This document shows positions 1 through 40,385 of a stretch of 40,385 bases of DNA, in pieces. The translations under genes were made by a program, and so were the position numbers. The notes beneath the pieces are model-generated. The model saw only the letters and a list, made by a program, of their open reading frames with translations, was not told the DNA's origin and did no database searches. The stretch is from Acidobacteriota bacterium. Its GTDB lineage: Bacteria; Acidobacteriota; Terriglobia; Acidiferrales; UBA7541. The stretch is taken from assembly GCA_003223215.1 (NCBI GenBank), contig QHYH01000164.1:1-40385 (forward strand), given 5' to 3'. Position 1 is the first letter of the stretch; each line of letters begins with the position of its first letter.

Positions 1-205
1 TAACTGGGCGGCGCGGACGCACCGGCCCCTAACCAGCCCGCAGCTTTGGTGTGGCAGAGGAGGCTCACTCACAAAAACAGAACCAGCTGTTCGGCTGCCG
101 GCCCCGTGCGCCCCGCGCACTTTCGCCTGAGCTGGCCAGCCCACGCGGGTACACCGCTGAGGCTTGAAGCGGAACTCCTGACAGGGGGACAGGGGGACCC
201 GTATC

Positions 206-234
206 TTGCTTTTGCCTTGCCGGGGGAATATACT
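206..234 (+). promoter_or_regulatory. sigma70-like promoter of the rimP-nusA-infB operon
   Basis: A -35 box TTGCTT (206-211) and a -10 box TATACT (229-234) are separated by exactly 17 nt, close to consensus. The expected transcription start is near 241, which places the hairpin at 266-289 inside the leader of rimP. No gene is seen upstream of it in the window; bases 1-205 hold no ORF I can support. Confidence 0.6.
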
Positions 235-265
235 TCCATTTCGCTCTGAAGCGGGTCGAACGGAC

Positions 266-289
266 AAGTGGGCGCGAGCCCACTTTTTT
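266..289 (+). terminator. Leader terminator/attenuator hairpin upstream of rimP
   Basis: The arms AAGTGGGC (266-273) and GCCCACTT (278-285) form a perfect 8-bp stem around the tetraloop GCGA, followed by a T run to 289. It sits between the promoter and the rimP start, so it is an intrinsic terminator in a 5' leader rather than at a gene end. Leader terminators ahead of rimP-nusA occur in other bacteria, where NusA feeds back on its own operon. Attenuation here is inferred from position and structure. Confidence 0.6.
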
Positions 290-343
290 GTTGGGGCCGG
301 GCGGAGTGTAGTGCAGACCGGCTATGCTCGAGGAGTCTCTGTA

Positions 344-874
344 GTGGATTTGGAGAAGATCCGCGCCGCCGCCGAGCGGGTGGCGCGTTCGGAAGGGCTG
401 GAAGTCGTTGATGTCGAATGGAAAATCGGCAAGCAACGGTTTCTGCGCGTGTACATCGACCGCGTGGCCAAGCCCGCGGCCATCGTGAGCGATGCCGCGG
501 GGCCTTTGGGGGCGGGCGAAGTCGTACATGATCCATTTCCGAAGATCAGCCACGCGGACTGTGAGCGCGTGAGCCAGCAGCTCAGCGTGATTTTGGACGT
601 GGAAGAACTGGTTCCGGGCCCGGGGTACATCCTGGAAGTCAGTTCGCCGGGAATGGACCGGGCACTGAAGAAGGCCACGGATTTCGAGCGGTTCCGCGGA
701 CGGTTGGCGAAGATTACCACCACCGAGCCGGTGGAAGATGCCAGGTTTTTTGAAGGACGTCTGGCGGGATTTGCGAACGGGAAAGTGCGGATGGAGTTGC
801 AAGGGAAAGGGGCTCGGACCGTGGAGCTGCCCCTGGAAACCATTCGCAAGGCGAATTTGGTGGTCGAGTTTTAG
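344..874 (+). CDS. rimP: Ribosome maturation factor RimP
   Basis: This is a cytoplasmic assembly factor for the 30S subunit, about 176 aa. The N-terminal domain (residues about 1-100) contains the family pattern seen as LEVVDVEW, LRVYIDR and the conserved YILEVSSPGMDR. The C-terminal SH3-like barrel ends in ETIRKANLVVEF. I chose the GTG at 344 because a GAGGAG Shine-Dalgarno lies 8 nt upstream and the protein then has normal family length. An upstream in-frame extension reads through the leader hairpin and is rejected. A short insertion around residues 47-65 (rich in A, G and P) lengthens the N-terminal domain slightly. It is the first gene of the rimP-nusA-infB operon, 39 nt before nusA. Confidence 0.93.
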   Translation: MDLEKIRAAAERVARSEGLEVVDVEWKIGKQRFLRVYIDRVAKPAAIVSDAAGPLGAGEVVHDPFPKISHADCERVSQQLSVILDVEELVPGPGYILEVSSPGMDRALKKATDFERFRGRLAKITTTEPVEDARFFEGRLAGFANGKVRMELQGKGARTVELPLETIRKANLVVEF

Positions 875-913
875 GGGCTCAGTGCGGGGGATTCCGGGGA
901 TTTAGGAAGCGAT

Positions 914-2443
914 ATGGCGAATTTGCTTTACCAACAAATCGAAATGCTGAGCCGCGAGAAGCATATTGAGCCCGAGGTGGTGGTGTCGGCGATTGAAGAC
1001 GCGATGGTGGTGGCGGCACGCAAATTTTATAAGACGGAAGAAGACCTGCGCGGCAAGTTCAACCCGGAAACCGGGCAAGTGGACGTGTATTCCGTGCTCA
1101 CCGTGGTCGAGGAAGTGAACGATCCAAAGAAAGAGATCACGGTGGCGGAAGCGAAGAAGAAGAATCCCTCCGCGGAGGTCGGCACGGAGATTCTGACGCC
1201 GAAACCGACCGACGTGCTGGGGCGCATCGCCGCGCAAACGGCAAAGCAAGTCATTCTGCAAAAGGTACGCGAGGCCGAGCGCGACACGATTTTCAACGAG
1301 TACAACGGCCGCGTGGGTGAACTGGTCACGGTCATTGTGAAGCGCGCCGAGGGCCCGGACTTGATTGTCGACATGGGGCGGACGGAGGCGCGGCTGCCTA
1401 AGCGCGAGCAGTCGAAGCTGGAAACGTACAACATCGGTGAACGGCTGCGTGTGGTGATAAAAGCCGTGGATCGTGCGGCGAAAGGTCCGCAAGTGATCGT
1501 CTCGCGCGCGGACGCGAGCCTAGTGCAGCGGCTGTTCGAAATGGAAGTGCCGGAAATTTACGACGGCACGGTGCAGATTCGCCACGCGGCGCGCGAAGCC
1601 GGCGAGCGCACCAAAGTGGCGGTAATGAGCCGCGACAAAGATGTGGACCCGGTAGGTGCTTGCGTCGGTATGAAAGGCATGCGGGTGCAATCGATCATCC
1701 GCGAGTTGCGCGGCGAAAAGATCGATATCATTCCCTACAGCGAAGAGACGGTGGCGTTTGCGCAGAAAGCGCTCAGCCCCGCAAAAGTGACGCGCGTGCA
1801 AATCGTCGATCCCGAAGCCAAGAAGCTGGAGGTGATCGTAGAGGACTCACAGCTTTCGCTGGCCATCGGCAAGAAGGGACAGAACGTCCGGTTAGCGAGC
1901 AAGCTCATCGGCTGGGACATCGACATCAAGAGTGAAGAAGAAAAGCGTCAGGAAATCGAAGCGGAAATGACCGCGCTGACCGCGCCGGCAACGCCGCTTA
2001 CGTCGCTCGCGGGTGTGGGTGCCAAAACCATAGAGAAGATGGAAGCCGCGGGGATTCCTTCCGTGGAGAAGCTCGCATCGATGACCCCGGAGCAATTGAT
2101 GGAGATTCCCGGAATCGGCGAAAAGATGGTGGACAAAATCTACCAGGCCGTGAACCGCTTCTATGAGAGCGGCCCGGAGGCGGCTGCCAGTGAAGGCGCA
2201 GCGAGCGGAGAAACTACCGAGGCTGCCGCGGAAGGTGGCGAAGAGGCCGTTCGAGCGGACGCCGAGGAAGAAGGCTCGAGCGAAGTCGCGGAAGCGGCAG
2301 CGGAGCCTGAAGAATCTTCAGCGGTACAGGAAGCGGCGGCCGGGGAAGAAACGGTGACCGCTGCGGAGGAAACTCCGGCAGAAGCTGCTCCCGCCGAGAA
2401 CCCAGGGGATGTGGGGAAAAGAGAAGAGGCAAAGTCAGAGTAA
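914..2443 (+). CDS. nusA: Transcription termination/antitermination factor NusA
   Basis: NusA binds RNA polymerase and nascent RNA and modulates pausing, termination and antitermination. In the 509-aa product the N-terminal RNAP-binding domain spans about 1-125. The S1 domain is at about 135-200 (GRVGELVTVIV, VDMGRTEARLP). KH1 and KH2 follow at about 230-345 (PVGACVGMKGMRVQSI and LAIGKKGQNVRLASKLIGWDIDI). A helix-hairpin-helix segment (LAGVGAKTIEKM, IPGIGEKMVDKIY) lies at about 358-415. The last 90 residues are a low-complexity Ala/Glu-rich acidic tail, probably disordered, in place of the longer acidic repeats of enterobacterial NusA. The ATG at 914 has an AGGAAG Shine-Dalgarno 5 nt upstream. 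It lies between rimP and infB as usual. Confidence 0.96.
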   Translation: MANLLYQQIEMLSREKHIEPEVVVSAIEDAMVVAARKFYKTEEDLRGKFNPETGQVDVYSVLTVVEEVNDPKKEITVAEAKKKNPSAEVGTEILTPKPTDVLGRIAAQTAKQVILQKVREAERDTIFNEYNGRVGELVTVIVKRAEGPDLIVDMGRTEARLPKREQSKLETYNIGERLRVVIKAVDRAAKGPQVIVSRADASLVQRLFEMEVPEIYDGTVQIRHAAREAGERTKVAVMSRDKDVDPVGACVGMKGMRVQSIIRELRGEKIDIIPYSEETVAFAQKALSPAKVTRVQIVDPEAKKLEVIVEDSQLSLAIGKKGQNVRLASKLIGWDIDIKSEEEKRQEIEAEMTALTAPATPLTSLAGVGAKTIEKMEAAGIPSVEKLASMTPEQLMEIPGIGEKMVDKIYQAVNRFYESGPEAAASEGAASGETTEAAAEGGEEAVRADAEEEGSSEVAEAAAEPEESSAVQEAAAGEETVTAAEETPAEAAPAENPGDVGKREEAKSE

Positions 2444-2478
2444 GAGTGGAACAGGCGTTCAACCACCAAACGGAGCGC

Positions 2479-5370
2479 ATGAGCGACACGAATCAAGTTC
2501 GAATCAACGAGCTGGCCCGCGAACTGGAGGTCAAGGCCAAAGCGATCATTGATCTTCTGCCAGGTTTCGGCGTCACCGAGAAGAAGACGCACTCCAGTTC
2601 GATTCCGGCCGACGTTGCGGAAAACGTACGAAAGAAAATTCAAGGGGTGGCAGAAGCGGAAGCTCAGGCCGAAGCTGCTGCCAAAGCGGAGAAAGAAGTG
2701 AAGGAAGCTGTCGCGAAGGCTGCCCGTATGAAGCCAGCCGCAGCGGCGGCTCCCCCGCAAGCCCGCCCGGCGGCTACTCCGGGTGTTGCAAAGCCGACTG
2801 CTCCCGGGCCACCTGTCCCAGCCGCAGCCAAACCGGCGGTCCCTGCCATTCACGCGATCGCTGCTCCGGCCGGTGCTCCTGCGGGTCCGAAAATTGCTCC
2901 CAAGGTACCGGCTCCTACGCCCGCAGCCAGCCCTGCCGCCGCGAAGCCGGCCGCAGCTGTCAGTGCGCCGACACCCATTCGCCCGGCGGCTGCCCCTGCG
3001 CAGCCCGTAGCCCCGCCGCTTCGACCAGGCGCTGTGGCTCCAGCCAAACAACCTTCAGTTGCGCGGCCGGCCGCTGCTGCACCTGGCACTCCGGCAGTTC
3101 GTCCGCCTGCTCGACCACTGGCGCCGCCGCGGCCCACCGGAAATCGAGGCCCGCTGCCGACGGGAAATCGCGGGCCGCTGCCTGATATTTCTCGCGAACG
3201 TTCCAGTGGCCCGCGGCCAGGACAACCGATTCGTCCGCAGCAGCCAAGCCAGGGTAGACCGCTGCGGCCGGCGGCCGGTGGTGCAGAGCCAGCGCGCCCA
3301 TTCGAGCACCGTCGAGGCCCCCTGCCGACGGGAACGCGTCCTGGGCCGCGCACCCCGGGTCGTCCGGGAATGTTGCCGCCGCTGCCGGAGAAACTGCCGC
3401 CAAAAGCGGAGCCCGGAAAGCCGCTTTATGCGCGCAAAGCTCCGCCGCGCCAGCGTCCTGTCATTGATAAGCGGGAAATGGAGGGCGAGCGCAAGCTCCA
3501 CCCGACGCGCGTGCGTCAGGGTTCAGGCCGCGGGGCGGCGGCCGCCGCGGCGGTGATTGCACCGCCCGAACCGCGTCCGCCGCGCGAAGTGACCATCACC
3601 GAAGGCATCACCATTCGCGAGCTCGCGGAGAAGCTCGACGTGCGCGCGAAAGACCTGCTGAAAACGCTGCTCGACCGCGGCGTGTTTGCCAGCATCAACC
3701 AGGCGCTCGATGTGCCCACGGCGACGACGCTGGCGGAATCCTTCAATGGCATCATAAGCGTCGTGTCCCTGGAAGAGGAAATGGTTCTGGAAGTCGCGAA
3801 GGAAGAGACTAAGGAAAGTTTGAAACCGCGGCCCCCGGTCGTAACCGTTATGGGCCACGTAGACCACGGAAAAACGAGCCTCCTGGACGCCATTCGCGAA
3901 GCGGAGGTGGCCGCAGGTGAAGCCGGGGGAATCACCCAGCACATCGGAGCCTACAAAGTTCTGGTGAACGACCGCAGCGTGGTGTTCGTGGACACACCTG
4001 GCCATGAAGCTTTCACGCGCATGCGCTCGCGCGGCGCGAAGGTGACGGATATCGTGGTCCTGGTCGTGGCCGCCGATGACGGCGTGATGCCGCAGACCAA
4101 GGAAGCCATCGACCACGCTAAGGCGGCGAATGTTCCGATCGTTGTGGCGATCAACAAGATTGACAAACCCGAAGCACAGCCGGAGAGGGTGAAGCGGCAG
4201 CTGTCAGATCTGGGGCTGATGCCCGCGGAGTGGGGTGGCGACACGGAATTTGTGGAAGTTTCCGCCAAGCAGAAAAAAGGCATCGACAAGCTGCTAGAAA
4301 TCATCTTGTTGGTTGCCGATTTGCGCGAATTGAAGGCCAATCCCGATGCGCCTGCCAGCGGCACGGTGCTGGAGTCGCGTGTGGACAAAGGACGCGGCCC
4401 CGTGGCCACGGTGCTGGTGCAGAACGGCACGCTCAATCCGGGAGACTTCTTCATCTGCGGCTCGGTGTTCGGCAAGGTCCGCGCGATGTTTGATGATCGC
4501 GGCCGCACGGCAAAAAGTGCTCCTCCTTCCACGCCGGTCGAAGTGCTGGGATTACAGGGAGTGCCAGAAGCGGGCGATCACTTCCAGGTGACCGACGAAG
4601 CCAAGGCCCGGCACATTGTCGAGTACCGCCAGAGCAAGCAGCGCGATGCTGCGATGGCGCGCACCGGCGGCGGGCGCATCACCCTGGATCAGCTCCACGA
4701 GCAACTCAAGGCTGGCGAAGTCAAGGAGCTACCGATCGTCATCAAGGCCGACGTGCAGGGTTCCGTGGAAGTTTTGAGCGAAATGCTGCCAAAACTCTCG
4801 ACCGAGCAGGTGAAGCTGAAAATCATCGGATCAGGCGTGGGTGCGGTAACGGAAAACGACGTACTTCTGGCCTCGGCGTCAGGAGCAATTATCATCGCCT
4901 TTGGCGTGCGCCCGGATCGCAAGGCCGCCGACGTGGCGCAGCAGGAACACGTAGATATTCGCACGCACAACATCATTTACGAAGTCTCGGACGAAATTAA
5001 GAAGGCCATGGAAGGCCTGCTCGAGCCGGTTGTTACGGAGACTCACCTCGGCCGCGCGGAAGTGCGCAACACCTTCCGCGTGAAGGGCGCCGGAACGGTG
5101 GCGGGCTGCTATGTGGTCGACGGCATCTTGAAGCGCGATGCGCAGGTGCGTGTGGTCCGCGACGGCGCGGTGATTTACACGTCGAAGCTAAGCTCGCTCA
5201 AGCGGTTCAAGGACGACGTCAACGAAGTGCGCACGGGCTTCGAATGCGGCGCGGGTGTGGCCAACTTCAACGACGTCAAGGTCGGCGACGTTTTGGAATG
5301 CTTCAGCGTCACCAAGATGAGCGCTGCGGAGGCTGCCGGGCAGGCGAGCGCAACCTCCGGCAAGAAATAA
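2479..5370 (+). CDS. infB: Translation initiation factor IF-2
   Basis: IF-2 is the GTPase that places initiator tRNA on the 30S subunit and drives subunit joining. The product is about 963 aa. An IF2-N domain ([19 protein letters not shown]) opens it, then a 240-residue Pro/Ala/Arg-rich linker, then a second IF2-N domain at about 370-425. The G domain has G1 GHVDHGKT (459-466), G3 DTPGH (505-509), G4 NKID (559-562) and G5 SAK (595-597). Domains II-IV run to the C-terminus. The linker contains a tandem PTGNRGPL duplication. The ATG at 2479 gives the usual IF-2 N-terminus and has GGAG close upstream. A GTG at 2446 would add 11 residues and start 2 nt after nusA, so coupling from that site is a possible alternative. 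Confidence 0.95.
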
Positions 5371-5397
5371 ACCGCCGAGTTCTTCCCGGAGCCGCAG

Positions 5398-5679
5398 ATG
5401 CCGGTCGGCTTGCTCACCCTCGAGCTGCACATCCCCGACGCGCAATCGCTGAAGGACAAGAGGCAAGTATTGCGCAGCCTCAAGGATCGGCTGAGGCGGG
5501 ATTTCAACGTCGCGGTCGCCGAGCTGGAGCATCACGACGTCTGGCAAAGGTCCGTTGTCGGAGTCGTGACGATTTCCAATGAAGAAAAGCACGTCAATGA
5601 AGTGCTGCAAAGAGTTCTGGATGAGGCGGACGGCATTCTTGGCTCGATTTTAATCCACCAGGCCGTGGAAATTATCTAG
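5398..5679 (+). CDS. ylxP: DUF503 (YlxP-like) protein
   Basis: This small 93-aa protein of the DUF503/YlxP family is regularly found between infB and rbfA. The family's exact role is unsettled; its neighbourhood points to ribosome biogenesis. The sequence shows the expected opening strand (GLLTLELHIPDAQSLKDKR), then a basic helix and a second strand (SVVGVVTISN), compatible with a ferredoxin-like fold. The ATG at 5398 follows GGAG by 6 nt. It starts 27 nt after the infB stop and ends 22 nt before rbfA, so the genes are almost certainly co-transcribed. Confidence 0.9.
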   Translation: MPVGLLTLELHIPDAQSLKDKRQVLRSLKDRLRRDFNVAVAELEHHDVWQRSVVGVVTISNEEKHVNEVLQRVLDEADGILGSILIHQAVEII

Positions 5680-5701
5680 CGGCGCCGTAAAAAGCGCATT
5701 T

Positions 5702-6076
5702 ATGAGTCTGACCAACCATCGGCACGAACGCGTGGGCGAAGAAATCGCTCACGAAATCAACGCCATGCTGGCGGGGGAATTGAAAGACCCGCGGCTGGAA
5801 GGCTCCGTCACCGTCAGCGAAGTCCGCGTACAGCCGGACATGAAGCACGCGCGCGTCTTTATTAGCGTGAAGGGAACCAGCCAGGAACAGACGGATGCGA
5901 TCAAGGCCCTGGAACATGCCGCCGGATTCATCAAGCACGAGCTCATGGAACGCTTGCAGCTTCGTCGCTTGCCGGAATTGCATTTTGCGCTGGATCTTTC
6001 TGAAGAACGATTGGAACGCATCGAACAGCTCTTGAAGGAAGTGAAGAAGGACAAACCGGCCACCAAGAGGAAGTAA
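5702..6076 (+). CDS. rbfA: 30S ribosome-binding factor RbfA
   Basis: RbfA is a 124-aa cold-shock and 16S-rRNA maturation factor that binds the 30S subunit near the helix 1 region. The KH-like fold is recognisable in RVGEEIAHEINAMLAGELKDPR, the strand VTVSEVRVQPDMKHARVFISV, and the C-terminal LPELHFALDLSEERLERI. A Lys-rich tail ends the protein. Length is normal for the family. It is the fifth gene of the operon; a 160-nt spacer with an inverted repeat separates it from truB. Confidence 0.93.
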   Translation: MSLTNHRHERVGEEIAHEINAMLAGELKDPRLEGSVTVSEVRVQPDMKHARVFISVKGTSQEQTDAIKALEHAAGFIKHELMERLQLRRLPELHFALDLSEERLERIEQLLKEVKKDKPATKRK

Positions 6077-6100
6077 CCGGTTATTCAGTCGTCCGCTTTC

Positions 6101-6216
6101 CGTTCCAAGTTGTGAGTTGCAAGTGCCTGGTGAAGAAAATCAGCGGGTTTTTTTGGAGGCGCGCCTTCGTTGCTAGATCTTTTGCTTGGATTCCTCTCTG
6201 CTTACAACTTGGAACG
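6101..6216. repeat. Long-spaced inverted repeat between rbfA and truB
   Basis: The arms CGTTCCAAGTTGTGAG (6101-6116) and its near-perfect reverse complement (6201-6216) match at 15 of 16 positions and flank 84 bp of non-coding sequence. The spacer contains AGCGGG followed by a T run (about 6145-6153). The structure could fold as one large stem-loop in the operon transcript, or be a small mobile repeat. The function is unknown. Confidence 0.45.
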
Positions 6217-6236
6217 TAAGACGGAAAACTCTCACC

Positions 6237-7211
6237 ATGCCGCGCCAGCCACAACCGATGCCGTTTGACGGCGCGCTTGTCATCCACAAGCCCAAAGGAA
6301 AAACGTCGCACGACGTCGTCGATGCGGTGCGGCATTTGGCGGGGTTCCGGCAGATCGGACATTTGGGCACCTTGGACCCTCTCGGAACCGGAGTTCTAGT
6401 ATTGCTCCTCGGGCGGGCAACGCGGCTGGTGCAGTTCTATGCGGGCAGGAGAAAGCGCTACACGGCCGGTTTCCGTTTCGGATTTTCGACCGACACCTAT
6501 GACGCCGACGGCGAAGCGCAAGGTCCGGACACCGCACCGACCCTCGATGCTCGCCTGCTCGAGAAACTTGCGGCGGAGCGTGTCGGGCCGTTCGAGCAAA
6601 TGCCGCCGGCCTTCTCCGCCAAGAAAGTGGGAGGCCGCCCGGCGTACGAGCTGGCGCGAAAAAAACAAGAAGTCGCGCTAAAACCCGTTCAAGTGGAGAT
6701 CTTCGAGTACAAGCTGACAGGAATCGCGGGAAGCGTCGCGCACTTTGTCATCGAATGCTCCTCCGGCACCTATATCCGTTCCCTGGCGCATGAAATGGGG
6801 CAGAAGTTGGGCGGTGGCGCGCACCTCGCGGAAATTACGCGCACGGCGGTGGGGGAATTCTCTCTCGAACAAGCAATCGCTCTCGAGGAACTCGCGGAAG
6901 CCAGCCGCGCGGGCCGCTTCGCGAACTGCCTGATCAAACTCGAAAACCTGCTGCCCAACTTTCCGCGCGTCAATGTTTTGCCGGTGATCGAAAAGCGCGT
7001 GCGCCACGGCTCAAAATTCAATATTTCGCTTTCCCAATTGCAAACAGGACGCACCGAACCGCCGCCCGGCGCCACGACGGAGCTCGACGGGGGTCCGCCG
7101 AAGGCTCCGCGACTGCGCGTGTTCAACCAGCAGGACAAATTGATTGCCATTGCGGAAGCCGTTGTGCCCCGAACGTACCAGCCGCTCGTGGTGTTCGAAC
7201 CGCTGCCCTAG
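6237..7211 (+). CDS. truB: tRNA pseudouridine(55) synthase TruB
   Basis: TruB makes pseudouridine 55 in the T-loop of tRNAs. The 324-aa product carries the conserved motif GHLGTLDPLGTGVL, which includes the catalytic Asp. It also has the family's opening GALVIHKPKGKTSHDVV, KRYTAGFRFG, and the SSGTYIRSLAHEMG segment. The C-terminal region is a PUA-like extension of about 70 residues. I chose the ATG at 6237. The reading frame is open upstream to 6186, but that part overlaps the inverted repeat and adds no conserved sequence; an ATG at 6258 is also possible. It is the last gene of the rimP operon and is followed by 86 nt of unassigned sequence before the IS. Confidence 0.94.
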   Translation: MPRQPQPMPFDGALVIHKPKGKTSHDVVDAVRHLAGFRQIGHLGTLDPLGTGVLVLLLGRATRLVQFYAGRRKRYTAGFRFGFSTDTYDADGEAQGPDTAPTLDARLLEKLAAERVGPFEQMPPAFSAKKVGGRPAYELARKKQEVALKPVQVEIFEYKLTGIAGSVAHFVIECSSGTYIRSLAHEMGQKLGGGAHLAEITRTAVGEFSLEQAIALEELAEASRAGRFANCLIKLENLLPNFPRVNVLPVIEKRVRHGSKFNISLSQLQTGRTEPPPGATTELDGGPPKAPRLRVFNQQDKLIAIAEAVVPRTYQPLVVFEPLP

Positions 7212-7297
7212 GCGCGTTTCACAGTAGCGAGCTCTTCCTCAAATCTTCGGACAGCCCCGCTTCTGCTTCCTGATTTGCCAGGCGCAGGAACCGCTTC

Positions 7298-7320
7298 ACC
7301 GAAGTTCGTCACGGAACGGC
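7298..7320 (+). repeat. Left terminal inverted repeat of the IS
   Basis: The match to the right end begins at A7298 and continues for about 22 bases with three mismatches, including C/G at the fifteenth position. The homology stops outward of 7298, which sets the element boundary. Confidence 0.7.
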
Positions 7321-7430
7321 CGAATTCTGCGATTTTGATGTTGAGATCCGCGGAAGTCTTGTGTTTACAATCTGCGTTTCAGAAAAAGTGATGTAGTGCA
7401 GACCTATGGCGGGTGACAAACTCGGCCAGG

Positions 7431-9245
7431 ATGTTTCTGCGGCCGCATCAGCGTAGCAAGGATGGCAAGGATCACACCTATTGGTCTCTGGTGGAGACGG
7501 TGCGGACAGCCAACGGTCCGCGCCAGAGAACGCTCTGCTATTTGGGTTAGCTGAACGGATCGGCCCAGGCACGGTGGCTGAAAAGCGTCGAGGTGTTCAA
7601 CGAGCAGGGCGAAGCCAGCAATTGAAATTATTCCCTTCGCATGTCGAGGTGCCGGACGATGATCCGCAGGTGGCTCGCGTTTTAGTGAATCGCGTCCGTC
7701 TGGAGAGGACCCGACAGTTCGGCGCCTGTTTCCTGGGCTGGGAGTTGTGGAAGCATCTGGAACTGGATCGTTTCTTTGAGCAAGCCGTGGATGACGATCC
7801 AGCAGAGGTAGCCTGGTCGCGCGTGGCTGCGGTGCTGGCGATCAATCGGTTGTGTGCACCAGGCAGCGAGTTGGCCGTGGAGGAGCGCTGGTATCCAGCG
7901 ACGGCGTTGGATGATCTGCTGGAGATCGCAGAAGGCAAGATCAACGACACGCGCCTGTACCGCTGTTTAGACCGCATTCTGCCCCACAAGACGAAGCTGG
8001 AACAGCATCTCAAACAGCGTTACGGGGAGTTATTTGGAGCCGAGTTCGATGTGCTGCTTTACGATCTGACAGCACCTACGTGGAAGGAGCGGCGGAGAAG
8101 AATCCGATGATGGTCCGCGGTTACTCGCGCGATCATCGCCCGGACTGCGAACAGATGGTGATCGCGCTGATCGTCAACAGCGAAGGATTTCCATTCAGCT
8201 ATGAGACGTTCGACGGTAACCGTGCCGATGTGTCGACCATGGAAACCATTCTGCGCATGGTGGAGCGCAAATATGGTAAAGCGCGAAGGATCTGGGTGTT
8301 CGATCGGGGCATCGTGAGCGAGGAGAATCTGGCGGCGATCCGCAAGCGTGGTGGGCAGTATTTGGTGGGCACGCCGCGCCGCCAGATGAAGCGGTTTGAA
8401 GCCGAATTGCTCAAGGAAGACTGGACCCAGGTGCGCCCGGATGTGGAGGTGAAGCGGGTCGCGATTCCCCAAGGAAACGAGACCTACATCCTGTGTCGTA
8501 CGACCGGCCGTAAAGAGAAAGAGAGGGCCATCCGGAAGCGCTTTTCCACGCGCATGGAGGAGGCTCTGAGGCGCCTGCAAACGACTATCGCGGAGGGCCG
8601 GCTGAAGGACCGCAACAAAATGGAGCGCCGGTTGGGAAAAATTCAGGCGCGGCACTCGCAAGTAAACGATCTGTTCGAAGTCACTCTGCGCGACACGCCG
8701 CAGGCGTACGTCTGGTTTGGGAGATGAAAGCAGAAGGAAAGGTCTGGCGGGACTTGCGGGAGGGCGCCTACCTGTTGCGCACGAATTTGCAGGCGGACTC
8801 GGCCGAGGAGATGTGGTCCAAGTGCATGCAACTGACCGAAGCCGAGGCCTCGTTTCGCGCGCTGAAGAGCGAGCTTTCAATCCGACCTTTGTTCCATCAG
8901 AAGGAGCCGCGGGTCAAGGCTCATGTGCTGGTGGCTTTTCTCGGGTATGCCTTGTGGGTGACCCTCAAGCATCTGCTGAAGCGTCGGCCTGCCATCGTTC
9001 CCCAGCCCTCGGACAGCGGAGTCGACAACACTCAGCCGATCTCGCCCAAGAAGGCCTTGGCTCTGCTGTCCACAGTGCAGAGCGCTGACATCGTCCTTCC
9101 CACCACGGATGGGCGCGAGATCCGACTGTGCCGGATCACGGAACCTACGGCCGAACAGAAATCCCTGCTTCACCAACTTGGACTCAGCCTGCCAGAACGG
9201 CTGAAATCCCTTTCAAAATGTAGTGCAGACTCGGCGACCGCCTGA
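7431..9245 (+). pseudogene. IS1634-family transposase, disrupted
   Basis: The reading starts at the ATG at 7431 (MFLRPHQRSKDGKDHTYWSL, a typical IS1634 N-terminus) and must change frame repeatedly. A TAG near 7549 replaces the Glu expected in LCYLGEL. A frameshift near 7615 is needed to enter the segment LKLFPSHVEVPDDDPQ. A second near 8070 falls in the LLYDLTSTYVEG strand that normally carries a catalytic Asp. A third near 8710 precedes LVWEMKAEGKVW. The remaining parts are well conserved, including the RIWVFDRGIVS motif and the C-terminal EASFRALKSELSIRP. With one nonsense and about three frameshifts it cannot make an active transposase. Confidence 0.85.
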
Positions 9246-9276
9246 ACTGATTCTGAAAGGGTTAGGCGGTTTCCCG

Positions 9277-9299
9277 ACTGTTCCCTGACGAACTTCGGT
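9277..9299 (-). repeat. Right terminal inverted repeat of the IS
   Basis: Read on the minus strand from 9299 this copies the left end closely. The first base of the element is also the last base of the TAA stop codon (9301-9299) of the adjacent minus-strand gene. Confidence 0.7.
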
Positions 9300-12200
9300 T
9301 AAGGCTGCGGCCGCTCCGGTTGTGGTTGTGGCTGCGGTTGCGGCTGCGGTTGTTGTTGAAGCGGCGGCTGCTGCAGCGGCGGTTGCGGTTGAGGTTGCGG
9401 TGGTTGCGGCAATGTCGGTGCCGGAGTCCCGCGAGGTCCGGGAGCGAACCCGCCGGCGGGTTCGCCGCGGCCTGCGTAGATGGTCCGCGTGAGATGATCT
9501 GCCAGCCGCAGTCTGCGGGGAGTAACCACAATAAGCAACTCCGAGTCTTCGCTGGATCTGCTCCTCGAGCCGAATGCATATCCTAGGCCAGGGATCGGCG
9601 CGAAACCGGGCAGGCCCGCGATGGAACGCGTTTCCTCCCTATCCGCCATACCGTTAATCAGAGTCGGCTCGTTTTCTTTCACGCGCACGGTTTGCGACAA
9701 CGTGCGATTCGAAAGGATGGGGATGCCGTTGACGCTCGTGCCGGAAAGCGCGCGAATCTCGAATTCCAGTTGCAGGGTTACCTCGCCGTCGGGATGAAGC
9801 GTGGGCGTAGCTTTGATCTTCAAGCCGAGGTCAATATACTCCGAGGCGGGATAAGGCTGTTGCGCAACTCCAGGCGCCACGCCGGAGGAAAACAGGCTCG
9901 CCGGACTCAGAACCACGGTGACGTCGCCCGCAGCCCCCGAGACATTATTGGTGATCGCCACATCAGGAAATCCTCCCGCCGCGAAGGTGTCTGCGACGAT
10001 GGCGGTAGGGGTGGAACCGGTGGGACCGGCGGGAGGCTCGAAGGCTTGGCTGAACAGCCCTCCCGAAAGGCCCACAAAGACCCGGAACGTATTGGCTCCT
10101 CCGTTTGTCACCGCCATATCCGGGAGGCCATCCTGATTGAAGTCCGCGATGGCGACCCCGGTGGGAGACGCCCCGGTTTGCAGCAGCGGGGCTGGTCCAG
10201 GCGCAAAGCTGGCGTCCCCATTGTTGAGAAAAATGCTGACCGCGTCATCGGTTTGATTCACCACGGCAAGGTCCGGCTTTGCGTCGCGATTCAAATCGCC
10301 GGCGGCGATCGCCACCGGGCCATTGCCCGACGATATGGGCGAACCGGTAGCTTCAGAAAAGGCGCCGTCACCATGCCCCAAAAGAATGGCCACGTTGTTG
10401 GTGGTTTGATTTACGATGGCTAGGTCCTCGTTCCCATCCGAGTTAAAGTCATTCGTCACCATGGCCACCGGGCCTCGCTCGCTTGCGGTAAACGGCGTCA
10501 AAGTAAACTGCTTTTGTGCGGTCAAGGGAGCAGTGCTTGAGTCTGTGACCGCCACCGTAAAGGTGAAACTTGTCCCCGCGGTGGTGGCCACGGGAGCTCC
10601 CGTAATTTCGCCGGTCTTTGCGTTCAGGCTCAGGCCAGCAGGCAATGCCCCGGAGGAAAGGCCCCAGGTAAGCGGGACGGTTCCTCCGCTAACCGTCAGA
10701 ATCTGGTGGTAAGGGGTCCCGACACTTCCGTTGGGAAGGCCGGCCGTGGAAATAGCAAACGCCGAAGGTGTCGTATTGATGGAGATGCTGAGCGCGGTGG
10801 TAACGGAATTCGGAGGGCTGGCGGAATCCGTGGCCTTCACGGTGATCGGCGAAGTTCCCGCGGCTGTGGGTGTGCCTGTGATGGCGCCGGTCGTGGGATT
10901 CAGAGTCAGGCCCGCCGGGAGCGTCCCGGTTGCAAGGGTCCAGGTGATTGCTCCGGTTCCTCCGGTTGATCGCAATGCGGCGGTGTAAGCGGCATTCAAG
11001 ACGCCATCGGGCAGCGTCGTGGTGCTGATCATAAGTTGCCGCGCGAAAACAAAAGGAGAATTCGTCGCAGCCGTAAATTTGCCGGTGCCGTCACCAAGAA
11101 AAATGGAAATGGAGTCATCACCCTCGTTGGCCACAGCGAAATCCTGGTGACCATCGCCGTTGAAGTCTCCCGTGGTAATCGCAGTGGGGTTGAAGCCCAC
11201 GCGAATCGAGACGGGTTTCTGAAACGTGCCATCGCAGTTGCTGAGGAGCACGTTCACGGCGTTCGCAAGCGGATCACTGGCGACCAGGTCATGGCATCCG
11301 CTGCCGGTGAATGTCGCCGAAGCGATTCCGGGAAGGGTCGCCGGCGCTGCGCTGCGCGGAGTTCCCAGCGTAATGGGAGAACCGGTGGCTTGCGAAAACG
11401 TGCCCTGATTGCCGTTCTGATTCAGCAGAACCGTAACCGAGTTGTCGATTTCGTTCACGACCGCCAGGTCAAGGAAACCGTTATTCAAAAAATCTGCGGT
11501 CACCAAAGCGACCGGGCCGGTCCCGGCGGGATAAGAAGTGCTGGGGAAGGGATTGCTCGCTCCGCCTGGATTGGGCGTAAAGGTTGGACTCCCCAGGCTG
11601 CCGGAAAGTAAGGAGAGCGTGACGGGAAAGCGCTCGCCCACGAAAAAAGTGGCTGGCTTGCCGTCTTGGGCGCGCAAAAGAACCTGGCGGCCGCTCTGGA
11701 CCAGCGAGAGCGCCTCGGAGAAGTCGGCGGCGGCCGCCGGAAGAGTCAGGAGGAACGTGGATTTGCCGCCTCCGACCGCAACGAGCGGAGGAATCAGAGA
11801 ACTGATGGACGTCGACCCCCCGGTGGCCGCGCCTCCAAAGATTCCCGCGAGAAGCGTTTCGAGCGCCGACAGATCGTTTGCCTGTCTCAATTGGTTGATC
11901 AGGTTGGTTGGAAGCATGATTAACCTTGCACTGGTGGGTGGCTCGATACCGAGTTTCGTCGCGGCGCTGCGATCGACCTCCAGCAGCTCGATCTCAAGCA
12001 TCAATTCCCCGCGAGCCCTCTCGATCTGCTGAAGGAGCGCGCTGGCGAGAGCCAGCCGCTGCGGAGTAGCGCGCATAGTCATGCTGTGGCTGCGGGGGTC
12101 TAGATTCATGTGCAGGGAGCCCGTGATCTCGCGCAGGATGCGCAAAACCTCCGTAGCCTCCTCGGCGCTGACGGCGGAAGAAAGTGGAAAAGTCTGCTCC

Positions 12201-12940
12201 GCTTCCAAATCATATTCGCGGTGTTTTTCCGGCGTGTCCGCAGCCACAAACATCAGCGTAGCGTTCACCGGGCGCCAGAAGGTTTCCGTCTCCGCGGCGA
12301 GGACGGTAACGGCGTTCGTGAAATCCACATCGTTGAGGTTTAAGCGCACGTTCCTGATAATCAGATCGGGGTCGAAGGAGACGCGCAGGCCGAAAATTCC
12401 GGCCAGTTGCTCGTAAACGGTTCTGGTGTCCCCTCGCAAGTCGAGGTTGCGCTTCCCTGCCTGCGGTCTCAATCGGGGCAAGTCGGGAATTTCCGAGACA
12501 GCTTTTGGCTCGGTTTCATCTGCCATGCTTTTGATTTGCCGCAAGCGCTCCATGACGTCCGGGTTGCTGGGGTCAATCGCCAGCGCAGCGGCAAGATCTT
12601 CGGTTGCTTGCTCTAAGCGGCCGGCTATCGCATCCCGCTCCGCCTCATCCGCGTAAGACCGCACCAGCTTCGAGCGCAGCCCTGCGGCGCGCTCGGCAAA
12701 GGCGATCTCCTTAGGCGCATAGTGTGCGGCTTCCTCATAGGCGGCCAAGGCGTCTTCCAAGTGCCCGGCGGCTTCCGCTTTTTCACCCTGCTCGGCGGCT
12801 TTGCGCGCGCGCTTCGGGTCCGGCCGCACCCGCTCGGCTGGCGCTTGGGCAGCGGGAGGCTGCGATTGAGCGAAGGAGAGTTGTGAAAACAGAACTAGGC
12901 TCGAGAGCGTCAAGGACGAGGCTTGGCGAAGGGTGGCCAT
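9299..12940 (-). CDS. Secretin-like outer-membrane protein with inserted FG-GAP propeller and Ig-like domains
   Basis: The product is about 1213 aa with a signal peptide (LTLSSLVLFSQLSFA). TPR-like helices lie at about 45-140, and an STN/secretin N-type domain at about 163-250. The first part of the secretin core follows at about 256-450 (LMLEIELLEVDRSAATKLGI, FFVGERFPVTLSLLSGS). Then comes a 570-residue insertion. FG-GAP/VCBS-type repeats 1-3 lie at about 472-634 (for example DFNGDGHQDFAVAN), two putative-Ig (He_PIG) domains at about 639-814, and repeats 4-7 at about 824-1018 (DFNSDGNEDLAIVN and similar). The secretin core resumes at about 1033-1146 (IDLGLKIKATPTLHPDGEV ... ELLIVVTPRRLR). 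A Pro/Gln tail ends it. The start at 12940 has no clear Shine-Dalgarno. The family forms gated outer-membrane pores of type II/IV systems; the partner system is not visible here. Confidence 0.8.
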   Translation of the reverse strand: MATLRQASSLTLSSLVLFSQLSFAQSQPPAAQAPAERVRPDPKRARKAAEQGEKAEAAGHLEDALAAYEEAAHYAPKEIAFAERAAGLRSKLVRSYADEAERDAIAGRLEQATEDLAAALAIDPSNPDVMERLRQIKSMADETEPKAVSEIPDLPRLRPQAGKRNLDLRGDTRTVYEQLAGIFGLRVSFDPDLIIRNVRLNLNDVDFTNAVTVLAAETETFWRPVNATLMFVAADTPEKHREYDLEAEQTFPLSSAVSAEEATEVLRILREITGSLHMNLDPRSHSMTMRATPQRLALASALLQQIERARGELMLEIELLEVDRSAATKLGIEPPTSARLIMLPTNLINQLRQANDLSALETLLAGIFGGAATGGSTSISSLIPPLVAVGGGKSTFLLTLPAAAADFSEALSLVQSGRQVLLRAQDGKPATFFVGERFPVTLSLLSGSLGSPTFTPNPGGASNPFPSTSYPAGTGPVALVTADFLNNGFLDLAVVNEIDNSVTVLLNQNGNQGTFSQATGSPITLGTPRSAAPATLPGIASATFTGSGCHDLVASDPLANAVNVLLSNCDGTFQKPVSIRVGFNPTAITTGDFNGDGHQDFAVANEGDDSISIFLGDGTGKFTAATNSPFVFARQLMISTTTLPDGVLNAAYTAALRSTGGTGAITWTLATGTLPAGLTLNPTTGAITGTPTAAGTSPITVKATDSASPPNSVTTALSISINTTPSAFAISTAGLPNGSVGTPYHQILTVSGGTVPLTWGLSSGALPAGLSLNAKTGEITGAPVATTAGTSFTFTVAVTDSSTAPLTAQKQFTLTPFTASERGPVAMVTNDFNSDGNEDLAIVNQTTNNVAILLGHGDGAFSEATGSPISSGNGPVAIAAGDLNRDAKPDLAVVNQTDDAVSIFLNNGDASFAPGPAPLLQTGASPTGVAIADFNQDGLPDMAVTNGGANTFRVFVGLSGGLFSQAFEPPAGPTGSTPTAIVADTFAAGGFPDVAITNNVSGAAGDVTVVLSPASLFSSGVAPGVAQQPYPASEYIDLGLKIKATPTLHPDGEVTLQLEFEIRALSGTSVNGIPILSNRTLSQTVRVKENEPTLINGMADREETRSIAGLPGFAPIPGLGYAFGSRSRSSEDSELLIVVTPRRLRLADHLTRTIYAGRGEPAGGFAPGPRGTPAPTLPQPPQPQPQPPLQQPPLQQQPQPQPQPQPQPERPQP

Positions 12941-12977
12941 GTGCAAGAAACAGAATAACCTATTCCGCCCTGGCGGA

Positions 12978-13000
12978 AACCGGACCGAATTAGTCCGGTT
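12978..13000. promoter_or_regulatory. Candidate operator: perfect 8-bp inverted repeat upstream of the iron operon
   Basis: The arms AACCGGAC (12978-12985) and GTCCGGTT (12993-13000) are perfect and have a 7-nt centre. The half-site GTCCGG recurs at 13011-13016, 18 bp further on. The right arm overlaps the -35 box of the likely promoter of the FTR1 gene. It lies in the divergent spacer between the secretin and iron genes, so it could affect both. Confidence 0.5.
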
Positions 13001-13028
13001 GACCTGAAAGGTCCGGCTAAGGTAAACT
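12999..13028 (+). promoter_or_regulatory. Likely promoter of the iron-uptake operon
   Basis: A -35 box TTGACC (12999-13004) and a -10 box TAAACT (13023-13028) are separated by 18 nt. The -35 is 5/6 and the -10 is 4/6 to consensus. The start would be near 13035, about 40 nt before the GTG of the FTR1 gene. Palindromes overlap both sides of this site. Confidence 0.4.
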
Positions 13029-13037
13029 CGGATTTGT

Positions 13038-13058
13038 AGTTGCAAGTTACTTACAACT
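13038..13058. promoter_or_regulatory. Candidate operator: 21-bp palindrome before the FTR1 start
   Basis: The half-sites AGTTGCAAGT (13038-13047) and ACTTACAACT (13049-13058) are reverse complements at 9 of 10 positions around a single central T. The size and symmetry match what a dimeric winged-helix repressor such as a DtxR-family protein binds. The sequence does not match the DtxR/IdeR consensus known from Actinobacteria. It ends 18 nt before the FTR1 start codon, at the expected transcription start. Confidence 0.45.
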
Positions 13059-13076
13059 GGACAGACTGGATCATCC

Positions 13077-14339
13077 GTGCTTTCCGCATTTCTTGTCGCG
13101 CTTCGCGAAGGGGTCGAAGCGGCCCTGGTCGTCGGCATCATCCTGGTCTATCTCTCCCGCACTGGCCGCACCCACCTGACGCGCTTCGTCTGGTATGGTG
13201 TCGCAGCGGCCGCTGCTCTGAGCCTGGCTGTGGCCGTGGGGCTGGAGCGCTGGCGCATCAGCGAAGACGGCATCGAGGGGCTGATGCTGCTGGTAGCCTC
13301 GGTCTTCGTTGTTACGATGATAGTATGGATGAACCGCGTTGCGCGCCACCTGCGAAAAGAAATTGAGGAAAAAGTAGAGTGCTACGTCGAGCGGCCGGGG
13401 AACGCCGCGGGGTGGGGGATCTTTCTCTTCGTCTTTCTTATGGTTCTGCGCGAAGGCGCAGAACTGGCGCTAATCCTGCGCGCCGTGCAGCTCTCGACAG
13501 CAGGCCTCGAGACCTGGATTGGGACCATCGCCGGGATCGGCGCGGCGGTTGCCGTCGGGCTGTTCTTTTTCAAGGGCACGCTGCGCATTCCGTTGCAGCG
13601 GTTTTTCGCCGCCACGAGCGTCATCCTGGTGCTCGTCGCGTTCCAGCTGGCGCTGACCGGCTTGCACGAATTGAGCGAAGCGCTCTGGCTGCCTTCCAGC
13701 AAGGCGGAGATGGCCATTCTTGGTCCCATCGTGCGCAACGACCTTTTCTTTTTCGTTTTCATTTTTGGCGCGGCGATCCTGCTGATTTTGCGGGAATGGC
13801 AGGCGGCTTCTCACGCCAAGGCCGCAGCGGGGTCCCTGAATGCCGCAGAAAAGCGCCTGCTCAAATCGCAGAACCGCCGCCAGCGCCGCTGGATGATTGC
13901 TGCGGCAACGGCGTCTCTGACGGTCATTCTCGTTTTGACCGCAGATTTCATTTACGCGCGAGCAAATTCCGCCGCGCCGGCGGCCCAGGCGATTGATCCC
14001 GTCGGCAGCATCGTGCGCGTGCCCGTGAGCCAAGCGCAGGACGGCGCCCTGCACCTTTTCACCGTGAACGCAGGGAGCCAATCGCTGCGGTTCATGATCA
14101 TCAAAAAGCCCAATGGCTGGGGCGTGGCCCTGGATGCCTGCCGGATTTGCGGCGCGGAAGGCTACCGCCAGGACGGCCAGAACGTCGTCTGCCGCCACTG
14201 CGCTTCGGCGATTTTCATTCCCTCGATTGGCGATCAGGGAGGCTGCAATCCCATCGGCGTGCCCGCGCGCCTGGATGGAGGAGACATCGTGATCGACATT
14301 TCCGGGCTCGCCGAAAAGTCCAAGGAGATTCCCCGGTAG
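13077..14339 (+). CDS. FTR1-type iron permease fused to DUF2318
   Basis: This is an inner-membrane iron transporter of 420 aa. The N-terminal 290 residues are an FTR1 permease with both iron-binding REGxE motifs: REGVEAAL (residues about 10-17) and REGAELAL (about 125-132). About seven membrane helices are visible, the last just before the domain junction. The C-terminal 110 residues are a DUF2318 domain on the far side of the membrane, with CRIC, CRHC and a further Cys in GGCNPIGVP, a likely metal or redox site. Fused FTR1-DUF2318 proteins are known from the P19/FetM type iron-uptake systems of proteobacteria. No P19 gene is present nearby. The start is GTG with a weak ribosome site. It heads the operon, 39 nt before the first permease gene. 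Confidence 0.85.
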   Translation: MLSAFLVALREGVEAALVVGIILVYLSRTGRTHLTRFVWYGVAAAAALSLAVAVGLERWRISEDGIEGLMLLVASVFVVTMIVWMNRVARHLRKEIEEKVECYVERPGNAAGWGIFLFVFLMVLREGAELALILRAVQLSTAGLETWIGTIAGIGAAVAVGLFFFKGTLRIPLQRFFAATSVILVLVAFQLALTGLHELSEALWLPSSKAEMAILGPIVRNDLFFFVFIFGAAILLILREWQAASHAKAAAGSLNAAEKRLLKSQNRRQRRWMIAAATASLTVILVLTADFIYARANSAAPAAQAIDPVGSIVRVPVSQAQDGALHLFTVNAGSQSLRFMIIKKPNGWGVALDACRICGAEGYRQDGQNVVCRHCASAIFIPSIGDQGGCNPIGVPARLDGGDIVIDISGLAEKSKEIPR

Positions 14340-14378
14340 GCGCGAGTTAGCGCCTTCGATGGGCGACAACTAAATGCC

Positions 14379-15695
14379 ATGTTCCTGAGACTCGTAGCCG
14401 ATTCCTTCGGGCGGCGTCCGCGGCACAAGCTGCTGACCGGCGCGGCCCTGGCTCTCGGCATGGGCGTAGTTACGGCCGCGCTTGGTGTGGCGCTCGACGT
14501 CGGCGACCGCTTAGCCAAGGAATTCCGGAGCCTGGGCGCCAATCTGGTGGTCACGCCCACGGCCGATTCCCTGCCCCTCGAGATTGGCGGCGTGGACTAT
14601 CGGCCGGTGAATGCGGGAGCCTACCTGCCCGAGGCCGACCTGCCAAAACTCAAGACCATTTTTTGGCACAACAACATCATGGGCTTTGCGCCCATCCTCG
14701 AGGTCCGGGGTGAGGCTCGGCCGTTTGTGCTGAACGATTCGGTTCATCAGCCCGGGAATTGGGTCGAGAACGTTCCTATCGTCGGGACGTGGGCAGACCA
14801 TGCCGTTCCGTTGCCGGAGGGCGGAGAATTTCGCACCGGAGTTGCCAAGACGAACCCGTGGTGGCAAATCGCCGGCCGCTGGTTTTCCGAAGGTGCCAAG
14901 GAATGTGTGGTCGGAGCCGCATTCGCAAAGGAGCATCGCGTCCATATTGCCGACTCGGTTTCGTTGGCTAGTGGCGACGTGACGATCATTCCCGCCCCGC
15001 TCACAGTCACGGGGATACTCGCTTCCGGTGGTCCTGAGGAGGCCTCGATCGTGGTCCCGCTTTCCTACGCGCAATCGCTTGCGCGCAAGCCAGGAGAATA
15101 CCGCAAGTTGTACGTCTCCGCTCTGACCAAGCCAGAAGACGCCTTTGCGCGCAAAGACCCCAAGAGCATGACGCCGGCCGAATTCGACCGCTGGTACTGC
15201 ACGCCCTACATTTCTTCGATTGCTCTCCAAATCAGCGAGCAATTGCCGGGGACGGACGTACGCGTAATCAGGCGTGTTGCGGAAGGCGAAGGCCAGATTC
15301 TCACGCACGTGGTGATGCTGCTTTGGCTGGTCACTCTCGCGGCCATGCTCGCCGCGGCCTTGGCCGTGGGCGCTTGTTCGGCCGCTTCCGTGATCGAGCG
15401 GCAAGTGGAGATTGGCTTGATGAAGGCGCTGGGAGCGGGTTCCGCGACGGTTGCCTTCTTGCTCGCGGCGGAGCAGCTCCTGCTCGCGTTTGTGGGCGGA
15501 GGGATTGGTTACGCCCTGGGAATCGTTTTGGCGCGCCTGGTGGGTGAAAGGATCTTCGGCGCTGCGCCGGAGCCGACCCTGCTGGTTTTTCTGGTTGTGA
15601 TTGGGATCGCGGCCACGGTGACGCTTCTCGGCAGCGCCATTCCCCTTCGACGCGCCTCGCGCATCGAGCCCGCGCCCATCTTGCGAGGCGAGTGA
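14379..15695 (+). CDS. FtsX/MacB-type ABC transporter permease, iron-uptake operon
   Basis: The 438-aa inner-membrane permease has one N-terminal helix (KLLTGAALALGMGVVTAALG), a large periplasmic domain at about residues 45-300, and three C-terminal helices ending in the FtsX-type motif IPLRRASRIEPAPILRGE. It includes VIERQVEIGLMKALGAG, the conserved cytoplasmic loop that contacts the ATPase. Equivalent paired FtsX-like permeases accompany FTR1-DUF2318 proteins in Campylobacter jejuni (the p19 locus), which is the basis for assigning it to iron uptake. Its stop overlaps the start of the next gene by 4 bp (ATGA), indicating translational coupling. Confidence 0.8.
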   Translation: MFLRLVADSFGRRPRHKLLTGAALALGMGVVTAALGVALDVGDRLAKEFRSLGANLVVTPTADSLPLEIGGVDYRPVNAGAYLPEADLPKLKTIFWHNNIMGFAPILEVRGEARPFVLNDSVHQPGNWVENVPIVGTWADHAVPLPEGGEFRTGVAKTNPWWQIAGRWFSEGAKECVVGAAFAKEHRVHIADSVSLASGDVTIIPAPLTVTGILASGGPEEASIVVPLSYAQSLARKPGEYRKLYVSALTKPEDAFARKDPKSMTPAEFDRWYCTPYISSIALQISEQLPGTDVRVIRRVAEGEGQILTHVVMLLWLVTLAAMLAAALAVGACSAASVIERQVEIGLMKALGAGSATVAFLLAAEQLLLAFVGGGIGYALGIVLARLVGERIFGAAPEPTLLVFLVVIGIAATVTLLGSAIPLRRASRIEPAPILRGE

Positions 15696-16858
15696 TGACC
15701 GAACTTCGCGATACCAATCGAGCGATGTTCTGGCGTATCCTTCGGCGTCTGCTCGGAGCCAACCGCGGCCGGATGTTCGTCATGCTGCTCGCGCTCGGAG
15801 CCGGCGCTGCCGTCACCGCCGCTCTTCTTAATTTGCAAGTCGATGCCAAGCGCCGCCTTACCACCGAATTCCGCGCCTTCGGCCCAAACGTAGTGATCGT
15901 TCCGAAAGGTTCTTTGTCGTCAAGCTCCGCGACGCTGTCGCAGTCGATCATCCATTCCGTGCCCGCGAATGTTCCTAGCGGCCGCGTGACCGCAATGTCC
16001 GCTCTCTACATGGTCGCCAGCGTTTCGGTTCCTCCGCCCGGAAAATCTGCTTCTGCCGTTGTCGCGGGAATCTATCCGCTAGCGTTTATAACCGCTTATC
16101 CTTCGGCCCGTCCGAACCAAGCGGCCCCCTCCTCAGAAAACGTATGCGTTGCCGGAGTGCGGTTCGCAAAAGAAGTTGGCGTTGAGTCGCATGCAGAACT
16201 CGTTGTGGCCAGCGGCGACCGCCGCGAGTCGTGCCGTGTTGCCAGCTTTCGCCAGACCGGCGGACCGGAAGACAACCGTCTCGAGATCGACTTGCGAGCG
16301 GCACAGCGCTTGGCCGATCTGCCGGATCGTGTCAGCATGATCGAGTTAACCGTGCCAGGCACGCCCGCCGAAATCCAAAATTACATCGCCGATCTTCAGA
16401 GGCGAATCCCTGATGCAGAAGTGCGCCCCGTCCGGCAATTTACGGAAGGCGAAGCCAAAATTTACAACCGCATCAGCGGCCTGCTGACCGCCACCGTGGG
16501 CATCGTGCTGCTGTTGACCGCGCTGTGCGTCATGGCCGCTATGACCAACGTAGCCATTGAGCGCAGGATGGACGTTGGCTTGATGAAAGCCATTGGCGGG
16601 GCGACGCGGCGCGTCGTGCGGCTGTTCCTTGCGGAAGCGGCGCTGCTCGGCCTTGCCGGCGGGGTGATCGGCGCAGCGCTCGGGATTCTGCTCTCTATCG
16701 GTCTGGGCAAAGCCGTTTTTGGCGTGGCGGCGCGGCCGCGCCTGATTGTGTATCCTGTAGCTGTGGGTTTGACGGTGCTGGTGGCGATTCTGAGCGCCTT
16801 CCCGTTGCGGCGGCTGGCAAGCATCCGCCCGGCATCGGTGTTCCGAGGTGAAGCGTGA
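15692..16858 (+). CDS. Second FtsX/MacB-type ABC transporter permease, iron-uptake operon
   Basis: This 388-aa permease has the same architecture as its neighbour: an N-terminal helix (MFVMLLALGAGAAVTAALLN), a periplasmic domain, and three C-terminal helices. It carries ERRMDVGLMKAIGGATRRVV and the end motif FPLRRLASIRPASVFRGE. The two permeases are clearly paralogues of different size and probably form a heterodimer served by the downstream ATPase. The gene overlaps the preceding gene by ATGA and the following one by GTGA, so all three are translationally coupled in one operon. Confidence 0.8.
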   Translation: MMTELRDTNRAMFWRILRRLLGANRGRMFVMLLALGAGAAVTAALLNLQVDAKRRLTTEFRAFGPNVVIVPKGSLSSSSATLSQSIIHSVPANVPSGRVTAMSALYMVASVSVPPPGKSASAVVAGIYPLAFITAYPSARPNQAAPSSENVCVAGVRFAKEVGVESHAELVVASGDRRESCRVASFRQTGGPEDNRLEIDLRAAQRLADLPDRVSMIELTVPGTPAEIQNYIADLQRRIPDAEVRPVRQFTEGEAKIYNRISGLLTATVGIVLLLTALCVMAAMTNVAIERRMDVGLMKAIGGATRRVVRLFLAEAALLGLAGGVIGAALGILLSIGLGKAVFGVAARPRLIVYPVAVGLTVLVAILSAFPLRRLASIRPASVFRGEA

Positions 16859-18066
16859 GTGTGGTTGCTCCGGTTCAATTGCAGCCGCGGGCTGCGGCGC
16901 AGCAGGTGGTCATCGACAATCTGATCAAGCAGTACGGCTCCTTGCGCGCGCTCAACGGCGTCAGCTTCGCAGTGAACGGCGGGGAATGGGTTGCTCTGAT
17001 GGGGCCTTCCGGGTCGGGGAAAACCACGCTCATCAACATTCTCGGCGGGTTGGACACGCTGAGCAGCGGGCGCGTGATCGTCGACGGCGTGGATCTGGCG
17101 AAGCTCAGCGAAAACGACTTGGTTCGCTACCGTGCGGAAAAAGTGGGTTTCGTTTTCCAGCAATTTCATCTCGTGCCGTATCTCACGGCGCTGGAAAACG
17201 TGATGCTGGCTCAGTATTTTCACAGCGTCACGGACGAAAAAGAGGCCGAAGAGGCGCTGAAGCGCGTCGGTCTCGGCGACCGCCTGACGCATTTGCCAGC
17301 GCAGCTTTCCGGCGGCGAACAGCAGCGCGTGGCCATTGCGCGAGCATTAATCAACCAGCCGAAGCTCATTCTTGCCGACGAACCTACCGGCAATCTCGAC
17401 GAAGCCAACGAACGAATCGTCATCGAAATCTTCCGCAAGCTGCACCATGCGGGTCACACCATCTTGATGGTCACGCACGACCCGGACATCGCGCGGCAAG
17501 CCGACCGCCGCATTGAACTCGCTCATGGCCACTTGCATTTTGACTCCGCGGTGCATGGCCCGAGCCAACCGCTTAACTGCCCCTTGGTGGACACGCCCGA
17601 CTGCTGCCAGTCCGTCTGGACCGACGACGAAATTCGCTTCGACCACTTGCTGGAACAAATTTGGGTTTGCGGCGAGGAGGGGAAACCCGCGCAGCTGGAA
17701 CGACTGCGCGCCACGGGGGCCTCGGGGAAACCTTCGACGGTGGCCGAAGAGTCTGCCTCCCGCGTTCTTTCGCGCATGGCGGATCTCGATTTGGTTGCGT
17801 TGCACGATGGGGAGGCGCAGCTTACTCCCGCGGGGAGCCAGCGGGCGCGCGACGTAGTGCGCCGCCATCGCTTGGCGGAACGTTTGTTCAAAGACACTTT
17901 TGCCGTCGACGAAACCGAAGCGCGCACTCAGGCATGCCGGTTCGAACACATCATCAGCCCCGAGCTTGACGCGCGCATTTGCACGTTTCTCGGGCATCCC
18001 AAGACCTGTCCGCACGGCAACCCCATTCCACCAGGCGATTGCTGCGACGGTAAGCGCAAGTCTTGA
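16855..18066 (+). CDS. ABC ATPase fused to a DtxR/IdeR-like metal-responsive repressor module
   Basis: The 403-aa product has two parts. Residues about 18-230 are a MacB/LolD-type ATPase: Walker [10 protein letters not shown] (50-58), Q-loop [11 protein letters not shown], signature [15 protein letters not shown] (about 152), Walker [13 protein letters not shown] (about 171) and H-loop VTHD. Residues about 258-403 resemble a DtxR-family regulator: a winged-helix part ([20 protein letters not shown]), then RRHRLAERL and ACRFEH, ending in CPHGNPIP and a CC pair. H338, E342, C361, E364 and H365 match DtxR H79, E83, C102, E105 and H106 with identical spacing. The residue at the H98 position is Arg, and a His (264) sits where DtxR has Met10. 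Whether the module binds DNA or only senses metal is not decidable here. Confidence 0.82.
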
Positions 18067-18132
18067 CCGGTGAATCGGCGAAACCCAAGATTTTGGTCAC
18101 GAACGAAGAACTGGCCAGGGTAAGCTTCCACC

Positions 18133-18522
18133 ATGCCCACTCCCCTCGATCCACGAAAAAAGCCGACCAGCGTAAAGATTCACGTGTCGAGCGGCGCTGG
18201 CGTGGACATCACCTGGGCCGACGGCCACTCGAGTCACTACGATTTCGCCTATTTGCGCGATGAATGTCCCTGCGCCACCTGCAGTGACGAGCGCGGCAAG
18301 AAAGAAGCCTTCCAGTCTGCCGCACCGGGAATAGCCGCTTCGCCCGTGCTGCCCATGTACAAGCCCAAGACGCGCGCCAAAGCCGCGACGCAGGTAGGCA
18401 ACTACGCCATTCAAATTACCTTTACCGACGGTCATTCCACAGGCATCTACGCCTACGACCATCTCCGCAGCATCTGCCCTTGTGCCGAATGTGCGAAAGC
18501 CTTCCGGGCCGCGATCGGTTAG
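18133..18522 (+). CDS. DUF971 protein (GBBH-like N-terminal domain)
   Basis: The 129-aa protein belongs to the DUF971 family, the domain also found at the N-terminus of gamma-butyrobetaine hydroxylase. It shows the typical WADGHSSHYDFAYLRDECPC and a second TDGHSTGIYAYDHLRSICPC, so it contains two CPCxxC clusters that could bind zinc or iron. Stand-alone members often sit next to Fe-S assembly or iron genes, and this one follows the iron operon by 66 nt on the same strand. A role in iron or Fe-S metabolism is therefore plausible but inferred. The ATG at 18133 is preceded by AGG at a somewhat long distance. Confidence 0.78.
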   Translation: MPTPLDPRKKPTSVKIHVSSGAGVDITWADGHSSHYDFAYLRDECPCATCSDERGKKEAFQSAAPGIAASPVLPMYKPKTRAKAATQVGNYAIQITFTDGHSTGIYAYDHLRSICPCAECAKAFRAAIG

Positions 18523-18555
18523 GCTTCTCCAGCGAAGGCACCTTGCTGGTTCTCG

Positions 18556-18997
18556 ATGTGCGCGCAAGCAAACCGATTTCGCGGTTTCCAAGCGATTGGC
18601 ATCTTCCTGTTCTTTGGCGCGGCCATGGCCTCTCTTGCTGGTGCGACACTGATTTGGCGCAGGCCCTTTCTCGATGGTCTATGGGCATCGAACGCACGGG
18701 CCTACCACCGGCTCGCACCCTTCGGGAGCGCCGCGGGCGCGGGCTTCTTGGTGCTTGGCGCAGCTCTGGTGATCGCGGGTCGAGGCTGGTTCCTTCGCCG
18801 GTTCTGGGGATGGGGTCTGGCAGCTGCCCTTTGTGGCGACCCAGACCGTGGGAAGCGTGGTGAACGCCATCCTGGGCCATTTCTGGGAGGGGGCAACCGG
18901 GTCGATTCTTGCGGGCGCGATACTCTATTTTCTTTTGCGTCCGCCAGTGCGAACTGCTTTCCGCAGGAGGGCTTCTCCAGAGCGCGCAATAGTCTGA
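18556..18997 (+). pseudogene. Small membrane protein, single frameshift
   Basis: The frame from the ATG at 18556 encodes FQAIGIFLFFGAAMASLAGA and a second hydrophobic stretch (GAAGAGFLVLGAALVIAG), then loses its membrane character after about 18830. Moving by one base near 18832 restores a coherent protein: VATQTVGSVVNAILGHFWEG, then a third helix (ILAGAILYFLLRP), ending at TGA 18997. The combined product of about 147 aa would have three to four membrane helices. I do not recognise the family. The shift may be a true mutation or an assembly error. It follows the DUF971 gene by 33 nt on the same strand. Confidence 0.6.
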
Positions 18998-19132
18998 GCT
19001 TGTATCTTTACCTGATTCATTTGAGTCGGGAATCCTCGGGAATCTCCCCACGGGTATGGGGGTATTTCGCTCGCTAGACTTCACGCCCAAAAAATGCGAG
19101 CATTTTACCCTGCAAGCTAGCAAAATCCACAC

Positions 19133-21403
19133 ATGAGCAGCATCGCCAATAACCCTGCTGCCGCAGGCGGCCGGGGCAATGGAATTCCGCGCGTTATTGT
19201 TGCCACTACAGCTCTGCTCACGTTCATTTCGTTCTGGCGTGCCGCAGCGATCGTTCTAAACGACTTGGCATCCTCTGCATACTACGCAGGCGGTGAAGCG
19301 GAAGGCTACATCGGCAAGACCGCACCGTGGTTCATCCTGGCCATTATGTTGTTTTCGTACGCCGTGCGGGCGGTCTACGTGGAAAGCTGCAGCATGTTCG
19401 TGCGCGGTGGTGTGTATCGCGCCGTCAAGCAGTCCCTCGGCGGAACGCTGGCGAAATTCAGCGTGTCCGCGCTGATGTTTGACTACATTCTGACCGGCCC
19501 AATCAGCGGTGTGGCGGCCGGCCGGTATCTTGCGGGGCTGACTAGCGAGCTTTTGCAGTATTTCCATCTAACCGGCCCGCTGTCTTCAGGAGAAGTCGGT
19601 CTCGTTGCCGCTAGTTTTGCCGTCGCCGTCACGATTTACTTCTGGTGGGAGAACACAAAAGGAATTCCGGAGTCCAGCGAAAAAGCTCTGCATATCATGA
19701 AGCTCGTCACCGTGATGGTGGTGATCCTGATTGCCTGGTGTTTGTACACCATTTCGCTCCGACATACCACGCTGCCCCCCCTGCCCCATCTCAAAAACTT
19801 GAAGCTCGGGCCCAATGCCATGGGATGGCTCTATGGCGTGCACTTCGCAAACCTTGCCGGGATCATTGCCATCTTCATCGGCCTCGGCCATTCCGTGCTG
19901 GCGATGAGCGGCGAGGAATCGCTCGCGCAGGTTTATCGCGAAATCGAAAGTCCCAAGCTTCCGAATCTGAAGAAGGCCGGGCTGGTGATCTTCATTTACA
20001 GTCTGGTTTTCACGTCGCTGGTCTCGTTTTTTGCGGTAATGATCATTCCCGACGATGTCCGTCAAGGTTTCCTCGAAAATCTCATAGGCGGACTAGCCAT
20101 GAATTTGCAGGGGCCGTTTTTGGCACGGCTCATCTTTCATGGCTTTGTCGTCGTCGTGGGCACCTTTATTCTGGCCGGAGCCGTGAACACGGCGATTGTG
20201 GGCTCAAACGGCGTCCTGAATCGCGTTTCTGAAGACGGCGTGCTTAGCGAATGGTTCCGACAGCCGCACAAGCGCTTCGGAACAAGCTATCGAATCATCA
20301 ATACTGTCGTGGGCCTGCAAATCATCACCATCATCATCAGCCACGGTGACGTTACTTTCCTTGCGAACCTCTACGCCTTTGGAGTGATCTGGAGTTTTGC
20401 GATGAACGGCCTGGCAGTATTCGTCCTGCGCTATACCAGCCCGGGCCACCGTGAATTCCAAGTTCCTCTGAATTTTAGTTTCCGCGGTATACAAATCCCC
20501 GTCGGACTCGGCTTAATCACACTCACTCTGTTTTTGATGGCTGTAGTGAACCTGTTCACCAAGCCGATTGCAACCATGGCAGGGGGCGCGTTTTCCATTC
20601 TCTTGTACATGGTGTTTACGATTTCCGAGCGGCGCGCCAAAAGGGCTGGGGCTGCCCATGTTGAGATGGACCAGTTCAACCTTGAAGTGGAAGCAGAACT
20701 TACGCCGGAGGCCGTCGGCGTTCGTCCGGGCAATATTCTCGTTCCTGTCAGCAACATTCATGCGATGTATCACCTCGGTAACGTACTCGACCGGGTTAAA
20801 CCGGGCCGCCGCGACGTCGTCGTGTTGCACGTGCGCTTGTTGCGCCGTGCGGCCTCCGGGGAATACGAACTCGAAGCCGAACAGCTGTTTGGCGGCATCG
20901 AGCAACAGCTTTTCTCCCGGGCGCTGGCCATGGCCGAGAAGCGCGGCAAATCCATCCGCTTGGCGATCGTTGCGGCAAATGATCTCTCCGAAGGCATTCT
21001 TCGCGCCGCTACGTCGTTGCAATCCAGCACGATTGTCCTGGGCCGTTCTTCAAGAGAGAGCACGGAAGAGCAGGCGCGTTTGATCGGCGAAGCCTGGGAA
21101 AAGCTGGGCGATTCCAAGCCCCAGTTCAACCTCGAAATCCACATGCCCAACGGGGACAAGCTTTACAAAGTGCTCGGTCCCCATGCCCCGAACCTCACCG
21201 CCAACGAAATCAACCTACTCCATCGTCTGTGGCTGCGCTTCAGCGATTCCGTTTCGCCCCTCGAGTTGCACCACCATGATGTTGTCCATTTCGCTTTGGA
21301 GGAAGTCCAGAAGGAATTGGAAGACGGGGCCGAGGATGGCGTTGTCAACCGCTTGCGCGTGCATCTCGATGCGAATCAGAAAAAACGCAAGGGATCCTGT
21401 TAA
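19133..21403 (+). CDS. APC-superfamily amino-acid permease with C-terminal Usp-like domain
   Basis: The 756-aa product has two modules. Residues about 20-500 form an APC-type transporter with about 12 hydrophobic helices (for example GIIAIFIGLGHSVLAMSGEE and VVVVGTFILAGAVNTAIVGS), which would import amino acids or related cations. Residues about 525-640 are cytoplasmic and resemble a universal-stress (UspA) fold: GNILVPVSNIHAMYHLGNVL opens it and SSTIVLGRSSRESTEEQ resembles the nucleotide-binding end. The last 100 residues are charged and unassigned. APC transporters with Usp-like tails are known in other bacteria and are thought to be regulated through nucleotide binding. The gene is followed by a 37-nt convergent spacer to mscL. 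Confidence 0.82.
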   Translation: MSSIANNPAAAGGRGNGIPRVIVATTALLTFISFWRAAAIVLNDLASSAYYAGGEAEGYIGKTAPWFILAIMLFSYAVRAVYVESCSMFVRGGVYRAVKQSLGGTLAKFSVSALMFDYILTGPISGVAAGRYLAGLTSELLQYFHLTGPLSSGEVGLVAASFAVAVTIYFWWENTKGIPESSEKALHIMKLVTVMVVILIAWCLYTISLRHTTLPPLPHLKNLKLGPNAMGWLYGVHFANLAGIIAIFIGLGHSVLAMSGEESLAQVYREIESPKLPNLKKAGLVIFIYSLVFTSLVSFFAVMIIPDDVRQGFLENLIGGLAMNLQGPFLARLIFHGFVVVVGTFILAGAVNTAIVGSNGVLNRVSEDGVLSEWFRQPHKRFGTSYRIINTVVGLQIITIIISHGDVTFLANLYAFGVIWSFAMNGLAVFVLRYTSPGHREFQVPLNFSFRGIQIPVGLGLITLTLFLMAVVNLFTKPIATMAGGAFSILLYMVFTISERRAKRAGAAHVEMDQFNLEVEAELTPEAVGVRPGNILVPVSNIHAMYHLGNVLDRVKPGRRDVVVLHVRLLRRAASGEYELEAEQLFGGIEQQLFSRALAMAEKRGKSIRLAIVAANDLSEGILRAATSLQSSTIVLGRSSRESTEEQARLIGEAWEKLGDSKPQFNLEIHMPNGDKLYKVLGPHAPNLTANEINLLHRLWLRFSDSVSPLELHHHDVVHFALEEVQKELEDGAEDGVVNRLRVHLDANQKKRKGSC

Positions 21404-21440
21404 ACCGCGGAGTTGCCGTTCCTTTTTTCCATCTCCTGCT

Positions 21441-21860
21441 CTAAACCAGTTGCGCGGTACAGTCCCCGCAGCGCTTTGCCGCGATGGGAATGGTCATCGC
21501 ACATTGCGGGCATTCTTTGGTGGTCGGCACCGCCGCAGGAGCAGGTTTCTTGGTCCAGCGATTCACCTGCTGAACCACAAGGAACACTGTGAAAGCAACG
21601 ATTAGAAAGTTGATTACAGTGTTCAGAAAAATGCCGTAGTTCACCTTGGCTGCATGCGCATTTCTTGCGGCTTCCAGCGATTCATAGGTCTTTCCGTCCA
21701 GGCTGAGGAAAAACTCCGAAAAATTGATCTTTCCGATCAGTTGCCCGAGCGGCGGCATGATTACGTCTTCCACCAGCGACGAAACGATTTTGCCGAACGC
21801 CGCGCCGATGATGATGCCGACAGCCATGTCCATTACAAATTCTTTGAATTCCTTGAGCAC
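21441..21860 (-). CDS. mscL: Large-conductance mechanosensitive channel MscL with C-terminal zinc ribbon
   Basis: The 139-aa product matches MscL: KEFKEFVMDMAVGIIIGAAFGKIV is the S1 and TM1 region, followed by DVIMPPLGQLIG, a periplasmic loop, and TM2 (GIFLNTVINFLIVAFTVFLVV). The channel opens under membrane tension to release osmolytes. After the usual cytoplasmic helix (QVNRWTKK) there is an extra 28-residue tail with the pattern CPQC...CGDC, a small zinc-ribbon. The GTG at 21860 is chosen because AAGGAG lies 8 nt upstream and the family N-terminus begins here. A much longer in-frame extension upstream has no MscL-like sequence and is not part of the gene. Confidence 0.9.
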   Translation of the reverse strand: MLKEFKEFVMDMAVGIIIGAAFGKIVSSLVEDVIMPPLGQLIGKINFSEFFLSLDGKTYESLEAARNAHAAKVNYGIFLNTVINFLIVAFTVFLVVQQVNRWTKKPAPAAVPTTKECPQCAMTIPIAAKRCGDCTAQLV

Positions 21861-22066
21861 GGTCTTTCTCCTTTTTGCTTCGATGAAGGCGAAGGACGGC
21901 CCCGTCCCGATTCGCTTGGCCGCGTCCGGGCGGCTCGTCTTTGAGCGCGGATTACGTCCAAGGAGAGAAAAAATAGAGAGGCATCGTAACAAAAGAACAA
22001 AAGAGGCCGCCAGAGCAAGAGCTACAATGCGCCTCGCCGATGATCGGGTCGCGAGGAGATTCGCAT

Positions 22067-22791
22067 CTACTTCGACGCTGGGAGCTGGCTCACGACTCTG
22101 CCTCCCTGGTCGAGAAACTGAATGCTCGGTGAACCGTCGGCCGCCACCTTGATGACCAGCCGGTCTCGCCCTTGTGGGTCTCTCATCTTCAGCACGGCGG
22201 ATGTGTCTGCCGCGCGGCCCAGCACCACCCGGTTGGCGTCTCCCGGATGGGTTTTCATAAATTTCTTCCACTCCGCCTGCCGCTGCTCCGCGGGCAGCGC
22301 ATCGATCCTTGTCTTCGCATCGAATGCGTCCATGACGGAATAGTCGCCGCGGTCCGAGAAGTTGATCACCGAGTAGTGCTCTCCGCCCTCCTGCCCGGCA
22401 TCCAGCGAAAAAACCTGGTCCTGCATGTACTGATCGAAACTCAGGTGTCCGTTGTTCTGAATTTTCCCGTTCTTGTCCTTCCAACCATCGAAGGTCAGGC
22501 CGCCCATTTCCGTTTCCGTCCCTTCCTCATTCAGGAAGAGCAACCCAGTATCGTGCCGGTCCGGCCGCGCAATTTCCTTTCCGTTGACGAACGAACCCGG
22601 AACTTTGCCTTATCGGAAATGACCAGCCGTAGCGTGCCGTCCGGTTCGACGACGTTGATCCGGTGCACGTTGACTTCATCAAACGCGGTCTTGTGTGACT
22701 CGGCAAATCCGCCAAACACGGTAATCGCCAAGGCCGCCGTCAGCACCCCCGCATACATCTCCAGAAACCGCTCCCGCGACGCAAACTTCAT
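22067..22791 (-). pseudogene. Signal-anchored protein of unknown function, single frameshift
   Basis: The frame from ATG 22791 encodes a hydrophobic N-terminal segment (MYAGVLTAALAITVFGGFAE) and VNVHRINVVEPDGTLRLVIS, then runs out of frame near 22610. A one-base shift joins it to VPGSFVNGKEIARPDRHDTG and on to LLFLNEEGTETEMGGLTFDG, ending at 22067. The C-terminal part contains VVLGRAADTSAVLKMRDPQG and SPSIQFLDQGGRVV, which look like repeats of the same beta-rich unit as the N-terminal part. The intact product would be about 240 aa, anchored in the inner membrane. I do not recognise the family. It is 13 nt from the YVTN gene and probably co-transcribed with it. Confidence 0.65.
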
Positions 22792-22804
22792 CGTTCCTGC
22801 TCGG

Positions 22805-23821
22805 TCACTCCTTCGCTCCGCCGGCTACCCAGGCCATCCCGTCCACTCCCGGCGTCAGCTCGATCGGTTTTTCCAGTTCCCAAGTGTGCAAATCCAGTAC
22901 GTCAATTTTCCCTGCGCCCGTGCCGCTCAAATACGCGATGTCGCCCCCAGGGCGAATCAAAATCTCCGACGCTCCGTCCGAGATTTTCAGCCTGCGCGCA
23001 ATTTTCATGGACTCTAGGTCCATCACATACGCATTGCCCCCGCGGTCCAGTGTCACCAGCCAGCGCCCGTCCGGCGTCGGCTCCGACGCATACACCGAGG
23101 TCGGCACCTCAATCCAATTCGCAATTTTGTTCGTTGCCGTGTCGATCACGGCAATCCGCGGAGCGTCCTGATCGTGCGTAAACACCCGCTTGCCATCCGG
23201 CGAAATCGAAATCCGCTGCACCATCTTCGCCACCGGAATCGTCGTAATCAGGTTGCGCTTCGCCAGGCCCAGCACGCTCACGCTACCCGCGCCCACGTTG
23301 GCCGTATAAGCCCGGCGCCCGTCCGGCGAGATCACCAGCATGTGCGACTCTTGCTGCCCCGTGGGAATCTCTGCCACAACTTTCCGGGTGTTCGGGTCCA
23401 GCACATCTACCGCATTTCCGAGTTCCGCGGTCACATACAGCATTCCATCCGGTCCCCATTCCGCGCGATGTGGCCGCAGCGGCTTCCCCAAATCAATGGT
23501 CGCCGCGAGCTTTCTCGCCTGCAGATCCACCACATCAATCGTGCTTCCATCTGTCCCCGGCCTTCCGACACCGGAATTTCCGTAAATCGGCACATACGCA
23601 AATCGCCCGTCCTTCGAAACCATCACTTCGTGACCGTTCACTCCAACCACTACTTTCGCGAGCTCCCGCCGCGCGTCGGGATCCACGACGAGCACGGTAT
23701 GCTCCTTTTGATTCGTCACCACGAGTAGCCCTTTTCCCACGGGATTGGCATCCGCATTGCCAAGCACCCAGGTACTCCCTAGCGTTAGTGAAACAACGAC
23801 CAGCATCATCCTTGCGAACAT
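22805..23821 (-). CDS. Secreted YVTN-type beta-propeller protein
   Basis: The 338-aa product has a signal peptide (MFARMMLVVVSLTLGSTWVLG) and then about seven YVTN/NHL-like repeats with recurrent units such as NAVDVLDPNTRKVVAEIPTG, SPDGRRAYTANVGAGSVSVL and TPDGRWLVTLDRGGNAYVMD. Proteins of this kind fold as seven-bladed propellers in the periplasm or outside the cell, usually as binding scaffolds. No catalytic residues can be assigned. The ATG at 23821 is favoured over an upstream TTG because GAGGTG lies just upstream. It is followed closely by the frameshifted gene at 22791. Confidence 0.82.
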   Translation of the reverse strand: MFARMMLVVVSLTLGSTWVLGNADANPVGKGLLVVTNQKEHTVLVVDPDARRELAKVVVGVNGHEVMVSKDGRFAYVPIYGNSGVGRPGTDGSTIDVVDLQARKLAATIDLGKPLRPHRAEWGPDGMLYVTAELGNAVDVLDPNTRKVVAEIPTGQQESHMLVISPDGRRAYTANVGAGSVSVLGLAKRNLITTIPVAKMVQRISISPDGKRVFTHDQDAPRIAVIDTATNKIANWIEVPTSVYASEPTPDGRWLVTLDRGGNAYVMDLESMKIARRLKISDGASEILIRPGGDIAYLSGTGAGKIDVLDLHTWELEKPIELTPGVDGMAWVAGGAKE

Positions 23822-23993
23822 AAAGCACCTCAACAAGTAGTCTCTCCCAATCGCCCCATTGTTCGTTTCCCAGAGAAGCGGGAAATCTGCTTTCTCTGCA
23901 ACCTGCCCTTACCCATGTCGGCCGTAAAGCCTTGGCGTTTTTAGGCCGAGGATATGAGGCCCCTCTTTCTTTTCCTTCCGAACTGCTCTGTAT

Positions 23994-24155
23994 TTCTGTC
24001 CGAACGACCTATGGGCGGGCAGCCCAAAAGTAAAGCCTCTTCGTGGTCCTCCTCTGAAGTAGGGCGGTTGTGGGAGGAACCCAGCGAAGCCGTCTCGGGA
24101 AAACAAACCGAGAGGCCGTAGGAATCCTCGCCGCTTGCGGCGGGGAGGATGTCAA
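23994..24155 (+). ncRNA. IS605/TnpB-type right end, candidate omega RNA (reRNA) scaffold, copy B
   Basis: This 162-bp segment matches the reverse complement of 40217-40378 with about 7 mismatches and no gaps. It ends in a hairpin (ATCCTC-GCCGC-TT-GCGGC-GGG-GAGGAT, 24124-24150) followed by GTCAA. This GGAGGATGTCAA terminus is characteristic of IS200/IS605-type (IS1341-like) right ends, whose RNA guides TnpB. Homology between the two copies stops exactly at 24155, so bases from 24156 (TGCCTCTAGCAACGTTTTCG) would be the guide. No intact tnpB lies upstream. One candidate end-of-tnpB frame (stop 24060-24062) is open through the segment. Confidence 0.6.
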
Positions 24156-24160
24156 TGCCT

Positions 24161-24607
24161 CTAGCAACGTTTTCGCCGTTCTTTTTGTCCGAGCGTTTCT
24201 TTGGACGCCACTTTCTTCTTTCGCGTCGTCAAAATTCGCGCTTCGGGCATTGCGCTTCCTCCCTTCGCAATCGCCTGGCGCACTTTCGTCGAGAGCTTTG
24301 CCAAAACCATTTCATAGGATTCTCGGAGCAGGTCCGCCAATTCCTCGCGTCGCAGTGCTTCTCGCGTTTGCAGCGCCACCCACTGCGCCCGCGCCAGGTA
24401 CGGCGCCGGAACAATGTCTTGCCGCTCCGTCAATTCCGCAAATTTCTCCGGCGAAGCTTTGAACGACAGCCACACCGGGGCCGGCTCGAGCGGCGTCACC
24501 GCGTACATTCTTCCGCCCACCTTAAACAGGAGGTCGCAGCTCCACTGAATCTGCTCGGTGGTTCCTGGAAACGACAGGCACAACTCGCGCAACCATTCCG
24601 CGTCCAT
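24161..24607 (-). CDS. YjbR/MmcQ family (DUF419) protein
   Basis: The 148-aa product matches the MmcQ/YjbR family, a CyaY-like alpha/beta fold of uncertain function that may bind DNA. The typical elements are LRELCLSFPGTTEQIQW, LFKVGGRMYAVTPLE, VWLSFKASPEKFAELTER and APYLARAQWVALQ. The C-terminus is extended by about 30 basic residues (RKKKVASKETLGQKERRKRC). The stop codon lies 5 bp from the end of the TnpB-type right end, so the mobile element inserted at the very end of this gene. The basic tail may therefore have been altered by the insertion. Confidence 0.8.
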   Translation of the reverse strand: MDAEWLRELCLSFPGTTEQIQWSCDLLFKVGGRMYAVTPLEPAPVWLSFKASPEKFAELTERQDIVPAPYLARAQWVALQTREALRREELADLLRESYEMVLAKLSTKVRQAIAKGGSAMPEARILTTRKKKVASKETLGQKERRKRC

Positions 24608-24941
24608 CCGCCGAGTCTATGTCAGAACGCGTTCCGCCTCAATCCATTCCCATGGGCAATTCCCCTTTCTCGAAGTCTCCCGTCGCTTTTCCACCCCCTA
24701 GCCTTCCGCTCCTGTGGCATAACGCCCTTCCATCGCGGCTTTTCCCCCACTCCACGCTCGCGCCTGTTTCTCCTCACATAATATCTGCTGTCGCATGAAT
24801 TGCTTACGCGCCGATCCCATTGGCCAGTCACCTGCACCGATGCCATTCGGGAGCCGCGGGTGCCGGGGTCCGTCCTCCACCCTTTCGAGTGGCATTGATT
24901 CCAGGCAGCGCCCCGGCTTACTCCGCTTGAGGGGAATGCCT
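24608..24941. other. Intergenic, no gene found
   Basis: This 334-nt divergent spacer separates the YjbR gene and a small membrane protein gene. It is pyrimidine-rich on the plus strand in its first half. No ORF in it shows protein-like composition, and I see no tRNA or clear hairpin. Promoters for both flanking genes must lie here, but none is convincing. Confidence 0.5.
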
Positions 24942-25424
24942 ATGAGACCATATCGAGATATCGCTACCGTCGCGGCCCTGCAAGTTGTCTGTTTCTCGGT
25001 CCTCGCCCATTTCGAACCGCAATTCTTCCTGCTTCATCTCTACCAGACCATCATTTATGTGGCGCTCCTGATCCTGTTGTTTTACATGGAGGATCGCTGG
25101 GCTTTCATGATTGGCATGCTGGCGCCAGTAGCATGGTTGGGCATGGTGTTTGCTACTGGCCTGCTCGGCGGTGCAACGCGCCAGGCTCTGCGTTTCATGC
25201 GCGGTCAGGCCGTGACCAACGACGTCAGCTTCATCGCTGCCGTTTCTGCCGTCCTCTCCGTCCTCATGATCGTTTTCTGCGCGCGGCATTGGAAGCGCGA
25301 ATACGCCGGCCTTGGCAAAACCGCCGTCACGTTCGGGATTAGCGTCTGCGTCGTGGCGGTTTACTATGGAATCCTGGCGATTTGGTTTTGGAACATGATT
25401 CCAACCCAGCTCGCTAATGGATAA
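24942..25424 (+). CDS. Small integral membrane protein, unknown function
   Basis: The 160-aa product has about five hydrophobic stretches: TVAALQVVCFSVLAHF, LYQTIIYVALLILLFYM, FMIGMLAPVAWLGMVFATGL, FIAAVSAVLSVLMIVFCA, and TFGISVCVVAVYYGILAIWF. I do not recognise a named family. The ATG at 24942 is preferred because GAGGGG lies 7 nt upstream; an ATG two codons earlier is too close to it. A terminator hairpin follows at 25452. The gene is isolated between a divergent and a convergent neighbour. Confidence 0.7.
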   Translation: MRPYRDIATVAALQVVCFSVLAHFEPQFFLLHLYQTIIYVALLILLFYMEDRWAFMIGMLAPVAWLGMVFATGLLGGATRQALRFMRGQAVTNDVSFIAAVSAVLSVLMIVFCARHWKREYAGLGKTAVTFGISVCVVAVYYGILAIWFWNMIPTQLANG

Positions 25425-25451
25425 ATCGAAGGAAACATTCGATTTAGGCAA

Positions 25452-25482
25452 AAAAGCCGGAGGAATTTCCTCCGGCCTTTTG
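25452..25482. terminator. Bidirectional intrinsic terminator
   Basis: A strong stem (GCCGGAGG with CCTCCGGC, about 25456-25476) has an A-rich run before it and a T-rich run after it. It lies between the convergent membrane protein gene (stop 25424) and the outer-membrane barrel gene (stop 25512), so it can terminate both transcripts. Confidence 0.8.
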
Positions 25483-25511
25483 CTTTTCTTTTCTACCGAT
25501 CTTTTGCGGTC

Positions 25512-26021
25512 TTACCAGGTGTAAAGGAGGCCCGCTTCGATCCGCGCGTTATTCTGCTGGGCGCCGCCGAAGTGCGTGTACAGATACTCCACCTGAATCA
25601 CGCGAAGCGAGAACCGGTCGTTGTATTTGTAATCCATGCCGCCTCCCAGGGTCATGGCAAAGCTGTTCGCGGTGCCCCCGTTGGTCCCCAAGTGTTGTCC
25701 TCCAAAGAGCGCCTGGCCGAAGGGGTTCCACTTGCCGTAATTCCGGTACGTTATCCTCGGCCCGAACAGGTAATTGATGTCATGGGCGCTTACACCGGAC
25801 GGCAGCCCGCTCACTCTGCAAATGCCAAAGTCGCCCACGCCGCCCAGCCAATCGTTCAGGTTATAGGCCAGGTTCAGGCCGAGGCCGTGACACCCGCTTC
25901 CCCCGGGGTTGAGGTGCTCGTATTCGTAACCTGCAAAGAACTCCGTCTTGGGTGCCCGCTGGGCAAAAGTCGCACCTGCCGCAAAGAGCATAAGTATCCA
26001 CGCAATCAATAAGTTACGCAT
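25512..26021 (-). CDS. Outer-membrane beta-barrel protein
   Basis: The 169-aa product has a clear signal peptide (LLIAWILMLFAAGATFA-QR). After it come amphipathic strands with alternating aromatic residues: EFFAGYEYEHLNPGGSG, GLGLNLAYNLNDWLGGVGDF, FGPRITYRNYGKWNPFGQAL, FAMTLGGGMDYKYNDRFSLR, ending in ARIEAGLLYTW with a C-terminal aromatic residue. This is the pattern of small OmpA/OmpX-like eight-stranded barrels. The ligand or role is unknown. It is a single-gene unit facing the terminator at 25452. Confidence 0.8.
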   Translation of the reverse strand: MRNLLIAWILMLFAAGATFAQRAPKTEFFAGYEYEHLNPGGSGCHGLGLNLAYNLNDWLGGVGDFGICRVSGLPSGVSAHDINYLFGPRITYRNYGKWNPFGQALFGGQHLGTNGGTANSFAMTLGGGMDYKYNDRFSLRVIQVEYLYTHFGGAQQNNARIEAGLLYTW

Positions 26022-26464
26022 TATCCCTCCAAGTTTGGTTTGCCTTGGGTAACCCCACTTGCGTCTATCGATCTACTAATGCCCCGGGGCGCCCGAGCCA
26101 CACGAGAAGGGAAGCACGCCCCGTGTTTCTACTGCTTGCCAACCGGGCGGGAGGGCGGGACCCGGTCGCGAACCAGCTTACACCAATTCCTGCCCTGCCG
26201 CAGCCCTATGTGGGTGTGTCGATTGTTCCACAGCCGCGCCGCCGTTCGGGTCAGGAAGCAAGGTCGGCCCTGAGACTCTCTTTCGCCCCACGGTGTACCT
26301 ATTCACCGCTCCGTAATGCAAGATGGCTGAGATCCAGAACGAGAGGACCCCGCTCGGGATGAGAGTCGAATACCAGAGATGGCTCCCCGCAAGGCAAGAT
26401 GGGAGCCTCACCGGGTTCCTATCTCTGACCAACAACGCAGAGCCTGCAACTCACGACTTCCGCT
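26022..26464. other. Intergenic, no gene found
   Basis: This 443-nt stretch contains short ORFs on both strands without protein-like composition. It includes an inverted repeat GGCTCC/GGAGCC near 26378-26410. I see no tRNA T-loop, no conserved RNA structure, and no repeat shared with other parts of the window. The upstream region of the barrel gene is included. Confidence 0.4.
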
Positions 26465-27334
26465 TCACGCCTTCCAGGCCGCGATCCGCAATCTCCTATA
26501 GTCCAGCACCCAGCTGCCGTCGTGAAATTGCTCGCTCCGGCACTGCCGCTCCACTTCGCGAATCCATCGCTGCGCCTTCGCTTCGCCCATCTTGTCGACG
26601 AAGGTCTGCCGGAACACGCGAATCCAGTTCTCCAGCCCGCTCTCGCCCTGTTCGAGCACCGTGGGCCGGTCGAAGAGCGACGCTTCCCGCACCTCCAAGC
26701 CGTGCTTCTCGAGCAATCCCGCATATTCCGCCACGCTCGGGTAAAACCACGGACTCACTCCCGCGGGTGGCCGCATGCCCAGTGCCGCGAACGCCCTTTG
26801 AAATCCCCTCACCAGCTTTTGAATGTTGCCCTTGCCGCCGAACTCGGCTACGAACCGTCCGCCGGGCTTCAGTACCTGCGCTACTCCGGCGATCACTTCC
26901 CCCGCCTCCGGAATCCAGTGCAGCACCGCGTTGGAAAACACCGCATCAAATCCTAGCCAGCCAACTTCCGGAGCTTCCTCAACCAGATCCGCCTTGTCAA
27001 TCTTGCCTGCTCCGTCCACCTTGCTGGCTGTGCCGGCCCAGCTGCGCGCAGCTACTTGCCCCAACTTGACTCGCAACTCTCTTGCGTCCACCACCTCAAA
27101 TTGCAGCGCCGGAAATTTCCTTTTTGCTTGGGTAATCATCTCCTCCGACCGGTCCACTCCCAGCACTTCCGCGCCTCTCGTTGCTATTTCCGCCGTCAAC
27201 GCCCCCGTCCCGCAGCCCAAATCCAGGATGCGTTCGCTCGGCTTCGGCGCCAGCAGCTCCACCAAGCCCTTCGCCCTCTCGTACACGAAGGCATGCTTCG
27301 CGTCATACTCCGCTGCATTCCACTGATTTGTCAT
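26465..27334 (-). CDS. SAM-dependent methyltransferase (trans-aconitate methyltransferase-like)
   Basis: The 289-aa class I methyltransferase has motif I ILDLGCGTGALTAEIA (residues about 35-50), the acidic end of strand 2 (VLGVDRSEEM), VVDAREL for strand 3, FDAVFSNAVLHWIPE for strand 4 and VLKPGGRFVAEFGGKGNI for strand 5. The C-terminal half is like the trans-aconitate/juvenile-hormone type methyltransferases (MRPPAGVSPWFYPSVAEYAG). An unusual insertion of about 33 residues (QVAARSWAGTASKVDGAGK and following) separates strands 3 and 4. The ATG at 27334 gives the usual N-terminus NQWNAAEYDAKHAFVYE. The substrate is not predictable. Confidence 0.85.
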   Translation of the reverse strand: MTNQWNAAEYDAKHAFVYERAKGLVELLAPKPSERILDLGCGTGALTAEIATRGAEVLGVDRSEEMITQAKRKFPALQFEVVDARELRVKLGQVAARSWAGTASKVDGAGKIDKADLVEEAPEVGWLGFDAVFSNAVLHWIPEAGEVIAGVAQVLKPGGRFVAEFGGKGNIQKLVRGFQRAFAALGMRPPAGVSPWFYPSVAEYAGLLEKHGLEVREASLFDRPTVLEQGESGLENWIRVFRQTFVDKMGEAKAQRWIREVERQCRSEQFHDGSWVLDYRRLRIAAWKA

Positions 27335-27549
27335 AGCCCTACCCCGACTCACTCGCTCAGGCGTATAGAACGGCAAGGTCATGTTTGTGCGCGCAGCAAT
27401 GTGCATTTACTCCTGGATGAGCCACAACGGGCGATTTGCAACTTCAAGCCGCTTCCTCCAGAAATCTGCAACTTGACATTGCTATTATCCGTGCTTCTCG
27501 GGAGATTTTGCACGCTGAGAGTGTTCGCTTCACGAAAGGGCAAGGGGTT

Positions 27550-28293
27550 CTAGCTGCTGGAGGTAAGTTCCTTCAGCAGGGCTTTGCCTTTGCGGAACCA
27601 GGGGCGTTCGCGGCGCTGCATATAGCGCGGCAAGGTGCGTGTTTTCGCGAGGATTTTTTGCGCCCATTCGCGAGCTTCGTCGCGGCGGTTGGCGGTCTTC
27701 AGGAAGCTGGCGTAGTTGTAGAGCGTTTCGGGCGTGGTAGAGATTTGCGTCGCTTCGGCGAATAACGGCTCGGCGCGCTGCAAATCGCCGGTGCGCGCGT
27801 AGGCGTCCGCCAGCAATCCCGCGGCGCGATAGTAGTCGAATTTGCGATCGGCCGCGACCACGCGTTCGAGGTCAGGAATCGCCGCTGCGAAATCGTTCAT
27901 CGCCAGCGAACACAGCGCGCGCGAATAAAACGTGTAGATGGAATCGCTGCGTGCCGCAATCGCGTTGGTGAAGGCTTCGCGCCCCTTCCCGTACTGGCCT
28001 TGATCTTTGTAGAGTTCGCCAAGCTCCTCGTAATTCGCGGCGGAAGGATTATCGAGGATATCGGTTTCGACCTTTTGGATGCGCGACCGGCGGCCGAATC
28101 CTTGCATGGTGTCGCGAAGGAGCCCGAGGTCAGGAAGTATTTCCACAAGGATATACACGCTGGCGCCCAGGAATCCGCCGAAGAAAATAATGAAGAACCA
28201 ATAGCTCTCCGGGCGGCGCCGCAGGAAGTGCAGAATCGCCAGAATCTGCAAAAGAAAGCCCCAAGATGGAAAAAGATGTCTCAGCTCAGACAT
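27550..28293 (-). CDS. TPR-repeat membrane protein
   Basis: The 247-aa product starts with two hydrophobic segments (WGFLLQILAILHFL and YWFFIIFFGGFLGASVYIL), followed by cytoplasmic or periplasmic tetratricopeptide repeats at about residues 85-215. Examples are AANYEELGELYKDQGQYGKG, LCSLAMNDFAAAIPDLERVV and GLLADAYARTGDLQRAEPLF. It resembles the N-terminal membrane plus TPR architecture of a phospholipase D-nuclease-like (PLDc_N) membrane segment followed by TPRs. A scaffold function is likely; the partner is unknown. It is divergent to the DUF4126 gene across a 200-nt spacer. Confidence 0.75.
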   Translation of the reverse strand: MSELRHLFPSWGFLLQILAILHFLRRRPESYWFFIIFFGGFLGASVYILVEILPDLGLLRDTMQGFGRRSRIQKVETDILDNPSAANYEELGELYKDQGQYGKGREAFTNAIAARSDSIYTFYSRALCSLAMNDFAAAIPDLERVVAADRKFDYYRAAGLLADAYARTGDLQRAEPLFAEATQISTTPETLYNYASFLKTANRRDEAREWAQKILAKTRTLPRYMQRRERPWFRKGKALLKELTSSS

Positions 28294-28496
28294 GGACGAC
28301 CCGTTAAGGGAACAGCATCGCTTGCTTTTCCGCGACGGTCAAATGGAACGTCGCCCCGTTTCATGCGAGTTACTGCCTGGTTGCCACGCCGGCCCTGCGA
28401 CTCCGCTTATGGTAAGCGATCAACCGGCCGGTCGCGGCGTCGTCGCGGCTCCCCGGCCGCGGCTCGCCATGTGGCGTCCTGTTATGATGGTTTGGC

Positions 28497-29090
28497 GTGA
28501 ATCCACTCCAGACGTTAAGCCTTGCGCTCGGCGCCGGATTTTCTTCCGGGCTGAATCTGTACGCAACGGTGGCGACGCTCGGGCTTCTCGAGCGCTTTGG
28601 CGTCATCCATCTCCCCGCGTCGCTGCGGGTGCTCACCCATTCCTGGGTCATCGGAATTGCGGTTGTGCTGTATCTCATCGAATTTTTCGCGGACAAGATT
28701 CCTTACGTCGACACGATTTGGGACTTTGTCCATACGTTTATCCGGCCGCCTGCGGCGGCGCTGCTCGCCTACGCCGCCGTCAGTGGCTCGGACGCGGAGT
28801 GGCGCTGGGGAGCGGCGCTGCTTGCCGGCGGCGTAGCGCTCACGTCGCACGGAGCCAAGGCGACCACGCGCGCCGCTGTCAATACAAGCCCCGAGCCGCT
28901 GAGCAATTGGACCTTGAGTTTGGGAGAGGATGTAATGGCGGTTTGGCTGTCGTGGATGGCCAGCTTGCATCCGGCGGCCACAACGATTGTTGTCTTTCTG
29001 CTCCTGGGGCTGTGCGCGTATTTGCTCTACCGGCTTTTCCGCTTTGCTCGGCGAGCCGTCCGCCGCACGCCCGACACTTATTTCAAGTAA
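28497..29090 (+). CDS. DUF4126 membrane protein
   Basis: The 197-aa product matches the DUF4126 family of inner-membrane proteins. It has the characteristic ALGAGFSSGLNLYATVATLG, the conserved FFADKIPYVDTIWDFVHTF, and SHGAKATTRAAVNTSPEP, with membrane helices between. The function of the family is not known. The start is GTG at 28497. The last 13 bp overlap the 3' end of the convergent S9 peptidase gene, so the two stop codons are crossed over. Confidence 0.83.
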   Translation: MNPLQTLSLALGAGFSSGLNLYATVATLGLLERFGVIHLPASLRVLTHSWVIGIAVVLYLIEFFADKIPYVDTIWDFVHTFIRPPAAALLAYAAVSGSDAEWRWGAALLAGGVALTSHGAKATTRAAVNTSPEPLSNWTLSLGEDVMAVWLSWMASLHPAATTIVVFLLLGLCAYLLYRLFRFARRAVRRTPDTYFK

Positions 29091-31135
29091 AGCGCGAGCC
29101 AATCGAAGAACGTTTTGTACCAGAACTGGGCATTTTGCGGCTTAAGAATCCAGTGTCCTTCATCGGGGAAAACCACGAGCTTGGACGGGACGTCCTGGCG
29201 CTGGAGCGCATTGAAAAATTCCAGTGATTGCGTGTAAGGGACACGATAGTCGCGCTCACCGCAGATGACGAGCGTAGGCGTTTTGAATTTGCCGAGTTCG
29301 CCGGCGTAGCTGGCCGGCGCCCACTTGTGGTAGCTCTCTGGATTCGACCACGGCGTGCCCTGCATGTCGTGCTCTTCGAACCACAATTCATCGGTCGCGT
29401 ACATGGCGACTTTGTCGTAGACGCCCGCGTGGCTGATGACGGCCTTGAAGCGCCCGTTGTGCGTGGCGATCCAGTCGGCCATGTAGCCGCCATAAGAGCC
29501 GCCGGCGGCGGCCATGCGTGTGCCGTCGATGAAGGGATATTTCTTCAGCGCGTAATCGACACCTTCCATCACGTCGAGGTACGCTTTTCCGCCCCAGTCG
29601 TTGGTGATTTCGTCGGTGAATTTCTGACCGTAACCGGTCGAGCCTCGGCGGTTGATCATCAGCGTGACATAGCCTGGCGCGGAAAACACCTCCTCGTTCC
29701 ACCGGTAGCCCCAGGAGTTCGACCACATGGTTTGCGGGCCGCCGTGGAGCAGCACGAGAAGAGGATATTTCTTCGCAGGGTCGAATTTCGGCGGGCGAAT
29801 CAACATGGCCTGTACTCTCGTGCCTGCGGCACCATCGAACCAAAAGGTTTCCTGAGGGTTCATTTCGAGTGTGGCGAGCATCGCATCGTTGTGGTGAGTG
29901 AGCTGGCGAACGTTGGAGCCGTCACCCGAGGCCGTGAACACTTCGCCAGGCATTGTCAGGCTGGTACGTTCGAACGCCATAGTTTTTCCTGTGCCGCTCA
30001 AGGAAAACGAGGCGTTGTACGTATCGGCAAGGGTTTTTTTCAGTTCCGCCCCGGGACGCGCGGCCATTTCGTACAACAGCTTTTGCGTTTCGTTTTCCGC
30101 GGTGAAGTAGATGGACTTGCTGTCCGCGGACCATGCGAGTTCGTCCGCGCTGCGGTCGAAACCCTCGGTCAGATTCTCGTTTTTTTCCGTCTGGCGGTCG
30201 TAGAGCATCACCCGCCAGCGGTCCGATTCATATTCGGGCTTGAGCTGTGAGTGATACGCGATGTATTTTCCGTCCGGCGAATAGACGGGCTCGCCGTCGA
30301 ATCCCTGCTCCGTGGTGATGCGTTTGATGTCGCCTCCGGCCACCGGCACCGTGAACAAATCGCCGTTGGTGCTGATGGCTTCCATCTTGTCGGTGACGGC
30401 GGTGAAACAAATTTCCTTGCTGTCGGGAGAGAAGTTGATATCGCCTGGACCGCCGCGTTCGTCCGGAGGAACGTCGAAATCCGCGCCGGAGGTAAGATCG
30501 CGCGGAGCCGCGCTGCCATCGGCAGGAAGGACAAACAAGTGGCTGCGCGTGCCCTCGTTCCAGTGGGTCCAGTGGCGGTAAAGAAGGTGCTCGGCGACGT
30601 GGGCCTTCACTTGGTTCTTTTCTTTTTCTTCATCGCGCTTTTTGTTGCAGTCGTCGTCTTTGCAGTCGGGATATACCGAAGAGGTAAACGCAATCGTTTT
30701 CCCGTTGGGAGACCACTTCACGAGACCCGCGCCGGTCGATAATTTCGTGAGGCGCTGGGCTTCGCCGCCTTCGAGCCCGAGCAAATACACCTGGGCTTCG
30801 CCGCTGCGGGAGGAGAGAAAGGCAATGGTGTTTCCGTCGGGCGACCATACGGGCGAGGAGTCATGCCCGCTCCGCGTGAGCTGCGTGGGCGCTCCGCCCG
30901 AGGTGGAAACCATCCAAATGTTGCTGACGTTGCGGTTAGACTCCATGTCAGGCGTGGCCACGGTATAGGCGACCCATTTTCCGTCGGGCGAGATTTGCGG
31001 CGCGGAGACGCGATGCATTTTGATCATATCGTCGAAAGTGATGGGATGCTTCGCGGCCTCCTGCGCGCTACTTGCGAATCCGCAAGCCAATGTCAAGGCG
31101 CCCGCGAGAGCGCTCCGCAGCAAGAGGCCTTTCAT
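29078..31135 (-). CDS. Secreted S9 family serine peptidase (acylaminoacyl-peptidase/DPP type)
   Basis: The 685-aa exported peptidase has a signal peptide (LLLRSALAGALTLACGFASS), an N-terminal WD40/TolB-like propeller (SPDGKWVAY, WSPDGNTIAF, YSPDGKYIAY repeats) and a C-terminal alpha/beta hydrolase. The catalytic triad is visible as GGSYGGYM (Ser about 549), GERDYRV (Asp about 629) and DEGHWI (His about 660). It probably removes dipeptides or acyl-amino acids from peptides in the periplasm. The ATG at 31135 has AGGAGA 6 nt upstream. It follows the amino-acid permease gene by 53 nt on the same strand, which suggests a peptide-degradation and uptake operon. Confidence 0.93.
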   Translation of the reverse strand: MKGLLLRSALAGALTLACGFASSAQEAAKHPITFDDMIKMHRVSAPQISPDGKWVAYTVATPDMESNRNVSNIWMVSTSGGAPTQLTRSGHDSSPVWSPDGNTIAFLSSRSGEAQVYLLGLEGGEAQRLTKLSTGAGLVKWSPNGKTIAFTSSVYPDCKDDDCNKKRDEEKEKNQVKAHVAEHLLYRHWTHWNEGTRSHLFVLPADGSAAPRDLTSGADFDVPPDERGGPGDINFSPDSKEICFTAVTDKMEAISTNGDLFTVPVAGGDIKRITTEQGFDGEPVYSPDGKYIAYHSQLKPEYESDRWRVMLYDRQTEKNENLTEGFDRSADELAWSADSKSIYFTAENETQKLLYEMAARPGAELKKTLADTYNASFSLSGTGKTMAFERTSLTMPGEVFTASGDGSNVRQLTHHNDAMLATLEMNPQETFWFDGAAGTRVQAMLIRPPKFDPAKKYPLLVLLHGGPQTMWSNSWGYRWNEEVFSAPGYVTLMINRRGSTGYGQKFTDEITNDWGGKAYLDVMEGVDYALKKYPFIDGTRMAAAGGSYGGYMADWIATHNGRFKAVISHAGVYDKVAMYATDELWFEEHDMQGTPWSNPESYHKWAPASYAGELGKFKTPTLVICGERDYRVPYTQSLEFFNALQRQDVPSKLVVFPDEGHWILKPQNAQFWYKTFFDWLALYLK

Positions 31136-31188
31136 TTGGTTTCTCCTGAAGTTGCCAGGTGAAGATGCTTGCAAAACTCTGGATGATG

Positions 31189-32499
31189 TCACGTTTCCGG
31201 GACGAATCCAATAGCCTGATTCCGCACCGCGAGCCAATTGACGAAGGCGAGGCCCGTGGTGACGGCGATCACGAGGAACTCTTGACGATGCATGCGGGTA
31301 ACCAGGACCGCGCAAAAAGCAAGCGCGAGCACGGAGAAGAAAATTCCGCAAGGAAGGCGGAAAGCATCGGCGAGCGGATTTTTCTTACGCAGCACCGGCA
31401 AAGCGGCGGCGACCGAGCCGTAGACGAAAAGGCGGGCGACGCTGGAGAGCAGCGCGTTCCAGCGAAAATCGCCTGCGATGGAAAATATCAAAAGCAGCAC
31501 GGCAAAAATCATGATCGAGACATGCGGGGTTCGAAAACGGGGATGGATGCTGCCGAAGAAAGCCGGGAAATCGCCGCGCTCGCCCATGGCAAAAGTGACA
31601 CGCGGGGTGTGCAGGACGTTGGCGCTGAGATATCCGTACGCTGAAATGAGCGTGCCAGCCGCAACGATGCGCACGGCCCAATACGGCAAGAAGCCGCGGG
31701 CGGAATCCACAACGGGAGCGGCGGATCGGCCGGCATTGGGAATCGTGTGAATGACCAGATATTGCACGGCGATGTAGAGCAGCGTGGTTGCGCCAATCGC
31801 CACGAAGAGCGCGAAGGGAATGTCTTTGCGAGCGTTGCGCGTTTCGCCGGAAGCGATGAGCGCGGCTTCGAAGCCGCCGTACGAATACATCATCAAGAGC
31901 AGAGCTTCGAACCAGTCCGCGTAAGTGGCGGCAGTCGATGTGGGGTGCAGGCGAATGTCCGGATGGAAGGCCAATGCCAGCAGACCGGCGATGACAAAGA
32001 AGGCCAGCAGGCTGAGTTTGCTGACCGTGAAAATGTTGCTGAGCTGTTTGCCTCCGCCGACGCCGCAATAGTTCACCGCGGCGAGGAATGCGATGAGAGC
32101 CGTAAGAATAGCCACCCGCGTAAAGGGTGTGGTTGCGGCAGGGAAGAATTCCGCGAGATAGGTGATGAAGAGGTTGGCTACCGCGGAAACGGCGGCGATG
32201 CGCGTGAGCCAGGTCAACCAGCCGTTTTGAATCGCAAGAAAGCGTCCGAAGGCAACTCGTGTGTAGAGATACGGCCCGCCGGTTTCCTGGAATTGAGAAG
32301 CGACTTCGGCCATGCACGCGGCGATGACCGCAATGATCGCAAAGGCCAGGAAGAACCCAACCGGACTAAGGCAGCCGAGACGAGCCGCGATCAGCGCAGG
32401 CAAGCCAAAAATGCTCGCGCCCACCATGGTGTTGACCATGAGCGCGGCCAGGCTCCAGCGGCCGATGGTTCGAACGAGTCCGGTTTGCGGCTCCGCCAA
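31189..32499 (-). CDS. APC-family amino-acid permease
   Basis: The 436-aa product is an APC-superfamily transporter with about 12 membrane helices. It carries the diagnostic first-helix motif NTMVGASIFGLPALIAARLG, the TM2-TM3 region EVASQFQETGGPYLYTRVAFG, and YSYGGFEAALIASGETRNAR in the sixth helix region. It would take up amino acids driven by an ion gradient. The start is taken as TTG at 32499, with AGGCGG upstream; the next Met lies within TM1. It precedes the S9 peptidase on the same strand. There is no Usp tail, unlike the other APC permease in this window. Confidence 0.85.
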   Translation of the reverse strand: MAEPQTGLVRTIGRWSLAALMVNTMVGASIFGLPALIAARLGCLSPVGFFLAFAIIAVIAACMAEVASQFQETGGPYLYTRVAFGRFLAIQNGWLTWLTRIAAVSAVANLFITYLAEFFPAATTPFTRVAILTALIAFLAAVNYCGVGGGKQLSNIFTVSKLSLLAFFVIAGLLALAFHPDIRLHPTSTAATYADWFEALLLMMYSYGGFEAALIASGETRNARKDIPFALFVAIGATTLLYIAVQYLVIHTIPNAGRSAAPVVDSARGFLPYWAVRIVAAGTLISAYGYLSANVLHTPRVTFAMGERGDFPAFFGSIHPRFRTPHVSIMIFAVLLLIFSIAGDFRWNALLSSVARLFVYGSVAAALPVLRKKNPLADAFRLPCGIFFSVLALAFCAVLVTRMHRQEFLVIAVTTGLAFVNWLAVRNQAIGFVPET

Positions 32500-32717
32500 G
32501 TGCGATTCCGCCTGTCTTTAATCAAGAGACTTTTCGGCGCCAATGTAAGGCTGCGCAAGGCTAGCACAAGATTTCGCGTGGGACACTCTCCGGAGCATTT
32601 GTGTAATTCCGGGACAGCTGGGTGGAGATCGTTCAGCCGCAGAGAACGCCGTCTCGGCCAACACGGCCTAGGCTAGCCATGCAAGCGAGTCTGCTACAAT
32701 CTTTTCCCGGACAAGGC

Positions 32718-33998
32718 ATGCCGACGAGCGGACTGTTTTCCCGAAATCTCAAAAAGGCGTTTCCCCTGGCGATACGCGGGGAAGGCTGCTGGATTGTGGA
32801 CGAAAGCGGCCGCCGGTTTCTGGACGCCGCGGGCCAGGCTGCGGTGGTGAGCATCGGCCACGGCGTTGCGGAAATCGGGCACGCGATGGCGGAACAAGCC
32901 GCGCAAATCGCGTTCGCGCACACTTCGCAATTCCATACGGAGCCCGCGGAGAAACTCGCGGCGCGGCTGCTCGCTTCGGAGGCGACGGAAACAGCTATCA
33001 AATTGGTGCGCCAGTATCATGTGGAAACCAGCCACCCGGAGCGCTACCGCGTGGTGTCGCGGCGGCAGAGCTATCATGGGAGCACGCTCGGGGCGATGAG
33101 CGTCAGCGGAAATGTGGCGCGGCGCGCGCCCTATGCTCCGCTGATTGCCGAGTGGGGACACATCGCTCCCTGTTTCTGCTATCACTGCCCGTTCGGGAAG
33201 ACCTTTCCGGAATGCGAGATAGCGTGCGCAGAGGAGCTTGAGACGTTTGTACGCGAGCATCAGACAGAGATAGCAGCGGCATTTATTTTCGAGCCGGTGG
33301 TTGGCGCGACGCTTGGCGCTGCGGTTCCTCCCGAAGGTTATGCCCGCCGGATCGCGGAGACCTGCCACAAGAGCGGCATCTTGTTGATCGCAGATGAAAT
33401 CATGACGGGAATGGGCCGCACCGGCAAACCTTTTGCGGTGCAACATTGGGGGATCGAGCCGGACATCATTTTGGTAGGCAAGGGTGTCGCCAGCGGATAT
33501 GCGCCGCTTGGCGGTGTCCTCGCCTCGGCGCGCGTGGTGGAAGCGATCGGAGCGGGGTCGGGCGCGTTCATGCACGGCTTTACCTACCAGGCGCATCCCG
33601 TGTGCACGACGGCGGGCAACGCGGTCCTGGATTATCTGGAAGGGCATAGGCTTTTTGAACGCGTGAACCCAGCGGGGAAAAATTTGCGCGCAGCCCTTGC
33701 TCCGCTCGAAAAACACCCGCACGTCGGGGATATTCGAGGGCTCGGATTGCTGCTCGGAGTGGAATTCTTGAGGGACAAAGCCACGCGCGAACCCTTCTTG
33801 AAGTCGGACAATGTTGCGGAAAAAGTCCGGCAAGCCGCGGAGGCGGAAGGCGTGCTGACCTATCCGACGCAGGGCTGCGTGGACGGGCACCGCGGCGATC
33901 ATCTCCTGCTCGCCCCGCCGTTCACGATTTCCGAGGAAGAGTGCAAGCTCGTCGAGAACGTGCTGTCATCGGCGCTCAAAAAAGTCTTTCCATTGTGA
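32718..33998 (+). CDS. Class III PLP-dependent aminotransferase with an internal deletion
   Basis: The 426-aa fold-type I enzyme transfers amino groups via pyridoxal phosphate. It has RRQSYHGSTLGAMSVSGN, IADEIMTGMGRTG with the Asp that holds the PLP ring nitrogen, ILVGKGVASGYAPLGG with the Schiff-base Lys, and FMHGFTYQAHP. Two CysxxCys-like pairs (CFCYHCPFG, CEIAC) match the branch containing unassigned acidobacterial aminotransferases. Between EKLAARLLA and SEATETAIKLVRQYH about 15-18 residues are missing. That stretch normally holds the PLP-phosphate-binding turn (TSGGS). Activity is therefore doubtful. The ATG at 32718 follows GGACAAGG; an in-frame ATG at 32679 is an alternative. The substrate is unknown. 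Confidence 0.85.
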   Translation: MPTSGLFSRNLKKAFPLAIRGEGCWIVDESGRRFLDAAGQAAVVSIGHGVAEIGHAMAEQAAQIAFAHTSQFHTEPAEKLAARLLASEATETAIKLVRQYHVETSHPERYRVVSRRQSYHGSTLGAMSVSGNVARRAPYAPLIAEWGHIAPCFCYHCPFGKTFPECEIACAEELETFVREHQTEIAAAFIFEPVVGATLGAAVPPEGYARRIAETCHKSGILLIADEIMTGMGRTGKPFAVQHWGIEPDIILVGKGVASGYAPLGGVLASARVVEAIGAGSGAFMHGFTYQAHPVCTTAGNAVLDYLEGHRLFERVNPAGKNLRAALAPLEKHPHVGDIRGLGLLLGVEFLRDKATREPFLKSDNVAEKVRQAAEAEGVLTYPTQGCVDGHRGDHLLLAPPFTISEEECKLVENVLSSALKKVFPL

Positions 33999-34038
33999 TG
34001 CGACCCTTGGTTTGCGCGGCTTACGGAGAGTTAACCTT

Positions 34039-36240
34039 TTGACGCGAAAACTCTCATTCACAGCGCCAATCTGCTTCGCCGTTCTCTCCGTTCTTTCCGC
34101 CATTCTTTTTGCCCAACAGCAGAAAACGCCTTCCCTTCCTCCTTCCACGCCGATTCTGGGTTTCACGCTGACGCATGCGATGGCCGAGCGCAAGCTTGAA
34201 ACGGAGTTTCAGGCTATTCCTTCATCGGAAAAGGCGCGAGAGTGGCACCGGACGTTTACGGCGGAGCCGCATCCGGCGGCGTCCGAGCGCAACAACCAGC
34301 TTGCGGAGTTCATCGCGGACGAGTGGCGGAAGCAGGGCTGGGAAGACGTGACACTGCGTCGTTACGACGTGCTGCATTCGCGTCCGCGCAGCGTATCGCT
34401 CGAAATGACTGCGCCGGTGCGTTACACGGCGTCGCTTCGCGAAGATCCCGTCGATATGGATGCGGATACAAAAAATCCCGAAGTTTCCGGAGCGTATTTT
34501 GGATATGCCGCTTCGGGCGAGGTCACCGCAGAAGTCGTCTACGCGCACAGCGGAAACCCGGAAGATTACGATCTGCTGCGTAAGAACGGCATCAGCGTCA
34601 AAGGGAAAATTGTCCTGGTGCGATATTCGAATCCGTATAGCTATCGCGGGTTTAAGGCGCTGACCGCGGAGCGCGAAGGCGCCGCGGCCCTGCTGATTTA
34701 TTCCGATCCCGCGGAAGACGGCTACGCGCGAGGCAAAGTTTTCCCCGACGGACCGTGGGGACCGGAGAGCCACATTCAGCGCGGAGCCATTACTTACGAT
34801 TACATTGTGCCGGGCGATCCCACCACGCCGGGATGGGCGTCGGTTCCCGGCGCGAGGCACATCAAGCCGGAAGAGGCGCCCTCGCTTCCGAAAATTCCGG
34901 CGCTCCCCCTTTCCTGGCATGACGCAAAACCGCTGCTCGAGAACATGAATGGCATGGAAGCCCCCAAAAGCTGGCAGGGCGCGCTGCCGATCAAGTACCG
35001 GCTGAGCGGCGCGGTAACGGCCCGCGTGAAACTAGACATGGACACGAGCTTCCAGCAGTACAACGTCGCGGAGGCGCGCATTCGCGGGAGCGAATTGCCG
35101 GACGAATGGGTGCTGCTCGGGAATCACCGCGACGCGTGGGTTTTTGGCGGCGTAGATCCTTCGAGCGGCACGGCTTCGATGATGGAGCTGACGCGGGCCC
35201 TTGGCGAACTGAAGCAGCGCCGAGGGCGGCCACGACGCACGGTGGTCGTATGCAGTTGGGATGGAGAGGAGTATGCGCTGACGGGCTCGACCGAATGGGG
35301 CGAGCAGTTCGCCGACGATTTGAAGAAAAAGCTGGTCGCGTACTTAAACGTGGACGAGTCGGTAGCGGGCGCGGCCACAACAGCGGGCCCCGACGGGATC
35401 AGCTTTTCACCTTCGGCAGTCGCCTCGCTCGCGCCGATGCTCGTGGAAGCTTCGAAAGATGTGCACGCGCCTTCGGGAAAATCGCTCTACGAAGCGTGGC
35501 GGGCGACGAGCAGGCGCGATGAAAAGGCCAGCGCCCCGCCGCTTGACAGCGGGCTGGTCGAAACGCGCATGGGCAGCGGATCGGACCATACCGTATTTTT
35601 GAATCATCTGGGGCGGCCGGTGGTCAACCTGGGGTTCAGCGGCGATTACGGCGTGTACCACTCAATGTACGACGATCACTATTGGATGGAGCACATTGGC
35701 GATCCCGCGTTCGAATATCACATTGCGCTGACGGACATTTGGGGATTGCTGGCGCTCCGGCTGGCCAACGCGGATGTGCTGCCGTATGACTTCGCGTTCA
35801 ACGCCATCACCCTGGATCATTTTCTGACCGAGCTAGAGCTGAGGAGCAAGATTGACAACCACAAGCTGAAACTGAAGAAGCTGCACGAGCGCATCGCCGA
35901 TTTCCAGAATGCGGGAAACGAACTGCGCGAAACTGTGGAACAAAGGCTCGCCACCGGTGCGATTACTGCGGAAAAGATCCGGCAGCTCAATCTGGAGCTC
36001 TTGCAGGTGGAATCGAATTGGCTCGATCCCGATGGAATCCCCGGACGGCCGTGGTTCCAGCATTTGCTCTATGCGGCGCGCTACACTTACGCGCACCTGG
36101 AGTTCCCCGGGCTGACAGAAGCGGTGGAAAAACGCGACTGGAAGCTGGCGTCGGACCAGGCGGCGCTCGTCCAGCGCGCGCTCGAGAAGAATATCGAATT
36201 GCTGCGAAAGGCCAAAATTTCTTGGGAGAAAAACAATTGA
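34039..36240 (+). CDS. Secreted M28 family peptidase, glutamate carboxypeptidase II-like
   Basis: The 733-aa exported zinc peptidase has a signal peptide (APICFAVLSVLSAILFA), a PA domain (KGKIVLVRYSNPYSYRGFKA) inserted near residues 140-290, and the M28 catalytic domain. Zinc ligands and catalytic residues are visible: His in GNHRDAW (about 363), Asp in GVDPSSG (about 373), the Glu pair in WDGEEYA (about 410), Asp in NVDESV (about 438) and His in YHSMYDDH (about 541). A C-terminal dimerisation-like domain follows. The layout is that of human PSMA/GCPII. I chose the TTG at 34039 because GGAGAG lies 8 nt upstream. It is co-transcribed with the aminotransferase (40 nt) and overlaps the P1 peptidase by 4 nt. 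Confidence 0.9.
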   Translation: MTRKLSFTAPICFAVLSVLSAILFAQQQKTPSLPPSTPILGFTLTHAMAERKLETEFQAIPSSEKAREWHRTFTAEPHPAASERNNQLAEFIADEWRKQGWEDVTLRRYDVLHSRPRSVSLEMTAPVRYTASLREDPVDMDADTKNPEVSGAYFGYAASGEVTAEVVYAHSGNPEDYDLLRKNGISVKGKIVLVRYSNPYSYRGFKALTAEREGAAALLIYSDPAEDGYARGKVFPDGPWGPESHIQRGAITYDYIVPGDPTTPGWASVPGARHIKPEEAPSLPKIPALPLSWHDAKPLLENMNGMEAPKSWQGALPIKYRLSGAVTARVKLDMDTSFQQYNVAEARIRGSELPDEWVLLGNHRDAWVFGGVDPSSGTASMMELTRALGELKQRRGRPRRTVVVCSWDGEEYALTGSTEWGEQFADDLKKKLVAYLNVDESVAGAATTAGPDGISFSPSAVASLAPMLVEASKDVHAPSGKSLYEAWRATSRRDEKASAPPLDSGLVETRMGSGSDHTVFLNHLGRPVVNLGFSGDYGVYHSMYDDHYWMEHIGDPAFEYHIALTDIWGLLALRLANADVLPYDFAFNAITLDHFLTELELRSKIDNHKLKLKKLHERIADFQNAGNELRETVEQRLATGAITAEKIRQLNLELLQVESNWLDPDGIPGRPWFQHLLYAARYTYAHLEFPGLTEAVEKRDWKLASDQAALVQRALEKNIELLRKAKISWEKNN

Positions 36241-37436
36241 GGAATCGTTTCCGTACTCTTTGCGAGCTCGCCACAATATTTGGCCTGGTTTCTGCGATCT
36301 GTCCAGCGTTTGCGCAGCAAGAAGCGCATCCGAAGCCTCGGGCGCGCGACCTTGGCGTGCCGTTTGACGGAACGCCCGGGCCGCTGAACGCGATTACGGA
36401 CGTGGCCGGAGTCATCGTAGGGCACACAACGGTGATATCGGGCGAAGGCAAACTAGACATTGGGAAGGGGCCGGTGCGAACGGGTGTAACGGCGGTTCTG
36501 CCCCGCGGAAAAGACTCCATGATGAATCCCGTTTTCGCCGGTTGGTGGTCGCTCAACGGCAACGGGGAGATGACCGGTACGACCTGGTTGGAAGAGTCAG
36601 GTTTTCTGGAAGGCCCGGTGATGATTACCAACACGCACAGCGTGGGCGTCGTTCGCGACGCGGTGATCCAGTGGCGCGTCGCACATGGGCAGCCCGATCC
36701 GACCGGGTATTGGTGGTCGCTGCCCGTCGTGGCGGAGACCTGGGATGGCTGGCTGAACGATATCAATGGCTTTCACGTCAAACTCGACCACGCGTGGCAT
36801 GCCATCGATTCGGCGCACGGAGGCGCGGTCGAAGAAGGCAACGTGGGCGGCGGCACGGGAATGATTTGCAACGGGTTCAAAGGCGGCATCGGCACGTCGT
36901 CGAGAAAAGTAGATGGGAAGCTCGGCAGCTACACCGTTGGCGTGCTAGTGCAGTGCAATTATGGCGCACGAAAGAATTTGCGCATTGCGGGAGTGCCCGT
37001 GGGCCTGGAAATTCCCGAGGATGCGGCATCGGCAGATACTGGGTTTGCGCAGGAAGATCGCGGCTCGATCATTGTGGTTGTGGCAACGGACGCGCCGCTG
37101 GTGACGCATCAACTAAAACGGCTGGCGCGGCGTGTTTCGCTGGGGTTGGGGCGGAACGGCAGCATCTCCGGAAACGGCTCGGGAGATATTTTCATTGCGT
37201 TTTCTACGGCGAACTCCGGCGCGGCGAAGACCGAAGGAGTTGTGCAATTGACGATGCTGCCCAATGATCAGATGAATCCGCTATTTAGCGCGACGGTGGA
37301 GGCGACGGAAGAGGCGATCATCAACGCGATGGTGGCGGCGGAAACGATGACGGGGATTGAGAACCACAAGGTGATCGCGCTGCCTCACGACAGGCTGAGA
37401 GCGGTGCTAAGGAAATACAACCGACTAACAAATTGA
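36237..37436 (+). CDS. Secreted P1 family peptidase (DmpA-type aminopeptidase)
   Basis: The 399-aa product is an Ntn-hydrolase of peptidase family S58 (P1/DmpA), which releases N-terminal residues, including D- or beta-amino acids, and self-cleaves to form two subunits. The signal peptide is TLCELATIFGLVSAICPAFA. Family motifs are ITDVAGVIVGHTT, NTHSVGVVRDAV, GGGTGMICNGFKGGIGTSSR, VGVLVQCNYG and NGSGDIFIAFSTANSG, the last containing the nucleophile region. The start is TTG at 36237, which overlaps the M28 stop (TTGA) and has GGGAG upstream. With the M28 peptidase it makes a two-step periplasmic peptide-degrading pair. Confidence 0.88.
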   Translation: MRNRFRTLCELATIFGLVSAICPAFAQQEAHPKPRARDLGVPFDGTPGPLNAITDVAGVIVGHTTVISGEGKLDIGKGPVRTGVTAVLPRGKDSMMNPVFAGWWSLNGNGEMTGTTWLEESGFLEGPVMITNTHSVGVVRDAVIQWRVAHGQPDPTGYWWSLPVVAETWDGWLNDINGFHVKLDHAWHAIDSAHGGAVEEGNVGGGTGMICNGFKGGIGTSSRKVDGKLGSYTVGVLVQCNYGARKNLRIAGVPVGLEIPEDAASADTGFAQEDRGSIIVVVATDAPLVTHQLKRLARRVSLGLGRNGSISGNGSGDIFIAFSTANSGAAKTEGVVQLTMLPNDQMNPLFSATVEATEEAIINAMVAAETMTGIENHKVIALPHDRLRAVLRKYNRLTN

Positions 37437-37438
37437 AG

Positions 37439-38638
37439 CTAAATCACCGGGACCGCCGTTTTGCGCAGGGGATTGAAGAAGGGAAGGGGAACCACTTTCG
37501 CGGACACGGTATGGCGCACGGCCTCGATGGTCATTTCCATGCTGAGGGTCGTGCCAGGGTCGGAGCTATCGCTGCTCACGGAGGCGAGCGCGATCATTTT
37601 TTTCAGCGTAGGCGACCAGGTGGTCGAGGTGGCTTTGCCGACCTGGCGGCCGCCGCGATAGACCGGCACCGCGACGCGCGAGGCTGTGCCGGGCACTTGC
37701 GGAGCCATTTTCAGTTTGTCGTAGAGGGCTTCCACTTCGTTCCAATTGATTTCCAGGCCAACCAGCCCGCGACCCGCGCCTTTTTTTGCTTCCCGCGCCA
37801 GCGCCTCGCGCCCCACGAAACTTTCCTTTTTTAAATCGACCAGCTTGCCGAGGCCGATTTCGAACGGCGAATATTTCTGCGATTCGATGAGCGCTTTCTT
37901 GCTGGAAATGTAGTCGACCTCGATGAGAATCAGCCCTGCTTCGATACGCGCGATGTCCAGCGCGAGCATGCCGGCGGGATGGATGTCAAAGGCCGTGCCT
38001 TTGCCGATGAGCGCGTCCCAGACTTTGACGGCGTCGATCCACGGCATCCAAATCTCAAAGCCCAGGTCGCCGGTATAACCGGTGCGGGAAACGTCCACGG
38101 GAACGCCCGCGATTTTGCCGCGCGTCACACGGAAATACTTCAGGTTATCGATGGCAGCATCGGCCACTGCGCGCAGCACGCGGCCGGACATCGGCCCCTG
38201 GAGCGCCAGCGCGGCGATTCGTTCCGAAATATCTTCGATCTTTACGTCGAGGGCCAGCGCGTTTTGTTGGAACCAGCGCAGGCTGGGATCCGCGGAGGTC
38301 CAGCGATACTCGTTTTCGCAGAGGCGCGTGATGGTGCCGTCGTCGATGACTTTACCTTCGGGATCACACCAGCAGCAGTAAATGACCTGATCGATCGAGA
38401 CTTTGTTGATATCGCGTGCGATGACGCGGTTTACGAACTTCGTAGCGTCGCGGCCGGTAACGCGATATTTGAAGAGCGGAGAGATGTCGATGAGCGCGGC
38501 GGAATTGCGGATGGCGTTGTATTCGTGCTCATGCGTCGTTTCATAAACGCTAACCGTGTAGTAACCCGACCATTCGCGATAGCTCAGGCTTTCGCACAGC
38601 GCCAAGGTGCGTTCATGAAAGGCGGTTCCGACGGGCAC
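37439..38638 (-). CDS. GcvT-like aminomethyltransferase family protein
   Basis: The 399-aa product has the folate-binding GcvT fold. The N-terminal part carries YNAIRNSAALIDISPLFKYRV and VIYCCWCDPEGKVIDDGTI. The middle has SRTGYTGDLGFEIWMPW, matching the T-protein TGYTGE region with Asp in place of Glu. The C-terminal barrel has KKALIESQKYSPFEIGLGKLV. In the glycine cleavage system T-protein transfers the methylene group to tetrahydrofolate; in this branch it may be a demethylase of another N-methyl compound. The GTG at 38638 has GAGGA 5 nt upstream. The gene runs convergent to the P1 peptidase with a 2-nt gap, and no gcvH or gcvP is nearby. Confidence 0.85.
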   Translation of the reverse strand: MPVGTAFHERTLALCESLSYREWSGYYTVSVYETTHEHEYNAIRNSAALIDISPLFKYRVTGRDATKFVNRVIARDINKVSIDQVIYCCWCDPEGKVIDDGTITRLCENEYRWTSADPSLRWFQQNALALDVKIEDISERIAALALQGPMSGRVLRAVADAAIDNLKYFRVTRGKIAGVPVDVSRTGYTGDLGFEIWMPWIDAVKVWDALIGKGTAFDIHPAGMLALDIARIEAGLILIEVDYISSKKALIESQKYSPFEIGLGKLVDLKKESFVGREALAREAKKGAGRGLVGLEINWNEVEALYDKLKMAPQVPGTASRVAVPVYRGGRQVGKATSTTWSPTLKKMIALASVSSDSSDPGTTLSMEMTIEAVRHTVSAKVVPLPFFNPLRKTAVPVI

Positions 38639-38684
38639 GATTTCCTCGTTGTAGATGCCGCAGAAACGGCTGCAAGAACCAAGA

Positions 38685-38713
38685 ATTATAGAGGCCGGGG
38701 AGTTTGGTCGCAA
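38685..38713 (-). promoter_or_regulatory. Promoter of the GcvT-like gene
   Basis: On the minus strand a -35 box TTGCGA (38713-38708) and a perfect -10 box TATAAT (38690-38685) are separated by 17 nt. The start would be near 38678, giving a leader of about 40 nt before the GTG at 38638. Confidence 0.6.
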
Positions 38714-38784
38714 GCAAGTGGGGTCCGCACGGTCGGCACAGGCCGCTCCTTCCCGGCTTTGTCAGCATTGGGACTCTTCGCGCT

Positions 38785-38813
38785 TTGAATATCGACCGGG
38801 TTTCCAGTATAAA
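38785..38813 (+). promoter_or_regulatory. Promoter of the single-TM hypothetical gene
   Basis: A -35 box TTGAAT (38785-38790) and a -10 box TATAAA (38808-38813) have a 17-nt spacer. The start is expected near 38820, only about 11 nt before the ATG at 38831, with GGAG in the very short leader. Confidence 0.6.
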
Positions 38814-38830
38814 GGCAGGGCGGAGCCTTT

Positions 38831-39520
38831 ATGCCCGATCAGCCCCCATCGGACCGCTTCAAGGCGGACATGCCGCAAATCCCGGGCGTGTCCTCGCTCG
38901 GCACACCATCGCCTCCGCGCGATTCTTCTCTCAAACTCGGAATCGGACTTCTCCTCGTGCTTGTGGTTGTCTTCCTCGGCGCGCGCTGGGCGCTCCATCC
39001 TAGGCACACCGAACCCCGGGTCGCCGACCAACCGCAAATCGAAGTTCCGACGCCAGCTCCAGATCCGAGTACCCTGCTGCCGCACGCCACCGATGCTTCC
39101 CCCGGCGTCGCCAACATCGAAGAAATGGCCAAGCCCTGGTCCTCCAAACAGTTTTTTATTCGCAATGAACTCAGCGGCGGTAACACCCCGGGTGTGCTCA
39201 TCCGGTTGCCGATGGGCTCCGCGTCGCAAGCCAGCGGCTACTGGGCTTTCTCCGTGAACGCGCCGTATGGAAACTGCCGTCTGGAATACATTACCGACCT
39301 TGCCAAACTCAAAACGGATTATGACTTTCAAGCCGCCAAGCATCCAATGGTTGGCAATCCGTGCAGCCGGACGCTATTCGATCCGCTGAAAATGGTCAGC
39401 CTTCCAGGCGGCAATATTTTTGCGCGGGGAGGAATCGTGCAGGGATCGGATTTGCGCCCGCCGTTCGGCATCGAGCTTCGCGTGCGCGGCAAGGAGATCG
39501 AAGCCATCCGCAGCGAGTAG
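38831..39520 (+). CDS. Single-TM protein of unknown function
   Basis: The 229-aa product has a short cytoplasmic N-terminus, one membrane helix at about residues 36-51 (LGIGLLLVLVVVFLGARW), a Pro-rich linker, and a periplasmic C-terminal domain of about 125 residues. The end of that domain (HPMVGNPCSRTLFDPLKMVS, then GGIVQGSDLRPPFGIELRV) recalls the layout of a Rieske-like beta sandwich, but the paired Cys/His cluster ligands are not present, so I assign no function. The ATG at 38831 has GGAG 5 nt upstream and a good promoter just ahead. It is divergent from the GcvT-like gene. Confidence 0.75.
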   Translation: MPDQPPSDRFKADMPQIPGVSSLGTPSPPRDSSLKLGIGLLLVLVVVFLGARWALHPRHTEPRVADQPQIEVPTPAPDPSTLLPHATDASPGVANIEEMAKPWSSKQFFIRNELSGGNTPGVLIRLPMGSASQASGYWAFSVNAPYGNCRLEYITDLAKLKTDYDFQAAKHPMVGNPCSRTLFDPLKMVSLPGGNIFARGGIVQGSDLRPPFGIELRVRGKEIEAIRSE

Positions 39521-39570
39521 TTTTGGCTTTTAGTTTTTGGTTCTTGGCGCTTGGTTGAGAAAAAGTGACC

Positions 39571-39598
39571 TGTCATTCTGAGCGCAGCGAAGAATCTC
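39571..39598. repeat. Short palindromic REP-like repeat
   Basis: The sequence TGTCATTCTGAGCGCAGCGA, followed by AGAATCTC, contains the arms ATTCT and AGAAT around GCGC and can fold as a small hairpin. From memory, this type of sequence recurs in intergenic spacers of acidobacterial genomes. It lies between the hypothetical gene and the DUF962 gene. A possible shortened remnant is at 40197-40213. Confidence 0.5.
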
Positions 39599-39635
39599 TC
39601 TTGAATTCTGTTTGGAGCATTTCGGTCCAGTGCCG

Positions 39636-39962
39636 ATGAACAGCGAAGCAAACTTCACAGACTTCTGGCGCGAATATCTGCGAGCGCACAGTCAACCCGG
39701 CACGCGCGCGGTTCACCTCGCGTGCACGCTGACGGGATCGCCGCTGCTGGTCGCGGCCGTGGCGTTGCGGCGCTGGTGGTGGTTTGCGCTGGCGCTCGCG
39801 GTTCCGTGCGCGCTGGCGTGGATCTCGCACTTTTTTGTGGAGCACAACCGGCCGGCCGTGCTTGACCATTGTCTGTGGTCCTGGTGGGCGGATCAAAAGA
39901 TGGTCGCGCCGATGCAGTCCGGAAAAATGGGCGACGAAGTGAGCCGCTGTACGGCAAATTAG
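39636..39962 (+). CDS. DUF962/Mpo1-like membrane protein
   Basis: The 108-aa product matches the DUF962 family: FTDFWREYLRAHSQPGTRAV, HLACTLTGSPLLVAAVAL, and SHFFVEHNRPAVLDHCLWSW, with two membrane helices. Yeast Mpo1 of this family is an Fe(II)-dependent dioxygenase of 2-hydroxy fatty acids that uses conserved His residues. The His residues of HLAC and SHFFVEH are visible here. The ATG at 39636 gives the family N-terminus; a TTG at 39612 would add 8 residues. The ribosome site is weak. Confidence 0.83.
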   Translation: MNSEANFTDFWREYLRAHSQPGTRAVHLACTLTGSPLLVAAVALRRWWWFALALAVPCALAWISHFFVEHNRPAVLDHCLWSWWADQKMVAPMQSGKMGDEVSRCTAN

Positions 39963-40216
39963 TTCAATCGTCGGTAATATCTCGGGGGATCTCAGCAGGT
40001 TGAAACCTCAGAATGGGCGGGGTTCCCAGATTTTGAAAATGGGGGCAGCGACCAAGTTTGAAGCAGACCCGCTCCGAAAACTATGTGGTCGCGTACTTTG
40101 CTCAAAGCAGCAGACCACCGAAAAATCGCACCACCTGATGCTTGTCGCACTGTTCGGAATTGCCAGGTGTCAGTTCACTGGGTTGTTTCATCCCTTGAGA
40201 TTCTAGGATGACAGCG
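39963..40216. other. Intergenic, no gene found; ends in putative guide of the TnpB-type element
   Basis: Short ORFs here lack protein-like character. The last 20 bases (40197-40216, read on the minus strand as CGCTGTCATCCTAGAATCTC) directly follow the right end of the element and would be its guide. They include what looks like a shortened REP-like repeat. Confidence 0.4.
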
Positions 40217-40378
40217 TTGACATCCTCCCCGCCGCAAGCGGCGAGGATTCCTACGGCCTCTCGGTTTGTTTTCCCGAGATGGCTTCGCTGGGTTGCTCCC
40301 ACAACCGCCCTACTTCAGCGGAGGACTACGGAGCGACTTTACTTTTGGGCTGCCCGCCCATAGGTCGTTCGGACAGAA
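40217..40378 (-). ncRNA. IS605/TnpB-type right end, candidate omega RNA (reRNA) scaffold, copy A
   Basis: This is the second copy of the 162-bp segment at 23994-24155, in opposite orientation and about 96% identical. It has the same 3' hairpin (about 40222-40248) and the terminal GATGTCAA (40224-40217). Homology stops at 40217. Unlike copy B, its upstream side runs off the window, so an intact tnpB may lie beyond 40385. The segment may be both the end of the tnpB gene and the scaffold of its guide RNA, as known for TnpB systems. Confidence 0.6.
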
Positions 40379-40385
40379 GAGATAC
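40310..40385 (-). CDS. Possible 3' end of tnpB, truncated by the window edge
   Basis: Read on the minus strand from the window edge, the frame encoding PNDLWAGSPKVKSLRSPPLK stays open until TAG at 40312-40310. The same frame and stop are kept in copy B, with substitutions S to P and S to G. A second frame is open to TAG at 40328-40326, but copy B has lost that stop. So the frame is probable, not certain, and TnpB identity rests on the adjacent right end rather than on recognisable TnpB motifs. Confidence 0.3.
   Translation of the reverse strand, partial: YLFCPNDLWAGSPKVKSLRSPPLK

Follow-up and report, generated by a model that had tools for sequence, protein, structure and literature searches.

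A DtxR-family domain on the ATPase of an acidobacterial FTR1-type iron-uptake operon, a probable transporter-resident iron sensor

Why should the ATPase of an iron-uptake operon end in a region that resembles the iron-dependent repressor DtxR? The question is raised by one gene in the window analyzed here, a 40,385-nucleotide stretch (positions 1 to 40,385 of contig QHYH01000164.1, assembly GCA_003223215.1) from a member of the Acidobacteriota. An earlier note, made from the letters alone, had described the product as an ATPase fused to a DtxR-type winged-helix and metal-binding region and had offered two ideas about its function: that a transporter with its own iron sensor is regulated directly, or that repressor and ATPase are united in one protein.

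The fusion gene, its operon and its distribution

The frame is open from a GTG at 16855 through the stop at 18066, its start overlaps the stop of the preceding permease gene, and it is the last gene of an operon with the order FTR1-FtrD, FtsX, FtsX, ATPase (Table 1). In this single frame Pfam finds both ABC_tran (residues 33-178, E = 3.6e-36) and Fe_dep_repr_C (PF02742; residues 324-392, E = 7.6e-28, score 96.8 bits where 27 is the cut-off), so that the proposed joining of an ATPase to a DtxR-like metal region holds; the stretch beyond residue 250, named beforehand in the earlier note as the place where an empty domain search would count against the idea, is where the PF02742 match lies. The operon partners named there, FTR1-DUF2318 and two FtsX permeases, were likewise recovered by Pfam, as an FTR1 permease with an FtrD-like domain and two FtsX-type proteins. 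The product had also been said to end in CPHGNPIP; this was wrong, as the protein continues beyond that string. By sequence, the nearest kin of the ATPase part are LolD and MacB. Its motifs (Walker A at residues 50-57, Q102, LSGGEQQR at 151-158, D175/E176 and H208) fall on positions that are invariant in a 19-row alignment, except for P51 (at least 90%) and T57 (not listed among them).

Table 1. Features of the operon and of the fusion gene, with positions in the window
Feature	Position	Strand	Basis
19-bp palindrome, the core of which (TTGnAAnTnAnTTnCAA) is found again ahead of FTR1 in related operons	13039..13057	.	Pattern search, shuffles
FTR1 iron permease fused to FtrD-like domain (PF10080)	13077..14339	+	Pfam
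FtsX/MacB-type permease 1	14379..15695	+	Pfam
FtsX-type permease 2	15692..16858	+	Pfam
ABC ATPase-DtxR-like fusion gene, 403 aa	16855..18066	+	ORF; Pfam; 85 distinct fusions in 89 loci
ATPase domain, residues 19-235, LolD/MacB-type, full catalytic motif set	16909..17559	+	Pfam, alignment
Linker, residues 236-261, low confidence (pLDDT <50) at 234-255	17560..17637	+	AlphaFold2, alignment
DtxR wHTH remnant, residues 262-323; candidate ligands H264 and E267 in helix 1; no HTH helix 2 in the model; little conservation in the recognition region	17638..17823	+	Pfam, alignment, model
DtxR metal-binding/dimerization domain, residues 324-366, with H338, E342, C361, E364 and H365	17824..17952	+	Pfam, alignment
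Cys/His tail, residues 369-397: C376, H381, C385, H387, C396 and C397	17959..18045	+	Alignment

To place the fusion among other genomes, 84,980 species genomes were scanned, and the results rest on the best 80 loci of a longer, capped list. Nine of these match over nearly the full length, all of them from Acidobacteriota; the other 71 match in the ATPase part only (query residues up to 258), and the best named relatives among the 80 are Acidobacteriota (Terriglobia, Acidiferrales). Built from 10 rows, a profile (A1) for the C-terminal part hits about 128 places at E ≤ 4e-29 in 399 genomes of the class, mostly in frames of 350-600 codons and in few stand-alone proteins; at E ≤ 1e-20, 68 of 396 genomes of the phylum match it, fusions and stand-alones taken together. 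Homologues with both domains, which the earlier note had suggested collecting, were found among the loci taken apart as 89 open reading frames with ATPase and DtxR parts, 85 of them distinct (i.e., four fusions are present twice). Within the searched genomes, fusions were met in Acidobacteriota only. FTR1 lies upstream in 42 of the 43 fusion loci that have at least 3.3 kb of upstream sequence (41/42 without a locus seen twice), and a permease of the operon is present at 88/89 loci; the sole exception to both is L149, a fusion with neither upstream. Because there are 85 distinct fusions and the same operon end recurs in 42/43 long loci, the fusion is not an assembly error, the objection that the note itself had raised; an assembly or frameshift artefact is ruled out by the distinct sequences from many genomes, and the fusion is real and widespread within Acidobacteriota.

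The operon belongs to a recognizable type. The FTR1/P19 systems (FetMP-like; Campylobacter genes 1649-1656) consist, in the consulted part of the published description (PMC6083913), of an FTR1 permease, a membrane protein, two permeases and one ATPase, and the component order is the same here, with an FtrD-like membrane protein. The present operon differs in that FTR1 and the FtrD-like protein are one gene, in that P19 was not found, and in that the ATPase has a DtxR domain; the Campylobacter loci among the best 80 match only up to query residue 227-239, before any DtxR-like domain. The comparison with P19-type systems in the earlier note is thus sound for the type of operon and fails for P19 itself: PF10634 had no match in the operon or in the source genome (8.8 Mb, 97.65% complete), although, as only Haloferax volcanii matched among 14 control genomes, the sensitivity of this search to bacterial P19 was not shown.

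Metal ligands, Cys/His tail and the DNA-binding half

The DtxR-like region was compared in a joint alignment of 127 sequences. It holds 55 of the 85 distinct fusion C-termini, hand-picked for spread (set A3); 26 of 27 stand-alone relatives (A4; L185 was dropped by a motif filter, and a 78-residue fragment, L114, was left out), which have the same DtxR part without the ATPase and an FeoA domain behind it (26/26); 16 Nitrospirota stand-alones; and 30 ordinary DtxRs of the same class (A5), namely those of 48 matches that were turned into loci.

The five ligands H338, E342, C361, E364 and H365 are at the positions given for them in the earlier note, and in the profile alignment they fall in a stretch that pairs with the HRLAER and ACxxEH motifs known from DtxR/IdeR structures; a chance likeness to DtxR is rejected on the strength of the PF02742 match and the predicted fold. 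With H264 and E267, these residues occupy seven positions that we take to correspond to DtxR M10, MntR E11 and DtxR H79, E83, C102, E105 and H106. The pattern at the seven positions is EEHECEH in 26/26 stand-alones, 14/16 Nitrospirota and 27/55 fusions; a further 9/55 fusions read HEHECEH, as the window protein does, and 51/55 have C-E-H at the last three. The ordinary DtxRs read DKHEEEH (24/30) or NKHEEEH (6/30). A Cys or a Glu at position 102 would set the preference for iron or manganese, respectively. The window protein has the Cys of the DtxR/IdeR (iron) pattern, and the ordinary DtxR of the same genome has the Glu of the MntR (manganese) pattern. The ancillary DtxR ligand H98 is replaced by R357 in the window protein.

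Behind the metal domain, not one of the six Cys and His residues of the tail varies among the 55 fusions or the 26 stand-alones; in the Nitrospirota proteins H387 is kept in 12/16 and the other five in 16/16, and the 30 ordinary DtxRs have only C385 and H387. In one family of fusions (L142, L144, L145 and L146) the ligand at position 102 is substituted, in three of them also that at position 106, and the tail is kept. Since the tail persists where these ligands are substituted, the tail rather than the classical site may be the essential element. The same invariance, together with the conservation of the dimer/metal region (mean column identity 0.67 in the fusions), would also suit a protein in which the DtxR part and tail serve mainly as an iron acceptor, a metallochaperone or an Fe-S- or metal-bound scaffold, taking iron that enters through FTR1 or holding the ATPase dimer together, and are not a switch. 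We regard this reading as rather unlikely, given that most members keep a full DtxR regulatory site including the helix 1 positions (E or H at 264, E at 267), which exceeds what a scaffold needs.

The DNA-binding half has fared differently from the metal domain. PF02742 is present in 55/55 fusions, 26/26 stand-alones and 30/30 ordinary DtxRs, whereas PF01325, the Pfam domain for DNA binding by DtxR, reaches E ≤ 0.01 in all 30 ordinary DtxRs as against 2/55 fusions and 4/26 stand-alones (best E values 9.5e-14 for the ordinary proteins and, for the other two sets, 8.4e-4 and 1.9e-3, respectively), and in the window protein it has no match up to E = 1. General divergence is ruled out as the cause of the missing PF01325 matches, since the best E value for PF02742 is lower among the fusions (3.9e-30) than among the class's ordinary DtxRs (1.6e-25). 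The helix-turn-helix (HTH) span is 34 residues in all 30 ordinary proteins, 28-33 in 49/55 fusions and 36-40 in the other six, with an insertion in the window protein; it is 31 in 16/16 Nitrospirota proteins and 11-35 in the 26 stand-alones, among which L196 has lost nearly all of it. Mean column identity in the HTH versus the dimer/metal region is 0.36/0.67 in fusions, 0.34/0.64 in stand-alones, 0.47/0.69 in Nitrospirota and 0.71/0.72 in ordinary DtxRs. The mean net charge of HTH plus wing is -1.4, -2.0, -3.9 and +2.3 in the same order; individual values run from -8 to 4 among fusions and from -1 to 6 among ordinary DtxRs, so that the two ranges overlap.

The structure models, another step suggested in the earlier note, point the same way. 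In the AlphaFold2 model of the full protein (mean pLDDT 81.9, pTM 0.58; 75.1 for the C-terminal part alone), helix 1 (residues 255-274), a ten-residue helix at 301-310, two wing strands and the dimerization helices are predicted, and HTH helix 2 is not. Foldseek ranks IdeR/DtxR first for the C-terminal model, which superimposes on DtxR 1p92 with Z = 14.6 and an rmsd of 2.4 Å over 125 residues. Judged from alignments and models, the DtxR fold is retained, and it is the DNA-reading element that has decayed; of the winged-helix and metal-binding region originally described, the metal domain stands and the DNA-binding domain, with no Pfam match and an eroded HTH, does not. Some affinity for DNA is conceivable, because the wing strands and the DtxR fold as a whole are retained in the model. 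Set against DtxR, IdeR and MntR themselves, the fusion shares fold, PF02742 and metal ligands and differs in its decayed DNA-binding domain, its ATPase partner, the absence of an FeoA/SH3 domain behind and the extra Cys/His tail.

The two halves are joined at a nearly fixed distance. In 48/55 fusions, DtxR helix 1 lies exactly 23 residues behind a constant reference position in the ATPase, which implies a constrained geometry; the linker of the window protein exceeds this junction. Its greater length and low model confidence could be taken to mean that the DtxR part is cleaved from the ATPase and acts as a free regulator, for which there is a precedent in Chlamydia, where YtgCR, an ABC permease-DtxR fusion, is cleaved to yield a repressor (PMC7755916, in the sections consulted). 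The constant junction of the other fusions and the eroded HTH speak against such a fate, which we consider highly improbable. YtgCR does resemble the present protein in carrying a DtxR-like domain C-terminally on a subunit of a metal ABC transporter, but there the partner is a permease and the product is cleaved and a working repressor, and here the partner is an ATPase and the HTH is eroded.

Stand-alone relatives and the history of the fusion

The acidobacterial stand-alone proteins (DtxR-FeoA) adjoin feoB in 25/27 loci. In Nitrospirota, 91/198 genomes match at E ≤ 1e-25, all of the frames listed being at most 297 codons long, and FeoB lies within 1.5 kb of 5 of the 16 stand-alones examined; for the other 11, longer flanks gave no FeoB match among up to three open reading frames on either side. 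The idea that all stand-alones are FeoB partners is ruled out by this count of 5/16, and because of it the DtxR-like domain is not always linked to a transporter. FeoC, an accessory of FeoB, is a small winged-helix protein with Fe-S cysteines. The literature consulted assigns FeoC an Fe-S cluster and a role in FeoB turnover. FeoA proteins with an additional domain, which might include DtxR-FeoA proteins, are reported in a study of Feo evolution whose main text does not contain the term DtxR (PMC8749426). The stand-alone sisters are like these FeoB accessories in having a C-terminal FeoA and, in Acidobacteriota, in mostly lying beside feoB, and unlike them in being derived from DtxR.

In a tree of the DtxR domain (107 rows: the 55 A3 fusions, 26 stand-alones, 16 Nitrospirota and 10 of the 30 ordinary proteins), the ordinary DtxRs of the class separate from fusions plus stand-alones with full support, and a single fusion clade is compatible with the data (p-AU 0.864). 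For the ATPase tree, 5 bare ATPases from Acidobacteriota were combined with 12 of the 66 remaining bare-ATPase loci among the best 80 and with 45 of the A3 fusions. Here the fusion label requires four changes, at least three of them forced by starred branches, and the five bare acidobacterial ATPases (L011-L015) nest inside the fused ones. Their genomes give weaker matches only (E = 3.7e-15 to 2.0e-21), to ordinary DtxRs; because of this and of the nesting, the DtxR-like domain seems to have been lost there, and such nesting is what would be expected of a dispensable accessory domain. The tree is compatible with one gain and repeated loss, the root branch being weak (support 6).

Taken together with the stand-alones, these sequences allow a broader proposal, to which we give an even chance: in one branch of the DtxR superfamily, a single ancestral change, in which the working HTH was lost and the Cys/His tail and the E-E-H-E-C-E-H site were gained, would have produced a protein-acting iron sensor off DNA that became attached to two unrelated importers, FeoB through DtxR-FeoA and the FTR1-linked ABC ATPase by fusion, gating uptake post-translationally.

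Transcriptional control and a transporter-resident sensor

The earlier note had pointed to palindromes upstream of the operon, and one of them (Table 1) was confirmed, with one match in the window at up to 3 mismatches as against 0.01 expected in shuffles. Its core, TTGnAAnTnAnTTnCAA, is found with at least 10 of 12 fixed positions upstream of 37/47 FTR1 operons (36/46 without a duplicate, the upstream regions of L005 and L127 being identical) versus 1.2% of shuffled regions, a count made on the very sequences from which the motif was derived; 10/47 operons have no good palindrome. It is also present in 5/5 operons whose ATPase lacks the DtxR part, all of them among the 37. Exact copies of the core number two in the source genome and 0-2 in five other genomes searched. 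The second copy precedes an open reading frame without a Pfam match and a cytochrome c in the source genome, and an OprB-type porin in genome G054; in genome G208 it has a gene of the FUR family on one side and a TonB-dependent receptor on the other.

A bifunctional protein, in which the iron-loaded DtxR part represses the operon at the palindrome and the N-terminal part serves as transporter ATPase, would be in keeping with the retained overall DtxR fold and with the position of the palindrome close upstream of FTR1. The near-absence of PF01325 (2/55 versus 30/30) and the negative mean charge of HTH plus wing count against it, as does the occurrence of the palindrome in operons without the domain and once beside fur, and we hold it to be improbable. 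A fusion-specific operator is ruled out by the bare-ATPase operons. Since the palindrome occurs in all five of these and once beside both fur and a TonB receptor gene, it fits another regulator. In our judgement it resembles a 7-1-7 Fur box, and a single Fur match is present in the source genome, as is a single ordinary DtxR, whose HTH is intact; on such sequence grounds the palindrome appears better explained by Fur than by the fusion protein, and the ordinary DtxR could be its binder instead. Of the two functional ideas raised at the outset, direct regulation is the better supported and the combined repressor and ATPase is weakened.

Our preferred reading, which we think somewhat more probable than its alternatives combined, is that the gene encodes the ATPase of an FTR1-type iron-uptake system and that the C-terminal third of this ATPase is a DtxR-family domain which has ceased to be a DNA-binding repressor and has become an iron-responsive regulator residing on the transporter; this suggests that an iron-sensing switch has moved from DNA onto the transporter itself. 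Cytoplasmic Fe(II) would bind the DtxR-type site and change the dimer that the C-terminal domains form beneath the ATPase dimer, and this change would tune ATP hydrolysis, in the simplest form as feedback inhibition in the iron-replete cell, although iron might instead license the ATPase; the conserved palindrome would serve a different regulator, probably Fur, in controlling transcription of the operon. The substituted ligands of L142, L144, L145 and L146, the Nitrospirota stand-alones away from FeoB, the lone fusion L149 and the 10 operons lacking a good palindrome weigh against this reading. We infer the sign of the effect (i.e., inhibition by iron) from the precedent of MetN and ModC and from the need to avoid an excess of iron. 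In those ATPases, C-terminal domains bind the cytoplasmic substrate and stop ATP hydrolysis (PMC10710835, as far as the text was consulted). The fusion protein is like them in its added domain behind the ATPase, which by analogy may have a regulatory ligand-binding role, and unlike them in the fold of that domain, in a ligand that would be Fe(II), and in belonging to an FtsX/MacB-type ABC system, not a classical importer.

In the full-text literature searched and in the parts of it consulted, with subscription journals and preprints outside its scope, no DtxR-ABC ATPase or DtxR-Feo fusion is described. An ABC ATPase with a C-terminal regulatory domain is of a known kind, as is the DtxR fold; what appears to be new is their combination with the sensor kept and the DNA-binding part lost. 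To our knowledge, most of the feedback described for iron import acts on transcription (Fur, DtxR), the turnover of FeoB by FeoC being an exception.

For annotation, the results carry a warning that DtxR-family matches in Acidobacteriota and Nitrospirota may not bind DNA. According to the sections consulted, it is not known even for Campylobacter what the ABC part transports in FTR1/P19 systems (PMC6083913), and a sensor on the ATPase would offer a direct handle on this. If the preferred reading is true, an iron sensor built into the transporter would allow fast control over the uptake of a toxic nutrient, and the family would illustrate clearly how a transcription factor can become an allosteric domain.

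Palindrome copies and the region upstream of the iron operon

The palindrome found upstream of FTR1 has a second exact copy in the genome from which the window derives (see table), followed immediately by an unnamed 306-residue open reading frame, for which there was no Pfam match, and a cytochrome c gene; this locus is possibly a second member of the palindrome's regulon. A further inverted repeat precedes the iron operon, and it is resembled by CGGACCAGACTGGTCCG and CGGACTAGAATAGTCCG at loci L121 and L125, at about position -85 upstream of FTR1. The gene divergent from the operon, with which it has the intergenic region in common, encodes an odd mixture of domains.

Features in the window and its genome
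Feature	Location	Strand	Source
Second exact palindrome copy	L202, G000:C109:4948-4964		Search of the window's genome
Large protein: TPR, secretin, putative Ig (He_PIG), FG-GAP repeats	window 9299-13141	(-)	Domain matches
Inverted repeat ACCGGAC-N7-GTCCGGT	window 12979-12999		Read from window sequence

Metal ligands in stand-alone proteins and fusions

The Nitrospirota proteins L248-L262 and L233 are stand-alone DtxR-FeoA-like proteins, their FeoA part being putative. They share the metal signature, the Cys/His tail and the short HTH with their acidobacterial relatives, and genes other than feoB adjoin 11 of the 16 examined. Among the ATPase-DtxR fusions, four of one family (L142, L144, L145 and L146) have lost the ligand at the C102 position, and three of these also that at the H106 position, despite which all four retain the tail. 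Fusions L006-L010, L016 and many of L083-L106 carry a His-rich, PHPPEAHDHKPFVNPCHDALKP-like insertion in the wing region, possibly an extra metal site.
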